Positions 1 through 64,000 of a stretch of DNA of 64,000 nt are shown one piece after another (position 1 is the first letter of the stretch; each line of letters opens with the position of its first letter). The DNA is from Acidobacteriaceae bacterium KBS 89. Its GTDB lineage: Bacteria; Acidobacteriota; Terriglobia; Terriglobales; Acidobacteriaceae. A program made the position numbers and the translations under genes. The stretch is taken from the NCBI GenBank assembly GCA_000381605.1, contig KB906760.1, forward strand, positions 248,001 through 312,000. Direction: 5' to 3'. The notes under the pieces were generated by a model. That model did not search any database and was not told the origin of the DNA. It saw only the letters and a program-made list of their open reading frames with translations.

Positions 1-73
1 AAATCATAGCTCACTTCGGCATTCATCGTTCGTTTACAGCGAAATGTGACCGTTCGACGAGTTTTGCGCTCTA

Positions 74-2539
74 ATGGATTCAATGGCTGATTTGAGCGCT
101 GCTTACCGCTGGCTGGAAGACGACGGACCCGCATTCGGGGCTCCTGGTTTAGAACCTCGCTGGACTTCGAGCGAGAAGGACGCGGTGTCGACTGCGTATG
201 CGGCATCGAGCCGGGTGTGGTTCACGATTTCACATGGCACGTTGAACGAGATTTATTATCCGACGATCGACCGTCCGCAGACGCGCGACATGGAGCTGCT
301 GTTCAGCGATGGGGAGACCTTCTTCCACGAAGATAAGCGCGACCTGAAGTATGACTTTCACTACATCGACAGCAGCGCACCGGCAGTGCGGGTAATGGCC
401 AGCGACCTGAAGGGGCGGTACACGGTTACGAAGGAGTTCATCGCCGATCCGCACCACCCGGTGGTTTTGATGAATGTAAAGATCAGCGGGGACGAGAATT
501 TGCTGTCGCGGTTGAAGTGCTATGCGTTGCTGGCGCCGCACCTGAACGGCGGGGGAGCGGGAAACTCGGCGCGGTCGATCGATGTGGCGGGAAGGCGGTG
601 CCTGCTGGCGTGGAAGGGCGGGACGATGTTGGCCATGGGGGCGGATTGCGGCTTCACCCGGTCGTCGTGCGGGTATGTGGGGACCAGCGATGGGTACCAG
701 GATCTGTGCCTTGATATGAAGATGACCTGGCAGTTCGGGCAGGCGCTGAACGGGAATATTGCCGTGATGGGGGAGATCGATGTTGCGGCGAATCGCGAGT
801 TCACGATTGCGATCTCGTTTGGCGACGGGAACCACGCGGCGGTCGCGCAGATGATGCAGACGCTGGCGACACCGTATGCCGAGCATCAGAGGCGCTTTCT
901 CCTGCAATGGGGGCGGTCGATTTCGCCGCCAAAACTGGCTTCGGCGGCAAAGGATGGCGGCAAGCTGATGCGGATCAGCCATAACGTGCTGCTGGCGCAT
1001 GAGGACAAGACGTATTCGGGCGCGTTTATTGCATCGGCGTCGATTCCGTGGGGGAATTCGAAGGGGGACACCGACCTTGGCGGATACCACCTGGTGTGGA
1101 CGCGCGATATGGTGCAGACGGCTACGGCCATGCTCGCAGGCGGACGGACGGACACCGCGATGCGCGCGTTGGTGTATCTGGCGTGTACGCAGCGGACCGA
1201 CGGCAGCTTTGCACAGAATTTCTGGATCGATGGCACACCGTACTGGACGGGAATTCAGTTGGATGAGGTTGCGTTTCCGATCATCCTGGCATGGCGGCTG
1301 TGGAAGACGGATGGGCTGGGAGAGTTCGACATCTTTCCTTTTGTTGAACGCGCTGCGGCGTTTCTGGTTCGCTATGCTCCGGTGACACAGCAGGAGCGAT
1401 GGGAGGAGGTGGCGGGATATTCGCCCTCGACACTGGCTGCGGTGATTTCGGCGCTGGTGTGTGCCGCGGATATTGCGCGTTCCCGGCAGGCGTCGGAGTT
1501 GGGAAGCTATCTGGAGGCGTATGCGGACTGGATTGAAGCGCACCTGGACGAGTGGACCACGACGACCGAAGGGGTACTGCTTCCGGATGTGAAGTATCAC
1601 TACATGCGGATACGTCCGCCGTGCGAGGGTGAACCGTTTTACAACGGAGCGCTTCCGTCGGGATGCATCCATATCAACAATCGCGAGCAGGGAGAGAAGA
1701 CAGTCTTCGAGGCGCGCGAAGTGGTTGATGCGGGGTTCCTCGAACTGGTGAGGTATGGGATTCGCCGCGCGGACGATCCGCTGATCGTCGACTCGTTGAA
1801 GGTCGTCGACCACTGCCTGAAGATCGAGACGCCGTTCGGCGACTGCTGGCGGCGCTACAACCACGATGGGTATGGTCAGAAGAAAAATGGCGACCCTTAT
1901 GACGGCTCAGGTCAGGGCCGCGCCTGGCCGATTCTGACAGGCGAACGCGGACACTACGAGCTGAGCGCCGGCCACGATTACAGCTCCTTTATCAAGGCGA
2001 TCGAGCAGTTCAGCTCGACGGGCGGAATGCTGCCCGAACAGATTTGGGATTACTCCGATATACCGTCCAAGGGGATGTACTTGGGGCGTCCGGCGGGTTC
2101 GGCGCAGCCTCTGGTGTGGGCGCATGCGGAGTACCTGAAGCTGCTGCGATCGGCGGCGGATGGGCGCGTCTTCGACCGTATCTCGGTGGTGGCGGAGCGG
2201 TATGCTGTTGAGACAGGCAAGCGCACGTTTACCAACCATATCGAGATATTCGAGGTTACCCGGCCGGTGTCGAAGATCTTCTCCGGGCGTACTCTGCGAA
2301 TCGCGGATCGCGAGCATTTTCGTGTCGTTTACACGATGGATAATTGGGCGACGACGCACTCGAAGGACGCGCGTTCGGTTGGGTATCCGGGGTCGTTTGT
2401 GGATATCGTCTCGGCTCCGGAACAGGCCGGCAACATACTGTTTACCCTTGCCTGGCCAGGGCAAGACGGCAAGGAACGCTGGTTGGGCCACAATATTGAT
2501 GTGTCCGTTATTCTTCCGCCGACATCTACCAATAAGTAG
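74..2539 (+). CDS. GH15-family glucoamylase (glucan 1,4-alpha-glucosidase)
   Basis: This 821-residue protein matches bacterial glucoamylases, which release glucose from the non-reducing ends of starch, glycogen or maltodextrins. The N-terminal half is the beta-sandwich domain typical of prokaryotic GH15 and the second half is the (alpha/alpha)6 barrel. The barrel carries RWEEVAGYSPST (general-acid Glu about 444/445) and MLPEQIWDYSD (general-base Glu about 655), as in clostridial-type glucoamylases. No signal peptide is visible, so it probably acts in the cytoplasm on glycogen or imported dextrins. Two ATGs (74 and 83) are possible starts and neither has a strong ribosome binding site. Glucose released here could feed the glucokinase and pentose phosphate genes that follow on the same strand. 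The family is clear; the substrate is not settled by sequence. Confidence 0.9.
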   Translation: MDSMADLSAAYRWLEDDGPAFGAPGLEPRWTSSEKDAVSTAYAASSRVWFTISHGTLNEIYYPTIDRPQTRDMELLFSDGETFFHEDKRDLKYDFHYIDSSAPAVRVMASDLKGRYTVTKEFIADPHHPVVLMNVKISGDENLLSRLKCYALLAPHLNGGGAGNSARSIDVAGRRCLLAWKGGTMLAMGADCGFTRSSCGYVGTSDGYQDLCLDMKMTWQFGQALNGNIAVMGEIDVAANREFTIAISFGDGNHAAVAQMMQTLATPYAEHQRRFLLQWGRSISPPKLASAAKDGGKLMRISHNVLLAHEDKTYSGAFIASASIPWGNSKGDTDLGGYHLVWTRDMVQTATAMLAGGRTDTAMRALVYLACTQRTDGSFAQNFWIDGTPYWTGIQLDEVAFPIILAWRLWKTDGLGEFDIFPFVERAAAFLVRYAPVTQQERWEEVAGYSPSTLAAVISALVCAADIARSRQASELGSYLEAYADWIEAHLDEWTTTTEGVLLPDVKYHYMRIRPPCEGEPFYNGALPSGCIHINNREQGEKTVFEAREVVDAGFLELVRYGIRRADDPLIVDSLKVVDHCLKIETPFGDCWRRYNHDGYGQKKNGDPYDGSGQGRAWPILTGERGHYELSAGHDYSSFIKAIEQFSSTGGMLPEQIWDYSDIPSKGMYLGRPAGSAQPLVWAHAEYLKLLRSAADGRVFDRISVVAERYAVETGKRTFTNHIEIFEVTRPVSKIFSGRTLRIADREHFRVVYTMDNWATTHSKDARSVGYPGSFVDIVSAPEQAGNILFTLAWPGQDGKERWLGHNIDVSVILPPTSTNK

Positions 2540-2659
2540 ATGCGGTGGGTGAGACTGCAGAGAGCCTCTTGGGCCTAGTACACTGTCGTAGATCGACCAC
2601 ATTATCGAGATTCAGCGTTGTGAAGCGCTTCGAGTCTCTTCACCGAGCAAAGGAAAACA

Positions 2660-4660
2660 ATGAGCGAACAGCAGGATTCGAAGCAGCACGAACTCGATCA
2701 ACTTTCCATCAACGCCCTCCGGTTTCTCGCCGTTGACGCCGTTGAAAAGGCGAAGTCCGGTCATCCCGGCGCCCCGCTAGGCTGCGCGCCGATCGCCTAT
2801 CTGCTGTATCACAAGCTGATGAAGCACGATCCGTCGGACCCGAAGTGGATCGACCGGGACCGCTTCATCCTGTCGAATGGGCATGCATCGGCGCTGTTGT
2901 ACGGTGCGCTGCATCTTTCGGGATACGGCTTGCCGATGTCCCAGCTGGAGCAGTTTCGGCAGTGGGGTTCGCATACGCCGGGCCACCCGGAGTATGGTGA
3001 GGCGCCGGGGGTCGAGGTGACGACGGGCCCGCTGGGTCAGGGCCTTGGCATGGCGGTGGGCATTGCTACCGCGGAGAAGCATCTTGCGGCGGTCTATAAC
3101 CGCGACACGTATAACATCGTTGATCACCATACTTACGTGCTGTGCGGCGATGGCGACCTGATGGAAGGGATCTCGCATGAGACTGCTTCGCTGGCTGGTA
3201 CGCTCGGCCTGGGCAAGCTGATTGTGCTCTATGACGACAACCTGATCTCGCTGGATGGGCCGACTGAGCTTTCCTTTACCGAGGACGTGACGAAGCGCTT
3301 TGAGGCTTATCACTGGCAAGTGCAGCATGTCGCGGACGGCAACGATCTGGTCGCGATAGAAAATGCGATTCTTGCGGCGAAGGCAGAGACGGGGAAGCCC
3401 TCGCTGATTCGAGTAAGGACCGTGATCGGCTATGGCAGCCCCAAGGCCGGGACGAACAAGGTCCATGGCGAGGCGCTGGGAGCGGATAACGTCAAGGCGA
3501 CCAAGAAGAATCTGGGCTGGCCGGAGGACAAGACTTTTTATGTTCCGGATGAGGCACGCGCGAACTGGGACACGATCAAGCTGCGCGGCAAAGACGCCCA
3601 TGCGGCGTGGACCGCGGAGTTTGAGGAGTACAGCAAGGCGTATCCCGAGCCTACGGCGGAGTTTGAACGTACCATGAAGGGCAAGATGACGGACGGGTGG
3701 GAGAAGAAGATCCCGACATTCCCAACTGATAAGCCCGTAGCGACGCGCAATGCCGGCCAGGCAGTAATGCAGGCAATTGAGCACGTTGTGCCGGAGTTGT
3801 TTGGCGGCGCGGCTGATCTGACCAGCTCCACTAAAACGATCTTCAAGGATTCGCCGAGTTTTCATGTCGATCCGGTGGGGCGCAACGTCTTCTTTGGTGT
3901 GCGCGAGTTTGGCATGTGCGCGATGGTGAACGGAATGGCTGCACACGGTGGGCTTATTCCATTCGGTTCGACATTCTTCACTTTCTCGGACTATTGCCGT
4001 CCGGCGCTGCGGCTGGCTGCGTTGATGGGTGTGCACTCGCTGTTTGTGTTTACGCATGACTCGGTGGGTCTGGGTGAGGATGGTCCGACGCATCAGCCGA
4101 TTGAGCATTTGATGAGTCTGCGAATGATTCCTCATTTCACGGATTTTCGTCCCGCTGATGCGAACGAGACCGCGGCATGCTGGCAGTTGGCGCTGGAGAG
4201 GAAGAGTCCCAGCTTTATGGCTCTTTCGCGGCAGGATTTGCCGGTGCTCGATGCGAAGATTGCTCAGGCTGGTGCTCGCAAGGGCGCGTACGAGGTCTCT
4301 TCGAATGGCAAGGACATCATTTTGATTGCGACCGGCTCTGAGGTTTCGGTGATTGTGAAGGCTGCGGCGGAGTTGAAGGCTGCGGGCATCAACGCGACCG
4401 TGGTCTCAATGCCAAGCTTCAAGATCTACGATGAACAGGCAGACGACTACAAGGCGAAGCTGCTTCCTGAGGGTGCGCCGAAGCTGGCGATCGAAGCGGG
4501 CGCGACGCTTGGCTGGTACAAGTATGTCGGCCAAAGCGGTGTGGTCGTCGGCATTGACCGCTTTGGCGCTTCGGCGCCGGGCGCGATTGCACTCGACAAA
4601 CTCGGCATCAACGTCGCGAATGTCGTTGAGCAGGCGAAGAAACTGGTAAAGAAAAAGTAG
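2660..4660 (+). CDS. tkt: transketolase
   Basis: This ThDP-dependent enzyme moves two-carbon ketol units between sugar phosphates in the non-oxidative pentose phosphate pathway. At 666 residues it is full length. It shows SGHPGAP (residues 33-39), NGHASALLYG (73-82), the ThDP/Mg motif GDGDLMEG (163-170), the pyrimidine-domain VREFGM glutamate, and GLGEDGPTHQP near residue 470. The ATG at 2660 follows a clear AAAGGA ribosome binding site. It is the first of a run of pentose phosphate genes, but a good hairpin terminator directly after its stop suggests it can be transcribed as a separate unit from rpiA. The 120-bp gap upstream shows no promoter I would defend. Confidence 0.97.
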   Translation: MSEQQDSKQHELDQLSINALRFLAVDAVEKAKSGHPGAPLGCAPIAYLLYHKLMKHDPSDPKWIDRDRFILSNGHASALLYGALHLSGYGLPMSQLEQFRQWGSHTPGHPEYGEAPGVEVTTGPLGQGLGMAVGIATAEKHLAAVYNRDTYNIVDHHTYVLCGDGDLMEGISHETASLAGTLGLGKLIVLYDDNLISLDGPTELSFTEDVTKRFEAYHWQVQHVADGNDLVAIENAILAAKAETGKPSLIRVRTVIGYGSPKAGTNKVHGEALGADNVKATKKNLGWPEDKTFYVPDEARANWDTIKLRGKDAHAAWTAEFEEYSKAYPEPTAEFERTMKGKMTDGWEKKIPTFPTDKPVATRNAGQAVMQAIEHVVPELFGGAADLTSSTKTIFKDSPSFHVDPVGRNVFFGVREFGMCAMVNGMAAHGGLIPFGSTFFTFSDYCRPALRLAALMGVHSLFVFTHDSVGLGEDGPTHQPIEHLMSLRMIPHFTDFRPADANETAACWQLALERKSPSFMALSRQDLPVLDAKIAQAGARKGAYEVSSNGKDIILIATGSEVSVIVKAAAELKAAGINATVVSMPSFKIYDEQADDYKAKLLPEGAPKLAIEAGATLGWYKYVGQSGVVVGIDRFGASAPGAIALDKLGINVANVVEQAKKLVKKK

Positions 4661-4667
4661 CACGAAG

Positions 4668-4694
4668 AGCGGCGATGAAGGTATCGCCGCTTTT
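4668..4694 (+). terminator. Rho-independent terminator after tkt
   Basis: A perfect 9-bp stem (AGCGGCGAT at 4668-4676 paired with ATCGCCGCT at 4683-4691) with a 6-nt loop is followed by a short T-run (TTTTC). It starts 8 nt after the tkt stop codon and would end the transkelotase message before rpiA. Confidence 0.75.
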
Positions 4695-4716
4695 CTATTT
4701 CAGGCAGGAGCCATTT

Positions 4717-4857
4717 GTGTTGAGCAGCGAACGCGAGATGTTGCGTGAAGAGGACGAGGCGAAGATTGGCGAACGAACTCCGTTCACTTCTTCGCGTCAG
4801 GCGACGTATGAGGACAGCGCGCCTCCCAAGGACGATTGGGAGAACGAGGACTCGTAG
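4717..4857 (+). CDS. small acidic hypothetical protein upstream of rpiA
   Basis: I propose a 46-residue protein starting at GTG 4717. An AGGAG ribosome binding site at 4706-4710 sits six bases before it. An earlier in-frame ATG at 4675 lies inside the tkt terminator and is an unlikely start. The product is very hydrophilic and acidic, begins MLSSEREMLREEDEAKIGE and ends DDWENEDS, and has no cysteine, signal peptide or membrane segment. It sits 35 bp before rpiA and could be a leader ORF of the rpiA transcript or an intrinsically disordered small protein. No family is recognised. The good ribosome binding site is the main support. Confidence 0.45.
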   Translation: MLSSEREMLREEDEAKIGERTPFTSSRQATYEDSAPPKDDWENEDS

Positions 4858-4892
4858 GAACGACGAGGCCCAGGGACTTCAGGGGAAGCGAA

Positions 4893-5573
4893 ATGACGCA
4901 GGACGAGGCGAAACAGCTGGTTGCGAAACGTGCAGTTGAGTTCGTTGAGGATGGAATGGCTGTCGGGTTGGGGACGGGTACGACCGCGACGATGTTCATC
5001 CGCGAACTTGCTACGCGTGTGCAGCAGGGACTGAAGATTCGTTGTGTGGCGTCAAGTGATGCGAGCCATGACCTTGGATTGTCGCTGGGCATGGATGTGA
5101 AGACGCTGAACGAACTACCGGAGCTGGATCTGTACGTCGATGGCGCGGATGAGGTTGGACCGGGGCTTGTTCTGATCAAGGGCGGAGGCGGTGCGTTGCT
5201 GCGGGAGAAGATTGTCGCCAGTGCGGCGAAGGAGTTCCTTGTAGTGGTGGACTCGACGAAACTGGTAGAGCGCCTGGGGAAGTTTCCGCTGCCGGTGGAG
5301 GTAGTGAAGATGGCGATGCCCGTGGTGGAGCCGAAGCTTGCCGGGCTGGGCCTGAACCCAAAGCAGAGGAAGGCCAGGAGTGGCGATGGCCTGTTCCTGA
5401 CGGATGAAGGGAATTACATTCTGGATTGCGCGTGCGGAGTGATCGAGGACCCCGAGGTGCTGGCGGCGGAGATTCGCGGGATTGTCGGCGTGGTGGAGCA
5501 TGGCCTGTTTCTGGGAATGGCGACGCTGGCGTTGGTAGCGGGAGAGGATGGCGTGACCGAGCACCGGGGATAG
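4893..5573 (+). CDS. rpiA: ribose-5-phosphate isomerase A
   Basis: This enzyme interconverts ribulose 5-phosphate and ribose 5-phosphate, linking the oxidative branch to transketolase and nucleotide synthesis. The 226-residue product has the RpiA motifs GLGTGTT near the N-terminus, DGADEV, and KGGGGALLREK, which holds the catalytic lysine and glutamate region. I use the ATG at 4893 because it has an AGGGGA ribosome binding site at 4881-4886 and starts the protein at MTQDEAKQ, as in homologues. An in-frame ATG at 4836 would add a non-conserved extension overlapping the upstream small ORF. The enzyme is cytoplasmic and its neighbours act in the same pathway. Confidence 0.95.
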   Translation: MTQDEAKQLVAKRAVEFVEDGMAVGLGTGTTATMFIRELATRVQQGLKIRCVASSDASHDLGLSLGMDVKTLNELPELDLYVDGADEVGPGLVLIKGGGGALLREKIVASAAKEFLVVVDSTKLVERLGKFPLPVEVVKMAMPVVEPKLAGLGLNPKQRKARSGDGLFLTDEGNYILDCACGVIEDPEVLAAEIRGIVGVVEHGLFLGMATLALVAGEDGVTEHRG

Positions 5574-5621
5574 GAACGGAAAGCTGCATCGCCCTGCTTG
5601 TGCATTGCGTCTTATATAGAC

Positions 5622-6488
5622 ATGGCTAACTCGACAAAAGCATCGCAAACAGACAAGGTTTGGTTCATTACGGGGGCATCGACCGGCTTCGGCAGACTGC
5701 TTGCCGAAGAGGTTTTGAAGGCAGGCGGCAAGGTTGTTGCTACGGCGCGGAAGTTGGACAAGGTGGCGGACCTCGAAGAGAAGTATCCGCAGACGGCAAA
5801 CGCGCTTGCGCTCGATGTGACGAATAGCGGTCAGGTGAATTCGGCGGTAACGGAGACGCTAGCGAAGTTCGGACGCGTGGATGTTCTCGTGAACAATGCC
5901 GGCTACGGCGTGGCGGGCGCGATCGAAGAGGTCTCCGAGGCGGAGTTTATGCCGATGTTCGAGTCCAACGTTTTCGGATTGTTGCGGGTGACGCGAGCAT
6001 TTCTGCCGCAACTACGTAAACAGCGAAGCGGGCACATCCTCAATCTCTCGTCGATCGGCGGCGTGGTTGCCGGCCAGGGTATTGGCCTCTATAACGCCAC
6101 GAAGTTTGCGGTGGAAGGGATATCGGAGTCGCTTGCTGCGGAGCTTGCGCCACTCGGAATCCGCGTTACGATCATCGAGCCGGGACCGTTTCGAACTGAC
6201 TTCCTGGGCCGCTCGGGCGTGCTTGCAGAGACGCGCATTGCGGACTACGACGCGACTGCCGGCAACATGCGCAAATACTTTGCGGAGAATGACGGCAAGC
6301 AACCAGGCGATCCGCTGCGTGCGGTGCAGGCGATGATCCAGGTTGTGGAGTCGCCAGAGCCGCCGTTGCGCTTGCTGCTTGGCGTAAGCGCATTGCAACG
6401 GTTGCGCGGCAAACTTGGCAACTGGGAGAAAGAGATTGCGGCGTGGGAGCAGGTGACTGTTGGCGCAGATTTTCCTGAGGGTAAGTAA
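5622..6488 (+). CDS. short-chain dehydrogenase/reductase (classical SDR)
   Basis: A 288-residue Rossmann-fold oxidoreductase. It has the cofactor motif TGASTGFG (residues 18-25), the structural NNAG (91-94), a catalytic serine in NLSSIGG (143/144) and the active-site YNATK (Tyr157, Lys161). The length and the extended C-terminus resemble the classical SDRs often annotated as retinol- or 3-oxoacyl-type reductases, but the substrate cannot be read from sequence. It is inserted between rpiA and gnd. This might mean co-transcription with NADPH-generating genes, but no pathway link is proven. The start at ATG 5622 removes eight poorly conserved residues present from the upstream ATG at 5598. Confidence 0.88.
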   Translation: MANSTKASQTDKVWFITGASTGFGRLLAEEVLKAGGKVVATARKLDKVADLEEKYPQTANALALDVTNSGQVNSAVTETLAKFGRVDVLVNNAGYGVAGAIEEVSEAEFMPMFESNVFGLLRVTRAFLPQLRKQRSGHILNLSSIGGVVAGQGIGLYNATKFAVEGISESLAAELAPLGIRVTIIEPGPFRTDFLGRSGVLAETRIADYDATAGNMRKYFAENDGKQPGDPLRAVQAMIQVVESPEPPLRLLLGVSALQRLRGKLGNWEKEIAAWEQVTVGADFPEGK

Positions 6489-6633
6489 ACGGGCCGCGAG
6501 TTTGTGATGAATTGAAAGACTGTGAGGCTGTTGCCCTTTTTGTGTACGCAACCTGCTTCGAGACATTGGACACAGCTCATTGATGAGTTGAACGAAATCG
6601 GCCAACAGGCCGCATAGGGGAAGGGAATACCAG

Positions 6634-7545
6634 ATGGAATTGGGAATCATTGGACTTGGCAAGATGGGCTTCAACATGGCGGAGCGCTTGCGTCTTGCGG
6701 GTCACAAGGTTGTTGGCTTCGACTTCAATAAGGACGCGACCGCGAAGCTGACGGCGACTGGATCGCTCGGGGTGAATTCTCTTGTCGATCTAGTGAAGAA
6801 TCTTGCAGCGCCACGCGCTATCTGGATCATGGTTCCCTCCGGCGATCCTGTGGACCAAACGATTGCGAGGCTGGAGCCGCTGATGGAGAAGGGAGACACC
6901 TTCATCGATGGAGGCAATTCCAACTACAAGGACACGCAGCGCCGCCATGCCGAAGAGACGAACAAGGGATTTCATTTTATTGACTGCGGAACTTCGGGCG
7001 GAGTCTGGGGGCTCAAAGAGGGCTACAGCCTGATGGTTGGCGGCGACAAGGAGCCGGTCGAGAGATTGCGGCCAATCTTCGAGACGCTGGCGCCGTCCAA
7101 GACTGAGGGATGGGGGCATGTCGGACCTTCGGGCGCGGGCCACTTCGTCAAGATGGTGCACAACGGAATTGAGTACGGCATGATGCAGGCTTATGCCGAG
7201 GGATTTTCGATCATGAAGGCGAAGACGCCTCTTGTCCTCGACCTGACGCAGATATCGAAGATCTGGCAGAAGGGTTCGGTGGTGCGTTCGTGGTTGCTGG
7301 ATCTGACCGCTGACGCGCTGGCGAAGAATCCCACGCTTGATGGCCTTGAGGCGTACGTTCCGGACTCCGGCGAAGGCCGCTGGACGGTGATGGAGGCGAT
7401 CGACCTGAATATCTCGGCGCCGGTGATTACTGAATCGCTGATTCGCCGGTTGCGCTCGCGTGAGGAGAATAACTTTACTGATCGCATGCTCTCGATTATG
7501 CGTGGCGCCTTTGGTGGCCACGATGTGAAAAAGTCGCAGTCTTAA
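6634..7545 (+). CDS. gnd: 6-phosphogluconate dehydrogenase, decarboxylating (short GndA-like form)
   Basis: This enzyme oxidatively decarboxylates 6-phosphogluconate to ribulose 5-phosphate. At 303 residues it belongs to the short class, found in bacteria with YqeC-type enzymes and often NAD-preferring, rather than the 470-residue E. coli form. Visible motifs are GLGKMG at residues 7-12, DGGNSNYKD, the substrate-binding DCGTSGGVWGLKEG and the catalytic segment HFVKMVHNGIEYGMMQ. A GGGAAGGGAA ribosome binding site precedes the ATG. It lies 42 bp before zwf, so the two dehydrogenases of the oxidative branch are probably co-transcribed. Cofactor preference is a family expectation only. Confidence 0.95.
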   Translation: MELGIIGLGKMGFNMAERLRLAGHKVVGFDFNKDATAKLTATGSLGVNSLVDLVKNLAAPRAIWIMVPSGDPVDQTIARLEPLMEKGDTFIDGGNSNYKDTQRRHAEETNKGFHFIDCGTSGGVWGLKEGYSLMVGGDKEPVERLRPIFETLAPSKTEGWGHVGPSGAGHFVKMVHNGIEYGMMQAYAEGFSIMKAKTPLVLDLTQISKIWQKGSVVRSWLLDLTADALAKNPTLDGLEAYVPDSGEGRWTVMEAIDLNISAPVITESLIRRLRSREENNFTDRMLSIMRGAFGGHDVKKSQS

Positions 7546-7587
7546 CAACGTCAGCAACAGCGAAATGCTAACGAAGCACGAGAGGGT

Positions 7588-9147
7588 ATGACTATGCCGA
7601 CCACAGAAATCACCGCCGCACCAGCTTCCGCGCCTGCAACGTCGCAGGCGGAACGCACACCCGACCCCTGCATTGTTGTCATCTTCGGAGCGTCGGGGGA
7701 TTTAACCAAGCGCAAGCTTCTGCCTGCGCTCTATCACCTGGAACAGTCGGGTCTTCTGCCTAAGGATTTTGCGGTCGTGGGCGTTGCCCGGCGCCCGCTC
7801 GAGAAGACGTTCGCGCCCGACATGAAGGAAGGAATTATCAGCGGGGGCGGAGTCGAAAGCGACGACGCGAAGCTTGACCCGTTCGTGAATCGCGTCCAGT
7901 ATCACGCGATGAACTTCGATGACGCTGCAGGCTACGATGCACTGAAGACGATGCTTGCGGAGATTGATACGAAGTTCGGCACCCAGGGGAATCGGCTGTT
8001 TTACCTTGCAACTGCGCCTGAGTATTTCTCGGACATTATTAAATATCTGGGCGAACACTGCATGGCGAAACCGGCGGATTGCGGCGATGGCGGCAATTGG
8101 GTCCGCGTGATCATTGAGAAGCCATTCGGGCACGATCTGGAGTCGGCGAAGGCGCTGAACAACGAGGTGAACAAGGTGTTCGGCGAAGACCAGATATTCC
8201 GCATCGATCATTACCTTGGCAAAGAGACGGTGCAGAACATCCTGGTGTTCCGCTTCGCTAACGGCATCTTCGAGAACGTGTGGAACCGGAACTATATCGA
8301 TCATGTCGAGATTACTGCGGCAGAGAGCATCGGCATCGAAGGCCGCGGGCCGTTCTATGAGACGGCTGGAGCTCTGCGCGACGTGGTGCAGAACCACGTC
8401 ATGGAACTGCTCAGCTTTGTCGCAATGGAGCCGCCGGTTTCGTTCGCTGCCGATGCGGTCCGGGCCGAGAAGATCAAGGTATGGAAGGCCGTCCAGCCTA
8501 TCCATCCGGCAGATACGGTGCGGGGGCAATATGGGCCGGGCGCGGTCGACGGCAAGCCAGCAGTCGGATACCGCCAGGAGGAGCGCGTCCATCCACGTTC
8601 GCAGACTGAGACCTACGCTGCACTTCGCCTCGAGATTGAGAACTGGCGCTGGGCTGGGGTTCCTTTCTACATTCGCGCGGGGAAACGGCTGGCAAGGCGC
8701 GTCACAGAGATAAGCATTCACTTCAAGCTGCCGCCGCTGCTGCTCTTCAAGGACGCTCAAGGCAAGGGCGGCGAAGGTATCCGACCGAACGTGCTCTCCA
8801 TGCGGATTCAGCCGGACGAGGGCATTACGCTGCAATTCGGCGCCAAGGTTCCCGGGCCGACCATGACCATCAGCAAGGTGAACATGGACTTCAGCTATGC
8901 GCAGGCCTTCGGCCAGTCCTCGGCGAATGGATATGAGCGGCTTCTGCTCGACGCGATGTTCGGCGATGCGACGTTGTTCGCGCACCGCGACGGAGTCGAA
9001 GCGACCTGGGCACTCATGACGCCGATCCTCGAGACCTGGGCCAAGGACCCGATTCGTGATTTCCCCAACTACGCCGCAGGCACGTGGGGACCGGCGACGG
9101 CCGACGCTCTGATGAAGAGCGATGGCCGCAAATGGCGCAAACTTTAA
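7588..9147 (+). CDS. zwf: glucose-6-phosphate 1-dehydrogenase
   Basis: This is the first enzyme of the oxidative pentose phosphate pathway, oxidising glucose 6-phosphate to 6-phosphogluconolactone with reduction of NADP or NAD. The 519-residue length is typical. The nucleotide-binding motif GASGDLTKRKLLPALYHL lies near residue 34 and the signature RIDHYLGKE, with substrate-binding Lys212 and catalytic His, at residues 205-213. The first 25 residues are Ala/Thr/Pro-rich and low-complexity. A second ATG two codons in (7594) is a possible start. It is followed 20 bp later by the lactonase gene, the next enzyme in the pathway. Confidence 0.97.
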   Translation: MTMPTTEITAAPASAPATSQAERTPDPCIVVIFGASGDLTKRKLLPALYHLEQSGLLPKDFAVVGVARRPLEKTFAPDMKEGIISGGGVESDDAKLDPFVNRVQYHAMNFDDAAGYDALKTMLAEIDTKFGTQGNRLFYLATAPEYFSDIIKYLGEHCMAKPADCGDGGNWVRVIIEKPFGHDLESAKALNNEVNKVFGEDQIFRIDHYLGKETVQNILVFRFANGIFENVWNRNYIDHVEITAAESIGIEGRGPFYETAGALRDVVQNHVMELLSFVAMEPPVSFAADAVRAEKIKVWKAVQPIHPADTVRGQYGPGAVDGKPAVGYRQEERVHPRSQTETYAALRLEIENWRWAGVPFYIRAGKRLARRVTEISIHFKLPPLLLFKDAQGKGGEGIRPNVLSMRIQPDEGITLQFGAKVPGPTMTISKVNMDFSYAQAFGQSSANGYERLLLDAMFGDATLFAHRDGVEATWALMTPILETWAKDPIRDFPNYAAGTWGPATADALMKSDGRKWRKL

Positions 9148-9167
9148 TCCTGCACAGATAGGACACT

Positions 9168-9965
9168 ATGCCCCGTTCAGTTACTGTCACCTATCGGGTA
9201 CTCTCTACACCGGCTGAGACTGCGCGGGCCGCCGCACAGCTCTTCCTGGATGCGGCGGTAAAATCTGCCGCCGCTCGCGGGATTGCACGCATCGCAATCT
9301 CGGGTGGAACGACACCGAAGTCGATGTTTGCGCTGCTGGCTGATCCTGCCGGGCCGTTTCTGAAGCAGGTGCCCTGGGACAAGATCGAGCTGTATTGGGT
9401 CGACGAACGTTGTGTTCCACCAGACAACGCCGAGTCGAACTACCGCATGACCAGGGAAGCGCTGCTCTCGAAGGTGCCCCTGCCGGCTGAGCGTGTCCAC
9501 CGAATGGAGGGTGAGCTGGCCCCGGAGGTCGCTGCGGCGCGGTACGAGTCGATCATTCGCAATTCGTTCAAGCTGGAAGGCGCTGAGACGCCTACGTTCG
9601 ATCTAGTACTGCTGGGAATGGGCGACGACGGGCATACGGCGTCGCTGTTTCCGCATACCGAGGCCCTGAACGAGATGAGCCACATTGTGGTGCCGAACCA
9701 TGTGCCGCAGAAGGACACTTGGCGCATTACGCTGACCTGGCCGGTGATCAACCAGGGCAGGGAGGTGGCTTTTCTGATCGAAGGGGGCGGCAAGGCGCAG
9801 GTGCTGCACGATGTCTTTCTCGGGCCGTACCAGCCGGAGACTTACCCGTCGCAGATCATTCGTCCGGCGAGCGGGCGGCTTACGCTCTTGCTCGATGCGG
9901 CCGCAGCGTCTAAGCTGCCAGCACCGGCGGAATCGGATTCTTCCGGTACACTGGAGCTCCGATAG
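9168..9965 (+). CDS. pgl: 6-phosphogluconolactonase
   Basis: Hydrolyses 6-phosphogluconolactone to 6-phosphogluconate, between the zwf and gnd products. The 265-residue protein is of the DevB/NagB-like fold, with ISGGTTPKSMF, the WVDERCVPPD segment followed by SNYRM, and the catalytic GMGDDGHTASLFP motif. It begins 20 bp after zwf with a modest ATAGGAC ribosome binding site. Its TAG stop abuts the glk ATG with no gap, which implies translational coupling with glucokinase. Confidence 0.95.
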   Translation: MPRSVTVTYRVLSTPAETARAAAQLFLDAAVKSAAARGIARIAISGGTTPKSMFALLADPAGPFLKQVPWDKIELYWVDERCVPPDNAESNYRMTREALLSKVPLPAERVHRMEGELAPEVAAARYESIIRNSFKLEGAETPTFDLVLLGMGDDGHTASLFPHTEALNEMSHIVVPNHVPQKDTWRITLTWPVINQGREVAFLIEGGGKAQVLHDVFLGPYQPETYPSQIIRPASGRLTLLLDAAAASKLPAPAESDSSGTLELR

Positions 9966-11000
9966 ATGATCCTCGCTGGTGATGTTGGTGGAACGAAAGT
10001 CCATCTTGCACTGTATAACTTTGCTAATGGCCGGTTGCAACCGATCCGCGACGAGAAGTTTGCGGCCCACCAGTTTGCGAGCCTCGACGAGGTGATTAAC
10101 AAGTTTCTCGCCCTCTGTAATGAGAAAAGGGATGGGATCTTTGCAGCGTGCTTCGGTGTTCCCGGCCCGGTACGCGAAGGCCGATTGAAGCTGACGAATC
10201 TGCCGTGGATGCTGGATACGCGCGATATGACCAAGTCGCTTGGAATCCAGCATATTTTTTTGATCAACGACCTGGAAGCCAATGGTTATGGAATCCCGGA
10301 GCTCGCGTCGGAGAGCGTGTTTGAGTTGCACAGCGGGAACCCCGAAGCAACGGGACATGCGGGGTTGATCGCAGCGGGCACGGGGCTCGGTGAGGCGCTG
10401 CTGATCTGGGATGGAAAGCGACACCGACCAATCCCGTCCGAAGGAGGCCACTGCGACTTTGCCGCAAGAAGCAATCGCGAGATTGCATTGCTGGAGTATC
10501 TGCGCAGCACGCTGAAAGGGCGGGTGAGCTTTGAGCGGGTGGTCTCGGGGCTTGGGATCAAGAATATCTATGCATTTCTTCGCGACGTCGAAAAGATCCC
10601 CGAGCCGGGATGGCTGCATGACCGCATGCTGGCGGAGGATCCGAATGCGGTCATCGGCCAATGCGCCGAGGATGGTTCGAGCTCGCTGTGCTTCGAGACG
10701 ATGAAGGTTTTTACCGGGGCTTATGGTGCCGAGTCGGGGAATATCGCGCTAAAGGTGTTGGCGACCGGCGGGATCTATCTTGGGGGCGGTATCGCTCCGA
10801 AGATCCTGCAGACACTGAAGAACGGCACATTCATGCAGGCGTTCCTGGACAAGGGCCGACTGTCGGCGCTGCTGCAGTCAATTCCTGTCCGCGTGATCCT
10901 GGACGATACCTGCGCGTTGCGCGGTGCTGCTGCGTTTGCCGAGGCGCGGGCGTCGGAGGCGTCAGGGCACTCCGAACGGGCAGCGTCGATCCAAGGCTGA
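9966..11000 (+). CDS. glk: glucokinase (ROK-independent Glk family)
   Basis: Phosphorylates glucose with ATP, supplying glucose 6-phosphate to the zwf product. The 344-residue protein fits the E. coli-type Glk family. It has the N-terminal phosphate motif LAGDVGGTKVHLALY, the catalytic-Asp segment INDLEANGYGI, AAGTGLGEALL and PSEGGHCDFA. It starts immediately after the pgl stop codon, so it completes a glucose-to-ribulose-5-phosphate cassette together with zwf, pgl and gnd. The last 20 residues (Ala/Glu/Ser-rich) extend past the conserved domain. No convincing terminator is seen in the following 230 bp. Confidence 0.95.
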   Translation: MILAGDVGGTKVHLALYNFANGRLQPIRDEKFAAHQFASLDEVINKFLALCNEKRDGIFAACFGVPGPVREGRLKLTNLPWMLDTRDMTKSLGIQHIFLINDLEANGYGIPELASESVFELHSGNPEATGHAGLIAAGTGLGEALLIWDGKRHRPIPSEGGHCDFAARSNREIALLEYLRSTLKGRVSFERVVSGLGIKNIYAFLRDVEKIPEPGWLHDRMLAEDPNAVIGQCAEDGSSSLCFETMKVFTGAYGAESGNIALKVLATGGIYLGGGIAPKILQTLKNGTFMQAFLDKGRLSALLQSIPVRVILDDTCALRGAAAFAEARASEASGHSERAASIQG

Positions 11001-11233
11001 CTTTTTGCCTCATAGGACATGCTTTTTTCGTTCATTAAATTAAGGCATTTATATTCAGTGGCTTGCGCGGGTTGGTGACGGCGAAGAGTCTATTACTATC
11101 TTGTTCGGCAAGTGCAAGTCCTGGGCCGATATACTGAGTTCTGTTTACTTTGCCTCCGGCCTCCATCCCGTCGTCCGAAATTTCGTCTCCTGAAATTCCC
11201 GACTCTTCGTTTTCTTCCGCGGAGGGAACGGGA

Positions 11234-11956
11234 GTGCTTGCGCCATTGGCACTCGACTTTTCGAGGCGCGCCCAGTTGGTCGAAATGATGGAACAGCCTT
11301 GCAGTTATGAGGAGCTTCGGGCCTGCCTGCGCGATATCGCAAGAGTGGATCGGTTGACGTTTGCCCATCGGCCGACGCTCTCTTGGCTTGACGCGTTGAT
11401 TGCGTCCGCACCCAAATTGGAAAGGCCGTTGCGCGTGGTGGACGTGGGCTGCGGTGATGGCGACATGTTGAGGAGGATCGATGCGTGGGGTGCGAAGCGC
11501 GGCGTGGCCGTCGCGTTGACAGGCATTGATCTGAACCCGAACGCGATTCGCGCCGCGAAGGAGGCAACCCCATCGGGAGAGCGGATCGAGTGGATCGTTG
11601 GCGATGCGTTAGCCGATGCCGCAGGAGAGGTTGATGTGGTTGTCTCCTCGTTGTTGACGCACCACCTGACCGATACGCAGATCGTTCAGTTTATTCGGTG
11701 GATGGAGAAGAGTGCACTGCGTGGATGGTTTATTAACGATCTTCATCGCCGGCCGGTGCCGTATCACCTCTTTCGCCTGTGGACCCGCTTCACGAACTGG
11801 CATCCGTTCGTCAAAAATGATGGCCCGGTGTCGATCCGGCGCAGCTTCGTGGTGGAAGATTGGCAGCGGTTGTGCGCATCCGCCGGACTAGCCACGCAGT
11901 TCGTCACAATTCGCGAGTATCGACCCGCGCGTCTCTGTGTTGGCCGCGTCAAATAG
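11234..11956 (+). CDS. class I SAM-dependent methyltransferase
   Basis: A methyltransferase-fold protein with the SAM-binding motif I VVDVGCGDGDML, followed by GIDLNPNAI and a motif-IV-like VVVSSLLTHHL. The overall shape resembles the UbiE/UbiG-like methyltransferases found beside type III polyketide synthases, but no such synthase is present here. I prefer the GTG at 11234 because a GGAGGG site lies 7 bases upstream. A TTG at 11150 would add 28 Ser/Pro-rich residues. That choice gives 240 residues. The substrate is unknown. It stands alone between glk and an aminopeptidase gene on the same strand, with no obvious operon partner. Confidence 0.8.
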   Translation: MLAPLALDFSRRAQLVEMMEQPCSYEELRACLRDIARVDRLTFAHRPTLSWLDALIASAPKLERPLRVVDVGCGDGDMLRRIDAWGAKRGVAVALTGIDLNPNAIRAAKEATPSGERIEWIVGDALADAAGEVDVVVSSLLTHHLTDTQIVQFIRWMEKSALRGWFINDLHRRPVPYHLFRLWTRFTNWHPFVKNDGPVSIRRSFVVEDWQRLCASAGLATQFVTIREYRPARLCVGRVK

Positions 11957-12025
11957 AACGGCTTGTCAAACGAGCAATTCAATTGTGTAGCTGAGAACTC
12001 ATCACTATTAGCCAGAGGCCCATTC

Positions 12026-14701
12026 ATGTCTTTTCGCGGCACCGTTGTTTCTCTCTTCGCGATTTTTCTGGTCACAAACATTGCAGCGCAGGCGCAACGG
12101 CTTCCCGCCGGCGTCCGTCCTGAGCATTACTCGCTTAGTCTTACTCCTGATCTGAAGGCGGCAACCTTCAGGGGGGCGGAGACGATCGATCTGACGCTCG
12201 ACGCGCCCAGTAGAAGCATCACGCTGAATGTGGCTGATATCAAATTCGACGACGTGAAGGCGTATGTGTTGCCGGCTACGGCGTACGCGTACGGCAAATT
12301 GGGATCGCAGCCGACGGCATTGGGCGCCCTCGAAGTAGACAAAGATCCGCAGACCGCAACTATAGTCCTGAACGCAGGCAAAGAGCAGGCCACCTTCACC
12401 TTTCCGAACGAGCTGCCGGCAGGAAGGGTCACGCTGGCGATACGGTACACGGGAGTTCTGAACGCCAAGCTGCGTGGGTTTTATCTTTCGAAGACGAAGA
12501 CACGGAACTATGCAGTGACGCAGTTCGAATCTACGGACGCACGCCGCGCCTTTCCCAGTTTCGACGAACCTGCGCTGAAGGCGACCTTCGATATTTCGCT
12601 GGTCGTCGACGCGGGCGATACGGCGATCTCGAACGCTAACATGATCTCGGACAAGCCGGGGCCGGTGGCAGGCAAGCACACGCTGCGCTTTGCGACGACA
12701 CCGAAGATGTCGACTTATCTGGTCGCATTTTTGGTGGGCGACTTCAAGTGCGCGGAGGGAAGGTCGGATGGAGTGCCGATCCGTGTGTGTTCGACGCCGG
12801 ACAAGGTCGAGCTGACGAAGTTCGCGCTGGAGTCGGGTAAGTACGTTCTTCACTACTACAACAATTACTTTGGGATTAAATATCCGATGCCCAAGCTCGA
12901 TATGGTGGCGTTGCCCGACTTTGAGGCGGGAGCGATGGAGAACTTCGGGTGCATCACGTATCGGGAGACGGACCTGCTGACCGATATGAAGACCGGAGAC
13001 ATTCCTTCGAAGAAGCGTGTGGCGGTCGTGGTCGCGCACGAGATGGCGCACCAGTGGTTTGGCGATATGGTGACGATGCAGTGGTGGGACAACCTGTGGC
13101 TGAATGAGGGTTTTGCGACTTGGATGGAGACCAAGCCACTCGCAGAGTGGAAGCCGGAGTGGAACTTTCCGCAGGACGATGCGCAGGACCTGGATCAGAC
13201 CTTGAATCTTGATTCACAGAAGACGACTCGTACGATTCGCGCGACGGCGATCACGCCGGATGAGATCAACGAGATGTTCGACGGGATTGCGTATGGCAAG
13301 GCGGGCGCGGTGATCGGCATGGTGGAGAACTATATCGGCAAGGATGCCTTCCGCCAGGGCGTTCATAACTATCTGGAGGCGCACCTGTATGCGAATGCGA
13401 CGGCGGAGGACTTCTGGAATGCGCAAACGGCTAACTCGCACCTTCCCGTGGACAAGATCATGTCGAGCTTTGTGACTCAGCCTGGGGTGCCGCTGTTGAC
13501 GTTTTCTGACCGGCAGGCGAGCGGCGTTCCAGTTGTGCAGAGCCGGTTCTTTCTGTCTTCGACTGCGACTGCGGGGAAGGGCCAGCGGTGGACCGTGCCC
13601 GTGTGCCTGAAGACGAACGGACAACCGATCTGCCGGGTGCTTACGCTCGAGGATTCCAGTGTCCCGATACCGATGGACATTGGGTTGCCGGCCTTCTACG
13701 CCAACGGGGGCGGCAAGGGCTACTACAGGACCGTGTACACGCCGAAGCAGTACAGCGCGATCGTCGCGAAGGCGGAGACGGCGCTGACGCCGCCGGAGAA
13801 GATTGGCCTGCTGGGCGATCGGTGGGCGCTGGTGCGATCCGGACAAGGGAGTGTCGGGGACTACCTCGATCTCGTTCTGGCTCTTAAGCAAGACCCGAAT
13901 GCCGCTGTGCTCGACACGGCGCACCAGCAGCTAGACAAGATCAACTCGGACATTGCCACGGACGAGGACCGGGCCGAGTTTGCGGCGGTGTTGCGGCGCC
14001 AGTTTGGGCCAGTGTATGCCGCGATGGGCAATCCGGTGAAGGGCGAGTCGTTCGACCGGCAGCAGCTTCGCGGTACGTTGTTCGAAATCCTGGGGGCGGC
14101 GCACGATCCGACGGTGCTGGCGCAGGCGCAGCAGCTGACGACGCGGGTCTTTGCTGTGGAGAACAAGAAGGACAAGACGCTGGATGCAACGCTGGCGGAC
14201 GCCGCGGTGATGGTGAGTACGAACAACGGTGACGCTTCCCTGTATGACAAGGTGCTCGCTGTCAGCAGAAACTCCGGCGAGCCTCACGAGCAGGAAGACG
14301 CTTTGCATACGCTGGCCCGATTCCGGGACCCGGCACTGGTGAAGCGTACGCTCGAGTACATCGTGTCGGGGGAGGTGAGGAACCAGGACAGCGGGGCCCT
14401 CCTGGTGACTCTGCTCCGACATCGTGAGACCCGCGATCAGACGTGGGAGTTCATTCAAAACAACTGGGATAAAGTGCATGCTCAACTGACCGTTTCTTCG
14501 GGGGCTGAGGTGGTTCAAGCCACAGGGTCATTTTGCACGGTGCGGCAGCGGGACGAGGTGATTGATTTCTTCGCGGGACACAAGGTCGAGTCCTCGGAAC
14601 GCACGCTCGCCAAAGCAGTTGACAGCATTAACGACTGTATTCAACTTCACTCGGCCCAAGAGGCGGATTTCCACAGATGGCTGGGGGCGGAGGCCAAGTA
14701 A
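12026..14701 (+). CDS. secreted M1-family metallo-aminopeptidase
   Basis: This zinc aminopeptidase removes N-terminal amino acids from peptides. Starting at ATG 12026 it has an N-terminal signal peptide (FRGTVVSLFAIFLVTNIAAQAQ), so it is exported, probably to the periplasm. The exopeptidase motif GAMEN is at residues 302-306 and the zinc site HEMAH-x18-E at His338, His342 and Glu361. A tyrosine in GIAYGKAGAV fits the catalytic Tyr. The rest of the 891 residues is the ERAP1-like C-terminal helical domain. An in-frame ATG at 11963 would put 21 polar residues before the signal peptide and is less likely. It probably works in peptide scavenging together with the TonB receptor and secreted hydrolases nearby; that is inference. 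Confidence 0.93.
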   Translation: MSFRGTVVSLFAIFLVTNIAAQAQRLPAGVRPEHYSLSLTPDLKAATFRGAETIDLTLDAPSRSITLNVADIKFDDVKAYVLPATAYAYGKLGSQPTALGALEVDKDPQTATIVLNAGKEQATFTFPNELPAGRVTLAIRYTGVLNAKLRGFYLSKTKTRNYAVTQFESTDARRAFPSFDEPALKATFDISLVVDAGDTAISNANMISDKPGPVAGKHTLRFATTPKMSTYLVAFLVGDFKCAEGRSDGVPIRVCSTPDKVELTKFALESGKYVLHYYNNYFGIKYPMPKLDMVALPDFEAGAMENFGCITYRETDLLTDMKTGDIPSKKRVAVVVAHEMAHQWFGDMVTMQWWDNLWLNEGFATWMETKPLAEWKPEWNFPQDDAQDLDQTLNLDSQKTTRTIRATAITPDEINEMFDGIAYGKAGAVIGMVENYIGKDAFRQGVHNYLEAHLYANATAEDFWNAQTANSHLPVDKIMSSFVTQPGVPLLTFSDRQASGVPVVQSRFFLSSTATAGKGQRWTVPVCLKTNGQPICRVLTLEDSSVPIPMDIGLPAFYANGGGKGYYRTVYTPKQYSAIVAKAETALTPPEKIGLLGDRWALVRSGQGSVGDYLDLVLALKQDPNAAVLDTAHQQLDKINSDIATDEDRAEFAAVLRRQFGPVYAAMGNPVKGESFDRQQLRGTLFEILGAAHDPTVLAQAQQLTTRVFAVENKKDKTLDATLADAAVMVSTNNGDASLYDKVLAVSRNSGEPHEQEDALHTLARFRDPALVKRTLEYIVSGEVRNQDSGALLVTLLRHRETRDQTWEFIQNNWDKVHAQLTVSSGAEVVQATGSFCTVRQRDEVIDFFAGHKVESSERTLAKAVDSINDCIQLHSAQEADFHRWLGAEAK

Positions 14702-14970
14702 GAGAGTTACCGGCAGGTACGACGTAAGTTGTAGACGGTCAGTGCTTAGCGGGTGTATCTTTGCTCGCACATGATGCCATGTCGGGGTGGCCCGTTCACC
14801 ACTGCTTTTCCGTAAGGCGAAGTATCATAAGAGTCACCGACAGAACAATGGCACCAGTGCCGGGAGCTGCCATTAAAATATTATTGATACACAAAAAGTG
14901 TTATGTAGTGAGGGTCATTCTGCGTTGACTTTCAACTTTCGTGACGGTACCTTCCCAAAAGAGGACACAA

Positions 14971-15159
14971 ATGAAGAAAATTTTTCTAGCAATTGCAGGC
15001 ATCGCCCTCCTCTCTTCCGTCGCCCTCCCGCTCTACGCCCAGGGCGGTTGTGTGAACTCCCCCGAAAATCCAACAGCGATCCTTGCTGTCGTGGGCTCTG
15101 CAGGTGCATTTTTCGTGTCGGCCCGCGCACGTATCAAGGCTCGTCGATCGTCGAAGTAA
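14971..15159 (+). CDS. 62-residue secreted micro-protein with PExPT-type exosortase sorting signal
   Basis: The protein starts MKKIFLAIAGIALLSSVALP with a signal peptide ending near LYA, and then has only about ten residues (QGGCVNS) before a PENPT motif at residues 31-35. The motif is followed by a hydrophobic stretch (AILAVVGSAGAFFV) and a basic tail (ARARIKARRSSK). This order of motif, transmembrane segment and arginine-rich tail is that of PEP-CTERM-like sorting signals, here of the PExPT type. An exosortase gene starts 74 bp downstream, so it is very likely the dedicated substrate. If both ends are cleaved, the product would be a peptide of roughly a dozen residues with one cysteine. A GAGGA ribosome binding site precedes the ATG. 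Function unknown. Confidence 0.85.
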   Translation: MKKIFLAIAGIALLSSVALPLYAQGGCVNSPENPTAILAVVGSAGAFFVSARARIKARRSSK

Positions 15160-15233
15160 AGTAAATAGATCGTTATTACTGGGAACTTCTTCTACCCCGT
15201 ATTCTCCTGGTTTGTCGCCCGAATAGAATCTGT

Positions 15234-16898
15234 ATGTTAACCTTCCCGGCTGCCGCTGAAGTCAGCCCCCTTCGTTCCACTGGAACGGCCCGGCTTGGTG
15301 TGCCTCGTGCCGCTGCATTGGCGGGACTGCTCGCTGTGCTGGGCCTCTCCACTATATGGTCCACGGTCAATGCGCTGTGGTCCTTGTGGACGAATGACGC
15401 GCTGAAGTCGATCGGGATGTTCATCCCGCTGGTCAGCTTCGTGCTGGTCATGCGGGCGTGGCGTTCGCTCGGGTGGGAGATGGAGGGCAGCTGGTGGGGC
15501 CTGGTTGTCCTGATCGTCACTACGATCGTAGTGCGTGTCAGAGACCAGTCGATCCTTGTTTTTGTGTTCTCACCGCAGTGGTCCGTCTATGTTCCTCCAC
15601 ATTCGCTGGTCTTCTTTGCGTACGGTGTGGGAATGGCTCTGCTGTTTGGCGGAACGCGGCTCTTTCGGGCAGCGTTATTTCCGCTGGTTCTTCTATGGTT
15701 CGTTAATCCGATTCCCCACATCTTCAACGTCTTTGTCGATTTGCCACTACAGCGCGCCTCCGCCCATGTTGCTCGGGGGTTTGCGATTGCGCTAGGCCAA
15801 CCCTTGAGCCCTGACCAGCTGCGCCTGATGTTTACGCCGGAGTTTGGCATGTTCATCGCTCCTGGGTGCAACGGCATCCGCGGCGCGATAACGATGGGAT
15901 TCATCGCCTTGATTGCGGGCTATGTTTATCGCTTCCGCTGGTTTGCACATACCGCCATCGTCCTCGGGGCCGTGCTGCTGGGTTATGTGTTCAACTTCGC
16001 GCGCCTCTGCATCTTGGTGCTCTATTACCTCGTCGCGCTGCACATCACCTGGCTGCAGGATCGGGCGGAGATGGGCGACTACATCATTGGTGCAGGCCTC
16101 TTTCTGCTCGGCACGTTCCTGCTCTTCTATGTTGTCCGCAGGGTGAGCGAGTCGCCGGGCCAGATCAACCCTGCAACGACGATTCCGGCGGCTGTGGCCG
16201 GTTCGGCGATGGGGCGTACCCTCTACGTTCGATTCGCGGCGGCGCTCGCTCTTGTGGTGTTCAGCTGTTATGGTGTCGCGCGCGCGTATGTGCTGACGCA
16301 TACCGGCAGCTACGCCGCCCAAACGAAGGCAGATGAGAATGCGCCGGGGCAGTTTCCCGCTCGCATTGGCGGCTATACCCTGTCGCGTTCGTGGAACGAG
16401 AACATCTTTGGCGGGCCGCTGGTTTTTCACTGGGCCCAGTATGTGCCGGTCGATGGAGGGACGCCTGTGTCTCTGGGTGTATCTCCTGTGCTTGGCTCGC
16501 ATGACACGCTGGTATGCCATTCGGCACGTGGCGAGGATCCGCTCTGGCGCGACCAGATCACGCTGCCGACTGCGGGCAATGTTCCGGTCAATTTTTCCGG
16601 ATCGTTCTTCAACGATGGCGCGACCCAATATCTCGAAGCGACCACCATCTGCAACGGTGCATCGTGCGGTGAGTACTCGAGCGACCGCACCCATTTCGGT
16701 TTTGTTTACAGCAAGCCGACTGCTCACTCCCTCTTCTCGCAGGACCCCCAGCGGCCCATTCCAATCCTGATCAAGGCTGAGACGATCGACACGACGCTTC
16801 CAGCCGACGTTGCCCGCCAGCAGATGACCGCTGCAGTTCGCTCTTTCCTCGCCTCAGTCGATCTGGATGGTCTGACTCAACCCTATCGCCACCAATAG
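15234..16898 (+). CDS. exosortase fused to EpsI-like (DUF3485) C-terminal domain
   Basis: Exosortases are multi-pass membrane cysteine transpeptidase-like enzymes that cleave PEP-CTERM-type signals. About nine hydrophobic segments fill residues 25-350. Putative catalytic residues are Cys212 in APGCNGIRG and Arg257 in FNFARLCIL. The third position, usually His, seems to be Asp282 in MGDYIIGAG. Residues about 345-554 form a periplasmic EpsI/DUF3485-like domain that is often encoded separately in other exosortase loci, so this is a fusion. It lies 74 bp after its probable substrate gene and 28 bp before an MBG/NHL lipoprotein gene. The subfamily is probably the acidobacterial one paired with PExPT signals; I could not confirm that name by search. 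Confidence 0.9.
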   Translation: MLTFPAAAEVSPLRSTGTARLGVPRAAALAGLLAVLGLSTIWSTVNALWSLWTNDALKSIGMFIPLVSFVLVMRAWRSLGWEMEGSWWGLVVLIVTTIVVRVRDQSILVFVFSPQWSVYVPPHSLVFFAYGVGMALLFGGTRLFRAALFPLVLLWFVNPIPHIFNVFVDLPLQRASAHVARGFAIALGQPLSPDQLRLMFTPEFGMFIAPGCNGIRGAITMGFIALIAGYVYRFRWFAHTAIVLGAVLLGYVFNFARLCILVLYYLVALHITWLQDRAEMGDYIIGAGLFLLGTFLLFYVVRRVSESPGQINPATTIPAAVAGSAMGRTLYVRFAAALALVVFSCYGVARAYVLTHTGSYAAQTKADENAPGQFPARIGGYTLSRSWNENIFGGPLVFHWAQYVPVDGGTPVSLGVSPVLGSHDTLVCHSARGEDPLWRDQITLPTAGNVPVNFSGSFFNDGATQYLEATTICNGASCGEYSSDRTHFGFVYSKPTAHSLFSQDPQRPIPILIKAETIDTTLPADVARQQMTAAVRSFLASVDLDGLTQPYRHQ

Positions 16899-16926
16899 TA
16901 GCGGCTCCTTGGTATCCTAATTTCCC

Positions 16927-19263
16927 GTGAGATCATTCCTTCGCAGTGTCCAGGTCCCTTTCGTCGTGGTGATGACCGGCGTTCTTTCTTTTTCTCTTGC
17001 GGGCTGCGGTGGATCCAGTGCCCCGGTCACGCATCCGACCCTCACCGTCACCGCGGCGAATGCGAGCCGAGTCTACGGGGCTGCTAATCCAGTCTTTGCC
17101 GTTTCGGCCAGTGGAGCGTCTTCCGGTGATACCTTCACCTTGACCGCCTCCACCGTCGCGACGCCTTCTTCTGCTGCCGGCACTTACTCGATAGTTCCCG
17201 CCGCCACAGGCGGCAATCTTGCCAACTACAACGTCGTTTACGTCAACGGTACCCTGACCGTCGGCAAGGCCTCCCTGACAGTCACGCCCAACAACCAGAG
17301 CGCCGTCGCAGGATCTGTGCTCCCCACTCTCTCCGCCGCCATCACGGGCTATGTCAATGGAGATCCGCAGACTGTCGTCACTGGCTCCCCGGCTTTGACG
17401 ACCACCGCAACCTCCTCTTCTCCGGCCGGCACTTATCCGATTACCGCGACTCTTGGAACTCTCGCCGCCGCCAATTACAGCTTTACCTTCGGAACCGGCA
17501 CCCTCACCCTCACTCCAGCGAGCAACTCCGGTGTCGGCTTCAGTGGTATGGCAAAGGCGGGCACGCAGCCGATTGTTGGAGCCGCTGTTCAGCTCTACGC
17601 GGCAGGTACGACCGGAAATGGCTCTGCTGGAACCGCTCTCCTGAGCAACAATCTAACCACCGATGCAGCTGGGGCCTTCACGGTTCCCGGTGGATACGCC
17701 TGCCCGGCGGCAGCTTCGCAGCTTTACGTCGTCGTCCGCGGAGGACAGGCCGGAGCCGGTGCCAATCCAGCCATCGCTCTCGCCACGCCGATCGGCGCCT
17801 GTAACAAGCTCGCATCCGGCGCGCAGTTCGTCATCAACGAAGTCACGACCGCTGCCACGGCATACGGCTTATCGCAGTTCCTCAGCGCCGGGGGCAACAT
17901 CGGAGCAACTTCGACCAACGCCCAAGGCCTCGCCAACGCTGTAGCGACGGTAGCCAGCCTTGCCAACCTGACGACAGGCACATCGCCCGGAGTCCTCCCG
18001 CAAAACGGGACGTCGCCCGCCGCAAAGATCAACTCCCTCGCCAATCTGTTGCACAACTGCACGGCAAATGCCCCTCCGGCAGGCTGCACCCCGCTTTTCT
18101 CTGCAACGACTCCCAGCGGCGGGACCGCTCCGACCAACACGCTGGATGCCGTGCTCAATCTCGTGCGCAATCCAGGGACCAACGTCGCCGCGCTCTACAC
18201 GCAGTCGACCGCCAGCACTGTGTTTTCGCCCGCGCTGACCGCAGCGCCCTCGGACTGGACGATGTTCATCAATTTTACTGGCGGCGGCATGAATGGGCCC
18301 TCTGGCCTTGGCGTCGACACCACCGGCAACGTCTGGGTCGCCAGCTATTACAGTGCCGCATCGCAGTTCTCGCCGACTGGCAGCCCGATTTTCCCGAACG
18401 GTATCACCTCGGGCGGCCTCTACCATTCCTACGGGCTCGCCGTCGACGCTCAAAACAGCGCGTGGATTCCGAACGAAGACACTACCCTTTCAGGTGTCAA
18501 CAACAAGCTGGGGAACGTGACTGTCCTTAACTCATCCGGCCAACCGACATCCGGCACGGACGGCTACTTCGCCGGTGGAATTTACTATCCGATTGCAGTC
18601 GCCATCGACACAAACGCGACTGCGTGGGTGATCAACTACGGCAATTCCAGTCTTACGCTGCTTTCCAGCACAGGTCAGCCACTATCAGGCACGACAGGAT
18701 ATGCTTCGCCGCAGCTCGCGTTTCCAGTGGCGATAGCCATCGACGCAAACCACAACGGCTGGGTGGCGAACCAGCAAGACGTTACCGTGACCAAGGTGTC
18801 GCCCGACGGCAAACAGTTCAACAGCTACGCCTGCTGCAACGGAGCTTCGGGCATCGCCATCGATCAGCGCGGCTTTGTGTGGGTTGCCAATTACTATGGC
18901 GACAGCATTAGTCAGCTTGCGAGCGACGGGACCGTGGTTTCCAACGGATACAGCGACAACAAGGCCAGCATCTGGCATCCGCAGGGCATCGCCATCGACG
19001 GGTCGGGCCACGTCTGGGTAACAAATTTCTTTGGGTCGTCTATTACAGAGTTGGCCGGTTCTACCTCAAGCTCCCCGGGGCAGATCCTATCGCCGACTGC
19101 CGGCTGGTCGCGGGACGCAAATATTGTCGAGGGGTTTGCTATCGCGATCGACGCGAGCGGCAACCTGTGGATCACGAACTTCTTCACCAACACCCTGACG
19201 GAGATCGTCGGGTTGGCGACTCCGGTGAAAACGCCGCAGTCAGGACCGGTGCAGACGCCGTAA
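16927..19263 (+). CDS. secreted lipoprotein with MBG and NHL-type beta-propeller repeats
   Basis: A 778-residue exported protein starting at GTG 16927. It has a signal peptide and a lipobox LAGC (Cys near residue 27), so it is likely an outer- or inner-membrane lipoprotein. Two MBG-type immunoglobulin-like repeats with YGAANPVF and GTLTVGKASL-type strands fill about residues 36-195. A short transthyretin-like segment follows (about 205-265), then a mostly Ala/Asn/Thr-rich helical region. From about residue 440 come six or so NHL/Vgb-like blades with repeats of the form GIAIDxxGxVWVxNxxxxSI. Such proteins are abundant in acidobacterial secretomes; their ligands are unknown. The 28-bp gap to the exosortase gene suggests the same transcript. 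Confidence 0.85.
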   Translation: MRSFLRSVQVPFVVVMTGVLSFSLAGCGGSSAPVTHPTLTVTAANASRVYGAANPVFAVSASGASSGDTFTLTASTVATPSSAAGTYSIVPAATGGNLANYNVVYVNGTLTVGKASLTVTPNNQSAVAGSVLPTLSAAITGYVNGDPQTVVTGSPALTTTATSSSPAGTYPITATLGTLAAANYSFTFGTGTLTLTPASNSGVGFSGMAKAGTQPIVGAAVQLYAAGTTGNGSAGTALLSNNLTTDAAGAFTVPGGYACPAAASQLYVVVRGGQAGAGANPAIALATPIGACNKLASGAQFVINEVTTAATAYGLSQFLSAGGNIGATSTNAQGLANAVATVASLANLTTGTSPGVLPQNGTSPAAKINSLANLLHNCTANAPPAGCTPLFSATTPSGGTAPTNTLDAVLNLVRNPGTNVAALYTQSTASTVFSPALTAAPSDWTMFINFTGGGMNGPSGLGVDTTGNVWVASYYSAASQFSPTGSPIFPNGITSGGLYHSYGLAVDAQNSAWIPNEDTTLSGVNNKLGNVTVLNSSGQPTSGTDGYFAGGIYYPIAVAIDTNATAWVINYGNSSLTLLSSTGQPLSGTTGYASPQLAFPVAIAIDANHNGWVANQQDVTVTKVSPDGKQFNSYACCNGASGIAIDQRGFVWVANYYGDSISQLASDGTVVSNGYSDNKASIWHPQGIAIDGSGHVWVTNFFGSSITELAGSTSSSPGQILSPTAGWSRDANIVEGFAIAIDASGNLWITNFFTNTLTEIVGLATPVKTPQSGPVQTP

Positions 19264-19607
19264 CCCTCTGCCCGGCGCCGGAGCCGCTCACTTCGCCCAA
19301 TTCGATTTTATTGCGCTTTGAGGTACAACCACCTCGACCCGGCTGTCTTACTGCCCTGGCCCTTGCGCGTCTTCGGCTGCCAATCTTCAGATTCCCCTTC
19401 ACTTGCTGGCTTCCCCGCGTGTGTTCCCCCAAGATTCACGATCAAAAAAACTTCCATTTAGTACTTGACAGGTCTTATTGCAAGAGCGGAAGCTGTCTAA
19501 CGCATCCAAGGTGGTCAGACCTTCAGTTGCCAAAATGAGAAGCGGGCCTCGTTAAGACACGCCAAAAAACAGGTTCAGCAGAAATATTTATTTGTGAGGT
19601 TAGAGAT
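19264..19607 (+). other. 344-bp non-coding region upstream of the TonB-dependent receptor
   Basis: No plausible gene is seen on either strand. It contains a 10-bp palindrome CCGGCGCCGG (19272-19281) just after the lipoprotein stop, without a T-run. It also has a TTGACA hexamer at 19465-19470 lacking a good -10 partner at normal spacing. The last 20 bases carry a GAGG ribosome binding site for the receptor. The promoter of the receptor gene should lie here, but I cannot place it. Confidence 0.5.
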
Positions 19608-22600
19608 ATGACGTTCATCAAGATCCAAAGCCAGTCCACGCTTCGCCCTGGAACTTCCAGAGTCCGTGTCCTCTCCGGACTCCTTGTACTCCTTACTGCC
19701 ATGGTTCTCTCGAACTCCCCAGCGATCGCTCAGCTCTCCGGCAAGGGCGAGATAAAGGGAGTCGTCACAGATGCCAGTGGGGCCGTGGTTCCGGGCGCTG
19801 TTGTTACCGCGACGTCGGCGACTCAGGGAACCAAGATGTCCCGCACGACGTCGAACTCGGGTGACTTCGATCTGACGCCCCTGAACCCTGATGTATACCG
19901 AGTCACGGTCACGGCCAAAGGATTCCAGACCCTCAATCAAGACAATGTGCAAGTGAACGCGCTCGAGGTGTCCGACCTCAAGATCAGCCTCACCGTAGGC
20001 GCGGAGACCCAGAGCATTGACGTCTCCGCCGCGCCTCCTCAACTGGAGACCAGCAACGCGACGCTCGGCGCGACCATGGAAAACGATGTCTATTCTGCGC
20101 TTCCCATTGAAATGGGTGCTTATGGCCAGCCTGACCAGCGCCGCGCCACCGACTTCGCGTTCCTCATGCCCGGCGTCCAATCCAACAATACCAATGGCAA
20201 CGCCACGACCAACTCTGGAATCGTAAACGGATCCGGAAGCCGCGGCGCGGTCTCGGCCATCTACATCGATGGTATTCCGTTCGTGCGCGCAGGCGGCAAC
20301 GGCGACCCGCGCTACGTTTGGACTGCCATCTCCGTCGACGCGGTCGATCAGTTTCAGGTCCAGACCAATGGGTATTCCGCCATCTACGAAGGCCAGGGAA
20401 TTCAGAACTACAACATCAAAGCCGGTGGCAACAAGTATCATGGCTCCGTGTATGAGTTTTTCCGCAATACTGCTTTGGATACATGGGGCTTCTTCGGTCC
20501 CGCCAATAAGGATCCAATCACCGGCAAGCCCGTAAAGCCCGTCGAACACAGCAATGAGTTCGGCATCAATCTCAGCGGTCCGCTCATCCCCGTAGGCTCC
20601 TGGAAGGAGAAGCTCTTTTTCTTCGGCAACTACAACGGTTTTCGCTACTCCAGCCAGACCCCGACGCCGATGACCTTTCCCACCGCGGCCGAGCAGGCGG
20701 GTAACTTCGCCGGGCTGGTCACCGGCGGCATCTTCGATCCCTCAACACAGGCCGCTTGTACAGCCCGCAGCACGACCGGGACATGCCGCTATCGGTACGG
20801 ATTCGGGCCTGGAGGCACCAACGGTCCCGCCGGAAATCCGGTGGTGACCGGGCCGGTCGACGTAATTCCTGCCAGCCAGTTTTCGGCAATCGCTCTCAAG
20901 CTTCAGAGTTTTCTCCCCTCGGGAATCGGCACCTCAGCGACCAACAACTACATCTCTCCCAACGCCACCGCTCTTACCAACTGGTCCACTACGGATCGCA
21001 TCGACTATAACCTGTCCTCCAAGGACACGCTGAGTCTTGTGGCGGCCATTGGACGCCAGGCCAGCGCTGTTCCTCAGGGCCAGACGACTGCGGGACGCAA
21101 CATCGGTCCCGTTCCGTACAACTACGGTCAGGCGTTCACTCCGAAGACTGCCGTCGGTGTCATCGAAGAGACGCACGTATTCTCTCCTCACATCGTCAAC
21201 CAGTTCAAGTACGGTTACGCAAGGTACAACGGCCCCACCTTCAATCCCAACATCACGCCTGCCTTTGCCTCGTCGACCCTGGGCATCACTGGTCTTCCCG
21301 CTGGACAAGCGGGCGGCGGCTTCCCGGTCGTCAACTTCACAGGTACGGCGGCGCCCACCAACTGGGGCGGCGCACAAGCTAACATCACCATCGCCGAAAA
21401 CTACACCCTGCTCGACAACGTGCAGTGGAACCTCGGCAAGCACTCTCTCACCATCGGCGGCCAGATCGCCTGGATGCTCTACAATGTCACCCCCCTTACG
21501 GGAGGCTCCAGCTTTTTGACTCTAGCCACTGCAGTGACCGAGACGGCGGGTTTGAACGGCACCTTTGCTGCCACGCCGAACACCGGTCTCTCCTATGCCA
21601 GCTTCCTCATCGGGCAGATCGATCGAGGCAGTCTTACCCAGAATGTGGTGCAGGAGTATGGCTCACGTTACCGTGCTATCTCTCCCTACATTCAGGACAA
21701 CTGGAAGGTCAGCTCGAAGCTCACACTCGATCTCGGCTTCCGTTACGACTTCTTCCCGTCCCTCACCGAAGTGCATGACAATATGAGCTTCTTCAACCCG
21801 AATTTGGCGAACCCAGTCACCGGCGTCAACGGCGCGCTGCAGTTCACAGGCACCGGAACCAACACCTGCAACTGCCGCACCCCGGTCAACAACTACTACC
21901 AGAACTTAGGTCCGCGTCTCGGTCTGGCGTATCAGGTCGATCCCAAGACCGTTATTCGCGGCAGCTACGGCGTCATGTACACGCATGGCAATGGAGTCGG
22001 CGGCGGCAGCGGTACGGCGGGAGGCGCCGGCAACACGCTCGGCTTCGCGGCTAGCCCCAGCTTCGCCGCCAACGCCCAGTTGCTCGGCGGACTCCAATGG
22101 GGCGGCAACAACAGCGCATTCCCCGCGTACACCCAGGGCGCAGGACGCGCCTCGGGGCCGGCGTTTGGAACCGGGTTTACCACCACCACCGGCTATACTG
22201 CCGCGCCTTCCAGCGTCAGCTACTACGACCCCTACCTCGGCGGCCGCGCTCCTCAGTACATCAACTGGAGCTTCGGCTTCCAGCATCAGTGGACCGATAC
22301 CATCACCACGAGCATGAGCTACGTCGGATCACAGGGCCACTTCCTGATCGCCGATCAGAGTACCGCTCGCGGCTTCTATTCCAACGGGCTCGATCCTAAG
22401 TATCTTGCTTACGGCAACAACCTCACTCTCTCCGGCGCTCAGGCGACCGCCTTCTGCGTGGCCAACAGCCTGCCTTGCCCGAAAAACTTCACTGCGAGTC
22501 AGCAGCTCGGTACAGCCCTCAAGCCATTCCCCTTCAGCGGTACGACCGACTTCTTCGCGAACACCTCCAACTCCAACTACAACGCGCTACAGGTCACGGC

Positions 22601-23387
22601 AAACATGCGCGCAACTCATGGTCTGACTGTGATGGCCAACTATACGTGGTCGCGTACCATCGACGATGGAGGCACCTTCCGCACAGGATATGCAATTCCC
22701 GCGGCGTTCTCGGGCACCGGAACGGCCTGGACGCAGGATGCCATCGAGCGTTCGGTCTCGACATCCAACCAGCCGCAGCACGCTGTGATCACCGGCGTTT
22801 GGGACATGCCCTTCGGCAAGACCATCCTCGGTGGACAGCGATGGGAACGCGCCGTCTTTGGCGGCTTCAAGTTCTCAGAGATCTTCCAGATCTCCTCCGG
22901 CTCGCCGCTGCCCATTACTGCAGCAACCTGCGGCACCAACCCGGCTCAGGGAACCTGCATGCCAACCTACAACCCTGCCTTCAGTGGCCCGGGGCGCATC
23001 CATGGCAAATGGGGTGAGGGTGTCACTGCGGCAAACTTCAACACCTCCAACACCTCTCTTACTCAGTCCTCCGCGAACCAGTTCATCGATGTACGCGGTT
23101 TCACCACTACTCCTAACTTCGTCTTCGGCAACACGGCCCGTACTGCTCCCTACAACATCTACGGTCCCGGCAACTACCAACTCGACATCGGTCTCCTTCG
23201 GAGCTTCCCACTGCACCTCGGCGAGTCTTCCAGGCTGAACCTCCGGGCCGAGATGTACAACGTCACCAACCACACTCTCTTCGGTGTGGCTAGCACGGTC
23301 TGGGGTGCGTCCAACTTCGGGCAGGTCACCAGCAACCCGAACTACAACCGCAGGTCGGTCCAGCTCTCGGGTCGTATCGATTTCTAA
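19608..23387 (+). CDS. Oar-like TonB-dependent outer-membrane receptor with carboxypeptidase-regulatory domain
   Basis: A 1259-residue outer-membrane protein of the type amplified in Acidobacteria. It has a signal peptide (VLLTAMVLSNSPAIAQ), then a carboxypeptidase-regulatory-like beta-sandwich at about residues 48-130 (GEIKGVVTDASGAVVPGAVV). A plug domain with IYIDGIPF and VDAVDQFQVQTNGYSA follows, then a long beta-barrel that ends in phenylalanine (SGRIDF), the usual BAM recognition end. Family members take up oligosaccharides or peptides with energy from TonB. It stands between a secreted lipoprotein and a convergent alpha-galactosidase gene, so a galactoside ligand is possible but unproven. 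A strong terminator follows the stop. Confidence 0.93.
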   Translation: MTFIKIQSQSTLRPGTSRVRVLSGLLVLLTAMVLSNSPAIAQLSGKGEIKGVVTDASGAVVPGAVVTATSATQGTKMSRTTSNSGDFDLTPLNPDVYRVTVTAKGFQTLNQDNVQVNALEVSDLKISLTVGAETQSIDVSAAPPQLETSNATLGATMENDVYSALPIEMGAYGQPDQRRATDFAFLMPGVQSNNTNGNATTNSGIVNGSGSRGAVSAIYIDGIPFVRAGGNGDPRYVWTAISVDAVDQFQVQTNGYSAIYEGQGIQNYNIKAGGNKYHGSVYEFFRNTALDTWGFFGPANKDPITGKPVKPVEHSNEFGINLSGPLIPVGSWKEKLFFFGNYNGFRYSSQTPTPMTFPTAAEQAGNFAGLVTGGIFDPSTQAACTARSTTGTCRYRYGFGPGGTNGPAGNPVVTGPVDVIPASQFSAIALKLQSFLPSGIGTSATNNYISPNATALTNWSTTDRIDYNLSSKDTLSLVAAIGRQASAVPQGQTTAGRNIGPVPYNYGQAFTPKTAVGVIEETHVFSPHIVNQFKYGYARYNGPTFNPNITPAFASSTLGITGLPAGQAGGGFPVVNFTGTAAPTNWGGAQANITIAENYTLLDNVQWNLGKHSLTIGGQIAWMLYNVTPLTGGSSFLTLATAVTETAGLNGTFAATPNTGLSYASFLIGQIDRGSLTQNVVQEYGSRYRAISPYIQDNWKVSSKLTLDLGFRYDFFPSLTEVHDNMSFFNPNLANPVTGVNGALQFTGTGTNTCNCRTPVNNYYQNLGPRLGLAYQVDPKTVIRGSYGVMYTHGNGVGGGSGTAGGAGNTLGFAASPSFAANAQLLGGLQWGGNNSAFPAYTQGAGRASGPAFGTGFTTTTGYTAAPSSVSYYDPYLGGRAPQYINWSFGFQHQWTDTITTSMSYVGSQGHFLIADQSTARGFYSNGLDPKYLAYGNNLTLSGAQATAFCVANSLPCPKNFTASQQLGTALKPFPFSGTTDFFANTSNSNYNALQVTANMRATHGLTVMANYTWSRTIDDGGTFRTGYAIPAAFSGTGTAWTQDAIERSVSTSNQPQHAVITGVWDMPFGKTILGGQRWERAVFGGFKFSEIFQISSGSPLPITAATCGTNPAQGTCMPTYNPAFSGPGRIHGKWGEGVTAANFNTSNTSLTQSSANQFIDVRGFTTTPNFVFGNTARTAPYNIYGPGNYQLDIGLLRSFPLHLGESSRLNLRAEMYNVTNHTLFGVASTVWGASNFGQVTSNPNYNRRSVQLSGRIDF

Positions 23388-23409
23388 CGTTAACTCGATC
23401 AAGAAAAGA

Positions 23410-23445
23410 TTGCCGCCTGTAAACCAGCAGGCGGCAACTTTTTTT
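23410..23445 (+). terminator. Rho-independent terminator after the TonB-dependent receptor
   Basis: A perfect 10-bp stem (TTGCCGCCTG at 23410-23419 with CAGGCGGCAA at 23428-23437), an 8-nt loop and then seven T residues (23439-23445). It begins 23 bp after the receptor stop and serves the plus strand. The convergent alpha-galactosidase gene ends 40 bp further on. Confidence 0.93.
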
Positions 23446-23484
23446 GACGGGAGTTGAGTCAGCGTCCGGCGCTCCCTCCACGAA

Positions 23485-24672
23485 CTAAGGCTTCACTCGT
23501 ATCATCACCACACCGTGGCTCGGAACGTCCACCGAGTAGTTACCTTTCACCGCAGATGACTCCTTCTTGGTCCACAGGTCTCGCACGCTTGCCGAGATCG
23601 CGTCGGGGTATCCGATATCGGTCCATGCTACCGAAATCGTTGCTGCAGCGGGGCCTCGGTTGAGCAACGCGACTGCACGACCGCCATCCTGCAACTGCTT
23701 CGACCAGACCTCAAGGTCGCCGGTCTTCTTCACTCTGTGCCCCTGCCGCCCCAGCGGATCCTGGTCGATCGCGATGACGTCTTTGTTCAACAAAATTTCT
23801 TTTGTATCGGCTGTCATATTGGAGATGTCGTTGCCGGCCAGCAGCGGCGCTGAAAACATCGCCCACATGCTGAAGTGTGCCCGGTACTCCTCCTTCGTCA
23901 TGCCGCCGTTGCCGACCTCGAGCATGTCAGGATCGTTCCAGTGTCCTGGACCAGCGTAGCTCTCAAGACCGTTCATGAGATCGAGGATCTGTACCACGCC
24001 ATTTCCGCCCCAGTCTTTCTTGCAGTCCCAACAATCCTGAATGTCTCCGGTTGATCGCCAGAGGTTGCCGATCGGGCCTGCCCAAAGCCACGGTTTCGTG
24101 GATCCCCACTCGCAGATACTGAAGACAATCGGCCGGCCCGACTCGGCTAGCGCGTTGCGCATCAACGTGTAGGAAGACTCGCTGTTCTGTCCCGGCAGCG
24201 TATTGCACCAATCTTCCTTCAGGTAGTCGACTCCCCAGTTCGCATACTGCTTTGCATCCTGGTATTCATGCCCGATGCTCCCCATTCGCTTGGCGCACGT
24301 CATCGTTCCCGCATCGGTGTAGATGCCGAACTTCAGCCCCTTACCGTGGATATAGTCGGCAAGCGCCTTGATGCCTGAAGGGAAACGCTCCGGGTCTGCG
24401 ACGATGTTGCCCGCTGCGTCGCGCCCGGTCTGCCAACAGTCGTCGATGACGACGAACTGGTACCCGGCGTCCTTCATGCCGTTGCTGGCCATCGCGTCTG
24501 CAGTTTCACGCACAACCTTCTCGTTGATACCCTTGCATGCGAACTTGTTCCAGCTGTTCCACCCCATGGGCGGCGTTCTGGCCAATCCGTTATCGAGGGC
24601 GCGCCCAAACGCGGGGGCCATCATCAATAGAGCTATCAGAGACATTTGTGAAGCAGAAAAACGTAGGCGCAT
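23485..24672 (-). CDS. secreted GH27 alpha-galactosidase
   Basis: A 395-residue GH27 enzyme, which hydrolyses terminal alpha-galactosides with retention. After a signal peptide (LIALLMMAPAFGRA) come the family hallmarks TPPMGWNSWNKFAC (residues 33-46), VVIDDCW (74-80), the nucleophile Asp154 in YLKEDWC and the acid/base Asp210 in RSTGDI. The C-terminal 80 residues form the usual antiparallel beta domain. It acts outside the cytoplasm, perhaps on plant galactomannan or raffinose-type sugars. It is transcribed towards the TonB receptor gene. Some GH27 members are isomaltodextranases or arabinopyranosidases, so the exact specificity is not certain. Confidence 0.92.
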   Translation of the reverse strand: MRLRFSASQMSLIALLMMAPAFGRALDNGLARTPPMGWNSWNKFACKGINEKVVRETADAMASNGMKDAGYQFVVIDDCWQTGRDAAGNIVADPERFPSGIKALADYIHGKGLKFGIYTDAGTMTCAKRMGSIGHEYQDAKQYANWGVDYLKEDWCNTLPGQNSESSYTLMRNALAESGRPIVFSICEWGSTKPWLWAGPIGNLWRSTGDIQDCWDCKKDWGGNGVVQILDLMNGLESYAGPGHWNDPDMLEVGNGGMTKEEYRAHFSMWAMFSAPLLAGNDISNMTADTKEILLNKDVIAIDQDPLGRQGHRVKKTGDLEVWSKQLQDGGRAVALLNRGPAAATISVAWTDIGYPDAISASVRDLWTKKESSAVKGNYSVDVPSHGVVMIRVKP

Positions 24673-24793
24673 CGTAGTCGTACCTTTCAGGACGCATGAT
24701 TGATTGAACAGTGCTCCACGGCATTCTAACCCTTGGCTAAACGCTTTTTTGTGGCATCGGGTCTGTGGGATGGGAGTACGGCCCGAAGGTCAT

Positions 24794-25300
24794 CTATCTT
24801 GTAAGCGTTTTTTCGTAGCAGAAGAAACGAAGCCCGGGCCTGAACCGCAGGCCGATCTCCCCAGCAAGCCGGTAACCGAGCTTCGGAAAAAGCCGCTGGG
24901 TCGCTTCGTTTTGCGTGTTGGTGTCGACGCGTAAGATGGTGATCCCGCGGTCCGCCGCGACCTCTTCTGCCTTCTGCATCAACGCTCCGGCGACTCCCGC
25001 GCCTCGAAATGCAGGATCGACGGCTAACCGATGGACAACGATGGCTGGTTCGTCGATGTCCCAGCCCACCTGCGCGTAGTCGGGCTCCTGATCCATCGTC
25101 AACGCAGCGACTCCGGCAATTTGATCGTCAACATCCGCGACCCAAAGTTGCCCCAGGTCGATGTCGCGTTGAAAGACCCCCTCGTTCGGATAGCTTTCGT
25201 CCCACTGAAGATTGCCTGCCGCAATCATCAGCGGCACGACTCGCCGCATGAGCGCCATCAGTGCCGGAAGGTCCTCGTTGGTGGCGGGCCGTATCCGCAT
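24794..25300 (-). CDS. GNAT family N-acetyltransferase
   Basis: A 168-residue single-domain acetyltransferase. The acetyl-CoA motif region is HRLAVDPAFRGAGVAGALMQKAEEVA (the R/Q-x-x-G-x-G/A loop is RGAGVAGA), followed by ILRVDTNTQNEATQRLFPKLGY, the beta-alpha region typical of GNAT enzymes. The acceptor substrate is unknown. It is the last gene of the long minus-strand run that starts with nadC, 71 bp after a small conserved gene, so it may be co-transcribed or have its own promoter. Confidence 0.87.
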   Translation of the reverse strand: MRIRPATNEDLPALMALMRRVVPLMIAAGNLQWDESYPNEGVFQRDIDLGQLWVADVDDQIAGVAALTMDQEPDYAQVGWDIDEPAIVVHRLAVDPAFRGAGVAGALMQKAEEVAADRGITILRVDTNTQNEATQRLFPKLGYRLAGEIGLRFRPGLRFFCYEKTLTR

Positions 25301-25371
25301 GGTCCTCCCAGCCTATCAGGAGGGCCATCGCGTGGCTCGTCACATTGCGTTGCTTCAAGCAACGACTACCG

Positions 25372-25647
25372 TTACATAATTCGAAAGCGCTCGCGCATAA
25401 GGCGTTGGAAGCGTGGCCGCCAGATGAGGTCATAGGCAAGTTCCTTGCCAGGGAACATGGCCAGAGCGGCCTTCCTACTGTCGGCGATCATCTGGGCCGC
25501 ATCGTCCACTGTGAGTGAGCCGTCTTGCGCGATGACCTGCATCACCATGTTCATCATCATCTGCAGCCGGCGAATAAGTTTTTGCTCTTCCGCCCGCTCT
25601 TCTGCGCTGATGCTAATGACCTGTGCTTTCGTCTCGTTCAACTCCAT
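25372..25647 (-). CDS. conserved small hypothetical protein downstream of comEC
   Basis: A 91-residue, probably all-helical cytoplasmic protein with a methionine-rich centre (LQMMMNMVMQV) and a basic C-terminus (WRPRFQRLMRERFRIM). No family is recognised and there are no cysteines or membrane segments. A perfect GGGAGGG ribosome binding site lies six bases before the ATG, and the gene starts 26 bp after the comEC stop. Both support real translation as part of the nadC-to-GNAT run. The central Met-rich helix followed by a DGSLTVDDAAQMI segment could be an oligomerisation surface; this is a guess. Confidence 0.7.
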   Translation of the reverse strand: MELNETKAQVISISAEERAEEQKLIRRLQMMMNMVMQVIAQDGSLTVDDAAQMIADSRKAALAMFPGKELAYDLIWRPRFQRLMRERFRIM

Positions 25648-25673
25648 TGCAGACCCTCCCGCCCGGTTAGCAC

Positions 25674-28511
25674 TTACTGGTTAGATGCATCGACAATCTC
25701 GTGGATTCCGCCGTCCCGCCCCAACAAGAATGTAGTTAAGCCAAACTCATCCGTTCGGTACAGCTTAATCCGAGCTTCCGCGATCCGGTCGATCACTTCA
25801 TATCGGGGGTGTCCAAATGTATTCCCCCTTCCAACCGATACGACCGCGTCCTTCGGAGAAGCGGCGCCGAGAAACTCCCGTGTTGTTGAGGTGCGACTTC
25901 CGTGATGTCCGATCTTAAGCAGGGTCACCGCATCTACCCGGCCATGTGCCAACATCTCGCGCTCGCTGGATGCCTCGGCGTCGCCCTCCAGCAGTACCGA
26001 AGACTTGCCATACCGCATTCGCATCACGAGTGAGTCGTCATTTGCCGGCTCGCGAGGGTTGTTGTATCCGGGTTCCGGTGCCAGGACGGTCACTTGCATT
26101 CCGCCCCAGGTGAGTTGATCTCCCGCGTAAAAATGTCGTACCTGTACTCCGAGATCTTTTGCCTCCGCCAGGAGGGTCCGATAGGCGTCGGAGTTGGGGT
26201 CGATGCTGACCCAGAGCTCTCGCGGCCTGAAGTTTCGCATCACAGCGGGCATTCCGCCCATGTGATCACTGTGGGCGTGGCTTAAAGCAATCACGTCGAG
26301 CCGGCGAAATCTGCGCGACCAGAGGTAGGGTGACACGACCTCTTCGCCGACGTCGAACCGGCTCGTTGCTTCGGCGGCTTCCGTCACTCCGCCGACGGGG
26401 CCTCCGGCATCGACCAGCATCGTCGCTCCATCCGGGGCCGCGATGAAGATGGAATCGCCCTGACCGACGTCGATCGCCGTCACCTCCATCATGCCCGATG
26501 AAACGACTGCTCGTGCCGGAGATAACACCGTCAGTGCAACGAGCGGAAGTACAACCAGTGCAGACCACGCCCACACACGAGATCGACGCACTGCCCAGCA
26601 GCAGAAGGCCCAGGCCGCGATCGCCAGCAGTGAGATCCACCATCCTGGCGCAGGGATCCGCATATCCGCTGCATGCACTGCGCTGACCCGCCCGATGACG
26701 CCTGTGACTCCGTGTAGTAGCAGAGAGGTAGTTGCACCGGGCAGCATCGCTATCCAGGGGCTAATGAGCGACGCACAAAATGTCACCACGGCTATTGGAG
26801 CCAGGACCGCCACCAGTGGCACACTCAACATATTTGTCGGGACGGCAAACATCGTTGCGCGATGGAAGTAGACGGCCATTGGCAGCACCATAACCATCTC
26901 CGCGACCGCGCCAACCAGCGCCAGTTCCACCGCCCAGAGAGCCGTGCGGACCAAACGGGAAGGGAGGCCGCGCGCCCAGTCCCCCGTGATATTGGCCACG
27001 ATCTCGCTCCAAAGACGCAACATCACGCGAAATTGAGCGACCCGGGGCGGGAGTGCATTGTCGTGCCATTTGTCCCAGAGATCTTCGGCGGCCCGGGCAT
27101 AGGGAAGAAAGCTGCGTTCGCCGAGCGGAATCGCAATTCCTCCGATCGCGATGATTGCAAGGAAGGTCATCTGAAAGCTGGCTTCGAACAAAGCGCCGGG
27201 CGAACCTACAAGAACGCCAAGGGCTGCCGCGCCAAGCGCGTTCAGGACGTTGCGGTCTCGCGACAACAGGCGTGCTGATAGAAAGACCACTGTCATGAAC
27301 AGTGCGCGCTGGACGGGAGCGCCGAAGCCAGTCAGCAGAGCGTATCCAAAGGTGAGTCCGATGGTGACGAATGTCGCGGACGAGTCGCGCAGCTTCAATC
27401 TGCGTGCCAGCCAGAACACCAGCCCGGCCAAGAGCCCCACATGCATCCCGGAGACGACGAATAAGTGAAACGACCCAGTACGTTCAAAGCCGACGCGCTG
27501 TGTCTTGTTCAGGCCGGCACGGTCACCGAAGAGCATGGCGTTCAACATCCCGGCGTCGTCCGGATCAAAGCGTAGCTCCTTTGGGAGCATCCGATTTGCC
27601 TTGGAATGTACGTACCCAAACATGCGTCGCGAAGCCCAGCTCTGTGCTGCGTAGACTTCGCATTGGAGTTGCGCTGCGCGGTCTGCTCGGGTTGCAAGGC
27701 GAGCGTCCGACACGTTGAGCACCGCGATCTTCGATGCTCGTACGCTGGCATGGGCGCCTATACCCTGCGCCAAGAGGTAGTCCGCGTACTGCCATGCGCC
27801 TGGGTCGCGATAGCGCTCGGCAAGCTTGATCCGCATAGGGGCTTCTACGATATCGCCGCATCTCAGGGTCGGTAGAACATCGACTGCAGCAATCGAATTT
27901 ACCCGGCCGCCATTGTCCGACTTATCAGGAATCACGTTCATCCGCACGCCGCCCATCATGGGAACCATTCGCGAGATGTCCGGCGTTACCTCTTCGATGG
28001 AATCTACCTGGATATCTGCAGAGAGCAGCCCGATGGCCGCTGCTTCCTCGTCTTCCTCTTTCTCGGGCCACCAGCCCGTCTCCTTATCGTGATCGAGAAC
28101 ATCCTGTTGAGGAGGCAGCTCGCGCACCCGGATGACGCGCCCACGAATCTGACGACTAAGACCGTCTGCGTAGCTTGCGAGGGCCTGTTGCGACGGAGGA
28201 ACGATCTGTATTCTGGCGCACCAGCAACCGGTTGCCATCCAGACCGCTGCCAGAGGCACAATCGCGATCCGCAGTGACCATCGCAGCGCCGCCGACGTCA
28301 GCAGGCACAACAGCACTGTCGCGATAAGCAGAATGACGGTTGGTTGCCGATTTCGCGCGATCACTTCGCCCAGTGCAAACCAGCATACGGCTGTGAGCAA
28401 AGGAGCGCGGCGAAACTCTAGCGCCGGGACGCGTGCGACTGCCTTCGGCCAAAGATCGAGGTTCGGCCCATTCGTTTTTTCGGTCTTCAAAGCTCTGCCT
28501 GTGGACCGCAC
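25674..28511 (-). CDS. comEC: ComEC/Rec2-family DNA internalisation protein
   Basis: A 945-residue polytopic inner-membrane protein of the channel family that carries single-stranded DNA into the cytoplasm during natural transformation. An N-terminal DUF4131-like region with two membrane segments (about 40-110) is followed by a soluble OB-type stretch. Next is the Competence domain with many membrane helices (about 300-660, containing LFVVSGMHVGLLAGL), and then a C-terminal metallo-beta-lactamase-like domain. That last domain has LSHAHSDHMGG, an HxHxDH motif, and KIGHHGSRTST, so the putative nuclease domain keeps its metal ligands. The length is typical of the three-domain form. It is 32 bp from the rlmD-like gene in the same run. 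No other competence genes are in the window. Confidence 0.93.
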   Translation of the reverse strand: MRSTGRALKTEKTNGPNLDLWPKAVARVPALEFRRAPLLTAVCWFALGEVIARNRQPTVILLIATVLLCLLTSAALRWSLRIAIVPLAAVWMATGCWCARIQIVPPSQQALASYADGLSRQIRGRVIRVRELPPQQDVLDHDKETGWWPEKEEDEEAAAIGLLSADIQVDSIEEVTPDISRMVPMMGGVRMNVIPDKSDNGGRVNSIAAVDVLPTLRCGDIVEAPMRIKLAERYRDPGAWQYADYLLAQGIGAHASVRASKIAVLNVSDARLATRADRAAQLQCEVYAAQSWASRRMFGYVHSKANRMLPKELRFDPDDAGMLNAMLFGDRAGLNKTQRVGFERTGSFHLFVVSGMHVGLLAGLVFWLARRLKLRDSSATFVTIGLTFGYALLTGFGAPVQRALFMTVVFLSARLLSRDRNVLNALGAAALGVLVGSPGALFEASFQMTFLAIIAIGGIAIPLGERSFLPYARAAEDLWDKWHDNALPPRVAQFRVMLRLWSEIVANITGDWARGLPSRLVRTALWAVELALVGAVAEMVMVLPMAVYFHRATMFAVPTNMLSVPLVAVLAPIAVVTFCASLISPWIAMLPGATTSLLLHGVTGVIGRVSAVHAADMRIPAPGWWISLLAIAAWAFCCWAVRRSRVWAWSALVVLPLVALTVLSPARAVVSSGMMEVTAIDVGQGDSIFIAAPDGATMLVDAGGPVGGVTEAAEATSRFDVGEEVVSPYLWSRRFRRLDVIALSHAHSDHMGGMPAVMRNFRPRELWVSIDPNSDAYRTLLAEAKDLGVQVRHFYAGDQLTWGGMQVTVLAPEPGYNNPREPANDDSLVMRMRYGKSSVLLEGDAEASSEREMLAHGRVDAVTLLKIGHHGSRTSTTREFLGAASPKDAVVSVGRGNTFGHPRYEVIDRIAEARIKLYRTDEFGLTTFLLGRDGGIHEIVDASNQ

Positions 28512-28543
28512 TCTCTAGCCATTTCACCACACCGTGGCAGCGA

Positions 28544-29848
28544 TTACCTTCGCAAAATCACAACTGTCTCCAGATGAAATGTCTGGGGAAACATGTCGAC
28601 CATGTGCAGCTCAGCCAGGTGATAGCCGGCGTCAACGAGCGACCTCAGATCACGAGCCAAGGTCACGGGGTCGCAGGAGACGTAGACGATCTCCGGCGCG
28701 GAGATCCTTGCCAACAGAGCACAAACTTCAGCACCCACGCCTGCCCGTGGAGGGTCCATGACGATCAACTCTGGACGCTCCCGTTGCACGACCGCGGAGC
28801 GCAGGAAATCCACTGTTGTGGACTCGACTGCTCGCTTGCCCGTCCCTTTGAAGGATCTCGACAGATCGTTTGCTGCCGCTTCGACTGCAACTACCTGCTG
28901 AAATGTTCTCGCGAGCGCACGCGAAAATAATCCGACGCCGGCGTATAGATCCCAGGCGACCGCGCCTTGCCGGCCCGCGGTCACGATGCGGACAAGCTGA
29001 TCAACGAGAAACCGATTGACCTGGAAGAAGCCGCCGCTACTGACCCAATAGTCTTCGCCGGCCGCTCGATAGCTCAATCCCCCTGCGCCCCAACTCTCTA
29101 ATTGGCGCGGGATTTTTGTCCGTCGCTTCGGCCCTTCGGTGAAGAGTAGAGAGATGTTTGCGCCTGCCAGTTCGGGCATCAAGAGCCGCATCCTTTCGCA
29201 GAATGCCGAAAATCCCGCCTGCTCTTTCCGGGCAAAGACGGTCATCTGAAGTCTTGTTTCATCCGAGGTGGTGAAGAACTCCACCTCGCCGGCGTTGCGG
29301 ATCCAGCGAGCGGCGGGCGATTCCTCGGCTGCTATCTGTGTCAGCACCTCAGCTGCTTGCCACAGCAGTGGAGCGAGGATCGGACACTCGCGGATGGCAA
29401 GAAACTCATTGGAGCCGCGGCGGTTGTAGCCCACGCTCAGCAGTCCATCGAACTCTGCCACTCGCAGCCGCGTTCGATTCCTGTAGGCCCAGGGTTCGGC
29501 GGTGTGGGTCTGTATCGACGGCAGCGCCATCAGCCCTGCGCGCTCTAACGTCTCTCGCAGGATGTCGGTCTTCATCTGCACTTGTGTGGAGTAGGCAGCG
29601 TGTTGATATTGGCATCCGCCGCACTGGCCGAAGTGCGCACACGAAGGCTCGACGCGAGCCTCGGAGGCACTAAGTACCTCGACCAGTGATGCCTCGCCGA
29701 AGCCGGCCTTCTGCTCCAGAAGGTTGGCTTCGATAAGCTCGCCAGGTAGCGTGAAGGGTACAAAAACCGTTCTCCCCGCAGCGTCGCGTTCGGTCTGATG
29801 GGCCAGGCCCGCCCCACCGTATACCGCTTTTTCAATTCGTAACTTCAT
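28544..29848 (-). CDS. 23S rRNA (uracil-5-)-methyltransferase of the RlmD/TrmA (TRAM-domain) family
   Basis: A 434-residue RNA m5U methyltransferase. The N-terminal TRAM domain covers about residues 1-58. A [4Fe-4S] site of the RlmD type is formed by Cys70, Cys76 and Cys79 (in CAHFGQCGGCQ) plus Cys155. The catalytic part has DLYAGVGLFS, VMDPPRAG and VSCDPVTLARDL, the last holding the nucleophilic cysteine. The exact target base (U1939 or another) cannot be told from sequence, so I give no gene symbol. Its ATG overlaps the stop of the upstream 238-residue gene by 4 bp, which points to coupled translation. Confidence 0.92.
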   Translation of the reverse strand: MKLRIEKAVYGGAGLAHQTERDAAGRTVFVPFTLPGELIEANLLEQKAGFGEASLVEVLSASEARVEPSCAHFGQCGGCQYQHAAYSTQVQMKTDILRETLERAGLMALPSIQTHTAEPWAYRNRTRLRVAEFDGLLSVGYNRRGSNEFLAIRECPILAPLLWQAAEVLTQIAAEESPAARWIRNAGEVEFFTTSDETRLQMTVFARKEQAGFSAFCERMRLLMPELAGANISLLFTEGPKRRTKIPRQLESWGAGGLSYRAAGEDYWVSSGGFFQVNRFLVDQLVRIVTAGRQGAVAWDLYAGVGLFSRALARTFQQVVAVEAAANDLSRSFKGTGKRAVESTTVDFLRSAVVQRERPELIVMDPPRAGVGAEVCALLARISAPEIVYVSCDPVTLARDLRSLVDAGYHLAELHMVDMFPQTFHLETVVILRR

Positions 29849-30561
29849 TCATGCCCCATGTAAAAGAGGCTGAGTCGGGGCAGTTTGCGTGCCTCGAGCA
29901 GTCTCTTTTGGAGAAACTGCTGCTGCACCTGCTTGATCTGTACGGCCTGCATCTTGCTGCGATAGGGCGCCAGCTCCGTTGCGGCTTGTTCGCGCAATTT
30001 AACTAGCTCCTCTTCCGGCGCAGAGGTCAGGAGCGCGGCGAACATCTTCTCTTCAAGCACGCTGAGCGTTCGGTCGAGCTCTTCAAGCGATTGAGTTGGC
30101 TCAGCGCGCAGACCCACGGCCAGCGCCCGAAGCCGAACGGCGACTTCAGCCGCAATAGCGTCTGCAGGGGAGACTAGTCTTGCTGTCTCGATGACGCCGG
30201 CATTCAGCTCCAGATAGCGACAAATTCGTTCGGTCTCGAATCCACTCTCGACGGCCTCTGCTCCGACAGCAGTTGATGAGCCGGTCGAAGCCTCCACCGC
30301 TTTTTCTACGGCCTCCATCACGCTTTGTGCGCACCACGCCAGGCCGTTTACCTTGCGCGCTCTGTTGGGGGAGCGCAGCATCTTTGCATCGTGCTTATCA
30401 AATGCGTTGTCGATGCCGCGTAACACTGCTTCCAGGGGGATATTGGCATCACGCCAGATTTCTATCAGGGCCCAGTCGAGCGTGGACAGCATCAGCAGCG
30501 AACCGCGCCGCTGCTGAAACCGATCTTCGATCTCCGTGAAGTAATTGAAGTAGTTCTGCAT
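29845..30561 (-). CDS. conserved hypothetical alpha-helical protein, translationally coupled to the RNA methyltransferase
   Basis: A 238-residue soluble protein that I do not recognise. It begins MQNYFNYFTEIEDRFQQRRG and continues with LLSTLDWALIEIWRDANIPLEAVLRGIDNAFDKHD, a compact helical domain with a conserved look. A variable linker, a helical middle rich in Glu/Ala, and a C-terminal coiled-coil-like part (QIKQVQQQFLQKRLLEARKLPRL) follow. There are no metal motifs. Its last four bases overlap the start of the TRAM methyltransferase gene, and it lies 43 bp after coaX. The coupling suggests a stoichiometric or helper role with the RNA methyltransferase, but this is inference from position only. 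Confidence 0.75.
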   Translation of the reverse strand: MQNYFNYFTEIEDRFQQRRGSLLMLSTLDWALIEIWRDANIPLEAVLRGIDNAFDKHDAKMLRSPNRARKVNGLAWCAQSVMEAVEKAVEASTGSSTAVGAEAVESGFETERICRYLELNAGVIETARLVSPADAIAAEVAVRLRALAVGLRAEPTQSLEELDRTLSVLEEKMFAALLTSAPEEELVKLREQAATELAPYRSKMQAVQIKQVQQQFLQKRLLEARKLPRLSLFYMGHE

Positions 30562-30604
30562 GCGCTCTTTACAGCTTAAGCCCGCACAATGGAGCGCGTC
30601 TGAA

Positions 30605-31426
30605 CTACGCCCCGCGTTTCCGGTGGCGGTCGAGATTGCGCTCGTAGATGAGGCGCAATCCGGTTAGGGTCAGCATCTCGTCCACTGTGCCGATGTGCTT
30701 CGATCCGCCAGCGATCAGCTTGGCGAGACCGCCGGTGGCTACGGTTTTTGTCTCGGGTCCCATCTCGGCGATCATTCGCTCGAGGATGCCGTCGACCAGG
30801 CCGATGTACCCGTAGTAGAGGCCGACCTGGATGTTGTCGACGGTTCCTGTGCCAATGATTTTGGCGGGCTTCTTGATGTCGATCCGAGGCAGGCGTGCCG
30901 CTCGTGAGAACAGAGCTTCCGCGGAGATGCCAAGACCTGGAGCGATCGCTCCACCGAGAAACTCGCCTTTTTTCGAGATCACATCGAACGTGGTTGCCGT
31001 TCCCATATCGACGACGATGCAGGGGCCGCCGAAGCGCTCGAATGCTGCGACGCAGTTGACGATGCGGTCTGCGCCAAGCTCGGCAGGATTGTCCGTCAAC
31101 ACCGGTATTCCGGTCTTGACGCCGGGTTCGACAAACAATGGCTTCACTTTGAAATAGAGCTCGCATACCTGCCGCAAGGTCGAATCCAGTGGAGGCACAA
31201 CGGACGAGATTGCGATTCCGTCGACGACACCAATCTCCAGCCCTTTCAATTCAAAGAGGTTGCGTAGAAGGACTCCAAATTCGTCGCTCGTCTGCACCGA
31301 GGACGGTGTTGTGATGCGCCAGTTCGCTACCATCTCAGACTTCCCGGCGGATTCCATCCCCTCGCCTGACAGCCGGTAGAGCCCGATGACCGTGTTGGTG
31401 TTGCCTACATCGAGTGCCAGTAGCAT
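30605..31426 (-). CDS. coaX: type III pantothenate kinase
   Basis: Phosphorylates pantothenate in the first step of coenzyme A synthesis. Starting at ATG 31426 the protein has 273 residues, which is usual for CoaX. It opens with the phosphate-1 motif MLLALDVGNTNTVIGLY and has GADRIVNCVAAFERFG and VVDMGTATTFDVI, all typical of the ASKHA-fold type III kinases. A GAGAGGA ribosome binding site lies just before this ATG; an upstream in-frame ATG at 31504 would give an unrelated extension within birA. It sits 19 bp after birA, a common pairing, and cofactor synthesis genes precede it (nadC, birA). Confidence 0.95.
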   Translation of the reverse strand: MLLALDVGNTNTVIGLYRLSGEGMESAGKSEMVANWRITTPSSVQTSDEFGVLLRNLFELKGLEIGVVDGIAISSVVPPLDSTLRQVCELYFKVKPLFVEPGVKTGIPVLTDNPAELGADRIVNCVAAFERFGGPCIVVDMGTATTFDVISKKGEFLGGAIAPGLGISAEALFSRAARLPRIDIKKPAKIIGTGTVDNIQVGLYYGYIGLVDGILERMIAEMGPETKTVATGGLAKLIAGGSKHIGTVDEMLTLTGLRLIYERNLDRHRKRGA

Positions 31427-31445
31427 TGCTTCCTCTCCGTGCCTG

Positions 31446-32264
31446 TCACAGCTCGCGGACTCCTCCAGAGAGTACGGTGTGCAGCAGACCATCGTCTCCG
31501 GCAACCCGCAGAAAGCCGCGTGGATCGAGCCCGTCCGTCACGCCAGTATATCCGCCGTCTTCGTCGACACGAACGCGTTTGCCGCGAACCCACGTTGATG
31601 CTGCCGCGAAACGCTCCAGCAAACCCGGTCCGCTCAGAGTGACGCGAAATTGCTCAACGAGATTGCGAATCTCGAAATCCAGGGATCGAAGCAATGCGAT
31701 GAGAAGCGCTTGGCGCGTCACTGTGCCTCCGGCCATGCGAATCGAAGTTGCGATGTTGCTCAGATCCGTCGGAAAGTCTTTCTGATTCACATTGATTCCA
31801 ACACCGATCACTGCATATCGCAGCATCGGCGGGTTGCCTTCGCTCGTTGTCGTTGCGGTGCTCTCCACAAGGATGCCGCCGCATTTGCGATTGTTGAGCA
31901 AGAGATCATTTGGCCAGCGAATGTCGGCTTCCAACTTGGTTGTCTCCTTGATGGCGGCCTGCGCCGCCAACCCCGTCGCCAGCGGAAGCCACAGCGCGAC
32001 GTCCATCGGGATGGGTGGGGCGACTAAAGCGCTTACATACAATCCGTCATGTGGGGACGAATGCCAACCATGATTGCCTCTTCCTCGGCCGGCCGTCTGC
32101 TCGTCCGCTACATACACGCCCTCACGCGCGCCTGCCTGCGCGGCTTCAAGGGCGAGAAGGCTAGTCGACGAAACCGAAGGGAAGTGCATGACCTGACCCG
32201 AAAACCGTGTGCCGGTCAGTCCCTCCTCCACCTGCTTTAGATCGAAGCTGTCGTCTTCTTCCAC
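31446..32264 (-). CDS. birA: biotin--[acetyl-CoA-carboxylase] ligase, monofunctional
   Basis: Attaches biotin to the biotin carboxyl carrier protein. The 272-residue protein has the adenylation loop AGRGRGNHGWHSS and the biotin-binding RWPNDLLLNNRKCGGILVE region. The C-terminal SH3-like domain ends with VAGDDGLLHTVLSGGV. It lacks an N-terminal winged helix, so it should not repress a biotin operon as E. coli BirA does. It starts at a GTG only one base after the nadC stop, so translation is probably coupled to nadC. Confidence 0.95.
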   Translation of the reverse strand: MEEDDSFDLKQVEEGLTGTRFSGQVMHFPSVSSTSLLALEAAQAGAREGVYVADEQTAGRGRGNHGWHSSPHDGLYVSALVAPPIPMDVALWLPLATGLAAQAAIKETTKLEADIRWPNDLLLNNRKCGGILVESTATTTSEGNPPMLRYAVIGVGINVNQKDFPTDLSNIATSIRMAGGTVTRQALLIALLRSLDFEIRNLVEQFRVTLSGPGLLERFAAASTWVRGKRVRVDEDGGYTGVTDGLDPRGFLRVAGDDGLLHTVLSGGVREL

Positions 32265-32265
32265 G

Positions 32266-33150
32266 CTAGTAGATATCTGCAGTGATTCGCATGCTCAGGT
32301 CGGCGGCTGCAGCGGAGTGCGTCAAAGCGCCCACGGAGACGAAATCTACACCGGCCAGTGCGTACTTACGTACGGTTTTCAGATTCATGTTGCCGGAGGC
32401 TTCGATCGGCACAGTGGGGAGTGTCGCGCGAATTTGTTTGACTGCCTTCTTCACCTGGGCCGGCGTCATGTTGTCGAGAAGGATTGATTCTGCGCCGCCT
32501 GCGATCGCCTGATCCAACTCGGTTTGCGAACGGACCTCGACCTGAATCCACTGGCTGCTCTTGCGGTTTGTCAGAGCGCGTTCAAGCACCGCTGGAATGC
32601 CGCCGCCCAATGAGATGTGGTTGTTCTTGATGAGGATGCCATCCTGCAGGTCAAGGCGGTGATTCACGCCGCCGCCGCAGGAGACGGCGTATTTATCGAG
32701 GGCGCGAAGGCCAGGGATGGTCTTGCGGGTATCGAGGACCTTTGTTTTTGTGCCGGCGACGGCTTTGACGAACTCGTTGGTGAGGGTGGCGATGCCGGTC
32801 ATGCGCTGCATGAGGTTGAGGATGACTCGTTCGCAGGAGAGCAGCGCAGCGGCGTTGTGGCGGATGACCGCGAGCGTCTGGCCTTTTTTGACTTTGACGC
32901 CGTCGAAGATCTCGGGGTGGCTGACGACTTCGAAGCGGCCGACGGGCGTGGCGGACATCTTCGCGAAGATTTCGAGAAATATGGGGATACAGCCGAGGCC
33001 GGAGACGACACAGGCCTGTTTGGCGATGATGGTCCCGGAGGCCCGGAGATTGGAAGGAATGGTGAGTGCGGTGGTGATGTCGTTGGCGACTCTGTCTTCG
33101 GCCAGTGCAGCTTCAAGTATTGCGCCTACCCGCTTGCTTTTCCAGTCCAT
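32266..33150 (-). CDS. nadC: nicotinate-nucleotide pyrophosphorylase (carboxylating)
   Basis: Quinolinate phosphoribosyltransferase, converting quinolinate and PRPP to nicotinate mononucleotide in NAD synthesis. The 294-residue length is typical. Motifs include the quinolinate-binding LDTRKTIPGLRALDKYAVSCGG and NHRLDLQDGILIKNNH region, then SILLDNMTPAQVKKAV and IEASGNMNLKTV. It heads the minus-strand run nadC-birA-coaX-unknown-rlmD-like-comEC-unknown-GNAT. The first 8 residues (MDWKSKRV) and the bases around the start codon are repeated 1.15 kb upstream (see the repeat entries). Confidence 0.95.
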   Translation of the reverse strand: MDWKSKRVGAILEAALAEDRVANDITTALTIPSNLRASGTIIAKQACVVSGLGCIPIFLEIFAKMSATPVGRFEVVSHPEIFDGVKVKKGQTLAVIRHNAAALLSCERVILNLMQRMTGIATLTNEFVKAVAGTKTKVLDTRKTIPGLRALDKYAVSCGGGVNHRLDLQDGILIKNNHISLGGGIPAVLERALTNRKSSQWIQVEVRSQTELDQAIAGGAESILLDNMTPAQVKKAVKQIRATLPTVPIEASGNMNLKTVRKYALAGVDFVSVGALTHSAAAADLSMRITADIY

Positions 33151-33170
33151 TTAGTCATCCTAAACCTCTT
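33128..33170. repeat. direct repeat copy 1, over the nadC start codon
   Basis: The segment ACCCG-CTTGCTTTTCCAGTCC and onward into CATTTAG, which includes the nadC start codon (on the minus strand) and about 20 bp of its leader, recurs at 34281-34325 in the same orientation. The first 27 bases differ at one position; the following leader is similar with a one-base length difference. It bounds one side of the block holding the CsbD-like and small membrane protein genes. Confidence 0.75.
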
Positions 33171-33265
33171 TTCGGCTATTTTTTTTTCGTGGCGAGGCCG
33201 GGGTGTTTTTTTGCCACTTATGGGCCATATTGAGGGGGACTTTTAGGGAAACGGGTGTTTGGTGG

Positions 33266-33319
33266 TGGTTTTTTGATGGTGAATTCGTGGTGAATGGATG
33301 GTGGATTGTGGTGAGAAGG
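33266..33319. repeat. array of approximately 11-bp phased TGGTG-type units
   Basis: Five consecutive units start with TGG at 33266, 33277, 33288, 33299 and 33309, that is every 11, 11, 11 and 10 bp. The best-matching units are TGGTGAATTCG and TGGTGAATGGA. Spacing by one helical turn puts all units on the same DNA face, as in operator or iteron arrays. On the minus strand they read as CACCA-type boxes upstream of nadC. A few extra GGTGG triplets precede the array. Confidence 0.55.
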
Positions 33320-33423
33320 CGCACAACTTTCTGAGGACGAAAAAACGCCAAGTTTTAAAAATATTTTTGTGGAAATCTGGCGCCAAGTATAGCGAGGGCA
33401 AGAATAGTTCTGTTAATAGGCTA

Positions 33424-33455
33424 GGGCAGCTCCCTTTTGGCCCTGGGAGCTGCCC
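33424..33455. repeat. perfect 11-bp inverted repeat (hairpin)
   Basis: GGGCAGCTCCC (33424-33434) pairs exactly with GGGAGCTGCCC (33445-33455) across a 10-nt loop. No T-run follows on either strand, so it is not a standard terminator. It could be an operator, an RNA structure in the leader of the CsbD-like gene (start 33584), or a dispersed palindromic element. Confidence 0.6.
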
Positions 33456-33583
33456 GCCTGTACCCACGGAACGACGCGTCTAATGAGAAAAGATGCCTCG
33501 ATTGACCGGTGGGGATGCCACCGCGCTCAATTTTTTCGTTTACCCGTCGGAGCAATTTCGCATCTTATTGGACGAGGTGTTCC

Positions 33584-33913
33584 ATGAGAGCTAGCCGTTT
33601 GTTACTCGCAGGAATCGGGGTCGGGGCCGCGCTTACGTATGCGCTGTTTTATGAGCCAGCGTTGCAGTATGAGACCGGATTTGACGGGGTGGAAGATAGC
33701 GCGAATAAGGTGCGGCGTTGGGGAACGAAGCAACGCTTCGGCGCGGGCGCAGCGAATTTGATCGGGCGCGTGAAGGAAGGCGTCGGGCGAATCGCCGGCG
33801 ATGACGATCTTGCGGGCGAAGGCATTGGAGACCAAGCTGTCGGAGCCGTAAAGGAAACTGTCGGCAGATTGGGTCAAGCGGCTGGCGAGACCATTCACGA
33901 CCTTAACCGATAA
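33584..33913 (+). CDS. CsbD-like stress protein with N-terminal membrane segment
   Basis: A 109-residue protein. The N-terminus (RASRLLLAGIGVGAALTYALF) is a short hydrophobic segment, a membrane anchor or uncleaved signal. The middle is a linker with KVRRWGTKQRF, and the C-terminal half (about 62-100) has two CsbD-type repeats, VKEGVGRIAGDDDLAGEGIGDQ and VGAVKETVGRLGQAAG. CsbD proteins are general-stress proteins of unknown mechanism. The ATG at 33584 follows GACGAGG. It is in the 1.15-kb block bounded by the nadC-start repeats and lies 42 bp before a small membrane protein gene on the same strand. Confidence 0.75.
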   Translation: MRASRLLLAGIGVGAALTYALFYEPALQYETGFDGVEDSANKVRRWGTKQRFGAGAANLIGRVKEGVGRIAGDDDLAGEGIGDQAVGAVKETVGRLGQAAGETIHDLNR

Positions 33914-33955
33914 GGCACTAGAAGGCGGGCCCTGTAGGTCGAAAGGAATGGCTGA

Positions 33956-34183
33956 ATGGGCTATCGAATTATGCAGGTCGTCTTGTACGTTGTTGGTGCC
34001 TTGTTTGCCCTTGGAGCCTGCCAAGCTATCACCGAACCCTGGAGGCAGTTGGAGTCGAACCACGCAACAGGGAGGGCAGCCGGTTATTTGATTGCGGCGC
34101 TGCTGGCAGTGATCTGCGTTGTCGTCGCCCACCAGTTCGGACAACGAGCGCGACAGGCGAAGGATCCTGACTTGGGCGAATGA
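33956..34183 (+). CDS. small two-helix membrane protein
   Basis: A 75-residue protein with two predicted membrane helices (about residues 6-24 and 42-60: VVLYVVGALFALGAC and GYLIAALLAVICVVVAHQF) joined by a polar loop containing SNHATGR, and a charged C-terminal tail. It has an AAAGGA ribosome binding site 8 bases before the ATG. No family is recognised. It is probably co-transcribed with the CsbD-like gene 42 bp upstream; both may act at the membrane in a stress response, which is inferred from neighbourhood only. Confidence 0.65.
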   Translation: MGYRIMQVVLYVVGALFALGACQAITEPWRQLESNHATGRAAGYLIAALLAVICVVVAHQFGQRARQAKDPDLGE

Positions 34184-34280
34184 TCGCGCCGATCCGAAGT
34201 CCAAGTTGTGCTCACCACAACGGAGCAACAGGTTCTTCGCTGAGTGCAGGCTTAGGGCCGCCCTGATTGGGAATGCTTCG

Positions 34281-34325
34281 ACCCGTTTGCTTTTCCAGTC
34301 CATTTAGGCATTCCTGAACCTTTTT
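34281..34325. repeat. direct repeat copy 2, orphan copy of the nadC start region
   Basis: This copy matches 33128-33170 at 26 of the first 27 bases and again encodes MDWKSKRV on the minus strand from an ATG at 34303-34301. It then diverges at once and has no downstream nadC body. It is a displaced 5' end of nadC and marks the far side of the block. Confidence 0.75.
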
Positions 34326-34362
34326 GTATCTTGTTGTGAGCATTCGTCAATCGACATGCATT

Positions 34363-34391
34363 TTCAAACGGCGCGGAGCCGGGTCTATAAT
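34363..34391 (+). promoter_or_regulatory. sigma-70-like promoter of the SnoaL-like gene
   Basis: A perfect TATAAT -10 hexamer (34386-34391) has a TTCAAA -35-like hexamer (34363-34368, four of six consensus bases) at the optimal 17-bp spacing. Transcription would start near 34397, giving a very short leader of about 14 nt that still holds the AAGGGGG ribosome binding site before the ATG at 34411. Confidence 0.5.
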
Positions 34392-34410
34392 TCCCGTCCC
34401 ATAAGGGGGT

Positions 34411-34878
34411 ATGACTATGCCTGCAGATGACAAACAATCCAACGAAAACAAACAAATCGCGCAGAGGTTTATGGAAGAGTGCTGGAATCAGGGAAAGTTG
34501 GATGCCGTTCGTGAACTTGTCGCGACCGGCTGCAACTACCATGACCCGGTCTTCCCCTCTCTGACCTCCGGGGCGGATAACATCAAGCGGCACATTGAGA
34601 CATGCAGAGGCGGTTTCCCCGATCTCACCTTCACGATCGACGATACTATCGCCGAACGCAATGAGGTCGTGCACCACTGGACGGCTCGCGGCACTCACAA
34701 GGCCGAGTTCCTGGGAATGCCTCCCACCAACCGCAAGGCCACGGTCTCGGGCACCTCCATCTTCCGGATGGACGGCGGCAAGATCGTCGAACAATGGTCG
34801 GATTGGAACCTAATGTCGTTGATGGACCAGCTTGGAGTCGCCCCGGCAGCGAAAGCAGAAGCAAAAGCGCGCGCCTAA
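34411..34878 (+). CDS. SnoaL-like / ester cyclase family protein
   Basis: A 155-residue protein with the cone-shaped alpha+beta SnoaL/NTF2-like fold. The pattern is typical: an N-terminal helix with RFMEECWNQGKLDAVRELV, then YHDPVFPS, GADNIKRHIETCRGGFPDLTFTIDD, VVHHWTARGTHKAEFLGMPPT and a final strand FRMDGGKIVEQWSDWNL. Family members cyclise polyketides or hydrolyse small substrates; many in soil bacteria have no known substrate. It has its own promoter-like sequence and stands alone, followed by a terminator-like hairpin. Confidence 0.85.
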   Translation: MTMPADDKQSNENKQIAQRFMEECWNQGKLDAVRELVATGCNYHDPVFPSLTSGADNIKRHIETCRGGFPDLTFTIDDTIAERNEVVHHWTARGTHKAEFLGMPPTNRKATVSGTSIFRMDGGKIVEQWSDWNLMSLMDQLGVAPAAKAEAKARA

Positions 34879-34997
34879 TAGGCTAACGAGCTTCCAGTTA
34901 AGTCTCAGATTCAGTCCGGGCCACGAGATTGTGAAGTATGGAAGTTCTGGGCCCTTCGGGTGTCCTTTAATGTCTGATCCATCAGCCCCGTCAGGCG

Positions 34998-35029
34998 GAG
35001 GGCAGTGAATCCAGCGCTGCCCTCGTTTT
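34998..35029 (+). terminator. probable terminator downstream of the SnoaL-like gene
   Basis: An 8-bp perfect stem (GAGGGCAG at 34998-35005 with CTGCCCTC at 35017-35024), an 11-nt loop and then GTTTTA. It is about 120 bp after the SnoaL-like stop. A second smaller hairpin (GCCGAC at 35085-35090 with GTCGGC at 35096-35101) follows, ahead of the next gene. Confidence 0.55.
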
Positions 35030-35138
35030 ATCGTGCAAGATCTTCGTCTCGGCTGCCTGCTTTCGTAATCCATCAATACTATGAGCCGACTATGAGTCGG
35101 CAATAAATAAGCTGACTGACCATACTGGGCGACGCGGT

Positions 35139-35510
35139 TTGGCGCCTCCAGGTAGGCGTATCATTTTCGCCATGCTCCTACCTATGCTCGCGTTCGCACT
35201 TGCCGTCCAAAGCAAGGTTGGTTACGGCTCGGAACTCTACAACAACTGTCAGACTTACTTGTCTTACACAAGAGCCGGTTCTCCGCATACCGATCAGGAT
35301 GCGACGAAAGCCGCAGGCTGCACTTCATTTGTCGAAGGTTTTATCGATGCCGGTAATAAGGTCGCAGGCTTCTGTCCGAAGGGCCACGCGTTAAGCTTTT
35401 TCATAAAAGCGTACGTTGACTACATGGATGAGCATACTGACTTGTTGGAAAAGCCAAAAGCAATTGGCCTAAGCGCAGTCCTCAAGGAAAAGTTTCCCTG
35501 CTCACAATAG
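35139..35510 (+). CDS. orphan Rap1a/Tai-type immunity-like secreted protein
   Basis: A 123-residue exported protein with a signal peptide (RRIIFAMLLPMLAFALAV) and four conserved cysteines. The pattern matches the Rap1a/Tai family: LYNNCQTYL, AAGCTSFVEGFIDAG, GFCPKG, a helix YVDYMDEH and the terminal KEKFPC. Rap1a and related proteins bind type VI amidase effectors in the periplasm and protect the producer. No effector or type VI gene is nearby, so it may be an orphan immunity gene or a family member with another role. The start is uncertain: TTG 35139 gives a normal signal peptide, ATG 35172 a shorter one. It is preceded by small hairpins. Confidence 0.7.
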   Translation: MAPPGRRIIFAMLLPMLAFALAVQSKVGYGSELYNNCQTYLSYTRAGSPHTDQDATKAAGCTSFVEGFIDAGNKVAGFCPKGHALSFFIKAYVDYMDEHTDLLEKPKAIGLSAVLKEKFPCSQ

Positions 35511-35554
35511 ATTTGGTTGGGTTGGCTCGTGATCTGACGATGAGATGGTATCGG

Positions 35555-38380
35555 TCAGGCTGGCGGAAGGCCGTCGAGGTCGCCTTTGGTTTTGTCATAG
35601 AGCGTTTTGGTTTGGGTGTATTGCTTGCGAAGGCCGTCGACAATATGGCCTGGGGCCTTGGCGATGAAGGCAGGGTTGTTTAGTTGGCTTTCGGTTGAGG
35701 CGCGGATTTTTCCGAGCCTGGCTAACTCCTTGGTGAGACGTTCGCGTTCGGCGGCGACGTCGATCTGGCGCTCGTAGGTGAGGGCTACATCGAAGTCCGA
35801 GGTTGAGCGGGCGTTGCTGCCGGATAGAGGCCCGCTGGCAAACTCGACAGACTGAACGCGTGCCATGCGGGTGAGCATGTCCTGATTTGCGTCGGCCAGG
35901 GCGAGGATGCGGTTGTCGGCGTGAAGGAGGATCGGGGTCGCCTCTTTCTCGGGGACACCGAGATCTTTTCGCAGTGCGCGAACCGTGACGATGAGGTCCT
36001 GCATCGTCTTCATCGCGCTTGCTGCGACGGGGTCGGCGGGGAAGTCGGCGGCCTGCGGGTAGCGGGTGAGGGCGATGGATTTCGCGGGTGCGGCGTCGTT
36101 GTAGAGGGCGTGCCAGATCTCTTCGGTGATGAAGGGCATGAAGGGGCTGAGAAGACGCAGGGCACTCTCGAAGACGCCGGTGAGCGAGGCCAAGGTAAGG
36201 GCGGTGGTGGGATTTGGTGGCGCGCCTTCGGTGAAGTCGAGACGCAGTTTGACGAGTTCGAGGTACCAGTCGCAGAGCTCGCCCCAGAAGAACTGATAGA
36301 TGGCGTTGGCGGCTTCGTCGAATCGGTAGCCGGCGAGAGCGTGGTCGACGGCAGTGGAGACGGCCCCGAGGCGGTCGAAGATCCAACGGGTTTCGAGCGG
36401 CGTGTCGGCGGGGAGTTCGGAGACGATGCCGTTGTCGCGCATCGTCATGTTGTAGCCGGCCTCTTTGGCGCGGTCGATGTTCATGAAGAGGAAGCGGGCG
36501 GCGTTCCAGATCTTGTTGGCAAAGGCGCGGTAGCCTTCGGTGCGAGCTTCGGAGAAGGCGATATCAGTACCCGGGGAGGCCATACTGGCGAGGGTGAAAC
36601 GGACGGCGTCGGTGCCGAAGCGCTCGATTATGTCGATGGGGTTGATGACGTTGCCCTTGGTCTTGGACATCTTTTGACGGTCGGCGTCGCGGACTAGACC
36701 GTGGATGTAGACCTCACGGAAGGGGACCGCGTTCGCGAGATCGCGCTTGCTGCCGTCAGGCATGGGGACGTCGAGGGTGAAGTGGCAGCCGAGCATGATC
36801 ATGCGGGCGACCCAGAAGAAGAGGATGTCGAAGCCGGTGACGAGGAGCGAGGTTGGATAGAAGGCTGCGAGGTCGGGTGTGATCTGCGGCTTACCATCGG
36901 CGTCCGCGTTGGGCCAGCCGAGCGTGGTGAAGGGAAGCAGACCGGAGGAGAACCAGGTGTCGAGGACGTCGGTCTCCTGGATGATGTCGGTAGAGTTGCA
37001 GTTGCCGCAGGTCGTGGGAGTTTCGCGTGCGACGGTGATTCCACCACAGGGCTTGCAGTGCCATGCGGGGATGCGATGGCCCCACCAGAGCTGACGGGAG
37101 ATACACCAGTCGTAGATGTTGTTCATCCACTCCAGGTAGATCTTCTTGTACATCTCCGGAGTGAAGTTGATGGCGGGCTTGCCGCCGTTGAGCGATTCGA
37201 CTGCGTCGATGGCGTTTTTGGCGATAGAGTTGCCGCCGGTGTTGGGGGTTTTGTTGACGGCGAGGAACCACTGCTTCGAGAGGCGCGGCTCGATGACGAC
37301 GCCGGTGCGCTGACTGAGGCCGATGGAGTTGGTGTGGTCCTTGACGGCGACGAGGAGACCCTGGGCTTCGAGGTCGGCGACGATGCGCTCGCGGGCTGCG
37401 TAGCGGTCGAGGCCGTCGTAGGGCGAGCCGGGGAGTAGGACGTGGGCGGTCTCGTCGAGGATGCTGGGGCTGGGTAGGTTGTGGCGCTGGCCGATGGCGA
37501 AGTCGTTGGGGTCATGTGCAGGAGTGACCTTGACGGCGCCGGTGCCGAACTCGGGTTTGGCCCAGTCGTCGGCGAGGACGGGGACTTCGCGGGCTGGGTT
37601 GCCGTTTATTTCAGTCAGAGGGACACGGACTTTTTTGCCGATGAGGGCGGTGTAGCGTTCGTCGGTGGGGTTTACGGCCACGGCGGTGTCGCCGAGCATG
37701 GTTTCAGGGCGCGTGGTGGCGACGACGATGGATCCGGAGCCGTCTGCGAGGGGGTATCGAATGTGGTAAAGCTTGCCGACGCGCTCTTCGTGCTCGACCT
37801 CGAGGTCGGAGACGGCGGTCTGGATGCTGGGGTCCCAGTTAACGATGTAGGTGCCCCGGTAGATCAGGCCCTGCTCGTAGAGACGGACGAAGGCTTCTTT
37901 GACCGCGATGCTGAGGCGGTCGTCCATGGTGAAGTATTCGCGCGACCAGTCGACCGAGGCGCCGAGGCGCTTCATCTGCTCGAGGATGGCTCCGCCATAC
38001 AGCTTGCGCCAGCACCAGACGCGCTCGACGAAGGCCTCGCGGCCGAGCTGCTGCCGGGTGGCGCCCTCCTCCGCCAGTTGGCGCTCCACCATCATCTGGG
38101 TGGCGATACCGGCGTGGTCGGTACCGGGGAGCCAAAGGGCGAGATCGCCCAGCATCCTGTGCCAGCGTGTAAGGATATCCATCTCGGTCTGGTTGAGCAT
38201 GTGACCCATGTGCAGGCGGCCGGTGACGTTCGGCGGGGGCAGGAGGATGGTGAACTTTGTGGTGTCGTCCTGCGTACTTTGGGGGGTCGGGAGGTCAAAC
38301 AGGCGCTCCCGGACCCAGTACTCGGCCCAGCGTTCTTCTATGACAGACGGATCGTATGCTTTCGGCAGGTCGTGGCTCAT
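35555..38380 (-). CDS. valS: valyl-tRNA synthetase
   Basis: Charges tRNA-Val and edits threonine. The 941-residue class I synthetase shows the HIGH-type signature PPPNVTGRLHMGHML, the CP1 editing domain in the first third, the zinc-like CKPCGG...CGNC knuckle, WVARMIMLG and the KMSKS loop RQKMSKTKGN. The C-terminus has the long coiled-coil arm of ValS (ERERLTKELARLGKIR to the end). I start it at ATG 38380 (MSHDLPKAYDP); an in-frame ATG at 38482 would add 34 non-conserved residues and run into the divergent gene region. Confidence 0.97.
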   Translation of the reverse strand: MSHDLPKAYDPSVIEERWAEYWVRERLFDLPTPQSTQDDTTKFTILLPPPNVTGRLHMGHMLNQTEMDILTRWHRMLGDLALWLPGTDHAGIATQMMVERQLAEEGATRQQLGREAFVERVWCWRKLYGGAILEQMKRLGASVDWSREYFTMDDRLSIAVKEAFVRLYEQGLIYRGTYIVNWDPSIQTAVSDLEVEHEERVGKLYHIRYPLADGSGSIVVATTRPETMLGDTAVAVNPTDERYTALIGKKVRVPLTEINGNPAREVPVLADDWAKPEFGTGAVKVTPAHDPNDFAIGQRHNLPSPSILDETAHVLLPGSPYDGLDRYAARERIVADLEAQGLLVAVKDHTNSIGLSQRTGVVIEPRLSKQWFLAVNKTPNTGGNSIAKNAIDAVESLNGGKPAINFTPEMYKKIYLEWMNNIYDWCISRQLWWGHRIPAWHCKPCGGITVARETPTTCGNCNSTDIIQETDVLDTWFSSGLLPFTTLGWPNADADGKPQITPDLAAFYPTSLLVTGFDILFFWVARMIMLGCHFTLDVPMPDGSKRDLANAVPFREVYIHGLVRDADRQKMSKTKGNVINPIDIIERFGTDAVRFTLASMASPGTDIAFSEARTEGYRAFANKIWNAARFLFMNIDRAKEAGYNMTMRDNGIVSELPADTPLETRWIFDRLGAVSTAVDHALAGYRFDEAANAIYQFFWGELCDWYLELVKLRLDFTEGAPPNPTTALTLASLTGVFESALRLLSPFMPFITEEIWHALYNDAAPAKSIALTRYPQAADFPADPVAASAMKTMQDLIVTVRALRKDLGVPEKEATPILLHADNRILALADANQDMLTRMARVQSVEFASGPLSGSNARSTSDFDVALTYERQIDVAAERERLTKELARLGKIRASTESQLNNPAFIAKAPGHIVDGLRKQYTQTKTLYDKTKGDLDGLPPA

Positions 38381-38524
38381 CGGTGCCTTAAGGGTAGCAC
38401 CCACAGGCCGTTGCGCGTTGCGGGCGGAGGTGTGTCCGAGGCATGGGCCAAGAGGGCGCGAGAGATTCGAATGAGCCTTCACCCAAAGCCTTGCCCGCCG
38501 TACACTAGCTCCACGAGGTCCTCC

Positions 38525-39019
38525 ATGCGCAGACTGCCCCTCGCCGTTGCACTACTTCTGACCGTCACTCTTCCGGCCTTTGCTCGCTCCAGTGAAGATC
38601 ACGCGAGCGTGGGCAGTAACATCACCGTTGCTGAAGGAGAGACTGCAGGCGATATCGCATGCGCCTTCTGCTCTGTTTACGTCCACGGAGATGTGAAGGG
38701 CGATGTCGCGGTCGCGTTTGGCAAGGTCGAGGTCGATCCGGGCCGCAGCATCTCTGGCGACGTTGCAGTACTAGGGGGCGATCTGACCCTGGGACCGGAG
38801 GCGACGGTTGGCGGCGACGTTTCAGTGGCGGCCGGGGATGCGACTCTTGGGCCGGGAGCCATGATTCATGGATCGCGCACAGTGCTGCCAGGCCGCATCT
38901 GGCTGCTGCTTCCGTTTGCACCGCTGATTCTTCTGATCGGATTGATCTGGCTGGCGATTTATATCGTCCGCCGCAACCGGTACCAGTTTCCTGCTTACCC
39001 CCAGGGCCGGCGGTACTAA
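38525..39019 (+). CDS. secreted bactofilin-like repeat protein with C-terminal membrane anchor, copy A
   Basis: A 164-residue protein with a signal peptide (RRLPLAVALLLTVTLPAFA). Next is CAFCSVYVHGDVKGDVAVAFGKVEV and several further short-period repeats of the type SGDVAVLGGDLTLGPEATVGGDVSV, as in bactofilin/polymer-forming beta-solenoids. A single membrane helix near the end (LLPFAPLILLIGLIWLAIYIV) precedes a basic tail. True bactofilins are cytoplasmic; this one is exported and membrane-bound. A second gene of the same design follows 125 bp later. The ATG at 38525 follows a weak GAGG. The role is unknown; a polymer or envelope scaffold is plausible. Confidence 0.75.
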   Translation: MRRLPLAVALLLTVTLPAFARSSEDHASVGSNITVAEGETAGDIACAFCSVYVHGDVKGDVAVAFGKVEVDPGRSISGDVAVLGGDLTLGPEATVGGDVSVAAGDATLGPGAMIHGSRTVLPGRIWLLLPFAPLILLIGLIWLAIYIVRRNRYQFPAYPQGRRY

Positions 39020-39144
39020 GCCCGCAGTTGCCGGCACCCGCGGCGAGAGCCGGCCAGGGAACCGGGCTTCGGAAGTCCACGTACATTACCCAGTCAACCG
39101 ATCAGCAGAGCTGGTCATGTTCAGGGGGAAGATTGCCGATACGC

Positions 39145-39651
39145 ATGTTCCGTAGCTTCGTTCTGACGCTTCTGTTCACGGTGAGCGCGGTTGGCCAGGC
39201 GCCGGGAAATCGGACGTACATGGGAGAGGACATCTTCGTAGCCAGCGGGCAGCAGGTGCATAACGCCACGTGCCTCTTCTGTTCGGTGCAGGTGGAAGGA
39301 GACCTCACTGGTCACGTCTTCGTTCTGTTTGGAAGCCTGAACGTCAGCGGACAGGTTCGGCAGAGCGCTACGGTCATCTGGGGCAACGCGGTGGTTGACT
39401 CGCAGGCCCGCATCGGGGGCGACACGGTGGTGCTCGGCGGCAATGCGGTTTACGAAACAGACGAATCGCTCTCTGGCAGCGCGTATGTGATTGGCGGACA
39501 CATGTCGCGTGTCTCAAGGGCGGTTGGACTGGGCGACCGGCGCAGCCGCGTCTCGGTTGGCCCGGTGTTCTTTTGCCTGCTCGCAGTGCTTGTGCTTCTT
39601 CTGCTGTCTCTTCTAATCGTGCCGCGGATGCGTCATCGGATCACCCACTAA
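39145..39651 (+). CDS. secreted bactofilin-like repeat protein with C-terminal membrane anchor, copy B
   Basis: A 168-residue paralogue of the preceding gene's product. A short signal peptide (FRSFVLTLLFTVSAVGQ) is followed by CLFCSVQVEGDLTGHVFVLFG, then solenoid-like repeats (VRQSATVIWGNAVVDSQ, IGGDTVVLGGNAV). A C-terminal membrane helix (VFFCLLAVLVLLLLSLLIV) and a basic end (PRMRHRITH) finish it. The shared block C-x-F-C-S-V-x-V-x-G-D with V-F-G-type strands shows common descent with copy A. It uses the ATG at 39145 with an AGGGGGAAG ribosome binding site. The CxFC pair may form a disulfide or bind metal. Confidence 0.75.
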   Translation: MFRSFVLTLLFTVSAVGQAPGNRTYMGEDIFVASGQQVHNATCLFCSVQVEGDLTGHVFVLFGSLNVSGQVRQSATVIWGNAVVDSQARIGGDTVVLGGNAVYETDESLSGSAYVIGGHMSRVSRAVGLGDRRSRVSVGPVFFCLLAVLVLLLLSLLIVPRMRHRITH

Positions 39652-39672
39652 TAATCATCCGACGGTCAAGAA

Positions 39673-39702
39673 AAAGAGACGCAACCATTGCTGCGTCTCT
39701 TT
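39673..39702. terminator. convergent terminator between the bactofilin-like and bamD-like genes
   Basis: A perfect 11-bp stem (AAAGAGACGCA at 39673-39683 with TGCGTCTCTTT at 39692-39702), loop 8 nt. A-rich sequence flanks the left side and T-rich sequence the right, so it can act in both directions between the converging genes ending at 39651 and 39721. Confidence 0.75.
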
Positions 39703-39720
39703 GTGTTTGTTGCCGTCTTT

Positions 39721-41442
39721 TTAGAAGGGGTTCAGTTTGCCGAGGCCCTTCTTCTTCTTGTGCTTGCTGGAGGACTCATCATCCTTGTCGAACTCCGGCT
39801 TCGGATTCTTTTTCCCGTTGGCGTTTGGAGTCTGTGCGGCGGGCTGAGGCTTCCCTTCGATGTCGTTCACTGCATCGGGAGCGCCCGCCGGCTTCTCAGC
39901 CTCTGGCAGCGGAGTTGCGTTCTCCGGTCCGACCGCCTTCAGGCCACCGTTGTCGGCCGGCTTGACGGTTGCTCCAGGAGTAAGGATTTCGACGCCCATG
40001 GAGTTTCCGCCTGACGGGGCGGCGGTGGGTGCCGCGCCCTGTACGCTGGTCACCGCAGACGACGCGCCGGTAGGAGCGTTGGCCGCAGGTACATCCTGGA
40101 GTTGAAGCGGAGCCGCCGGAGGAGCCGCAGCGGGGGCGGCGGCCGTTGCATCCGTTGGAGCAGCGTCAGGCGCAGCGGCGTTCGTAACGGGCGATGCCGG
40201 GTTGCTGACGCTGGGTGCGCCAGGATTCATCGCACTGTTGAAGTCATCGATGCTCTTCTTCGTAATGTTGGGCGCGAGTGTGGGCTTCGGGTCAACCAGA
40301 GTCGGCTCGCCGTCTCTGGCGGCCAGCACCGCATCGGGCTTATGCATGACCAGGAGCGTGACTCGGTCCTGCAAGCGATACTGCCTGCGGCTGTTTTCGA
40401 GCGCAACACTTGCTGCGACCTGCTCCGGCGTGGGCGTTGGGATCGGCACATTCATCGCGTCGAGCCGGTCCTTGGCGTCCTCGGCGTGCGGAGAGGCGGA
40501 GTGCTCAAGGACGACCCTGGTGTAGGCCGCAATCGCTTCATCGTCGTAGATCTTTTCGAGCTTCGCCTTGCCGGCCTCCGGGAGCCCCTTCATCTGCCTT
40601 ACAAAGCGTGCTTCGGTCTCATACGCGTCGCCAAGCCCGACGAGGACATCGTCCATGTGGCTGTACTGGGGATAGGTGTCGACGACCGTTTGATAGCGTG
40701 CGATGGTCGCTGGCCAGTTGTTGTGGGTCGCGTAGAAGGCGGCGATTGCGGACTCGCGCGTGGCCATGACCTCCTGGACCTCGCGCAGCCGCTGCTTCGC
40801 CTGCGGAACGAGGGTGGACTCCGGAAACTGCTGCAGCATGAGCCGGTATTCCTCTTGGGCATGGGTGGCCTTCGCGTAGTCGCGGTCGGGCTTGTCCATC
40901 TGACGGAAGTAGATGTCGCCGACACGCATCTGGGCCTCGGCGGCCTCGGGTGCGTTGGGGAAGAAGGTAATGAAGTCCTTGTACTCCTGCTCGGCCTGGG
41001 TGAGAGCCGCGGTACCGCCCTCCTTGTACCAACTGTCGGCGATGGCCAGCTTGGCCTTCATCTGGTATTGCGAGTCAGGATAGGTGTTGAGCAGGGTCTG
41101 CAGGTCGAGACGTGCGACGTCGAAGTGACCGCGCTTGGTGGCGTCGAGTGCCTTGTCGTAGAGGACCTTGTCGGGCAGGCCGGCGTCGACCGGAGCGATC
41201 TTCTTCTCTTTTGCCAGCTGTTTCTTAGTGTCTTTCGACTGGACGATCTTGTCTTCCTTCTTCTTGCTCGGAGACGCGGAGAGAGTCACTGTCTCCTGCG
41301 GCTTGCCGTCAGCACCGGTCGTCGTTTGGGAGGAACCGGTGACCTGGGCGATTGCGCCCACGGAAGAGAGGATTAGACCGGCGATGGCGAGACCAGCCAG
41401 CGAACTGGCCCTGACACTTGGAAAAAAGGAACGCTTATTCAT
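39721..41442 (-). CDS. BamD-like TPR outer-membrane assembly factor with long disordered tail
   Basis: A 573-residue exported protein. A signal peptide (LAGLAIAGLILSSVGAIAQ) and a Lys/Ser-rich segment precede a BamD/YfiO-like TPR region at about residues 85-320 (YDKALDATKRGHFDVARLDLQTLLNTYPDSQYQ, YKDFITFFPNAPEA, YRLMLQQFPES, YQTVVDTYPQY). The C-terminal 230 residues are Ala/Pro-rich and disordered, ending in a lysine-rich KHKKKKGLGKLNPF. E. coli BamD is a 245-residue lipoprotein; this one is twice as long and has no lipobox cysteine. It is 67 bp after rpe. A TPR role in BAM is the best guess, but another periplasmic scaffold is possible. Confidence 0.75.
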   Translation of the reverse strand: MNKRSFFPSVRASSLAGLAIAGLILSSVGAIAQVTGSSQTTTGADGKPQETVTLSASPSKKKEDKIVQSKDTKKQLAKEKKIAPVDAGLPDKVLYDKALDATKRGHFDVARLDLQTLLNTYPDSQYQMKAKLAIADSWYKEGGTAALTQAEQEYKDFITFFPNAPEAAEAQMRVGDIYFRQMDKPDRDYAKATHAQEEYRLMLQQFPESTLVPQAKQRLREVQEVMATRESAIAAFYATHNNWPATIARYQTVVDTYPQYSHMDDVLVGLGDAYETEARFVRQMKGLPEAGKAKLEKIYDDEAIAAYTRVVLEHSASPHAEDAKDRLDAMNVPIPTPTPEQVAASVALENSRRQYRLQDRVTLLVMHKPDAVLAARDGEPTLVDPKPTLAPNITKKSIDDFNSAMNPGAPSVSNPASPVTNAAAPDAAPTDATAAAPAAAPPAAPLQLQDVPAANAPTGASSAVTSVQGAAPTAAPSGGNSMGVEILTPGATVKPADNGGLKAVGPENATPLPEAEKPAGAPDAVNDIEGKPQPAAQTPNANGKKNPKPEFDKDDESSSKHKKKKGLGKLNPF

Positions 41443-41509
41443 CCGCTACAGACTCCATTTTTGCCTCGCGCCGGGGACGCTCAGGCTGGCTTCTATTCTA
41501 AACTTCCCG

Positions 41510-42184
41510 TCAGATTTGTGCCGGGGAAGCAGCTCGCGCCAGCTTGAGGAATTCCCTGGCGTTTTGTTCGGTCTTGCCCGGGGCAAAGATCGCCGATCCG
41601 GCCACTAACATGTCCGCTCCTGCTTCGACCACCAGAGCGACCGTATCGTGAGCAACGCCGCCGTCGACCTCGATGCGAAAGTTGAGGCCCATCTCCTCGC
41701 GAAGTTCGGCGAGGTGAGCGATCTTGTCGAGTGCGAGGGGGAGGAACTCCTGTCCACCGAAGCCGGGGTTGACGCTCATGACGAGCACATGATGCACCAT
41801 TGGAAGGACTTCGACGAGGGTCTCGACCGGGGTGGCAGGGTTGATCACGACGGCGGGGCTCATTTTGTGATGTGCGATCTGCTGGAGGGTGCGGTGGAGG
41901 TGGCGGCAGACCTCCTGGTGAACGCTCATCATGTTGGCGCCGGCCTCTGCGAAGGCTTCGATGAAGTCGTCGGGATTTTCCACCATCATGTGGCAGTCGA
42001 GGGGGAGCTTTGTGATCGGGCGGAGGGCCTTGACCATGGGCGGCCCGAAGGTGATGTTGGGGACGAAGTGACCGTCCATGACGTCGACGTGGACGATCGT
42101 GCCGCCGCCGCGCTCGGCTGCTGCGACGTCGTCGGCGAGATGGGCGAAGTCAGAGGCGAGGATGGAGAATGCTAGTTCGATCAC
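41510..42184 (-). CDS. rpe: ribulose-phosphate 3-epimerase
   Basis: Interconverts ribulose 5-phosphate and xylulose 5-phosphate, completing the pentose phosphate set of this window. It is 224 residues long with a TIM-barrel pattern: SILASDFAHL, HVDVMDGHFVPNITFGP with metal-binding His/Asp, DCHMMVENPDDFI, the flexible loop MSVNPGFGGQEF and VDGGVAHDTV. The gene is about 30 kb from the main pentose phosphate cluster and lies with the bamD-like gene. Confidence 0.95.
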   Translation of the reverse strand: MIELAFSILASDFAHLADDVAAAERGGGTIVHVDVMDGHFVPNITFGPPMVKALRPITKLPLDCHMMVENPDDFIEAFAEAGANMMSVHQEVCRHLHRTLQQIAHHKMSPAVVINPATPVETLVEVLPMVHHVLVMSVNPGFGGQEFLPLALDKIAHLAELREEMGLNFRIEVDGGVAHDTVALVVEAGADMLVAGSAIFAPGKTEQNAREFLKLARAASPAQI

Positions 42185-42354
42185 TTAGGGTGCACTCCTG
42201 CCTGCAAGTCTATCAGTGCGTGATGTGCGGAGAGTGGTGGCATTCCTTCGGCTTGGGTGCTCGGACTACAGCCTCTTCGGTATCTGCCGCGCGTTTGGCT
42301 CTTGCGACCGGTGTGAAGCGTCAGACCATTGGCTCACATCCAAATCACAACGCC

Positions 42355-43086
42355 ATGAATGATTCAACCCTTTCTTTGAAAGACGACGGGCTGCTCGACA
42401 ATCCCATCTGGAGTTCTCTGACTACCCGTCATGCGCATCTTGCTGTCGGGGCGGATATTGGGCAAGGTCTGGCCCGCCGCTATCCTGCTGACATAGGTCC
42501 ACTCTCGGCCTTTCAGAGACAAACATCCGAGGCGTACGCGGATCTCGCCGCGATTGTGCCGGAGGGTGATGTCGCGGTTCTCTTCCTTGAAGGGACACCG
42601 GAATTTCCTGGGGACTGGCAGCTTCTTCGCGAGGGAGCGCTCGTTCAGATGGTCTGTCCCACGGTTCCGGACCAACCCTACCTTGCTGAGTCGATCGTCC
42701 CGATGAGGTCTGGGGATTTTCCAGAGATGGTTGCGCTCGCCGCCCTCACCGAACCGGGGCCGTTCCGCGAACACACTGCAACCCTCGGAGGGTTTGTTGG
42801 AGTTCGCGTCGACGGCCGTCTTGCGGCAATGGCTGGTCAACGGTTGTCGACGGGTGGCTTCACCGAGGTGAGCGCCGTGTGTACGCATCCTGACTTCCGT
42901 GGCCGCGGATATGCCCCAGCTCTTGTGGCGGCAGTTGCACGCGCGATTCACATGAAGGGCCGAATGCCGTTCCTGACCTCCTTCGAGAGCAACACAGGAG
43001 CTATCCGGATCTACCAACAGTCGGGCTTCGTGCTTCGGCGCACCTTCCAGCTGGCAGTTCTCAAGCCGCCAAGCAAGCGAATCTGA
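42355..43086 (+). CDS. GNAT family N-acetyltransferase (FR47-like)
   Basis: A 243-residue acetyltransferase. The first 120 residues are a non-catalytic GNAT-like half (PIWSSLTTRHAHLAVG, DVAVLFLEGTPEFPG). The C-terminal half has the acetyl-CoA site VSAVCTHPDFRGRGYAPALVAAVARA and the final TNSGAIRIYQQSGFVLRR-type strand (here NTGAIRIYQQSGFVLRRTF). This layout is that of FR47/GCN5-related enzymes acting on small molecules or peptides. I chose the ATG at 42355 (MNDSTLSLKDDG) because the upstream extension reads through the divergent rpe promoter region. The substrate is unknown. Confidence 0.87.
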   Translation: MNDSTLSLKDDGLLDNPIWSSLTTRHAHLAVGADIGQGLARRYPADIGPLSAFQRQTSEAYADLAAIVPEGDVAVLFLEGTPEFPGDWQLLREGALVQMVCPTVPDQPYLAESIVPMRSGDFPEMVALAALTEPGPFREHTATLGGFVGVRVDGRLAAMAGQRLSTGGFTEVSAVCTHPDFRGRGYAPALVAAVARAIHMKGRMPFLTSFESNTGAIRIYQQSGFVLRRTFQLAVLKPPSKRI

Positions 43087-43112
43087 AATTCGGAGCTTAG
43101 TGTTTTTTTGAG

Positions 43113-44471
43113 TTACTCGCGATTTTTGGGCGCTATATGCACTTCTCTTTCCACATCGGGCCGGCCTTCGTGAAGGATTTTTGTCTTTGCAGCTTTGGCG
43201 GCATCGCGTTGGGTTTCGGCCATGGGTTTTGGATCGCCGATGACCATGCGGGCGGCGCCACGGAGAATGCGGCGGATGGGCCACTTGCCGTCTTCGTTCG
43301 GCACGAAGATTTCGCCTACGCGCTGCTTTTCGGGACGATAGTACCAGCGGCGAAAGAGCGAGAGATGATCGCTGAGGAGCCCAAGATCGTTCGGTTTCCC
43401 CGCCTTTACTTCGAGAGTGGCTAGAGTGTGCGCAGCGCGGTCTTCGGGCGAGTTGGAGGCGGTGGCTTCGCCTTCGAGCGGCACCGCCTGGAGCATCAGC
43501 GGCTGTGCGAAGAGCGAACTGCCCACACTGGTCTGCTCGCGAACGGCGCGGACACCGAGGGTGGAGAGGCGCTCGGGGCCGACGAGGCAGCCGCCTTCGA
43601 GCAGGAAGAGGGCTGCTTCTTCCTTGTGATCTTCTTCTGGCGCGGCGGACTGTACGATCACGGCGCGGAGTTGGGGGACTGGGCGGACGATCCAGTCGGC
43701 GAGAGCCTGCGCGGCCTTTACCTTTTGCCACTGAGCGTGCAGTGCGGCCGCTTTTTCAAACTGCATGCCGGAGGATGCCTCTTCGCGCTCAAGGCCGATG
43801 GCGATGATCATGCTCTCGCCGCGAGTGTCGAAGAATTTCTTCACCGCTGCGGCTTCGGCGGCGTACTGCTCCGGCGTACAGGCTTGCTTGCACGGCTCGA
43901 TGCACTTGTTCATCTCGCCGTAGACGCAGCCGGGATGCTCGGGATACGGCGCAAGGTCTTCGTAGCATCGGCGAAGTTTGAAGAGGTCGAGCACGGCGTC
44001 GCAGTAACGCTCGGCTGCGAGGCGAGAAGGGAACGGGCCGTACATCTGGGAGAGGCCGCGCTTGGATAATTTGTTGGTGGAGTAGACGCGGGGGAAGGCG
44101 TTCTCCATGGTCATGCGGAGGAAGTAGGGAGTGTGCAGCTTGAGGCGGCGGCGGGCTTCGACGTGCCCGAAGAGCGCGGCGGTGGCGTCGTAGAGGACCA
44201 GCGACGATTCGAAGGCGGAACCCGTGACGCTGTACTCAATGCGTGCGACCTTTTCGCGGAGGTTGAGGCGCTTGGACTGCGACTCGGGCGGGTCGAGAAG
44301 GCGACGCATGCGCCGGCGGAGGTCGGTGGTCTGGGTGAGATAAGGTGCGTCTTCAGCGCGTGCGCCGCGGAGTGCGAAGACTCCGGGTTGCGCGGGGATG
44401 GAACGGAGGATTTCGTCGGCTTGTTCAGGTGTAAACGCTACGGCATGATCGAAATGAAAGCTCGTTGCCAC
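43113..44471 (-). CDS. UvrC-like protein with degenerate GIY-YIG, cysteine cluster and UVR motif, no RNase H domain
   Basis: A 452-residue relative of excinuclease subunit UvrC. The N-terminus keeps PGVFALRG but the YVGKA segment is replaced by PYLTQTTDLRRRMRR, so the incising GIY-YIG nuclease is probably inactive. Residues 165-200 hold Cys169, Cys182, Cys190 and Cys194, spaced C-x12-C-x7-C-x3-C. UvrC uses the spacing C-x11-C-x7-C-x3-C for an iron-sulfur cluster. A UVR (UvrB-binding) motif follows at about 220-250 (GMQFEKAAALHAQW). The second nuclease and helix-hairpin-helix domains of UvrC are absent. It is not the cellular UvrC; it may bind UvrB or damaged DNA without cutting. Confidence 0.8.
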   Translation of the reverse strand: MATSFHFDHAVAFTPEQADEILRSIPAQPGVFALRGARAEDAPYLTQTTDLRRRMRRLLDPPESQSKRLNLREKVARIEYSVTGSAFESSLVLYDATAALFGHVEARRRLKLHTPYFLRMTMENAFPRVYSTNKLSKRGLSQMYGPFPSRLAAERYCDAVLDLFKLRRCYEDLAPYPEHPGCVYGEMNKCIEPCKQACTPEQYAAEAAAVKKFFDTRGESMIIAIGLEREEASSGMQFEKAAALHAQWQKVKAAQALADWIVRPVPQLRAVIVQSAAPEEDHKEEAALFLLEGGCLVGPERLSTLGVRAVREQTSVGSSLFAQPLMLQAVPLEGEATASNSPEDRAAHTLATLEVKAGKPNDLGLLSDHLSLFRRWYYRPEKQRVGEIFVPNEDGKWPIRRILRGAARMVIGDPKPMAETQRDAAKAAKTKILHEGRPDVEREVHIAPKNRE

Positions 44472-44540
44472 ACTCAGAATTGTAGTCGCAAAATTTTGCA
44501 GAGGCTAAGATGGATTACGTGATTCGGAGTGAGACCCAAA

Positions 44541-44852
44541 ATGTTTAACGCCGAGCCGCAAGAGCAATGGGATGCGAACGAAGCCGCTGAGTTCGAACGA
44601 CATGTGGCAACGCGGCACCGAAGGACGACTAAAGCAGCGATGTGGGCAGGCGGGGCGCTCCTGTCGGATATCTTTTGCATGGGGCCATTCTTATATGGGC
44701 ATTCACTGCATCGCTATTGGGACGTAATTGGAAAGTATCTGCTAATACTCGCGATGGGATTATTGCTGTGGTTCGTGTATAAGGCATCCCTCGTCTGGGC
44801 ATCGTGGCAGGCCGCTCGCGAAACTCGGCGCGAATATGGCGATCCTAAGTAA
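44541..44852 (+). CDS. small two-helix membrane protein
   Basis: A 103-residue protein with an N-terminal charged region (FNAEPQEQWDANEAAEFERHVATRHRR). Two membrane segments follow (AAMWAGGALLSDIFCMGPFLY and YLLILAMGLLLWFVYKASLVW), and a basic tail. The ATG at 44541 has a GGAG about 11 bases upstream; a GTG at 44529 is an alternative start giving 107 residues. It is encoded between the UvrC-like and tldE genes but on the opposite strand to both. No family is recognised. Confidence 0.65.
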   Translation: MFNAEPQEQWDANEAAEFERHVATRHRRTTKAAMWAGGALLSDIFCMGPFLYGHSLHRYWDVIGKYLLILAMGLLLWFVYKASLVWASWQAARETRREYGDPK

Positions 44853-44856
44853 TACC

Positions 44857-46254
44857 TCAGCTTCCAGCGATGGTCATTCCTTCAACACGAATAGTAGGTG
44901 CCGCGCTCGCCCCGCGGAATACGAGGTCGTTGCCGATGGCGGCGATGTTGCGATACATATCTTTGAGGTTGCCGGCGATGGTGATCTCTTCGACCGGGTA
45001 GGCGAGTTCGCCGTTTTCGATCCACATGCCGCTGGCTCCCTGCGAGTAGTCGCCGGTGACGAGATTGATGCCGTGACCCATGGTTTCGGTGACGTAGAGG
45101 CCGTCTTTGATGTCGCCGATGATCTGTTCCGGGGTCAGGGTTCCAGCTTCGAGGTAGAAGTTGCCTGCGCCGATGCCGGGGTTTCCAGCCAGGCCGCGCG
45201 AGGCGTTTCCGGTGGAATGCATGTTCAGCTTGCGCGCTGTGTAGGTGTTCATCACGTAGTTCTTGAGAATGCCGTGTTCGACGAGGACGGTGCGGCGCGT
45301 AGGTAGGCCCTCGCCGTCGAAGGGACGCGTGCCAAAGCCTCCGATATTGTCGAAGACGAGGGTGCCGTCGTCGACGACGGTGATGTTTTCGCCGGCTACC
45401 CGTTCGCCCAGCATGCCGCTGAAGAAGGATGCGTTGCGGTAGATGGCGTCGCCGTTGGCCGCGTCGAAGATGTTGCCGATGATCGACTGTGCCATCTCTG
45501 CCGAGAAGACGACGGGGGCCTTCTGGGTCTTCACCTGACGTGCGCCGAGACGTCGCAGTGTGCGCCTCGCGGCCTCGCGTCCGATCTCTTCGGGGTCTTC
45601 GAGTTTTTTTGTCGTGCGCGCGTTCGAGAACCAGTAGTTGCGCTGCATGCCGCCCTTTTCGTCCTGGGCGATGGGAGAGACCGAGAAGCCGCAGTAGCTG
45701 CGCCGGTATTCCCCGACGAAGCCGCGCGAGTTCATCATGATCTTGTGCGAGGTCGCTGTATCGAAGTCGCCGCCGCGCGAGTTCTGGATTCGGGTGTCGT
45801 AGGCCATCGCCGCGGCTTCGGTGCGTCGCGCGATCTCGATGCGCTCTGCCGGCGGCATGTCGTTGACGTCGTCGAAGTAGAGATGAAGATCGCCGTCGAG
45901 CTGACCGAACTCGTGCGCCTCCGGCAGTCCGGCGAAGGGGTCTTCGCTGGTGATCTTGGCGAGCGTGATTGCGCCCTCGACCAGACGCGCGATGCTCTCG
46001 CTCGAGAAGTCGGAGGAGGAGGTGCTCGCAGTGCGTTGAGCGTTTTCGGAGTTCAGGAAGACGCGCAGGCCGACCGCGCGTGAGCCGGACTCCTTCAGTG
46101 TTTCAACCTGTCCCAGATGAACGAGCGCAGAGAACTCGTCGCCTTCATAGACGACGGCTTCTGCATCGGTAGCTCCGGCTTTGAGGGCCTTCGAAAGGAC
46201 ATCGGAGGCGAGTTGCTTCAGGTCGGACGAGACTACAGATGCTGACGATGACAC
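44857..46254 (-). CDS. tldE: TldE/PmbA-type subunit of the TldD/TldE metalloprotease
   Basis: A 465-residue protein homologous to TldE (PmbA), the non-catalytic partner of TldD. In E. coli the TldD/TldE heterodimer degrades unfolded peptides, matures microcin B17 and acts on CcdA. It has the family segments SGSRAVGLRVFLNSENAQRTAST, MAYDTRIQNSRGG and HSTGNASRGLAGNPGIGAGNFYLE near the C-terminus, and it lacks the HExxxH zinc motif seen in the TldD partner. It is the fourth gene of the tldD-zinc protein-zinc protein-tldE operon and starts 12 bp after the second zinc-type gene. Confidence 0.93.
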   Translation of the reverse strand: MSSSASVVSSDLKQLASDVLSKALKAGATDAEAVVYEGDEFSALVHLGQVETLKESGSRAVGLRVFLNSENAQRTASTSSSDFSSESIARLVEGAITLAKITSEDPFAGLPEAHEFGQLDGDLHLYFDDVNDMPPAERIEIARRTEAAAMAYDTRIQNSRGGDFDTATSHKIMMNSRGFVGEYRRSYCGFSVSPIAQDEKGGMQRNYWFSNARTTKKLEDPEEIGREAARRTLRRLGARQVKTQKAPVVFSAEMAQSIIGNIFDAANGDAIYRNASFFSGMLGERVAGENITVVDDGTLVFDNIGGFGTRPFDGEGLPTRRTVLVEHGILKNYVMNTYTARKLNMHSTGNASRGLAGNPGIGAGNFYLEAGTLTPEQIIGDIKDGLYVTETMGHGINLVTGDYSQGASGMWIENGELAYPVEEITIAGNLKDMYRNIAAIGNDLVFRGASAAPTIRVEGMTIAGS

Positions 46255-46266
46255 GTTTTCAGGACC

Positions 46267-46575
46267 TCAACGAACAGGAGATGCCGACAGACGCGCAAGC
46301 CGGCCGTCGGTAGCTTTGAGGAAGTAAAGACCAGCGGAACAGTACTCGGAGTCGCTCTTGAGTTTGTGCTCGATGTGCGTAGCTGGACCGTCCTCTGAAC
46401 GGCGTTTGAACAGCTTGACTGGTCCATTGCAACTCATGCAGCGAAACTCAGTGTCGTTGTCTTCCAGCGCGACGTCGATGGCCTTCACCTTCCAGAACGG
46501 TTCGTAGCCACCGGTCGCGCGTACGCGGCGGCGCTTCACTTCACACTCGTAAAATCGTTCCCGTTCAGCTGCCAT
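46267..46575 (-). CDS. putative zinc-site protein B, paralogue of the adjacent gene
   Basis: A 102-residue cytoplasmic protein starting MAAERERFYECEVKRRRV. It has FRCMSCNGPVKLF (Cys46, Cys49), a histidine in HIEHK (His70) and EYCSAGLYF (Cys79), a plausible single zinc site. By hand about 60 percent of positions are identical to the neighbouring paralogue (46679-46987). The C-x2-C then H then C layout recalls the N-terminal zinc part of CoiA-like proteins, but I recognise no family with certainty. A GAGG ribosome binding site precedes the ATG. It lies 103 bp after its paralogue and 12 bp before tldE. Confidence 0.75.
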   Translation of the reverse strand: MAAERERFYECEVKRRRVRATGGYEPFWKVKAIDVALEDNDTEFRCMSCNGPVKLFKRRSEDGPATHIEHKLKSDSEYCSAGLYFLKATDGRLARLSASPVR

Positions 46576-46678
46576 AGTGGACCTCGTTTGCATCGTGCCG
46601 TTAGTCGAACCGTTGAGTCGTACTTTTCGTTGTCATGCGGCAAAAAAAGAGTGAAAAGTGATGCAAGGGATAAAGCCG

Positions 46679-46987
46679 TTATTCGACGGGATGCTCCGAG
46701 TGCCTTGGTTCGCGTCCGTCGGTAGCTTTCTTGAACAAGAGCCCGTTGGCGCAAAACTCTGAATCGGCCGATGACTTGTGCTCGACATAGGGCACGGAGC
46801 CTTCCTTGCCGTTGCGGCCGAGGAGTTTCACGACGCCGTAGCAGTCCTTGCAGCGGAACTCCGTATCGTTGTCGACCAATGCGACCGCGACCGATTTAAC
46901 CTTCCAGAACGGCTCGTAGCCTCCGCCTTCTTTCACGCGGCGACGTTTTACTTCGCACTCGTAGATTTTTTCGCGCTCGACTGCCAT
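46679..46987 (-). CDS. putative zinc-site protein A, paralogue of the adjacent gene
   Basis: A 102-residue protein starting MAVEREKIYECEVKRRRV, then GGYEPFWKVK. The likely zinc ligands are Cys46, Cys49 (FRCKDCYG), His70 (YVEHK) and Cys79 (EFCANG). It starts 2 bp after the tldD stop, so it is translated with tldD. The mix of a very conserved N-terminal half and charge-rich surface, and the position between both protease genes, make it a candidate adaptor or substrate of the TldD/TldE protease. This is inference; no function is known to me. Confidence 0.75.
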   Translation of the reverse strand: MAVEREKIYECEVKRRRVKEGGGYEPFWKVKSVAVALVDNDTEFRCKDCYGVVKLLGRNGKEGSVPYVEHKSSADSEFCANGLLFKKATDGREPRHSEHPVE

Positions 46988-46989
46988 TA

Positions 46990-48432
46990 TTATTGTCCCG
47001 TTCCCCCGACCGTCATGCGGTCGAGCTTTACTGTAGGCATGCCCACACCAACCGGCACGCTTTGTCCGGCCTTGCCGCAGGTGCCGATACCCTCGTCCAG
47101 GGCGAGATCGTTGCCGACCATCGACACATATTTGAGCGCCTCGGGGCCGTTGCCGATCAGCGTTGCGCCCTTCACAGGCCGCGTTACGATGCCGTCTTCG
47201 ATCAGGTAGGCTTCGCTGGCAGAGAAGACAAACTTGCCGTTGGTGATGTCGACCGAACCGCCTCCGAAGTTGACGGCGTAGAGGCCGCGCTTGACGCTCT
47301 TGATGATGTCCTCGGGCATGTCGTCGCCGTTGAGCATGTAGGTGTTGGTCATGCGCGGCATGGGAATGTGGTGGTAGCTCTCGCGACGGCCGCTGCCGGT
47401 GTTCGGCATGCCCATCAGGCGTGCGTTAAGTTTGTCGGAGAGGAAGCCTTTCAGGATGCCATTTTCGATAAGAACTGTTTCCTGGGTGGGCGTTCCTTCG
47501 TCGTCGACGTTCAGACTGCCGCGGCGGCCGGGCATCAGGCCGTTGTCGACGACGGTGACCTTGGGGCTTGCGACCTGCTGGCCGATAAGTCCGGCAAAGG
47601 CTGAGGTTTTTTTACGATTGAAATCGGCTTCAAGTCCGTGGCCGACGGCTTCGTGGAGAAGAACACCTGGCCAGCCGGGGCCGAGGACGACAGGCATCTC
47701 GCCTGCGGGTGCTTCGACCGCTCCCAGCTGCAGGATGGCAGTGCGGGCAGCTTCGCGTGCGTGGTGTTCCGGAGATTTATCGCCTTCGAAGAAGTCCATG
47801 GTGACGCGACCGCCGCCTCCGCTGGTGCCGCGTGCCGTGTTCGCCGCGTCTCTTGCGATGACGAAGACGTTGAGGCGGGCGAGAGGCTGGGTGTCGCTGG
47901 CGAAGGTGCCGTCGGAGGCAGCGACGAGGATGCGGCGAAGCTCGTCGTTGAAGCCGGCGCGAACCTGCGTGATGCGAGAGTCGTAGGCGCGAGCGGCCTT
48001 GTCGGCGCGCTGGATAAGAGCCAGCTTGGCGGCGATCTCGGCGTCGCTGGTGGCTCCGGCGACCGGGTAAAGCGAGGGTGTTTCCGTGTGCCGGAAGCCA
48101 CTCATCAGCTCCTTGGCCGGGCCGCTGGCGATCAGGGCTGCAGTCCGCGCTGCGCGCAGCAGGCGTTCACTGGAGAGGTCGTCGGTGTAGGCGTAGCCGG
48201 TGCGCTCGCCTGAGACGACACGGACGCCGCAACCCACGCTGATCCCTTGGCTCGCAGATTTGACGAGCGACTCGTCGATGCCGAGCGATGTCGAGGTTAC
48301 CGACTCAAAATAAAGGTCCGCGTACTCGCCTCCCGCTGAGAGGGCCTCTCCCAGGCAGCGCTCCATCAGACGTTCGGAGAGTCCTAATTTCTCGATGAAG
48401 TAGCGTTTGTGATCGGGAGGGGGTATTGTCAT
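46990..48432 (-). CDS. tldD: TldD metalloprotease subunit
   Basis: A 480-residue zinc protease subunit. The catalytic motif HEAVGH is at residues 260-265 (HExxxH, His260, Glu261, His265) and the third ligand is the Cys of GIGTCGKAGQS near the C-terminus, as in E. coli TldD. Family segments RVVSGERTGYAYTDDLS and NTGSGRRESYHHIPMPRMTNTY are present. The start ATG at 48432 (MTIPPPDHKRYF) is preferred over an upstream ATG at 48528 with an odd extension. It is the first gene of the operon that continues with two small zinc-site proteins and tldE. Confidence 0.95.
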   Translation of the reverse strand: MTIPPPDHKRYFIEKLGLSERLMERCLGEALSAGGEYADLYFESVTSTSLGIDESLVKSASQGISVGCGVRVVSGERTGYAYTDDLSSERLLRAARTAALIASGPAKELMSGFRHTETPSLYPVAGATSDAEIAAKLALIQRADKAARAYDSRITQVRAGFNDELRRILVAASDGTFASDTQPLARLNVFVIARDAANTARGTSGGGGRVTMDFFEGDKSPEHHAREAARTAILQLGAVEAPAGEMPVVLGPGWPGVLLHEAVGHGLEADFNRKKTSAFAGLIGQQVASPKVTVVDNGLMPGRRGSLNVDDEGTPTQETVLIENGILKGFLSDKLNARLMGMPNTGSGRRESYHHIPMPRMTNTYMLNGDDMPEDIIKSVKRGLYAVNFGGGSVDITNGKFVFSASEAYLIEDGIVTRPVKGATLIGNGPEALKYVSMVGNDLALDEGIGTCGKAGQSVPVGVGMPTVKLDRMTVGGTGQ

Positions 48433-48553
48433 CTGCTTTGATTCTAGGCTTCGCGGAGGACTGCGGCAAATCACGCGGTCGATGAGAGAGTGGCAAAGTG
48501 GGGTCAGCAGCGTCTTCTTGTGAGGCAACGGAACGCAGTTACGCCGCAGGCTT

Positions 48554-49417
48554 TCATCGTCCGTGCGAGGGATCTGAAGAGCTTGCGACGCTGAGGTCGA
48601 GGGTAAATTGGGGAACCCCCGGGGCGTAGCAGTTGCTATCGGCGGAGTATGTCTTGCTGCAGGCCGCGGTGATCTCCTTGCGACGAGGAGACTGTGCGTA
48701 TTGCCACGCTACGACATTTGGCGTTCCACTGGCTGAGAGAGGCGCGGGCTTCAAGCTGCAGCCGTTTGCTGGCGGACAGGCGTCCTGGTAGACCCAGAAC
48801 GCGATCTCATGGAGATGCTTTGCGGCTACCTGTTCGCGGACGTCCTGAATGGTGGTGATGGTCTTGCCGGGGGCGTCGTCGACGGGTTGACCGCTGGCGT
48901 AGACGCCGGGGAGATAACCGGAATGCGTCACGGCCTCGGTCCAGGCAAGCAGGTACGAGGATTGGTTGACGTTGAGGCGGCCGCCCTCTTCCTGGTCGAG
49001 GAAGATGATCGTGTGAGCGGGGAAGTGTTCGCGTTGGGCGGCCGCAATGGCCGCTGCCGCATCCTTCGCTCCGAGCGCGGCCGCAGCGGTTCCCCCTCGC
49101 TTCGCTCCGGCGATTTCGGCGTCGGTCTTTCCATTGGCCAGGACAAGAAAGCCGAAGCCGTTGCGAACCAGAGCATCGCGCTTGCCTTGCCAGCTGTTGT
49201 GTCGCTCTCCGGGCGGGTTGGTGAGCCAGTATCCGGCGAAGGCGAAGTGGCGCCGTAGCGCGGGTAGGAGGTTGTCGCCAGGATAGTCGTTGCTGTCAAA
49301 GCCGATGGGCTCCTTTGCAGTCGCCGATGGCACCGTAGCGGCCGGGTTGTTCTGCTGCGCGCATGCAGTGGCTGCGAGAAGAAGGAGCGCGGAGATGGGT
49401 GTCGCAAATCGTCGCAT
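48554..49417 (-). CDS. exported Rv2525c-like (DUF1906) glycoside-hydrolase-like protein
   Basis: A 287-residue exported protein with a signal peptide (SALLLLAATACAQQ); a cysteine follows the hydrophobic part, so a lipoprotein is possible but the lipobox is weak. The mature part starts IGFDSNDYPGDNLLPALRRHFAFAGYWL and includes TIIFLDQEEGG and LPGVYASG, the TIM-barrel pattern of the DUF1906/Rv2525c-like domain related to GH25 lysozymes. Asp and Glu in LDQEEGG are candidates for the active site. The protein probably acts on cell-wall or extracellular glycans. It lies 121 bp upstream of the tldD start on the same strand. Confidence 0.75.
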   Translation of the reverse strand: MRRFATPISALLLLAATACAQQNNPAATVPSATAKEPIGFDSNDYPGDNLLPALRRHFAFAGYWLTNPPGERHNSWQGKRDALVRNGFGFLVLANGKTDAEIAGAKRGGTAAAALGAKDAAAAIAAAQREHFPAHTIIFLDQEEGGRLNVNQSSYLLAWTEAVTHSGYLPGVYASGQPVDDAPGKTITTIQDVREQVAAKHLHEIAFWVYQDACPPANGCSLKPAPLSASGTPNVVAWQYAQSPRRKEITAACSKTYSADSNCYAPGVPQFTLDLSVASSSDPSHGR

Positions 49418-49505
49418 AGGAAGATTTCAAAGACTTTCGATGCTGGATAATGGTTACACGATTTTGCGCGGTGTGTTGCATAGTAGAGGTAAAGAGGAGT
49501 GGCAT

Positions 49506-50039
49506 ATGTCCCTGATTGATGTGGACCCAAGATATCCGGTTGGCCGCTTCGTAGCCCCTGCGGCTATCTCGCCCAATGATCGTATGGGCGCGATTACGAC
49601 GCTGGCAGAACTGCCAGAGCTTCTTCGCAATGCGGTGGATGGGTTGAATTTCGCGCAGTTGGGCACACCGTATCGTGAAGGTGGGTGGACGGTGAAGCAG
49701 GTGGTGCACCATGTCGCGGACAGCCATATGAACGCGCTCATCCGCGCTAAGCTTTCGCTGACTGAGGACTGGCCAACGGTGAAACCTTATGATGAGGCGG
49801 CCTGGGCACTACTGCATGACGTCACGGCGCCGGTGGAGTGGTCGCTGGAACTGATCGAGAGCCTCCATGCCCGCTGGGTGATGCTGCTGCAGTCGCTCGA
49901 CGACCAGCAGTGGAAACGCGGGTGCAATCATCCCGAGAGCGGTCCGTTGACAGTGGAGCTATTGACGCTCCTCTATGCATGGCACTCACGCCACCATGTC
50001 GCCCACATCACCCACCTTCGCAGCCGAGAAAACTGGTAA
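49506..50039 (+). CDS. DinB/YfiT-family metal-dependent hydrolase
   Basis: A 177-residue four-helix-bundle protein of the DinB superfamily, nearest the YfiT type. The three metal-binding histidines are in VVHHVADSHMN and in AWHSRHHVAHI at the C-terminus; the N-terminal PRYPVGRF is usual for the YfiT group. Members use thiol cofactors (bacillithiol or related) in transferase reactions; whether this organism makes such a thiol is not known from the window. ATG 49506 has a strong AGAGGAG ribosome binding site. A GNAT gene follows 11 bp later. Confidence 0.87.
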   Translation: MSLIDVDPRYPVGRFVAPAAISPNDRMGAITTLAELPELLRNAVDGLNFAQLGTPYREGGWTVKQVVHHVADSHMNALIRAKLSLTEDWPTVKPYDEAAWALLHDVTAPVEWSLELIESLHARWVMLLQSLDDQQWKRGCNHPESGPLTVELLTLLYAWHSRHHVAHITHLRSRENW

Positions 50040-50050
50040 GGCAGAAAGAC

Positions 50051-50473
50051 ATGCGGACCATCCAGATTGCTACGACGCCCGAGGAGATCAATCGCTGCTT
50101 TCCGGTGATGAGCCAGCTTCGTCCTGCGCTGATTGCAGCGGAGTTCGTCAGCCGCATTCAGGTCCAGCAGGCGGAGGGGTACCAGCTCGCATTTCTTGAA
50201 AATGACGGAGTCCTCGTCTCAGTCGCGGGATTTCGCATGCGCAACGTATTGGCGAGCGGTAAGACGCTCTACGTAGATGATCTGGTCACCGACGGCGCGG
50301 CGCGTTCGCAGGGCCATGGCGAGGCGATGCTGCAATGGCTCATCGCTTTGGCGAGGGAGGCCGGATGCGACACCTTCAGTCTTGATTCGGGAACGCATCG
50401 GCAGGAGGCCCACGCCTTTTATCTGCGACACCGCCTTCGAATCACGTCCTTTCACTTCAATCTCACTCTTTAA
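50051..50473 (+). CDS. GNAT family N-acetyltransferase
   Basis: A 140-residue acetyltransferase. Motifs are LYVDDLVTDGAARSQGHGEAMLQWL (acetyl-CoA loop SQGHGEA) and LDSGTHRQEAHAFYLRHRL, typical of small GNAT enzymes acting on small molecules. It starts 11 bp after the DinB/YfiT stop, so both are likely on one transcript. The acceptor is unknown. Confidence 0.87.
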   Translation: MRTIQIATTPEEINRCFPVMSQLRPALIAAEFVSRIQVQQAEGYQLAFLENDGVLVSVAGFRMRNVLASGKTLYVDDLVTDGAARSQGHGEAMLQWLIALAREAGCDTFSLDSGTHRQEAHAFYLRHRLRITSFHFNLTL

Positions 50474-50511
50474 CTCCTCTCTGGCTCTACTCGATGTGTT
50501 AAGGTTCGTCT

Positions 50512-52116
50512 ATGCCGCCAAGAGCAACTTCCGCGGAGCCCGTGCAGGCCCCCTCCCAGACAACCGAACAGATCGCAGCAGCGCTTGAGCAATTTCTCGC
50601 AGAGCACACGCGTGCCGTTGTGCTCGAAGACGGCAAGGTGCTCTTTGACATGCGCGAGACGAAGTACAGGCTGGCCACTGAGCATGGCCGTTGCACGCTG
50701 CATCTGTGGGGCGAAGAGCGCAATCTGGTCCGGCGGGTGGGTTCGACGACGATGCGGAACGGAGTGTTGCGCCTAAGCACGCATCGTTTTGGGCAGACCA
50801 AGCCGCAGACGCTGGAGCTTGTAGCTGACCGAGACCGGCGAACACCGTCGACGCGAGAGGCGACACGGGTGAAGTATCTACGTGTGCTCGAGCGAGTCTT
50901 GTTGCGAACCTTTCCCGAATTCAAGCCGGATGCGTTTCGTACAGCAATGGACCTCGAAAAGAGCTTTGGGCCGGCGTATGCGCGCGGCTCTCTCGTGCAG
51001 GGACAGAAGGCATGGGCTGTGATCGCTGTAAATGAGGAGGAGACGCAGTCGACGGTCGACGGGATCCTTACTCTGGGAATTCTCTGGTTGCAGCACTGCC
51101 GTGAATCGGGTGACGGGCGGCGGCTCTACCAGGGTTTGAAGCTGATTGTGCCGCGCGGTATGGCGATGTTGACGTTGTCGCGGATGGCGTGGCTCAACCC
51201 GAACGTCGCGCAGTGGGAGTTGTGGGAACTGGACCAGAAGACCGAAGAGTTGGAGCAACGCGACGCTGCCGATCACGGCAATCTGACGACTCGCCTGATG
51301 CATGCGCCGAATGAGCGCGCCGCGGAAGAGCGGTTCGCGGAATCGAGGGCGCGGGTGATGGCGCTTTTGCCGGATATGATGCGCGAGACGGTTGAGCAAC
51401 GCATTCGCAGTGGCACGGAGATGGCATTCCTGCTGCATGGTCTGGAGTTTGCGCGCGTACGAATGGGCTACGCGGGAAACTCATTCAACAGCGCGCAGGA
51501 GATTACGTTTGGTGCGGGTGCGAATGAGACTCCGCTCACCCATGAGCATGCGGCTGAGTTGCGCGAAATGGTGGCGCGTCTGTTTGCGCGGCGTATTGCC
51601 GGCGGCGACAAGCGCGATCCGCTCTACCGGATGCAGCCGGAGCGTTGGCTGGAGAGTGTGTTGCGGCGCGATGTCGAGCCACTCGATGCGCATCTTGATG
51701 CGGCACATGTTTACACGCAGGTGCCGGCGTTTGCTGCGGCCGATCGAGGTATGCTCGATCTGTTGGGCGTCACAGACGATGGGCGTCTCGCGGTCATTGA
51801 GTTGAAGGCCGACGAAGACCTGCATCTTGCGCTGCAGGGGCTCGACTATTGGGTGCGGGTCCGATGGCATCATCTGCAAAATCCCGACAACGTCACGGGG
51901 TTGGGTGAGTTTCAGCGGCACGGATATTTTGGTGGGCTAAGGCTGTCGTCCGGGGCCCCGCGGCTCTATCTGGTGGCACCAGCGCTGCGAATTCATCCCG
52001 CGACTGACGTTGTGCTGCGGTATCTGTCGCCGCGTGTAGAGTGGATTCTGGTTGCCCTGGACGAACGGTGGCGAGCCAAGGTCAGGGCAGTCTGGCGTAA
52101 GCGCAGTGGGGCCTAG
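50512..52116 (+). CDS. uncharacterised protein with a C-terminal PD-(D/E)XK nuclease-like motif
   Basis: A 534-residue protein with no recognised family over its first 380 residues, which look helical with conserved LWGEERNLVRRV and LKLIVPRGMA strands. Near the C-terminus it shows the PD-(D/E)XK pattern: Asp416 in RGMLDLLGV, then Glu430 and Lys432 in AVIELKAD, followed by a helix ALQGLDYWVRV. This is the layout of restriction-like and NucS/DUF91-type domains that cut or sense DNA. No methylase or partner nuclease is nearby. It starts 38 bp after the GNAT gene, so it may be in the same run. The nuclease activity is inferred from the motif. Confidence 0.7.
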   Translation: MPPRATSAEPVQAPSQTTEQIAAALEQFLAEHTRAVVLEDGKVLFDMRETKYRLATEHGRCTLHLWGEERNLVRRVGSTTMRNGVLRLSTHRFGQTKPQTLELVADRDRRTPSTREATRVKYLRVLERVLLRTFPEFKPDAFRTAMDLEKSFGPAYARGSLVQGQKAWAVIAVNEEETQSTVDGILTLGILWLQHCRESGDGRRLYQGLKLIVPRGMAMLTLSRMAWLNPNVAQWELWELDQKTEELEQRDAADHGNLTTRLMHAPNERAAEERFAESRARVMALLPDMMRETVEQRIRSGTEMAFLLHGLEFARVRMGYAGNSFNSAQEITFGAGANETPLTHEHAAELREMVARLFARRIAGGDKRDPLYRMQPERWLESVLRRDVEPLDAHLDAAHVYTQVPAFAAADRGMLDLLGVTDDGRLAVIELKADEDLHLALQGLDYWVRVRWHHLQNPDNVTGLGEFQRHGYFGGLRLSSGAPRLYLVAPALRIHPATDVVLRYLSPRVEWILVALDERWRAKVRAVWRKRSGA

Positions 52117-52153
52117 TTTCGCGAGTTAGTTCTTCAGACTACGGGAGGCATCG

Positions 52154-52930
52154 ATGACTCTCCGGCAGGCTACAAAGGTACTCGGGCTTGGCGTCTTGCT
52201 GGTCTTCGCAACGGCACTGCAGGCAAAGACGGTCACACTGGGCTCTTCGGACAATCGAACCGATGTCTCTCTGAATCTCGGCGATACGCTTGTGGTGCAG
52301 CTGTCGTCGGGCGACGTCAATGGCTTCCGCTGGGTGTCGCATCTGCCCAAGGGCTCCGGGTTGACTGCGCTGAACGAAGATGTGCTCCCTGTTGATCCAA
52401 AGAGCAAGACGCAGGTGAAGCGGTTTCGCTTTAACGCCGCGACAGTTGGTGACGTAGCGCTGGCCTTCGGCTTTGAGACCGAAGTGAAGGTCCCCGGCGC
52501 GGCACCGCAGGACACCGCCGCGTATTCCGTGCGAGTGCACATCGCCTCGGGTGCTCCACGTGTAGGGACGGCGATCCTGCTCGGGGTCTACAAGGGGACG
52601 CTCCCCTGCGCGGATTGCGAAGGGCTGGACACGGTGCTTCGGTTGTACGCGAAGGGAAAGTTCGACACGACGTATGCGTTTTTTGTGCGCACGCAAACCT
52701 ATCGCGGCGCGCCGAACGGGGACGTCGTGAGAAGCGACCGCGGCGAGTGGACGGTATTACGCGGCGACGCGACGGACGAGAATGCCACGGTGTATCAGCT
52801 CAATCCGAGTGACGAGCAAAAGGCTGATTCACTGCTGGTGCAGGACAACGGAAGTACATTGGTGCAGCTCGATCGCGAGATGAAGCCGATTGATTCGCCG
52901 ATGAATCTGGCTCTGCGCCGGGTGCCGTAA
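52154..52930 (+). CDS. exported chagasin-like (I42) and NlpE-like fusion protein
   Basis: A 258-residue exported protein. The signal peptide (VLGLGVLLVFATALQA) is followed at about 27-131 by a beta-barrel domain like the I42 cysteine-protease inhibitors of the chagasin family (LNLGDTLVVQL and a variant loop NGFRW in place of the usual NPTTGYxW). At about 140-258 comes an NlpE N-terminal-type domain with GVYKGTLPCADCEGLDT (Cys152, Cys155). NlpE senses envelope and metal stress in enterobacteria. This combination in one chain is unusual. A gene for a secreted unknown protein starts directly after its stop. Confidence 0.75.
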   Translation: MTLRQATKVLGLGVLLVFATALQAKTVTLGSSDNRTDVSLNLGDTLVVQLSSGDVNGFRWVSHLPKGSGLTALNEDVLPVDPKSKTQVKRFRFNAATVGDVALAFGFETEVKVPGAAPQDTAAYSVRVHIASGAPRVGTAILLGVYKGTLPCADCEGLDTVLRLYAKGKFDTTYAFFVRTQTYRGAPNGDVVRSDRGEWTVLRGDATDENATVYQLNPSDEQKADSLLVQDNGSTLVQLDREMKPIDSPMNLALRRVP

Positions 52931-53857
52931 GTGAGGTGGCTTGGGAGACAGCCGCGATTGAGTGCCAATATTCGCTGCGTATGGGCGATTGCGATGCTTG
53001 GGTGGACGACGACACTTGTGGCGGAGTCGTTGCCTCTCGTGCGGAATTCGAGCGGAGTAAGACTTGTGGTCGCGGAGGAGGATTCGGAGCCGGCGCTGCA
53101 TGTTGTGTTGCCGGGCGATTCGAACGAAGGTGCGATCAAGGTTCTGCTCCCGGAGCATGTCACGGCCAGGAGGCAGGATAGTAGCGAAGGGGAGCGGCTG
53201 TACTTGTTTCGTCCGGGACTGAATGGAAAGAGGCCCATATGGCGGCAGGCGGGGCAGGCGATCGAGTATGAGAGCGATCTGAAGCAGAGTATCCACTTGC
53301 TTGCGCGGGCGACTTTAGAAGACGATGGCGTTCTGTTCCACTACGAGTTCCAGAACCGGTCGGATGTGAATTACGCAATGATCACCGCGATCACCGACCC
53401 GAGGATGACGTCGATCCTGCATGATGTCCGCCTGGAGCGCACGTATGTGCATCGCAAGGATGGATTCGAGCTGCTTGCCTTGGAGACTCCGGCGCGTCTG
53501 ACGATGCCGTTGAACGAATGGTTGCCCTCGCGGTATCTGGCGTCGTATACGTGGCCCGTGCCCGCGAAGCTTGTCGAGCGCCGTGGAGATGGGATCACCT
53601 ATTACAACTCATCAAACGCAGTGGATGAGCCGCTGATTGCAACGATCTCAACCGATCACAAGTGGGTGGTGGCGAGTTTTACGAAGGCGACGGGCAATGT
53701 GTGGAGCAATCCGGAGCTTACGTGCCAGCATGTTGATCCGGAAAAGCCGCTTCCACCGCGTGGAAGAGCCGTGGTGGAAGTGAAAGTCTTGATCTTCGCC
53801 GGTACGCTGGATCAAGCGCTGCAGAAGGTAAGAGCGCAACGAGGCTCGCTGCAATAG
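52931..53857 (+). CDS. exported conserved hypothetical protein
   Basis: A 308-residue protein starting at the GTG directly after the upstream stop codon. An N-terminal hydrophobic segment (CVWAIAMLGWTTTLVAES) suggests export. The rest is beta-rich (LHVVLPGD, GKRPIWRQAGQAIEYES, VLFHYEFQNRSDVNYAMITA, VASFTKATGNVWSNPELTCQHVDP) with no metal or catalytic motif I can name. The zero-gap junction with the chagasin/NlpE gene implies coupled translation and a shared envelope role. Confidence 0.65.
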   Translation: MRWLGRQPRLSANIRCVWAIAMLGWTTTLVAESLPLVRNSSGVRLVVAEEDSEPALHVVLPGDSNEGAIKVLLPEHVTARRQDSSEGERLYLFRPGLNGKRPIWRQAGQAIEYESDLKQSIHLLARATLEDDGVLFHYEFQNRSDVNYAMITAITDPRMTSILHDVRLERTYVHRKDGFELLALETPARLTMPLNEWLPSRYLASYTWPVPAKLVERRGDGITYYNSSNAVDEPLIATISTDHKWVVASFTKATGNVWSNPELTCQHVDPEKPLPPRGRAVVEVKVLIFAGTLDQALQKVRAQRGSLQ

Positions 53858-53863
53858 CCGTGG

Positions 53864-55144
53864 TCAGTCGCAGTAGGCAGCGGCTGACGCCAGCATCGTC
53901 TCGTCGACGTCCGCGACGGCATCTTCCGTTTCAAGAGCCGTCGCGCGATTGGCAAAGAAGCTCTCGATGGCATCCAGAACCGCAGGGCCATTCTTCGAAT
54001 CGAAGATCTGTTTGCGGAGCGCACCGCCGCCGGGGACACCATGGGTGAACCAGCTGGCGAACTGCTTCATCTTGCCTACGCAGTCGCGGTGGCGCTGGTC
54101 GCGCGCGATCTGGCCAGAGGCTGTGATTGCCGCGGCGCGCGCAGCCTCGGCGGCTTCCTCAATGGCGATTTCGTCCACCAGCATGCCGAAGTAGTCGCGG
54201 ATCATGCGGTAACGATTCTGGTCGGTGGGTTGCTCGTATATCCCGGCGCCGGTCGCTTCCTTGGAGGCGGTGTACTGCGCGATCTGGCGGAAGATCCACG
54301 GATTGGAGGGCGCGGCGCGACCGATCATGACGGCATCGCAATGGGTGACGTCGACCATTGCGGCGGCGTCCTCAGGCGTGCGGATGTCGCCGTTGCCGAT
54401 GACGGGGATGTTCACGGCATCCTTCACCGCAGCGATGTACTCCCAGCGTGCCTGCCCGGTGTAACCATCCTCACGGGTGCGAGCGTGCAGCGCAACGGCG
54501 TTGAGGCCGCAGTCTTCGGCGAGCCTTGCGAGTTCGACGCAGACGATGTGTTTGTCGTTCCATCCCATGCGGAACTTGACGGTGAAGGGAATCGTGACTG
54601 CGGCGCGGATGGCCTTGAAGATGGTTTCGATCAGCGGCAGATCGCGCAGCAGTCCCGAGCCGCCGTTGCAGGCAACGACGCGCTTGGCCGGGCAGCCGAG
54701 ATTAAGGTCGACGAGGTCGAAGCCTGCATCCTGCACAATGCGGGCAGAGTCGGCGAGTGTTACGGGATTCGAGCCGAAGAGCTGCGCGGAGATGGGATGT
54801 TCGTCGTCGTAGTAGGTGAGGTAGCGCTTGCGCTTGACCTCACGCATGCGCGAGAGACCGTCGGCGGAGGTGAACTCCGTCATGATGAGGCCGCAGCCGG
54901 ACTGCTGGTTCGAGGTCTCTTCCGTGACGTCCGTCGTGCCTGCCGAGGCGGTGAACTGGCTGGCGTTCTTGATGAAGCGGCGGAAGACCGTGTCGGTGAC
55001 GCCGGCCATCGGGGCCAGCACGGTCGCTGGTGCAATCTTCACGTTGCCGATGGAGAAGCTTCCAGGGACGCGGGTGTGCTCCGGCATGGCGTGATCGACT
55101 GGATCGTCCCAGCGTTTCTGCTCGAGGGTGTAGCGCTTCTTCAT
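53864..55144 (-). CDS. tRNA-dihydrouridine synthase (DusB-like)
   Basis: A flavin enzyme that reduces specific uridines to dihydrouridine in tRNA. It has the FMN/active-site motifs APMAGVTDTVFRRF, GLIMTEFTSADGL, DLVDLNLGCPAKRVV (catalytic Cys), VTIPFTVKFRMGWND and IGNGDIRTPEDA, followed by a C-terminal helical domain. At 426 residues it is about 90 residues longer than E. coli DusB; it has an N-terminal extension and an acidic C-terminal tail (ETEDAVADVDETML). The start at 55144 has no good ribosome binding site; ATG 55087 is an alternative. Confidence 0.9.
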   Translation of the reverse strand: MKKRYTLEQKRWDDPVDHAMPEHTRVPGSFSIGNVKIAPATVLAPMAGVTDTVFRRFIKNASQFTASAGTTDVTEETSNQQSGCGLIMTEFTSADGLSRMREVKRKRYLTYYDDEHPISAQLFGSNPVTLADSARIVQDAGFDLVDLNLGCPAKRVVACNGGSGLLRDLPLIETIFKAIRAAVTIPFTVKFRMGWNDKHIVCVELARLAEDCGLNAVALHARTREDGYTGQARWEYIAAVKDAVNIPVIGNGDIRTPEDAAAMVDVTHCDAVMIGRAAPSNPWIFRQIAQYTASKEATGAGIYEQPTDQNRYRMIRDYFGMLVDEIAIEEAAEAARAAAITASGQIARDQRHRDCVGKMKQFASWFTHGVPGGGALRKQIFDSKNGPAVLDAIESFFANRATALETEDAVADVDETMLASAAAYCD

Positions 55145-55199
55145 AGAGAAAGATTAAGAAAGTACAGTTCGACTTCGAAGGCGTTGATTAGCAAATCAA

Positions 55200-55223
55200 A
55201 GGCCCCCGCTTTGGCGGAGGCCT
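55200..55223 (-). terminator. terminator of rpmE
   Basis: Read on the minus strand: AGGCCTCCGC, loop CAAA, then GCGGGGGCCT (one mismatch in ten), followed by a T-rich TTTGATTTG. It begins about 20 bp after the rpmE stop at 55245 and ends just before the dus gene. Confidence 0.75.
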
Positions 55224-55244
55224 CTGAGGGTTATGGGCTTCCGC

Positions 55245-55493
55245 TTACTTCGCGGCGGTCTCGTTGGCAGATTTGGCTTTGCCTGCGTCGGACTTGTCGA
55301 ACTTGCGGCGGAAGCGCTCGACGCGACCTGCGGTGTCGATCAGCTTCTGCTTGCCGGTGAAGTAGGGGTGGCAGGCGGAGCAGATTTCGACGACGATGTC
55401 GCCCTTGTGCGTGGAGCGGGTCTCAAAGGTGGTTCCGCAGGCGCATTTGACGTGGATGTTTTCGTACTTCGGGTGAATTCCTTGCTTTGGCAT
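55245..55493 (-). CDS. rpmE: 50S ribosomal protein L31
   Basis: An 82-residue ribosomal protein of the zinc-containing (C+) type. It begins [20 protein letters not shown] and has Cys17, Cys19, Cys38 and Cys41 ([25 protein letters not shown]), the usual zinc ligands. The last 15 residues (Lys/Ala-rich) are an extension beyond the E. coli length. It is followed by a terminator and has 210 bp of upstream non-coding sequence shared with a divergent ATPase gene. Confidence 0.95.
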
Positions 55494-55626
55494 GTAACTT
55501 CCTTTTTCTGATCTTGCCTGCCGGCCCGCGGATCGCTTGCAACGGTAGAGTTCACGTCACATCGAAGTGCCTGTCGCGCCGCCGCTTACGCCCCGGTCAG
55601 GGAGCGCTCAAGCAGTGTCTTTAGTT

Positions 55627-55644
55627 TATCTGAATATCCAGATA
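55627..55644. promoter_or_regulatory. inverted repeat in the rpmE/DnaC-like divergent region
   Basis: TATCTG (55627-55632) and CAGATA (55639-55644) form a perfect 6-bp inverted repeat with a 6-bp spacer, in an AT-rich patch 60 bp before the start of the DnaC-like gene. It is a possible operator for either divergent gene; nothing else supports it. Confidence 0.3.
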
Positions 55645-55703
55645 TATCCAAGATTCACACAGGGGGCAGTTGGATTCAGATCCTGCGATACTGGATCGAC
55701 AGT

Positions 55704-56459
55704 ATGAATGAAGTTTGTTCGATTTGCGGTGGCACGGGCCTGCGCGTGGTGCAGGAGGACGGCAGACAGTTTGCCCAGGATTGCGTCTGCCGGATCGAAC
55801 GCCGGGTGGCGCGGATGCTTGACCGGGCGCAGATTCCCAGGCGCTACAAGCACTGTTCTCTGGAAAATTACGATACGGACCTTCCTTTTTCGCACAGAAC
55901 CCAAGGTGTGGCCTTACTGACGGCGAGAAAATTCATCGAGAGCTACCCCCTTGAAACCGGAGGGCAGGGACTGCTTCTTACCGGCTCCATTGGCGTCGGC
56001 AAGACTCATCTGGCGGTTGGGATTTTGCAGGCGCTCGTGTTAGAGCGCGGTGCTACGGGACTCTTCTACGACTATCGCGATCTGTTGAAGCAGGTCCAGA
56101 ACAGCTACAACGCGCAGGTTCGCGAAACCGAGCTGGAGGTGCTTCGGCCGGTTTTTGATGCTGAGGTGCTCGTGCTCGACGAACTGGGCGCGTCCAAGCC
56201 GACCGACTGGGTATGGGACACGGTTGCGCACATTCTGAACACCCGCTACAACGACCGCCGCACCACAATTATCACCACCAACTACGCAAATGCGGGGCCA
56301 TTGGGGACGGAGTCCGGCCCGCGTTCGGCCATGCGCGAGGAGACCCTTGGCGATCGCATCGGAGAGCGCATGCGGTCAAGGTTGCAGGAGATGTGCGTAG
56401 TGGTGGAGATGCAGGGCGAAGACTTCCGGCAAAAGGTTAAGCGCGCGAGCTTCGCCTGA
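55704..56459 (+). CDS. DnaC/IstB-like AAA+ ATPase with N-terminal zinc finger
   Basis: A 251-residue ATPase. A zinc-finger-like N-terminus (Cys5, Cys8, Cys27, Cys29) resembles the DnaC/DnaI/helicase-loader group. Next comes Walker A GSIGVGKT at residues 94-101, Walker B VLVLDELG, a sensor region TTIITTNY and an arginine-rich C-terminal segment (GDRIGERMRSRLQEM). Such proteins load the replicative helicase or help transposases (IstB). No transposase or replication gene is adjacent, so the host role is open. A small minus-strand gene follows it. Confidence 0.85.
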   Translation: MNEVCSICGGTGLRVVQEDGRQFAQDCVCRIERRVARMLDRAQIPRRYKHCSLENYDTDLPFSHRTQGVALLTARKFIESYPLETGGQGLLLTGSIGVGKTHLAVGILQALVLERGATGLFYDYRDLLKQVQNSYNAQVRETELEVLRPVFDAEVLVLDELGASKPTDWVWDTVAHILNTRYNDRRTTIITTNYANAGPLGTESGPRSAMREETLGDRIGERMRSRLQEMCVVVEMQGEDFRQKVKRASFA

Positions 56460-56479
56460 AACCCGTTGACGTCGCGTCG

Positions 56480-56650
56480 TTAGAGCAACGTGACCAGCAG
56501 AAAGATTCCTGCGGTCAACGCAGCAAGCTGGTACAGCCGATCCGCAGCAACGGGGGTTCCGGGTGCGTCCACCGTGGCCCGAACGGTTCCATGGGCCGCG
56601 GAGTGATGCTCGACTGGAGATTGTGGCGGCCTTTCGTTCTGCGGATTCAT
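56480..56650 (-). CDS. small membrane protein, 56 residues
   Basis: On the minus strand an ATG at 56650 opens a 56-residue reading: a polar, proline-rich N-terminal half (MNPQNERPPQSPVEHH) and a C-terminal hydrophobic helix (LYQLAALTAGIFLLVTLL) ending at the stop. A GAAGG ribosome binding site is six bases upstream. A C-terminal membrane anchor is the likely topology. It lies between two plus-strand genes. No family is recognised. Confidence 0.5.
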   Translation of the reverse strand: MNPQNERPPQSPVEHHSAAHGTVRATVDAPGTPVAADRLYQLAALTAGIFLLVTLL

Positions 56651-56843
56651 GGCTAGCCTTCGTCTGCTGCGGGGAGGATCGCTTACAGAACAGTAGATGT
56701 TCGTTAACGCGATCTTGCATCATGAAGTTCCGGACTTTTGTGAAAATGAGGCTAAGTTTCGCTCAAGGGAGCTTTCGTGGTTCCCCCCCTCATGCCCTGA
56801 CCAAGACCGACTGTCTCGAAGGAGGGGTATAAAATCTCGGCTT

Positions 56844-57422
56844 ATGAGCGAACCGCATCAACCAGACAACGCCTCCGCGAATTCACCGCTGAATCCCCCG
56901 GCATCCGTAAAGAACAACGAGATGTTCGCAACCAAGCCCCCGGAGAGCGGCGGTATCCCGGTTATGGCGTGGGGCGCGGCCGGCCTGGCTGTTTTGGTCG
57001 TGGTTATCGTCCTGGTCCTGGCAGGCAGGCGCAAGGCGGTCGCTCCCGCTACGGTCCAGCCGCTGGCTGCTTATGCTGCCAGTCTCCCGCTGTCGCAGCT
57101 CGCCATGAGCGAATCGACAAGTCTCTCGGGGGGCAAGTCGACATTCATCGATGGCCACATCCAGAACACAGGGACTCAGACCGTCTCCGGCATTACCGTG
57201 CAGGTCCTTTTTCGCAATGAGGAGGCGATGCCTCCCCAAATCGACACCGTCCCCCTCTCGCTGGTCCGCACGAAGGAACCATATATCGATACCCAGTCCG
57301 TCGCCTCGGCTCCTTTGAAGGCGGGCGACGAGCGGGATTTCCGGCTCATCTTCGAGTCGATTCCCGCGAACTGGAACAACCAGATGCCGGAGATTCGGAT
57401 CATCCAGGTCGAGACAAAATGA
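56844..57422 (+). CDS. membrane-anchored protein with a DUF2393-like or FxLYD-type C-terminal domain
   Basis: A 192-residue protein. A disordered N-terminus is followed by one membrane helix (MAWGAAGLAVLVVVIVLVLAG, about 41-61). A beta-rich extracytoplasmic domain comes next: LAMSESTSLSGGKSTFIDGHIQNTGTQTVSGITVQVLFRN, then DERDFRLIFESIPANWNNQMPEIRIIQVE. This pattern is like DUF2393 or FxLYD-type domains; the exact family is not certain. The ATG at 56844 is preferred; a GAAGGAGGGG lies 15-25 bases upstream, rather far. It may be an envelope-facing protein of unknown role. Confidence 0.7.
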   Translation: MSEPHQPDNASANSPLNPPASVKNNEMFATKPPESGGIPVMAWGAAGLAVLVVVIVLVLAGRRKAVAPATVQPLAAYAASLPLSQLAMSESTSLSGGKSTFIDGHIQNTGTQTVSGITVQVLFRNEEAMPPQIDTVPLSLVRTKEPYIDTQSVASAPLKAGDERDFRLIFESIPANWNNQMPEIRIIQVETK

Positions 57423-57484
57423 CCCCTTCGGGTGAATGACTCCTCAGTAATACTTACCAGGCCACCCGGAAGATTTTGCGTGAG

Positions 57485-57513
57485 TTGACCTTAATCTCCC
57501 ATCGTCCGGTAAT
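57485..57513 (+). promoter_or_regulatory. candidate promoter of the OmpA-family gene
   Basis: TTGACC (57485-57490, five of six consensus bases) and GGTAAT (57508-57513, four of six) are spaced by 17 bp. Transcription would start near 57520, leaving a 125-nt leader that contains repeated TTATC elements (57537-57562). The -10 lacks the key second-position A, so the call is weak. Confidence 0.3.
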
Positions 57514-57644
57514 CGGCAATAACCGATAAGCCATTTATTATCATTATCTTGATCGTTATCTTTGGTTTGGCACGGTACATGCTCTAGTCATTGCGTGTTG
57601 ACGTCTGGAACACAGGCGCATCGTTGACTAAGAGGAGATCAAAC

Positions 57645-58553
57645 ATGATGAAATCTGGAAACACTTTCGGCCTCCCGGTACTTGTATTAGGTAGCGCGTT
57701 AGGACTTACGGCTTTCGCGCAGACCAGCGCCACTCCGACGCAGACGACAGATCCGGCCGCACCCAGTTCCACCAGCGCGATGAGTCCCAACGATCAGGCG
57801 ACTTACGCCACCGGCAAACCGCTTGAAGAGCAATCGAAGGAAGGTTTCTGGGGTCATATGAACCCCCTCGCGCGCAAAAAGTGGGTAAAGCGGCAGGTGG
57901 ATCCGGTCAAGGATCGCGTAAACGAGCTTGATCAGCTGCAGGCCAAGAACGCCAACGATATCAAGGATGTTGACGCCCGCTCCCAGGCCGGCATCAAGAA
58001 TGCAATGAACGCGGCAAACACAGCCGACCAGCATGCGCAGGACGCTGCAAATCGCGCTAACGCCGCAAACCAGATGGCGAGCAACGCCAGCACCCGTACC
58101 GACTCCCTGGGCAACACGGTCGGTCATCTCGACCAGTACCAGACGGTCTCCTCCACGGCGGTGAAATTCGCTCCTGGACGCACGACGCTTGGACCTACGG
58201 CCAAGTCAGATCTAGATGCCTTGGCGACCACGCTGTCGAGTGAGAAGGGCTACATCATCGAAGTGCAGGGCTACAGCAAGGCTGGCGTACCTGCCTCGCA
58301 GGCGATGGCGGATGCAGTCGTTCGCTACTTGGTAACTGAGCATCAGGTTCCGGTCTACCGGATCTACAAGACGGGTCTTGGCAAGGACACTGCCAAGCCA
58401 GCAGATGGAGAACAGGCAATCGTGAACGGCGTTCGCGTAACCCTGTTGCACAACAGCCTTGCGACGATGAGCGGTAACAGCGCGTCGAACGGCTCAACTC
58501 CGACGAACTCCCCGATGGGAGCCAGTTCACCTCACGAGGTGAACAACCAGTAG
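57645..58553 (+). CDS. OmpA-family peptidoglycan-associated outer-membrane protein
   Basis: A 302-residue exported protein. The signal peptide (VLVLGSALGLTAFAQ) is followed by a Thr/Pro-rich linker, then WGHMNPLARKKWVKRQ. An alanine/asparagine-rich heptad region (about 105-180) looks like an Lpp-type coiled coil. The C-terminal OmpA-like domain (about 180-285) has FAPGRTTLGPTAKSDLDALA and IIEVQGYSKAGVPASQAMADAVVRYLV, which normally binds peptidoglycan. Two adjacent ATGs (57645, 57648) follow an AGAGGAG ribosome binding site. It may tether the outer membrane to the cell wall. Nested hairpins and a strong terminator follow. Confidence 0.8.
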   Translation: MMKSGNTFGLPVLVLGSALGLTAFAQTSATPTQTTDPAAPSSTSAMSPNDQATYATGKPLEEQSKEGFWGHMNPLARKKWVKRQVDPVKDRVNELDQLQAKNANDIKDVDARSQAGIKNAMNAANTADQHAQDAANRANAANQMASNASTRTDSLGNTVGHLDQYQTVSSTAVKFAPGRTTLGPTAKSDLDALATTLSSEKGYIIEVQGYSKAGVPASQAMADAVVRYLVTEHQVPVYRIYKTGLGKDTAKPADGEQAIVNGVRVTLLHNSLATMSGNSASNGSTPTNSPMGASSPHEVNNQ

Positions 58554-58563
58554 CCCTCCCCCA

Positions 58564-58606
58564 GGGCGGCATAGCTGAAGTCGAATTCAGCTTCCCTGTG
58601 CCGCCC
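58564..58606 (+). repeat. nested inverted repeat after the OmpA-family gene
   Basis: An outer 8-bp stem (GGGCGGCA at 58564-58571 with TGCCGCCC at 58599-58606) encloses a second 7-bp stem (AGCTGAA at 58573-58579 with TTCAGCT at 58586-58592). No T-run follows, so it is more likely an RNA-stabilising 3' structure than a terminator. Confidence 0.55.
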
Positions 58607-58679
58607 GAAAGTTTGCCGAGAAGCGACCTAGATCGCACTCGCAAAAACCTCTCCTAACCAGAGAGAACCAAGGCAGATT

Positions 58680-58707
58680 GGCCCCTCACTGAGGGGCCGC
58701 TTTTTTT
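58680..58707 (+). terminator. Rho-independent terminator of the OmpA-family transcript
   Basis: A perfect 8-bp stem (GGCCCCTC at 58680-58687 with GAGGGGCC at 58691-58698), a 3-nt loop and then GC and seven T residues (58701-58707). It lies 126 bp after the OmpA stop, so the transcript would have an unusually long structured 3' end. Confidence 0.88.
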
Positions 58708-58737
58708 AACCTGACAACTTTGGAGTTCGCAAGGTCG

Positions 58738-59577
58738 CTACTTGGCTACAGCCTGATGGATCGCAAGCAATTGTTCCAGGAGAGCTTTCAGCTTGTTTAG
58801 GTGCAGCGCGTTCGCCCCGTCGGACTTCGCCTCGGCTGGATTGTCATGCACCTCAAGGAAGACGCCGTCTACGCCTGCGGCGACTGCGGCGCGTGCGAGC
58901 ACAGGAATAAACTCAGGCTGGCCGCCGCTGACGCCGTTGCCTGCCGAGGGCGTCTGCACGGAGTGGGTCCCGTCGAAGACCACCGGCGCAAAGCCTCGCA
59001 TGATCGGAAGCGAGCGCATATCGACGACCAGATTGTTATAGCCAAAGCTGGCGCCGCGTTCGGTGAGCGAGACCCGTGGGTTGCCGCTCTCGCGGATCTT
59101 CTCGACGGCGTGGCGCATGTCCCATGGGGCGACGAACTGGCCCTTCTTCACATTCACTGCGCCGCCGTTTTTTGCGGTCGCCTCTGCAGCGGCGATCAAT
59201 AGATCGGTCTGCCGGCAGAGAAACGCGGGGATCTGCAGTACGTCGACCGCCTCAGCGACGCGAGCGCAGTCGGCCGCGGTATGGACGTCAGTCAAGACCG
59301 GCAGGCCGGTACTTTCCCCTATGGAGCGGAGGATGCGGCAACCCTCGACCAGGCCGGGGCCGCGAAAGCTTTTGATGGAGGTTCGGTTCGCCTTGTCGTA
59401 GCTGGCTTTGAAGATGTACGGTACGCCCAGGTCAGAGGTGATGCGTTGGATGGCATCGGCCAGCATGCGGGCATGGGCCTCAGATTCAAGGACACAGGGT
59501 CCAGCGATGAGGAAGAGTTTGCCCCGGCCAACCGGGACTTGATGAGGGGCCTTGCCGATGTCGAAGGGATTGGTCAC
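58738..59577 (-). CDS. kdsA: 3-deoxy-8-phosphooctulonate synthase
   Basis: Condenses arabinose 5-phosphate and phosphoenolpyruvate in Kdo synthesis for lipopolysaccharide. The 279-residue length is typical. Motifs include LFLIAGPCVLESE, FKASYDKANRTSIKSFRGPG, VLTDVHTAADC, IPAFLCRQTDLL, VNVKKGQFVAPWDM and FDGTHSVQTPSAGNGVSGG, with a C-terminal EVHDNPAEAKSDGANAL. An asparagine in KANRTS and a cysteine in GPCV fit known KdsA residues; the metal class is not decided here. This indicates an outer membrane with Kdo-containing lipid A core. Confidence 0.96.
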   Translation of the reverse strand: MTNPFDIGKAPHQVPVGRGKLFLIAGPCVLESEAHARMLADAIQRITSDLGVPYIFKASYDKANRTSIKSFRGPGLVEGCRILRSIGESTGLPVLTDVHTAADCARVAEAVDVLQIPAFLCRQTDLLIAAAEATAKNGGAVNVKKGQFVAPWDMRHAVEKIRESGNPRVSLTERGASFGYNNLVVDMRSLPIMRGFAPVVFDGTHSVQTPSAGNGVSGGQPEFIPVLARAAVAAGVDGVFLEVHDNPAEAKSDGANALHLNKLKALLEQLLAIHQAVAK

Positions 59578-59632
59578 GTCTGTTATTTGACCATAGCTGC
59601 GGCCACGCGTGGCTTTATCGCCTGCAAGCAGC

Positions 59633-60091
59633 CTAGCTCTTCAGCGACCTCCCCAGGCCCGAGAGGACCATCGTCATAAACGACAGTCCCCGGCGGCTGT
59701 CTTCGCTGTTGGCGCGCTTCGCAAGCTGGAAGAGGCTCGGCGGCGTTTGCTCGCGCTTATGCTCCTCTGTGGCCTTTGCCATCACCTTCGACACATGATC
59801 AAGCAGCTGGGGGTCGAGTTCGGTGAGGATCTTGGCAGCGGTCAGAAGGTTGCGAATGCCCGCGATGCCCTCGGGCTCACGTGCGAAGCGCGAGAGCGTC
59901 GTGATGATCGTGTCCTTGGAGGCGATCATGCCATGCAGGATGTCGAGCAACCCCTCGTCGTAAGCCGCTTCAAGTACGTCATACGCAGCCAGCAGCGCGG
60001 CGGCGTGCTCGTCGGGAGCCTTCTCCAGACGTCGCTGAAGGTCAGCCTTGAAGTCGACGGTAATGGGTTTGAACGCGATTGGCTTGGCCAT
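59633..60091 (-). CDS. DUF1641 protein, partner of the formate dehydrogenase
   Basis: A 152-residue protein of the DUF1641 family. It has AFKPITVDFKADLQRRLEK, then the conserved helix pattern ALLAAYDVLEAAYDEGLLDILHGMIASKDTIITTL and EGIAGIRNLLTAAKILTELDPQLLDHV. In Bacillus the DUF1641 proteins are encoded next to FdhA-type dehydrogenases and form the ForCE formate:menaquinone oxidoreductase. Here the gene starts 27 bp after the fdhA-like stop, so the pair is likely a complex. The start is ATG 60091; an upstream ATG at 60112 lies in the gap. Confidence 0.85.
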   Translation of the reverse strand: MAKPIAFKPITVDFKADLQRRLEKAPDEHAAALLAAYDVLEAAYDEGLLDILHGMIASKDTIITTLSRFAREPEGIAGIRNLLTAAKILTELDPQLLDHVSKVMAKATEEHKREQTPPSLFQLAKRANSEDSRRGLSFMTMVLSGLGRSLKS

Positions 60092-60118
60092 GGAAGACTC
60101 CTCGCAGCGCAAAAAAAA

Positions 60119-63100
60119 TTAAACGGTGGTTGACGTGATCTGGACGAGCTTGTCGCCGGGAGCGGTGCCGGGCAGACGATAGTCGGCACGCGCCCACTTA
60201 CGTTCAATCTCAAGACCGGACTGCGGCGTGCGTTTGCCGTTGCGGAAGTTGTTGCGGGGGATGGGGTTTTTATCGCCTTTGCCACGTTCCGGGAGGAGGG
60301 TCATCTTGACGGTGGTTTCTTTGTAAGCGGGTGTGTGGGTGAAGCGGTCGGTGTGGCTGCTGGTGAGGCGGTTGACGGGCTCCACGACCGAGTTGATGGG
60401 CATGTAGAGTTGTTTGCCCTGGACTCGGTCGGTGACGACGACCTGCACGTTGACGACGCCGTAAGGGCTCATGAGCCGGACGTGGCGACCCGTGGTGATG
60501 CCGCGCTCGGCGGCCAGCTCGGGCGAGATTTCGAGGAAGGTGGTGGGGGACATGGCCTTGACGCCGGGGGTGCGATCGGTCATGCTGCCCTGCTGAAAGT
60601 GTTCGAGGAGACGCCCGTTGTTAAGGTGGAGATCGAACGCCTCGTTGATCTCGTCGCAGGGGGGAATGTAGTCGATCGGGTAGAACCTCGCCTTGCCATC
60701 GGGGAAGGGAAATTTTTCGGTGAACAGAAGCGGCGTATCGGTGCCATCGGCGTGCACTGGCCATTGCAAGGAGTTGAAGCCTTCAAGTCGGTCGTAGCTG
60801 ACGCCCGCAAACAGCGGTGTCAACCGCGCCACCTCGTCCATAATCTCCGACGGATGTTGGTAGTTCCAGTTCGCTCCCATGCGGTTGGCGACAAGCTGAA
60901 TGATCTCCCAGTCAGCCTTGGTATCGCCGAGCGGCTCCATCACTTTGTAGATTCGTTGGATGCGGCGCTCCGTACTGGTAAAGGTACCCTCTTTTTCAAG
61001 CGAAGGAACGGCGGGGAGGACGAGATCGGCGTAGCGGCAGGTCTCGGAGAAGTTGATGTCCTGGACGATGAGAAACTCGCACACGCCGAGCGCGTCGCCG
61101 ACGTCGCCGGCGTTCGCATCGGATGTGATCGTGTCCTCTCCCTTGATGTAGAGGCTCTTGACCGTGCCGTCCTGGATGGCGCGGATCATCCCGTGATTGT
61201 CGAGGCCTGTGCTGGTGGGAAGGGTAACGCCCCAATCCGCTTCGAACTTCGCGCGAATGTCCGGGTCATCGACTTTTTGGTATCCCGAAAAGACATTCGG
61301 CATAGAGCCGAAGTCGCTCGCGCCCTGCACATTGTTATGCCCTCGCAGTGGATAGGCCCCAGCTCCGGGCCGCATATAGTTTCCTGTGACAAGCAAAAGG
61401 TTGGAAAGAGATGTCGCCGTGTCGGATCCGTTGCAGTGTTGCGTAACGCCCATGGCAAACAGGATGCACGTGCCGTCGGCCGCGGCAATCTCATGCGCTA
61501 CCTTCGTGAGTGTACTCGCTGGAACGCCGCAGACTTTTTCTGCATATTCAAGCGTAAAGGGCTCGAGCGATTTTTTGTACTCGTCGAAGTGATTGACCCA
61601 CCTGTTGACGAAGTCCATCTTCGCCAAGCCGCTGTCGATGATGTACTTTGCAATCGCATTCATCCAGACCATGTCGGTCGACGGTTTCGGCTGGAAAAAG
61701 ATATCGGCGCGCTCGGCCATCTCGTGTTTGCGCAGATCGGCGACGATCAGCCGCTGGCCGCGATGCTTGTGCGATCGTTTCACGCGCGTTGCGAGCACAG
61801 GGTGGTTCTCCGCAGGATTCGCGCCGACGATCACGACTAAGCCGGCCTTCTCGATATCAGCGATTGAGCCCGAATCTCCACCGTAGCCTACCGTACGTTG
61901 CAAACCCATGGTCGCCGGGTTCTGGCAGTAGCGGGCGCAGTTGTCGACGTTGTTTGTGCCAATCACCGCGCGCGCGAGCTTCTGCATCAGGAAGCTCTCT
62001 TCATTGGTGCACTTCGACGAGGCGATAAACGCAAGCGCATCGGGGCCATGCTCCGCTTTGATCTTCTTGAAGGTGTGCTCGATGATGTCGAGCGCCTCTT
62101 CCCATTCGATCTCGCGGAAGCCTTCGCCATCGCGCAGCAGCGGCTTCACCAGTCGGTCGTCGGAGTTGATGTGGCCCCAGGCAAACTTGCCCTTCACGCA
62201 GGTCGAAATACCGTTGGCTGGTCCATGCCATGGTTCGATCTTCAGGATGTGACGGTCCCGCGTCCACACATCAAAAGTGCACCCGACCGCGCAGTAGGTG
62301 CAGACAGTCTTCGTCTTCTTGGTGCGGTGGTTGCGCATCTCCGCCTCCATCTCGGAGAGCGCAAGGATCGGCCCATAGCCTATGGGCGGCTCGACCCCTT
62401 TGACGACATCGATCATGTTGTGCAACGCATCGTCCGGAGTGTCGGTCAGATAGCCCGCCTCTCCAAGCATCGACTTCTCCATCAGCGCATTGCACGGGCA
62501 CACCGTGACGCAGTGTCCGCAGGACACGCAACTCGAACCATCGATCTTCGTTCCACCATCCCAAAGCACACGCGGAGGGTCGCTCTCCCAATCGATCGAC
62601 AGCGTCTCATTCACCTGCACGTTCTGGCACGATTCCACGCAGCGTCCGCAAAGAATGCACTGATCGGGATCGTAGCGATAGAACGGGTTCGACATGTCCT
62701 TCTCGTACGGCTTTGGCGTATAGGGACGTGCCTGATGCTTCACATCCAGCTCTTTCGTCGTATTGTGAATCGTGCAGTTCCCGTTGTTGTTGTCGCATAC
62801 CGTGCAGTACAACATATGGTTCTGCAGGATGCGGTCGAACGCCTCGCGCTGCGCAATGTCGACAGTCTCGCCGGTGGTCTCTACCTTCATTCCGGCGGCC
62901 ACCCTGGTTGCGCACGCACGCACTAGTTCGCCGTTGACCTTAACCATGCAGGTATCGCAGCTTTGAATCGGTCCCATCTGCGGGACATAACAGACCTGCG
63001 GCACCGCCTTCTGCGCATGCACTGCGATCCGGCTGTTCAAAAGGTCGATCAGCAACTCGCCCGCGTGGCCGGGGACTTGGATTCCATCGATCGTCAGTTG

Positions 63101-63154
63101 TGTATTTGGTGAGTGATCGGCGGGAGTGTTCAGCAGTGATTTCGTGATGGTCAT
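60119..63154 (-). CDS. formate dehydrogenase catalytic subunit (molybdenum/tungsten, Cys form), ForC-like
   Basis: A 1011-residue molybdopterin enzyme oxidising formate to CO2. The N-terminal [2Fe-2S] domain has Cys55, Cys66, Cys69 and Cys81, and a His113-Cys117-Cys120-Cys127 cluster follows. Two ferredoxin-type [4Fe-4S] sites come next (Cys166/169/172/176 and Cys209/212/216/220). The catalytic part starts with Cys285/288/292 and Cys319, and the active-site Cys410 is in NCARYCQNP (Cys, not selenocysteine). After it a Gln stands where many FDHs have His, as in Bacillus/Staphylococcus-type FdhA. No twin-arginine signal is visible, so it is cytoplasmic. It is followed by the DUF1641 gene. Confidence 0.95.
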   Translation of the reverse strand: MTITKSLLNTPADHSPNTQLTIDGIQVPGHAGELLIDLLNSRIAVHAQKAVPQVCYVPQMGPIQSCDTCMVKVNGELVRACATRVAAGMKVETTGETVDIAQREAFDRILQNHMLYCTVCDNNNGNCTIHNTTKELDVKHQARPYTPKPYEKDMSNPFYRYDPDQCILCGRCVESCQNVQVNETLSIDWESDPPRVLWDGGTKIDGSSCVSCGHCVTVCPCNALMEKSMLGEAGYLTDTPDDALHNMIDVVKGVEPPIGYGPILALSEMEAEMRNHRTKKTKTVCTYCAVGCTFDVWTRDRHILKIEPWHGPANGISTCVKGKFAWGHINSDDRLVKPLLRDGEGFREIEWEEALDIIEHTFKKIKAEHGPDALAFIASSKCTNEESFLMQKLARAVIGTNNVDNCARYCQNPATMGLQRTVGYGGDSGSIADIEKAGLVVIVGANPAENHPVLATRVKRSHKHRGQRLIVADLRKHEMAERADIFFQPKPSTDMVWMNAIAKYIIDSGLAKMDFVNRWVNHFDEYKKSLEPFTLEYAEKVCGVPASTLTKVAHEIAAADGTCILFAMGVTQHCNGSDTATSLSNLLLVTGNYMRPGAGAYPLRGHNNVQGASDFGSMPNVFSGYQKVDDPDIRAKFEADWGVTLPTSTGLDNHGMIRAIQDGTVKSLYIKGEDTITSDANAGDVGDALGVCEFLIVQDINFSETCRYADLVLPAVPSLEKEGTFTSTERRIQRIYKVMEPLGDTKADWEIIQLVANRMGANWNYQHPSEIMDEVARLTPLFAGVSYDRLEGFNSLQWPVHADGTDTPLLFTEKFPFPDGKARFYPIDYIPPCDEINEAFDLHLNNGRLLEHFQQGSMTDRTPGVKAMSPTTFLEISPELAAERGITTGRHVRLMSPYGVVNVQVVVTDRVQGKQLYMPINSVVEPVNRLTSSHTDRFTHTPAYKETTVKMTLLPERGKGDKNPIPRNNFRNGKRTPQSGLEIERKWARADYRLPGTAPGDKLVQITSTTV

Positions 63155-63235
63155 AATGTTGTCCTATGCAGGGGTGCGTCACTGAAGTCCATCTCCCACG
63201 CACTCCGCTTAATCCACATTACACCCAACTTGCAT

Positions 63236-63254
63236 TGACAAAATGCTGACAAAA
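63236..63254. promoter_or_regulatory. TGACAAAA direct repeat upstream of the formate dehydrogenase gene
   Basis: The octamer TGACAAAA occurs at 63236-63243 and 63247-63254, start to start 11 bp, about 82-100 bp upstream of the fdhA-like start on its leader side. The helical phasing suggests an operator or activator pair for the formate dehydrogenase genes. No matching promoter hexamers could be fixed. Confidence 0.3.
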
Positions 63255-63330
63255 AAGTGCATCCGAACGAGGGTTTTCCCGCATCCAATGGCCGCCTGTT
63301 GCGGCTTCTTCGACTCCGTAATTACGTCGC

Positions 63331-64000
63331 TCACTCCTCGGCCTTACCACGGTGGCCTCCTGACAGAATCTGTTCCGCAGCCCTCACTCCGGAGCGCATC
63401 GCAGCATGGACTGTTCCCCTGTGCCCTGTGACGTCGGTGTGCTCGCCCGCGAAGAAGAGCGTATGCGCAACGGGTTCAGTCATCTGCTGTGAAGCCGCCA
63501 GTCCGCCCGTGGCCACGTAGCTGTATGCGCCAAGCGAAAACCGGTCAAGTTGCCAATCATTCGTGTAGCAGCCCTTCAGCAGTCCATGAATCCGTTGCCT
63601 GCGCACACCGAAGATTCTTGCCAACGTGGTACAGGCCTTGTCGCTAAGTGACTTCGCGTCCAATCCAGTCAACGCCGCCGAACGAGGCCCGCCCACCCAG
63701 CCTGTGATCGTGTGGCTCGCCTCCGGATGCGCCGTCCACCAGACCGGCGGCATCTCCGTAAACGCAAAAAGAAAACTCATCTCGCTCAACGTCGGTTGCG
63801 GCTGCAGACCGTCCCAGAACCTCTCCGCAAACAGCAACGTGAAGCGCCGGGCTTGTCCCATCCGCAGCCGCTTCGCTGCCTCAAGCACCTGGTGCGGCCG
63901 AGGGAATATGTTCACGTTGCCACCCTGCAGCACTGCGAGCGGCAGAGTGACAACCGCGTGCGTCGCACGAAAGGTCCACAGGTCCGAGACGATCTCCACC
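63331..64000 (-). CDS. flavin amine oxidase family protein, C-terminal part (cut by the window)
   Basis: At least 222 residues of the C-terminal part of an FAD-dependent amine oxidase. It shows ATHAVVTLPLAVLQGG, the substrate-domain strand FAERFWDG, TITGWVGGPRSAALTG, LKGCYTNDWQLDRFSLGAYSYV and the FAD-binding end HTLFFAGEHTDVTGHRGTVHAAMRSGVRAAEQIL. This matches monoamine/polyamine oxidase-like enzymes. The start codon lies beyond base 64000. The substrate is unknown. Confidence 0.85.
   Translation of the reverse strand, partial: VEIVSDLWTFRATHAVVTLPLAVLQGGNVNIFPRPHQVLEAAKRLRMGQARRFTLLFAERFWDGLQPQPTLSEMSFLFAFTEMPPVWWTAHPEASHTITGWVGGPRSAALTGLDAKSLSDKACTTLARIFGVRRQRIHGLLKGCYTNDWQLDRFSLGAYSYVATGGLAASQQMTEPVAHTLFFAGEHTDVTGHRGTVHAAMRSGVRAAEQILSGGHRGKAEE

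Follow-up and report, generated by a model that had tools for sequence, protein, structure and literature searches.

The stretch of DNA analysed here, 64,000 nucleotides from contig KB906760.1 of Acidobacteriaceae bacterium KBS 89 (assembly GCA_000381605.1, positions 248,001 to 312,000; hereafter the window), contains on its forward strand a micro-ORF and, adjacent to it, the gene for an exosortase, followed by the gene for a predicted lipoprotein (Table 1). The start, stop and translation that an earlier note on this DNA had given for the micro-ORF (ATG at 14971, TAA at 15157–15159, 62 aa) are correct, and its product reads MKKIFLAIAGIALLSSVALPLYAQGGCVNSPENPTAILAVVGSAGAFFVSARARIKARRSSK. The parts that had been described, namely a signal peptide, a short Cys-bearing mature stretch, PENPT, a membrane segment and an Arg/Lys tail, are likewise all seen in the sequence. 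The signal peptide opens with KK at its N terminus and continues as a hydrophobic stretch up to LYA/Q, a pattern from which export via Sec and cleavage by signal peptidase I after LYA are predicted; the tail reads SARARIKARRSSK where the hydrophobic run is counted as residues 36–49. A loose architecture filter devised after the ORF was seen (signal-like stretch, PE.PT, hydrophobic stretch and at least three R/K) retained one ORF in the window, compared with none in 50 mononucleotide shuffles.

Table 1. Features of the micro-ORF, its upstream element and the two genes downstream (window coordinates)
Feature	Position	Strand	Basis
Two-box element AAAAGTGTTA-N17-TGCGTTGACTTT, probably the promoter/operator serving the micro-ORF and XrtJ	14894..14932	+	same-genus alignment
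PExPT-CTERM micro-protein, 62 aa (TIGR04200)	14971..15159	+	translation; 88.1 bits
Predicted Sec signal peptide, residues 1–23, LYA/Q site	14971..15039	+	sequence pattern
Mature stretch QGGCVNSPENPT, residues 24–35, with Cys27 and PENPT	15040..15075	+	alignment, pN/pS
Short membrane segment, residues 36 to about 49–50	15076..15120	+	hydropathy
Basic C-terminal tail ARARIKARRSSK	15121..15156	+	R/K count
Exosortase J (XrtJ), 554 aa, exosortase core and C-terminal part	15234..16898	+	TIGR04199, PF09721
XrtJ Cys212, predicted nucleophile	15867..15869	+	invariant; aligned to the Cys of canonical exosortases
XrtJ Arg257, predicted catalytic Arg	16002..16004	+	invariant; aligns with canonical Arg
XrtJ Asp282, where canonical exosortases have the catalytic His	16077..16079	+	invariant; profile alignment
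Predicted lipoprotein, MBG_2 and NHL-type repeats, 778 aa, downstream of XrtJ	16927..19263	+	Pfam; lipobox LAGC by eye

The micro-ORF product matches the NCBIfam family TIGR04200 (targ_of_XrtJ, PExPT-CTERM protein) with 88.1 bits (cut-off 40, E = 2.3e-25) over positions 3–57 of the 57-position profile, and it displays the PENPT motif, the hydrophobic stretch (residues 36–49) and the basic tail of a PExPT-CTERM protein. Among its NCBIfam families at E up to 10, classical PEP-CTERM (TIGR02595) is absent, and the entry found besides TIGR04200, LPXTG_anchor (E = 0.19), lies below its cut-off. The downstream neighbour scores 652.2 bits against TIGR04199 (exosortase J, cut-off 200) and also matches PF09721, confirming it as the exosortase that had been recognized beside the micro-ORF. 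With near full-length matches over curated cut-offs and adjacent genes, the window pair differs in nothing essential from the TIGR04200/TIGR04199 pair and is a member of it. The TIGR04200 model and the protein are of about equal length, so the family was already known to its curators as small and was presumed to be the XrtJ target. The earlier note's picture of a tag-only substrate, presumably reserved for the exosortase encoded next to it, stands. A tag-only exosortase target is not new as such, NCBIfam naming this small family as the target of XrtJ. The biology of the catalogued pair is little studied; in the open papers searched the terms 'PExPT-CTERM' and 'exosortase J' were not found, XrtJ was not found among those listed for exosortase or PEP-CTERM, and none combining exosortase with Granulicella was found.

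The catalytic residues of canonical exosortases are Cys-Arg-His. XrtJ retains the Cys and the Arg and lacks the His: C212, R257, D282 and G286 are invariant across 43 aligned XrtJ sequences, and profile-based comparison to seven canonical exosortases (alignment probability 99.4, E = 1.3e-21) places the canonical His opposite D282, giving D-x3-G in XrtJ versus H-x3-G in the canonical enzymes, while MAFFT alone sets D282 one column off the canonical His. The Asp-for-His swap is thus well supported by profile alignment, and a catalytic role for D282 is predicted; XrtJ still scores as an exosortase despite the change. A second difference from canonical exosortases is the additional C-terminal part, of which residues 297–554 gave no Pfam match. 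Its identification as EpsI/DUF3485 was considered and is not supported, given the lack of a Pfam match and a profile alignment probability of 0.2. Searches by sequence for solved relatives of XrtJ returned none that is convincing (two matches, E = 0.35 and 0.77), and Foldseek, run with a structure model of moderate confidence (mean pLDDT 79.7), found no solved counterpart at E = 0.001 or better.

Across 299 genomes of the class, TIGR04200 exceeds its cut-off in 25 and TIGR04199 in 24. All 24 genomes with XrtJ also carry PExPT, and PExPT occurs alone only in G242 (Fisher p = 1.5e-34, uncorrected for relatedness); within the genus (n = 28), 18 genomes hold both, one holds PExPT only and nine hold neither (Fisher p = 1.4e-6, also uncorrected for relatedness). 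The class scan yielded 29 XrtJ genes and 37 PExPT genes over the cut-offs. A PExPT gene is adjacent to 26 of the 29 XrtJ genes, the three exceptions (L073, L074 and L075) being extra XrtJ copies in genomes that hold another XrtJ with PExPT, and 11 of the 37 PExPT genes are not beside XrtJ; one of these is a second copy in the window's own genome (C2:916608), 80% identical over residues 7–62. A second scan, by XrtJ profile, gave 48 named loci from Edaphobacter, Granulicella, Bryocella, Terracidiphilus and other Acidobacteriaceae (a few are labelled as other groups), 41 of which have a PExPT ORF 3–299 nt upstream of XrtJ on the same strand; this set overlaps in genomes with that of the class scan, and the two are not independent. 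In L147 the PExPT ORF lies 3.6 kb from XrtJ on the opposite strand, and no PExPT ORF was found by pattern at L123, L125, L127, L138 (which covers just 148 bases upstream of XrtJ), L146 or L149. The earlier note had made its proposal conditional on conservation of the short ORF beside related exosortases, and the micro-ORF is conserved there in both scans. In a scan of the phylum, 17 of 396 genomes match, all within the window's family, and no plasmid copies of the micro-ORF were found at E = 0.01. In G242, where XrtJ found no match at E = 1e-8, the PExPT gene is intact and the usual neighbours are in place, but XrtJ and the NHL lipoprotein are missing from between them (L072; C16:275000-293000).

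In all, 79 PExPT sequences were extracted (37 profile matches and 42 found by a pattern requiring Cys), of which 63 are distinct in the portion that starts eight residues ahead of the Cys and runs to the C terminus. When 23 of the 37 profile matches are aligned, G26, C27, P31, E32, P34 and T35 do not vary. All 63 distinct sequences have the Cys, Pro, Glu and Pro of C-x2-SPExPT, 62 have the Thr and 57 a Gly before the Cys; the first four residues are present by construction in the 42 pattern-found sequences, whereas 37/37 profile matches have the Cys without such selection. Upstream of the Cys, an A/G-Q junction occurs in 58 of the 63, at a distance that ranges from 3 to 10 residues. As this length is variable, Cys to Thr is the fixed unit, although two sequences have one additional residue right after the Cys. 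The 15 residues that follow the Thr have a mean hydropathy with a median of 1.97 (range 1.07–2.76), and the tail contains 3–8 R/K (median 6).

An invariant cysteine, preceded in most sequences by Gly, would also be expected if Cys27 were acylated and XrtJ then removed the helix, leaving a lipid-anchored dodecapeptide. The residues nearby speak against this. The lipobox pattern is [LVI][AST][GA]C, and the micro-protein reads AQGGC at Cys27; a lipobox-like V, L or I stands at −3 in 11/63 sequences, but 44/63, including the window protein, have Gln there, a non-lipobox residue, and Gln at −3 together with the A/G-Q junction fits signal peptidase I rather than a lipobox. Acylation has been proposed for the invariant Cys of MYXO-CTERM. 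That tag likewise has a short motif with the Cys, a helix and an Arg-rich tail, and cleavage of TraA by myxosortase depends on the MYXO-CTERM cysteines (PMC11980579). The two systems nevertheless differ. The MYXO-CTERM Cys lies at the proposed cut and that of PExPT four residues before the PExPT motif, MYXO-CTERM carrier proteins typically number dozens per genome (PMC11980579), and myxosortase belongs to a different enzyme family, unrelated in type to XrtJ. We consider acylation of Cys27 unlikely.

The size of the substrates was addressed with a profile of the tag alone (Gly-Cys to the end), which gave 37 matches at E = 5e-9 or better in the 25 genomes (in G000, G115 and G166, the first 150 of 157–186 candidates were scored). 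The open frames of all 37 family matches measure 69–105 aa, the next-best match falls at E = 0.04, and no long protein with a PExPT tag detectable by this profile was found in the 25 genomes. Long PExPT proteins as extra XrtJ targets were also sought in the 299 genomes and rejected, no long-frame match rising above background (first 25 candidates per genome scored; best non-family E about 0.0027); ten tag matches fell at E = 0.0026–0.02, five of which (L029 and L177–L180) look like chance. In L149, a lichen MAG, a 128-aa protein (5149–5535) encoded upstream of XrtJ (318 bits) carries near its end the PExPT-like tag CTPSPENGTALLAVLGVAGLLSGRFGYRR (PENGT) and scores 24.2 bits against TIGR04200, below the cut-off, with the match restricted to the tag. 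A substrate tag borne by a larger cargo would be expected to have this appearance.

Classical PEP-CTERM/EpsH-type systems (TIGR02595, PF09721, XrtA-like) share with the window pair a tripartite C-terminal tag and the exosortase core Cys and Arg; unlike theirs, the XrtJ substrates found are tag-only. TIGR02595 has matches in 21 of the 25 genomes, and in the window's own genome, which has 21 matches, the open frames span 206–391 aa among the 11 of 21 listed. Short ones are few and lie in other genomes (59, 69 and 114 aa, among the matches listed), and G115, G254, G287 and G290 have XrtJ and PExPT yet no PEP-CTERM match. A second exosortase in the window's own genome (L101; C4:191081) reaches 209.7 bits, barely over the XrtA cut-off of 208, and presumably serves the long PEP-CTERM proteins; the contrast with the usual long substrates, which the earlier note had drawn in general terms, is thus found within one genome. 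L101 is canonical and is followed by a DUF3485 (EpsI-type) gene.

The tight linkage with xrtJ, the two hydrophobic segments of the micro-protein and the many genomes with one profile match and one XrtJ could also describe a two-helix protein that stays uncleaved and serves XrtJ as accessory subunit or regulator rather than as substrate. With 11 of 37 copies unlinked, the tag also present on the longer protein of L149, and the signal peptidase junction kept while the signal peptide drifts, such a role appears distinctly unlikely.

Constraint was compared along the protein in 11 same-genus copies (10 beside XrtJ and that of G242). With the copies pooled, the signal peptide has a pN/pS of 0.44, the mature stretch one of 0.074, and the helix and tail one of 0.135, against 0.22 for the whole ORF; the ratios are rough because pS is high (0.50–0.75). 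The whole-ORF value supports translation of the micro-ORF, and the mature stretch is its most constrained part. The two-box element upstream is present (≤3 mismatches of 22) in 15 of the 18 same-genus copies linked to XrtJ, each time at 77 nt from the start codon, and in 0/7 unlinked same-genus copies; the remaining 3/18 linked copies lack it. In the window's own genome it occurs solely at this site at the same threshold (reversed control, 0). A regulon sharing the element was considered and rejected on account of this single site. A sigma-70 scan upstream of the micro-ORF gave no plus-strand site, and the promoter role of the element is probable.

A small peptide with a double-cut architecture and its own upstream element might be a signal or pheromone, secreted after cleavage at both ends. 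The mature peptide is, however, the segment most conserved across species (pN/pS 0.074), which argues against a diversifying, species-specific pheromone and makes a released signal very unlikely. That the micro-ORF is spurious or the decayed remnant of a former substrate, as its very short length and the retention of PExPT without XrtJ in G242 might suggest, is extremely improbable in view of the codon constraint, the many distinct sequences with the same motif and the curated family.

Unlinked copies were examined for the company they keep. Two PECPT-type copies (G287 C3 and G083 C10) immediately precede Poly_export/SLBB and Wzz/GNVR genes, and another copy (G290) adjoins a nucleotidyl transferase gene, so that 3 of the 11 unlinked copies are beside polysaccharide or sugar-nucleotide genes. 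The Pfam neighbour scan covered 7 of the 11; for the other four of these seven (L063, two copies in L064, and L067) the scanned neighbours are not polysaccharide or sugar-nucleotide genes, with the exception of a GH28 glycosidase in L067, that of L064 being a TPR/MerR-type protein. The second copy of the window's own genome sits between a DNA polymerase X-like and a YmdB-like gene and is uninformative. A 2006 paper reported that PEP-CTERM systems are associated with exopolysaccharide (PMC1569441); together with the polysaccharide-linked copies, this weakly favours a surface or coat role for the PExPT peptide. The PECPT-type micro-genes by polysaccharide export genes (L068:8932-9189 and L069:8565-8831) are of a shorter type, and in G091 two PExPT micro-genes stand in tandem, away from XrtJ (L064:7692-8318).

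From family membership, linkage, tag-only size, conservation and constraint, all computed directly, we infer a pathway of export, two cuts and transfer to an acceptor, with a role at the surface or in a polysaccharide coat. The micro-ORF probably encodes a tag-only protein that is exported by Sec, cut by XrtJ as its substrate and joined to an acceptor at the surface. Sec would export the micro-protein and signal peptidase I would trim it after LYA, while the C-terminal helix and basic tail would hold it in the inner membrane with PENPT at the outer face. XrtJ would then cut at or near PENPT via Cys212 and Arg257, probably with Asp282 replacing His, and link the C-terminus thus formed to an amine group of a lipid or glycan. 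A surface-fixed peptide of about 11–12 residues would result, with the invariant cysteine as its useful group. A transpeptidase-like outcome of this kind has been suggested for exosortases (PMC11980579).

The substrate reading is supported by the TIGR04200 and TIGR04199 family matches, the co-occurrence and adjacency of PExPT and XrtJ, the tag-only size and the constraint peak in the mature stretch, and the 128-aa tagged protein of L149 counts in the same direction. Also in its favour are the second, canonical exosortase and long PEP-CTERM proteins of the same genome and the unlinked copies at Poly_export/SLBB, Wzz/GNVR and nucleotidyl transferase genes. Against it stand three of 29 XrtJ genes and L123, L125, L127 and L146 without a recognizable PExPT ORF in the stretch examined, the intact PExPT gene of G242 without an XrtJ match, the four scanned unlinked copies that are not at polysaccharide genes, the missing canonical His of XrtJ, and the upstream element missing from 3 of 18 linked same-genus copies. 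A bolder possibility, which we raise tentatively and regard as doubtful, is that XrtJ is a Cys-Arg-Asp enzyme for peptide tagging and not for protein sorting, its normal substrates being nothing but tags through which surface lipid or exopolysaccharide acquires a conserved dodecapeptide with a thiol, and extra copies lying at polysaccharide-export clusters.

To the catalogued pair, the present computational analysis adds the quantified linkage, the near absence of long substrates and the constrained 12-residue stretch with its fixed Cys, as well as a single relative with a long cargo, the replacement of His by Asp and the extra copies linked to polysaccharide genes. Large surface proteins make it difficult to work out exosortase chemistry (the cut site and the acceptor). 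The presumed natural substrate, with about 12 mature residues and a gene next to that of the enzyme, occurs in genera of which strains are in culture; it is small enough for intact mass spectrometry and could reveal directly what an exosortase attaches. If the peptide does end on polysaccharide, exosortases would be able to modify the coat, beyond protein sorting.

Among the Pfam-scanned window genes around the micro-ORF (an M1 peptidase, XrtJ, the MBG/NHL protein and a TonB-type barrel) there is no peptide-modifying enzyme of a natural-product cluster. Homologues of the lipoprotein downstream of XrtJ (tblastn, E = 1e-10 or better) occur in 26 of the 48 named XrtJ loci, some of which cover little downstream sequence, and 25 of them are on the XrtJ strand. 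In one MAG contig (L121:7001-8569), the XrtJ match contains one stop codon, the mark of a broken gene or of an assembly error. In L077, L078, L097 and L098, a protein of ~1000 aa follows XrtJ in place of the lipoprotein, and the one copy scanned, that of L077, contains POTRA/Omp85.
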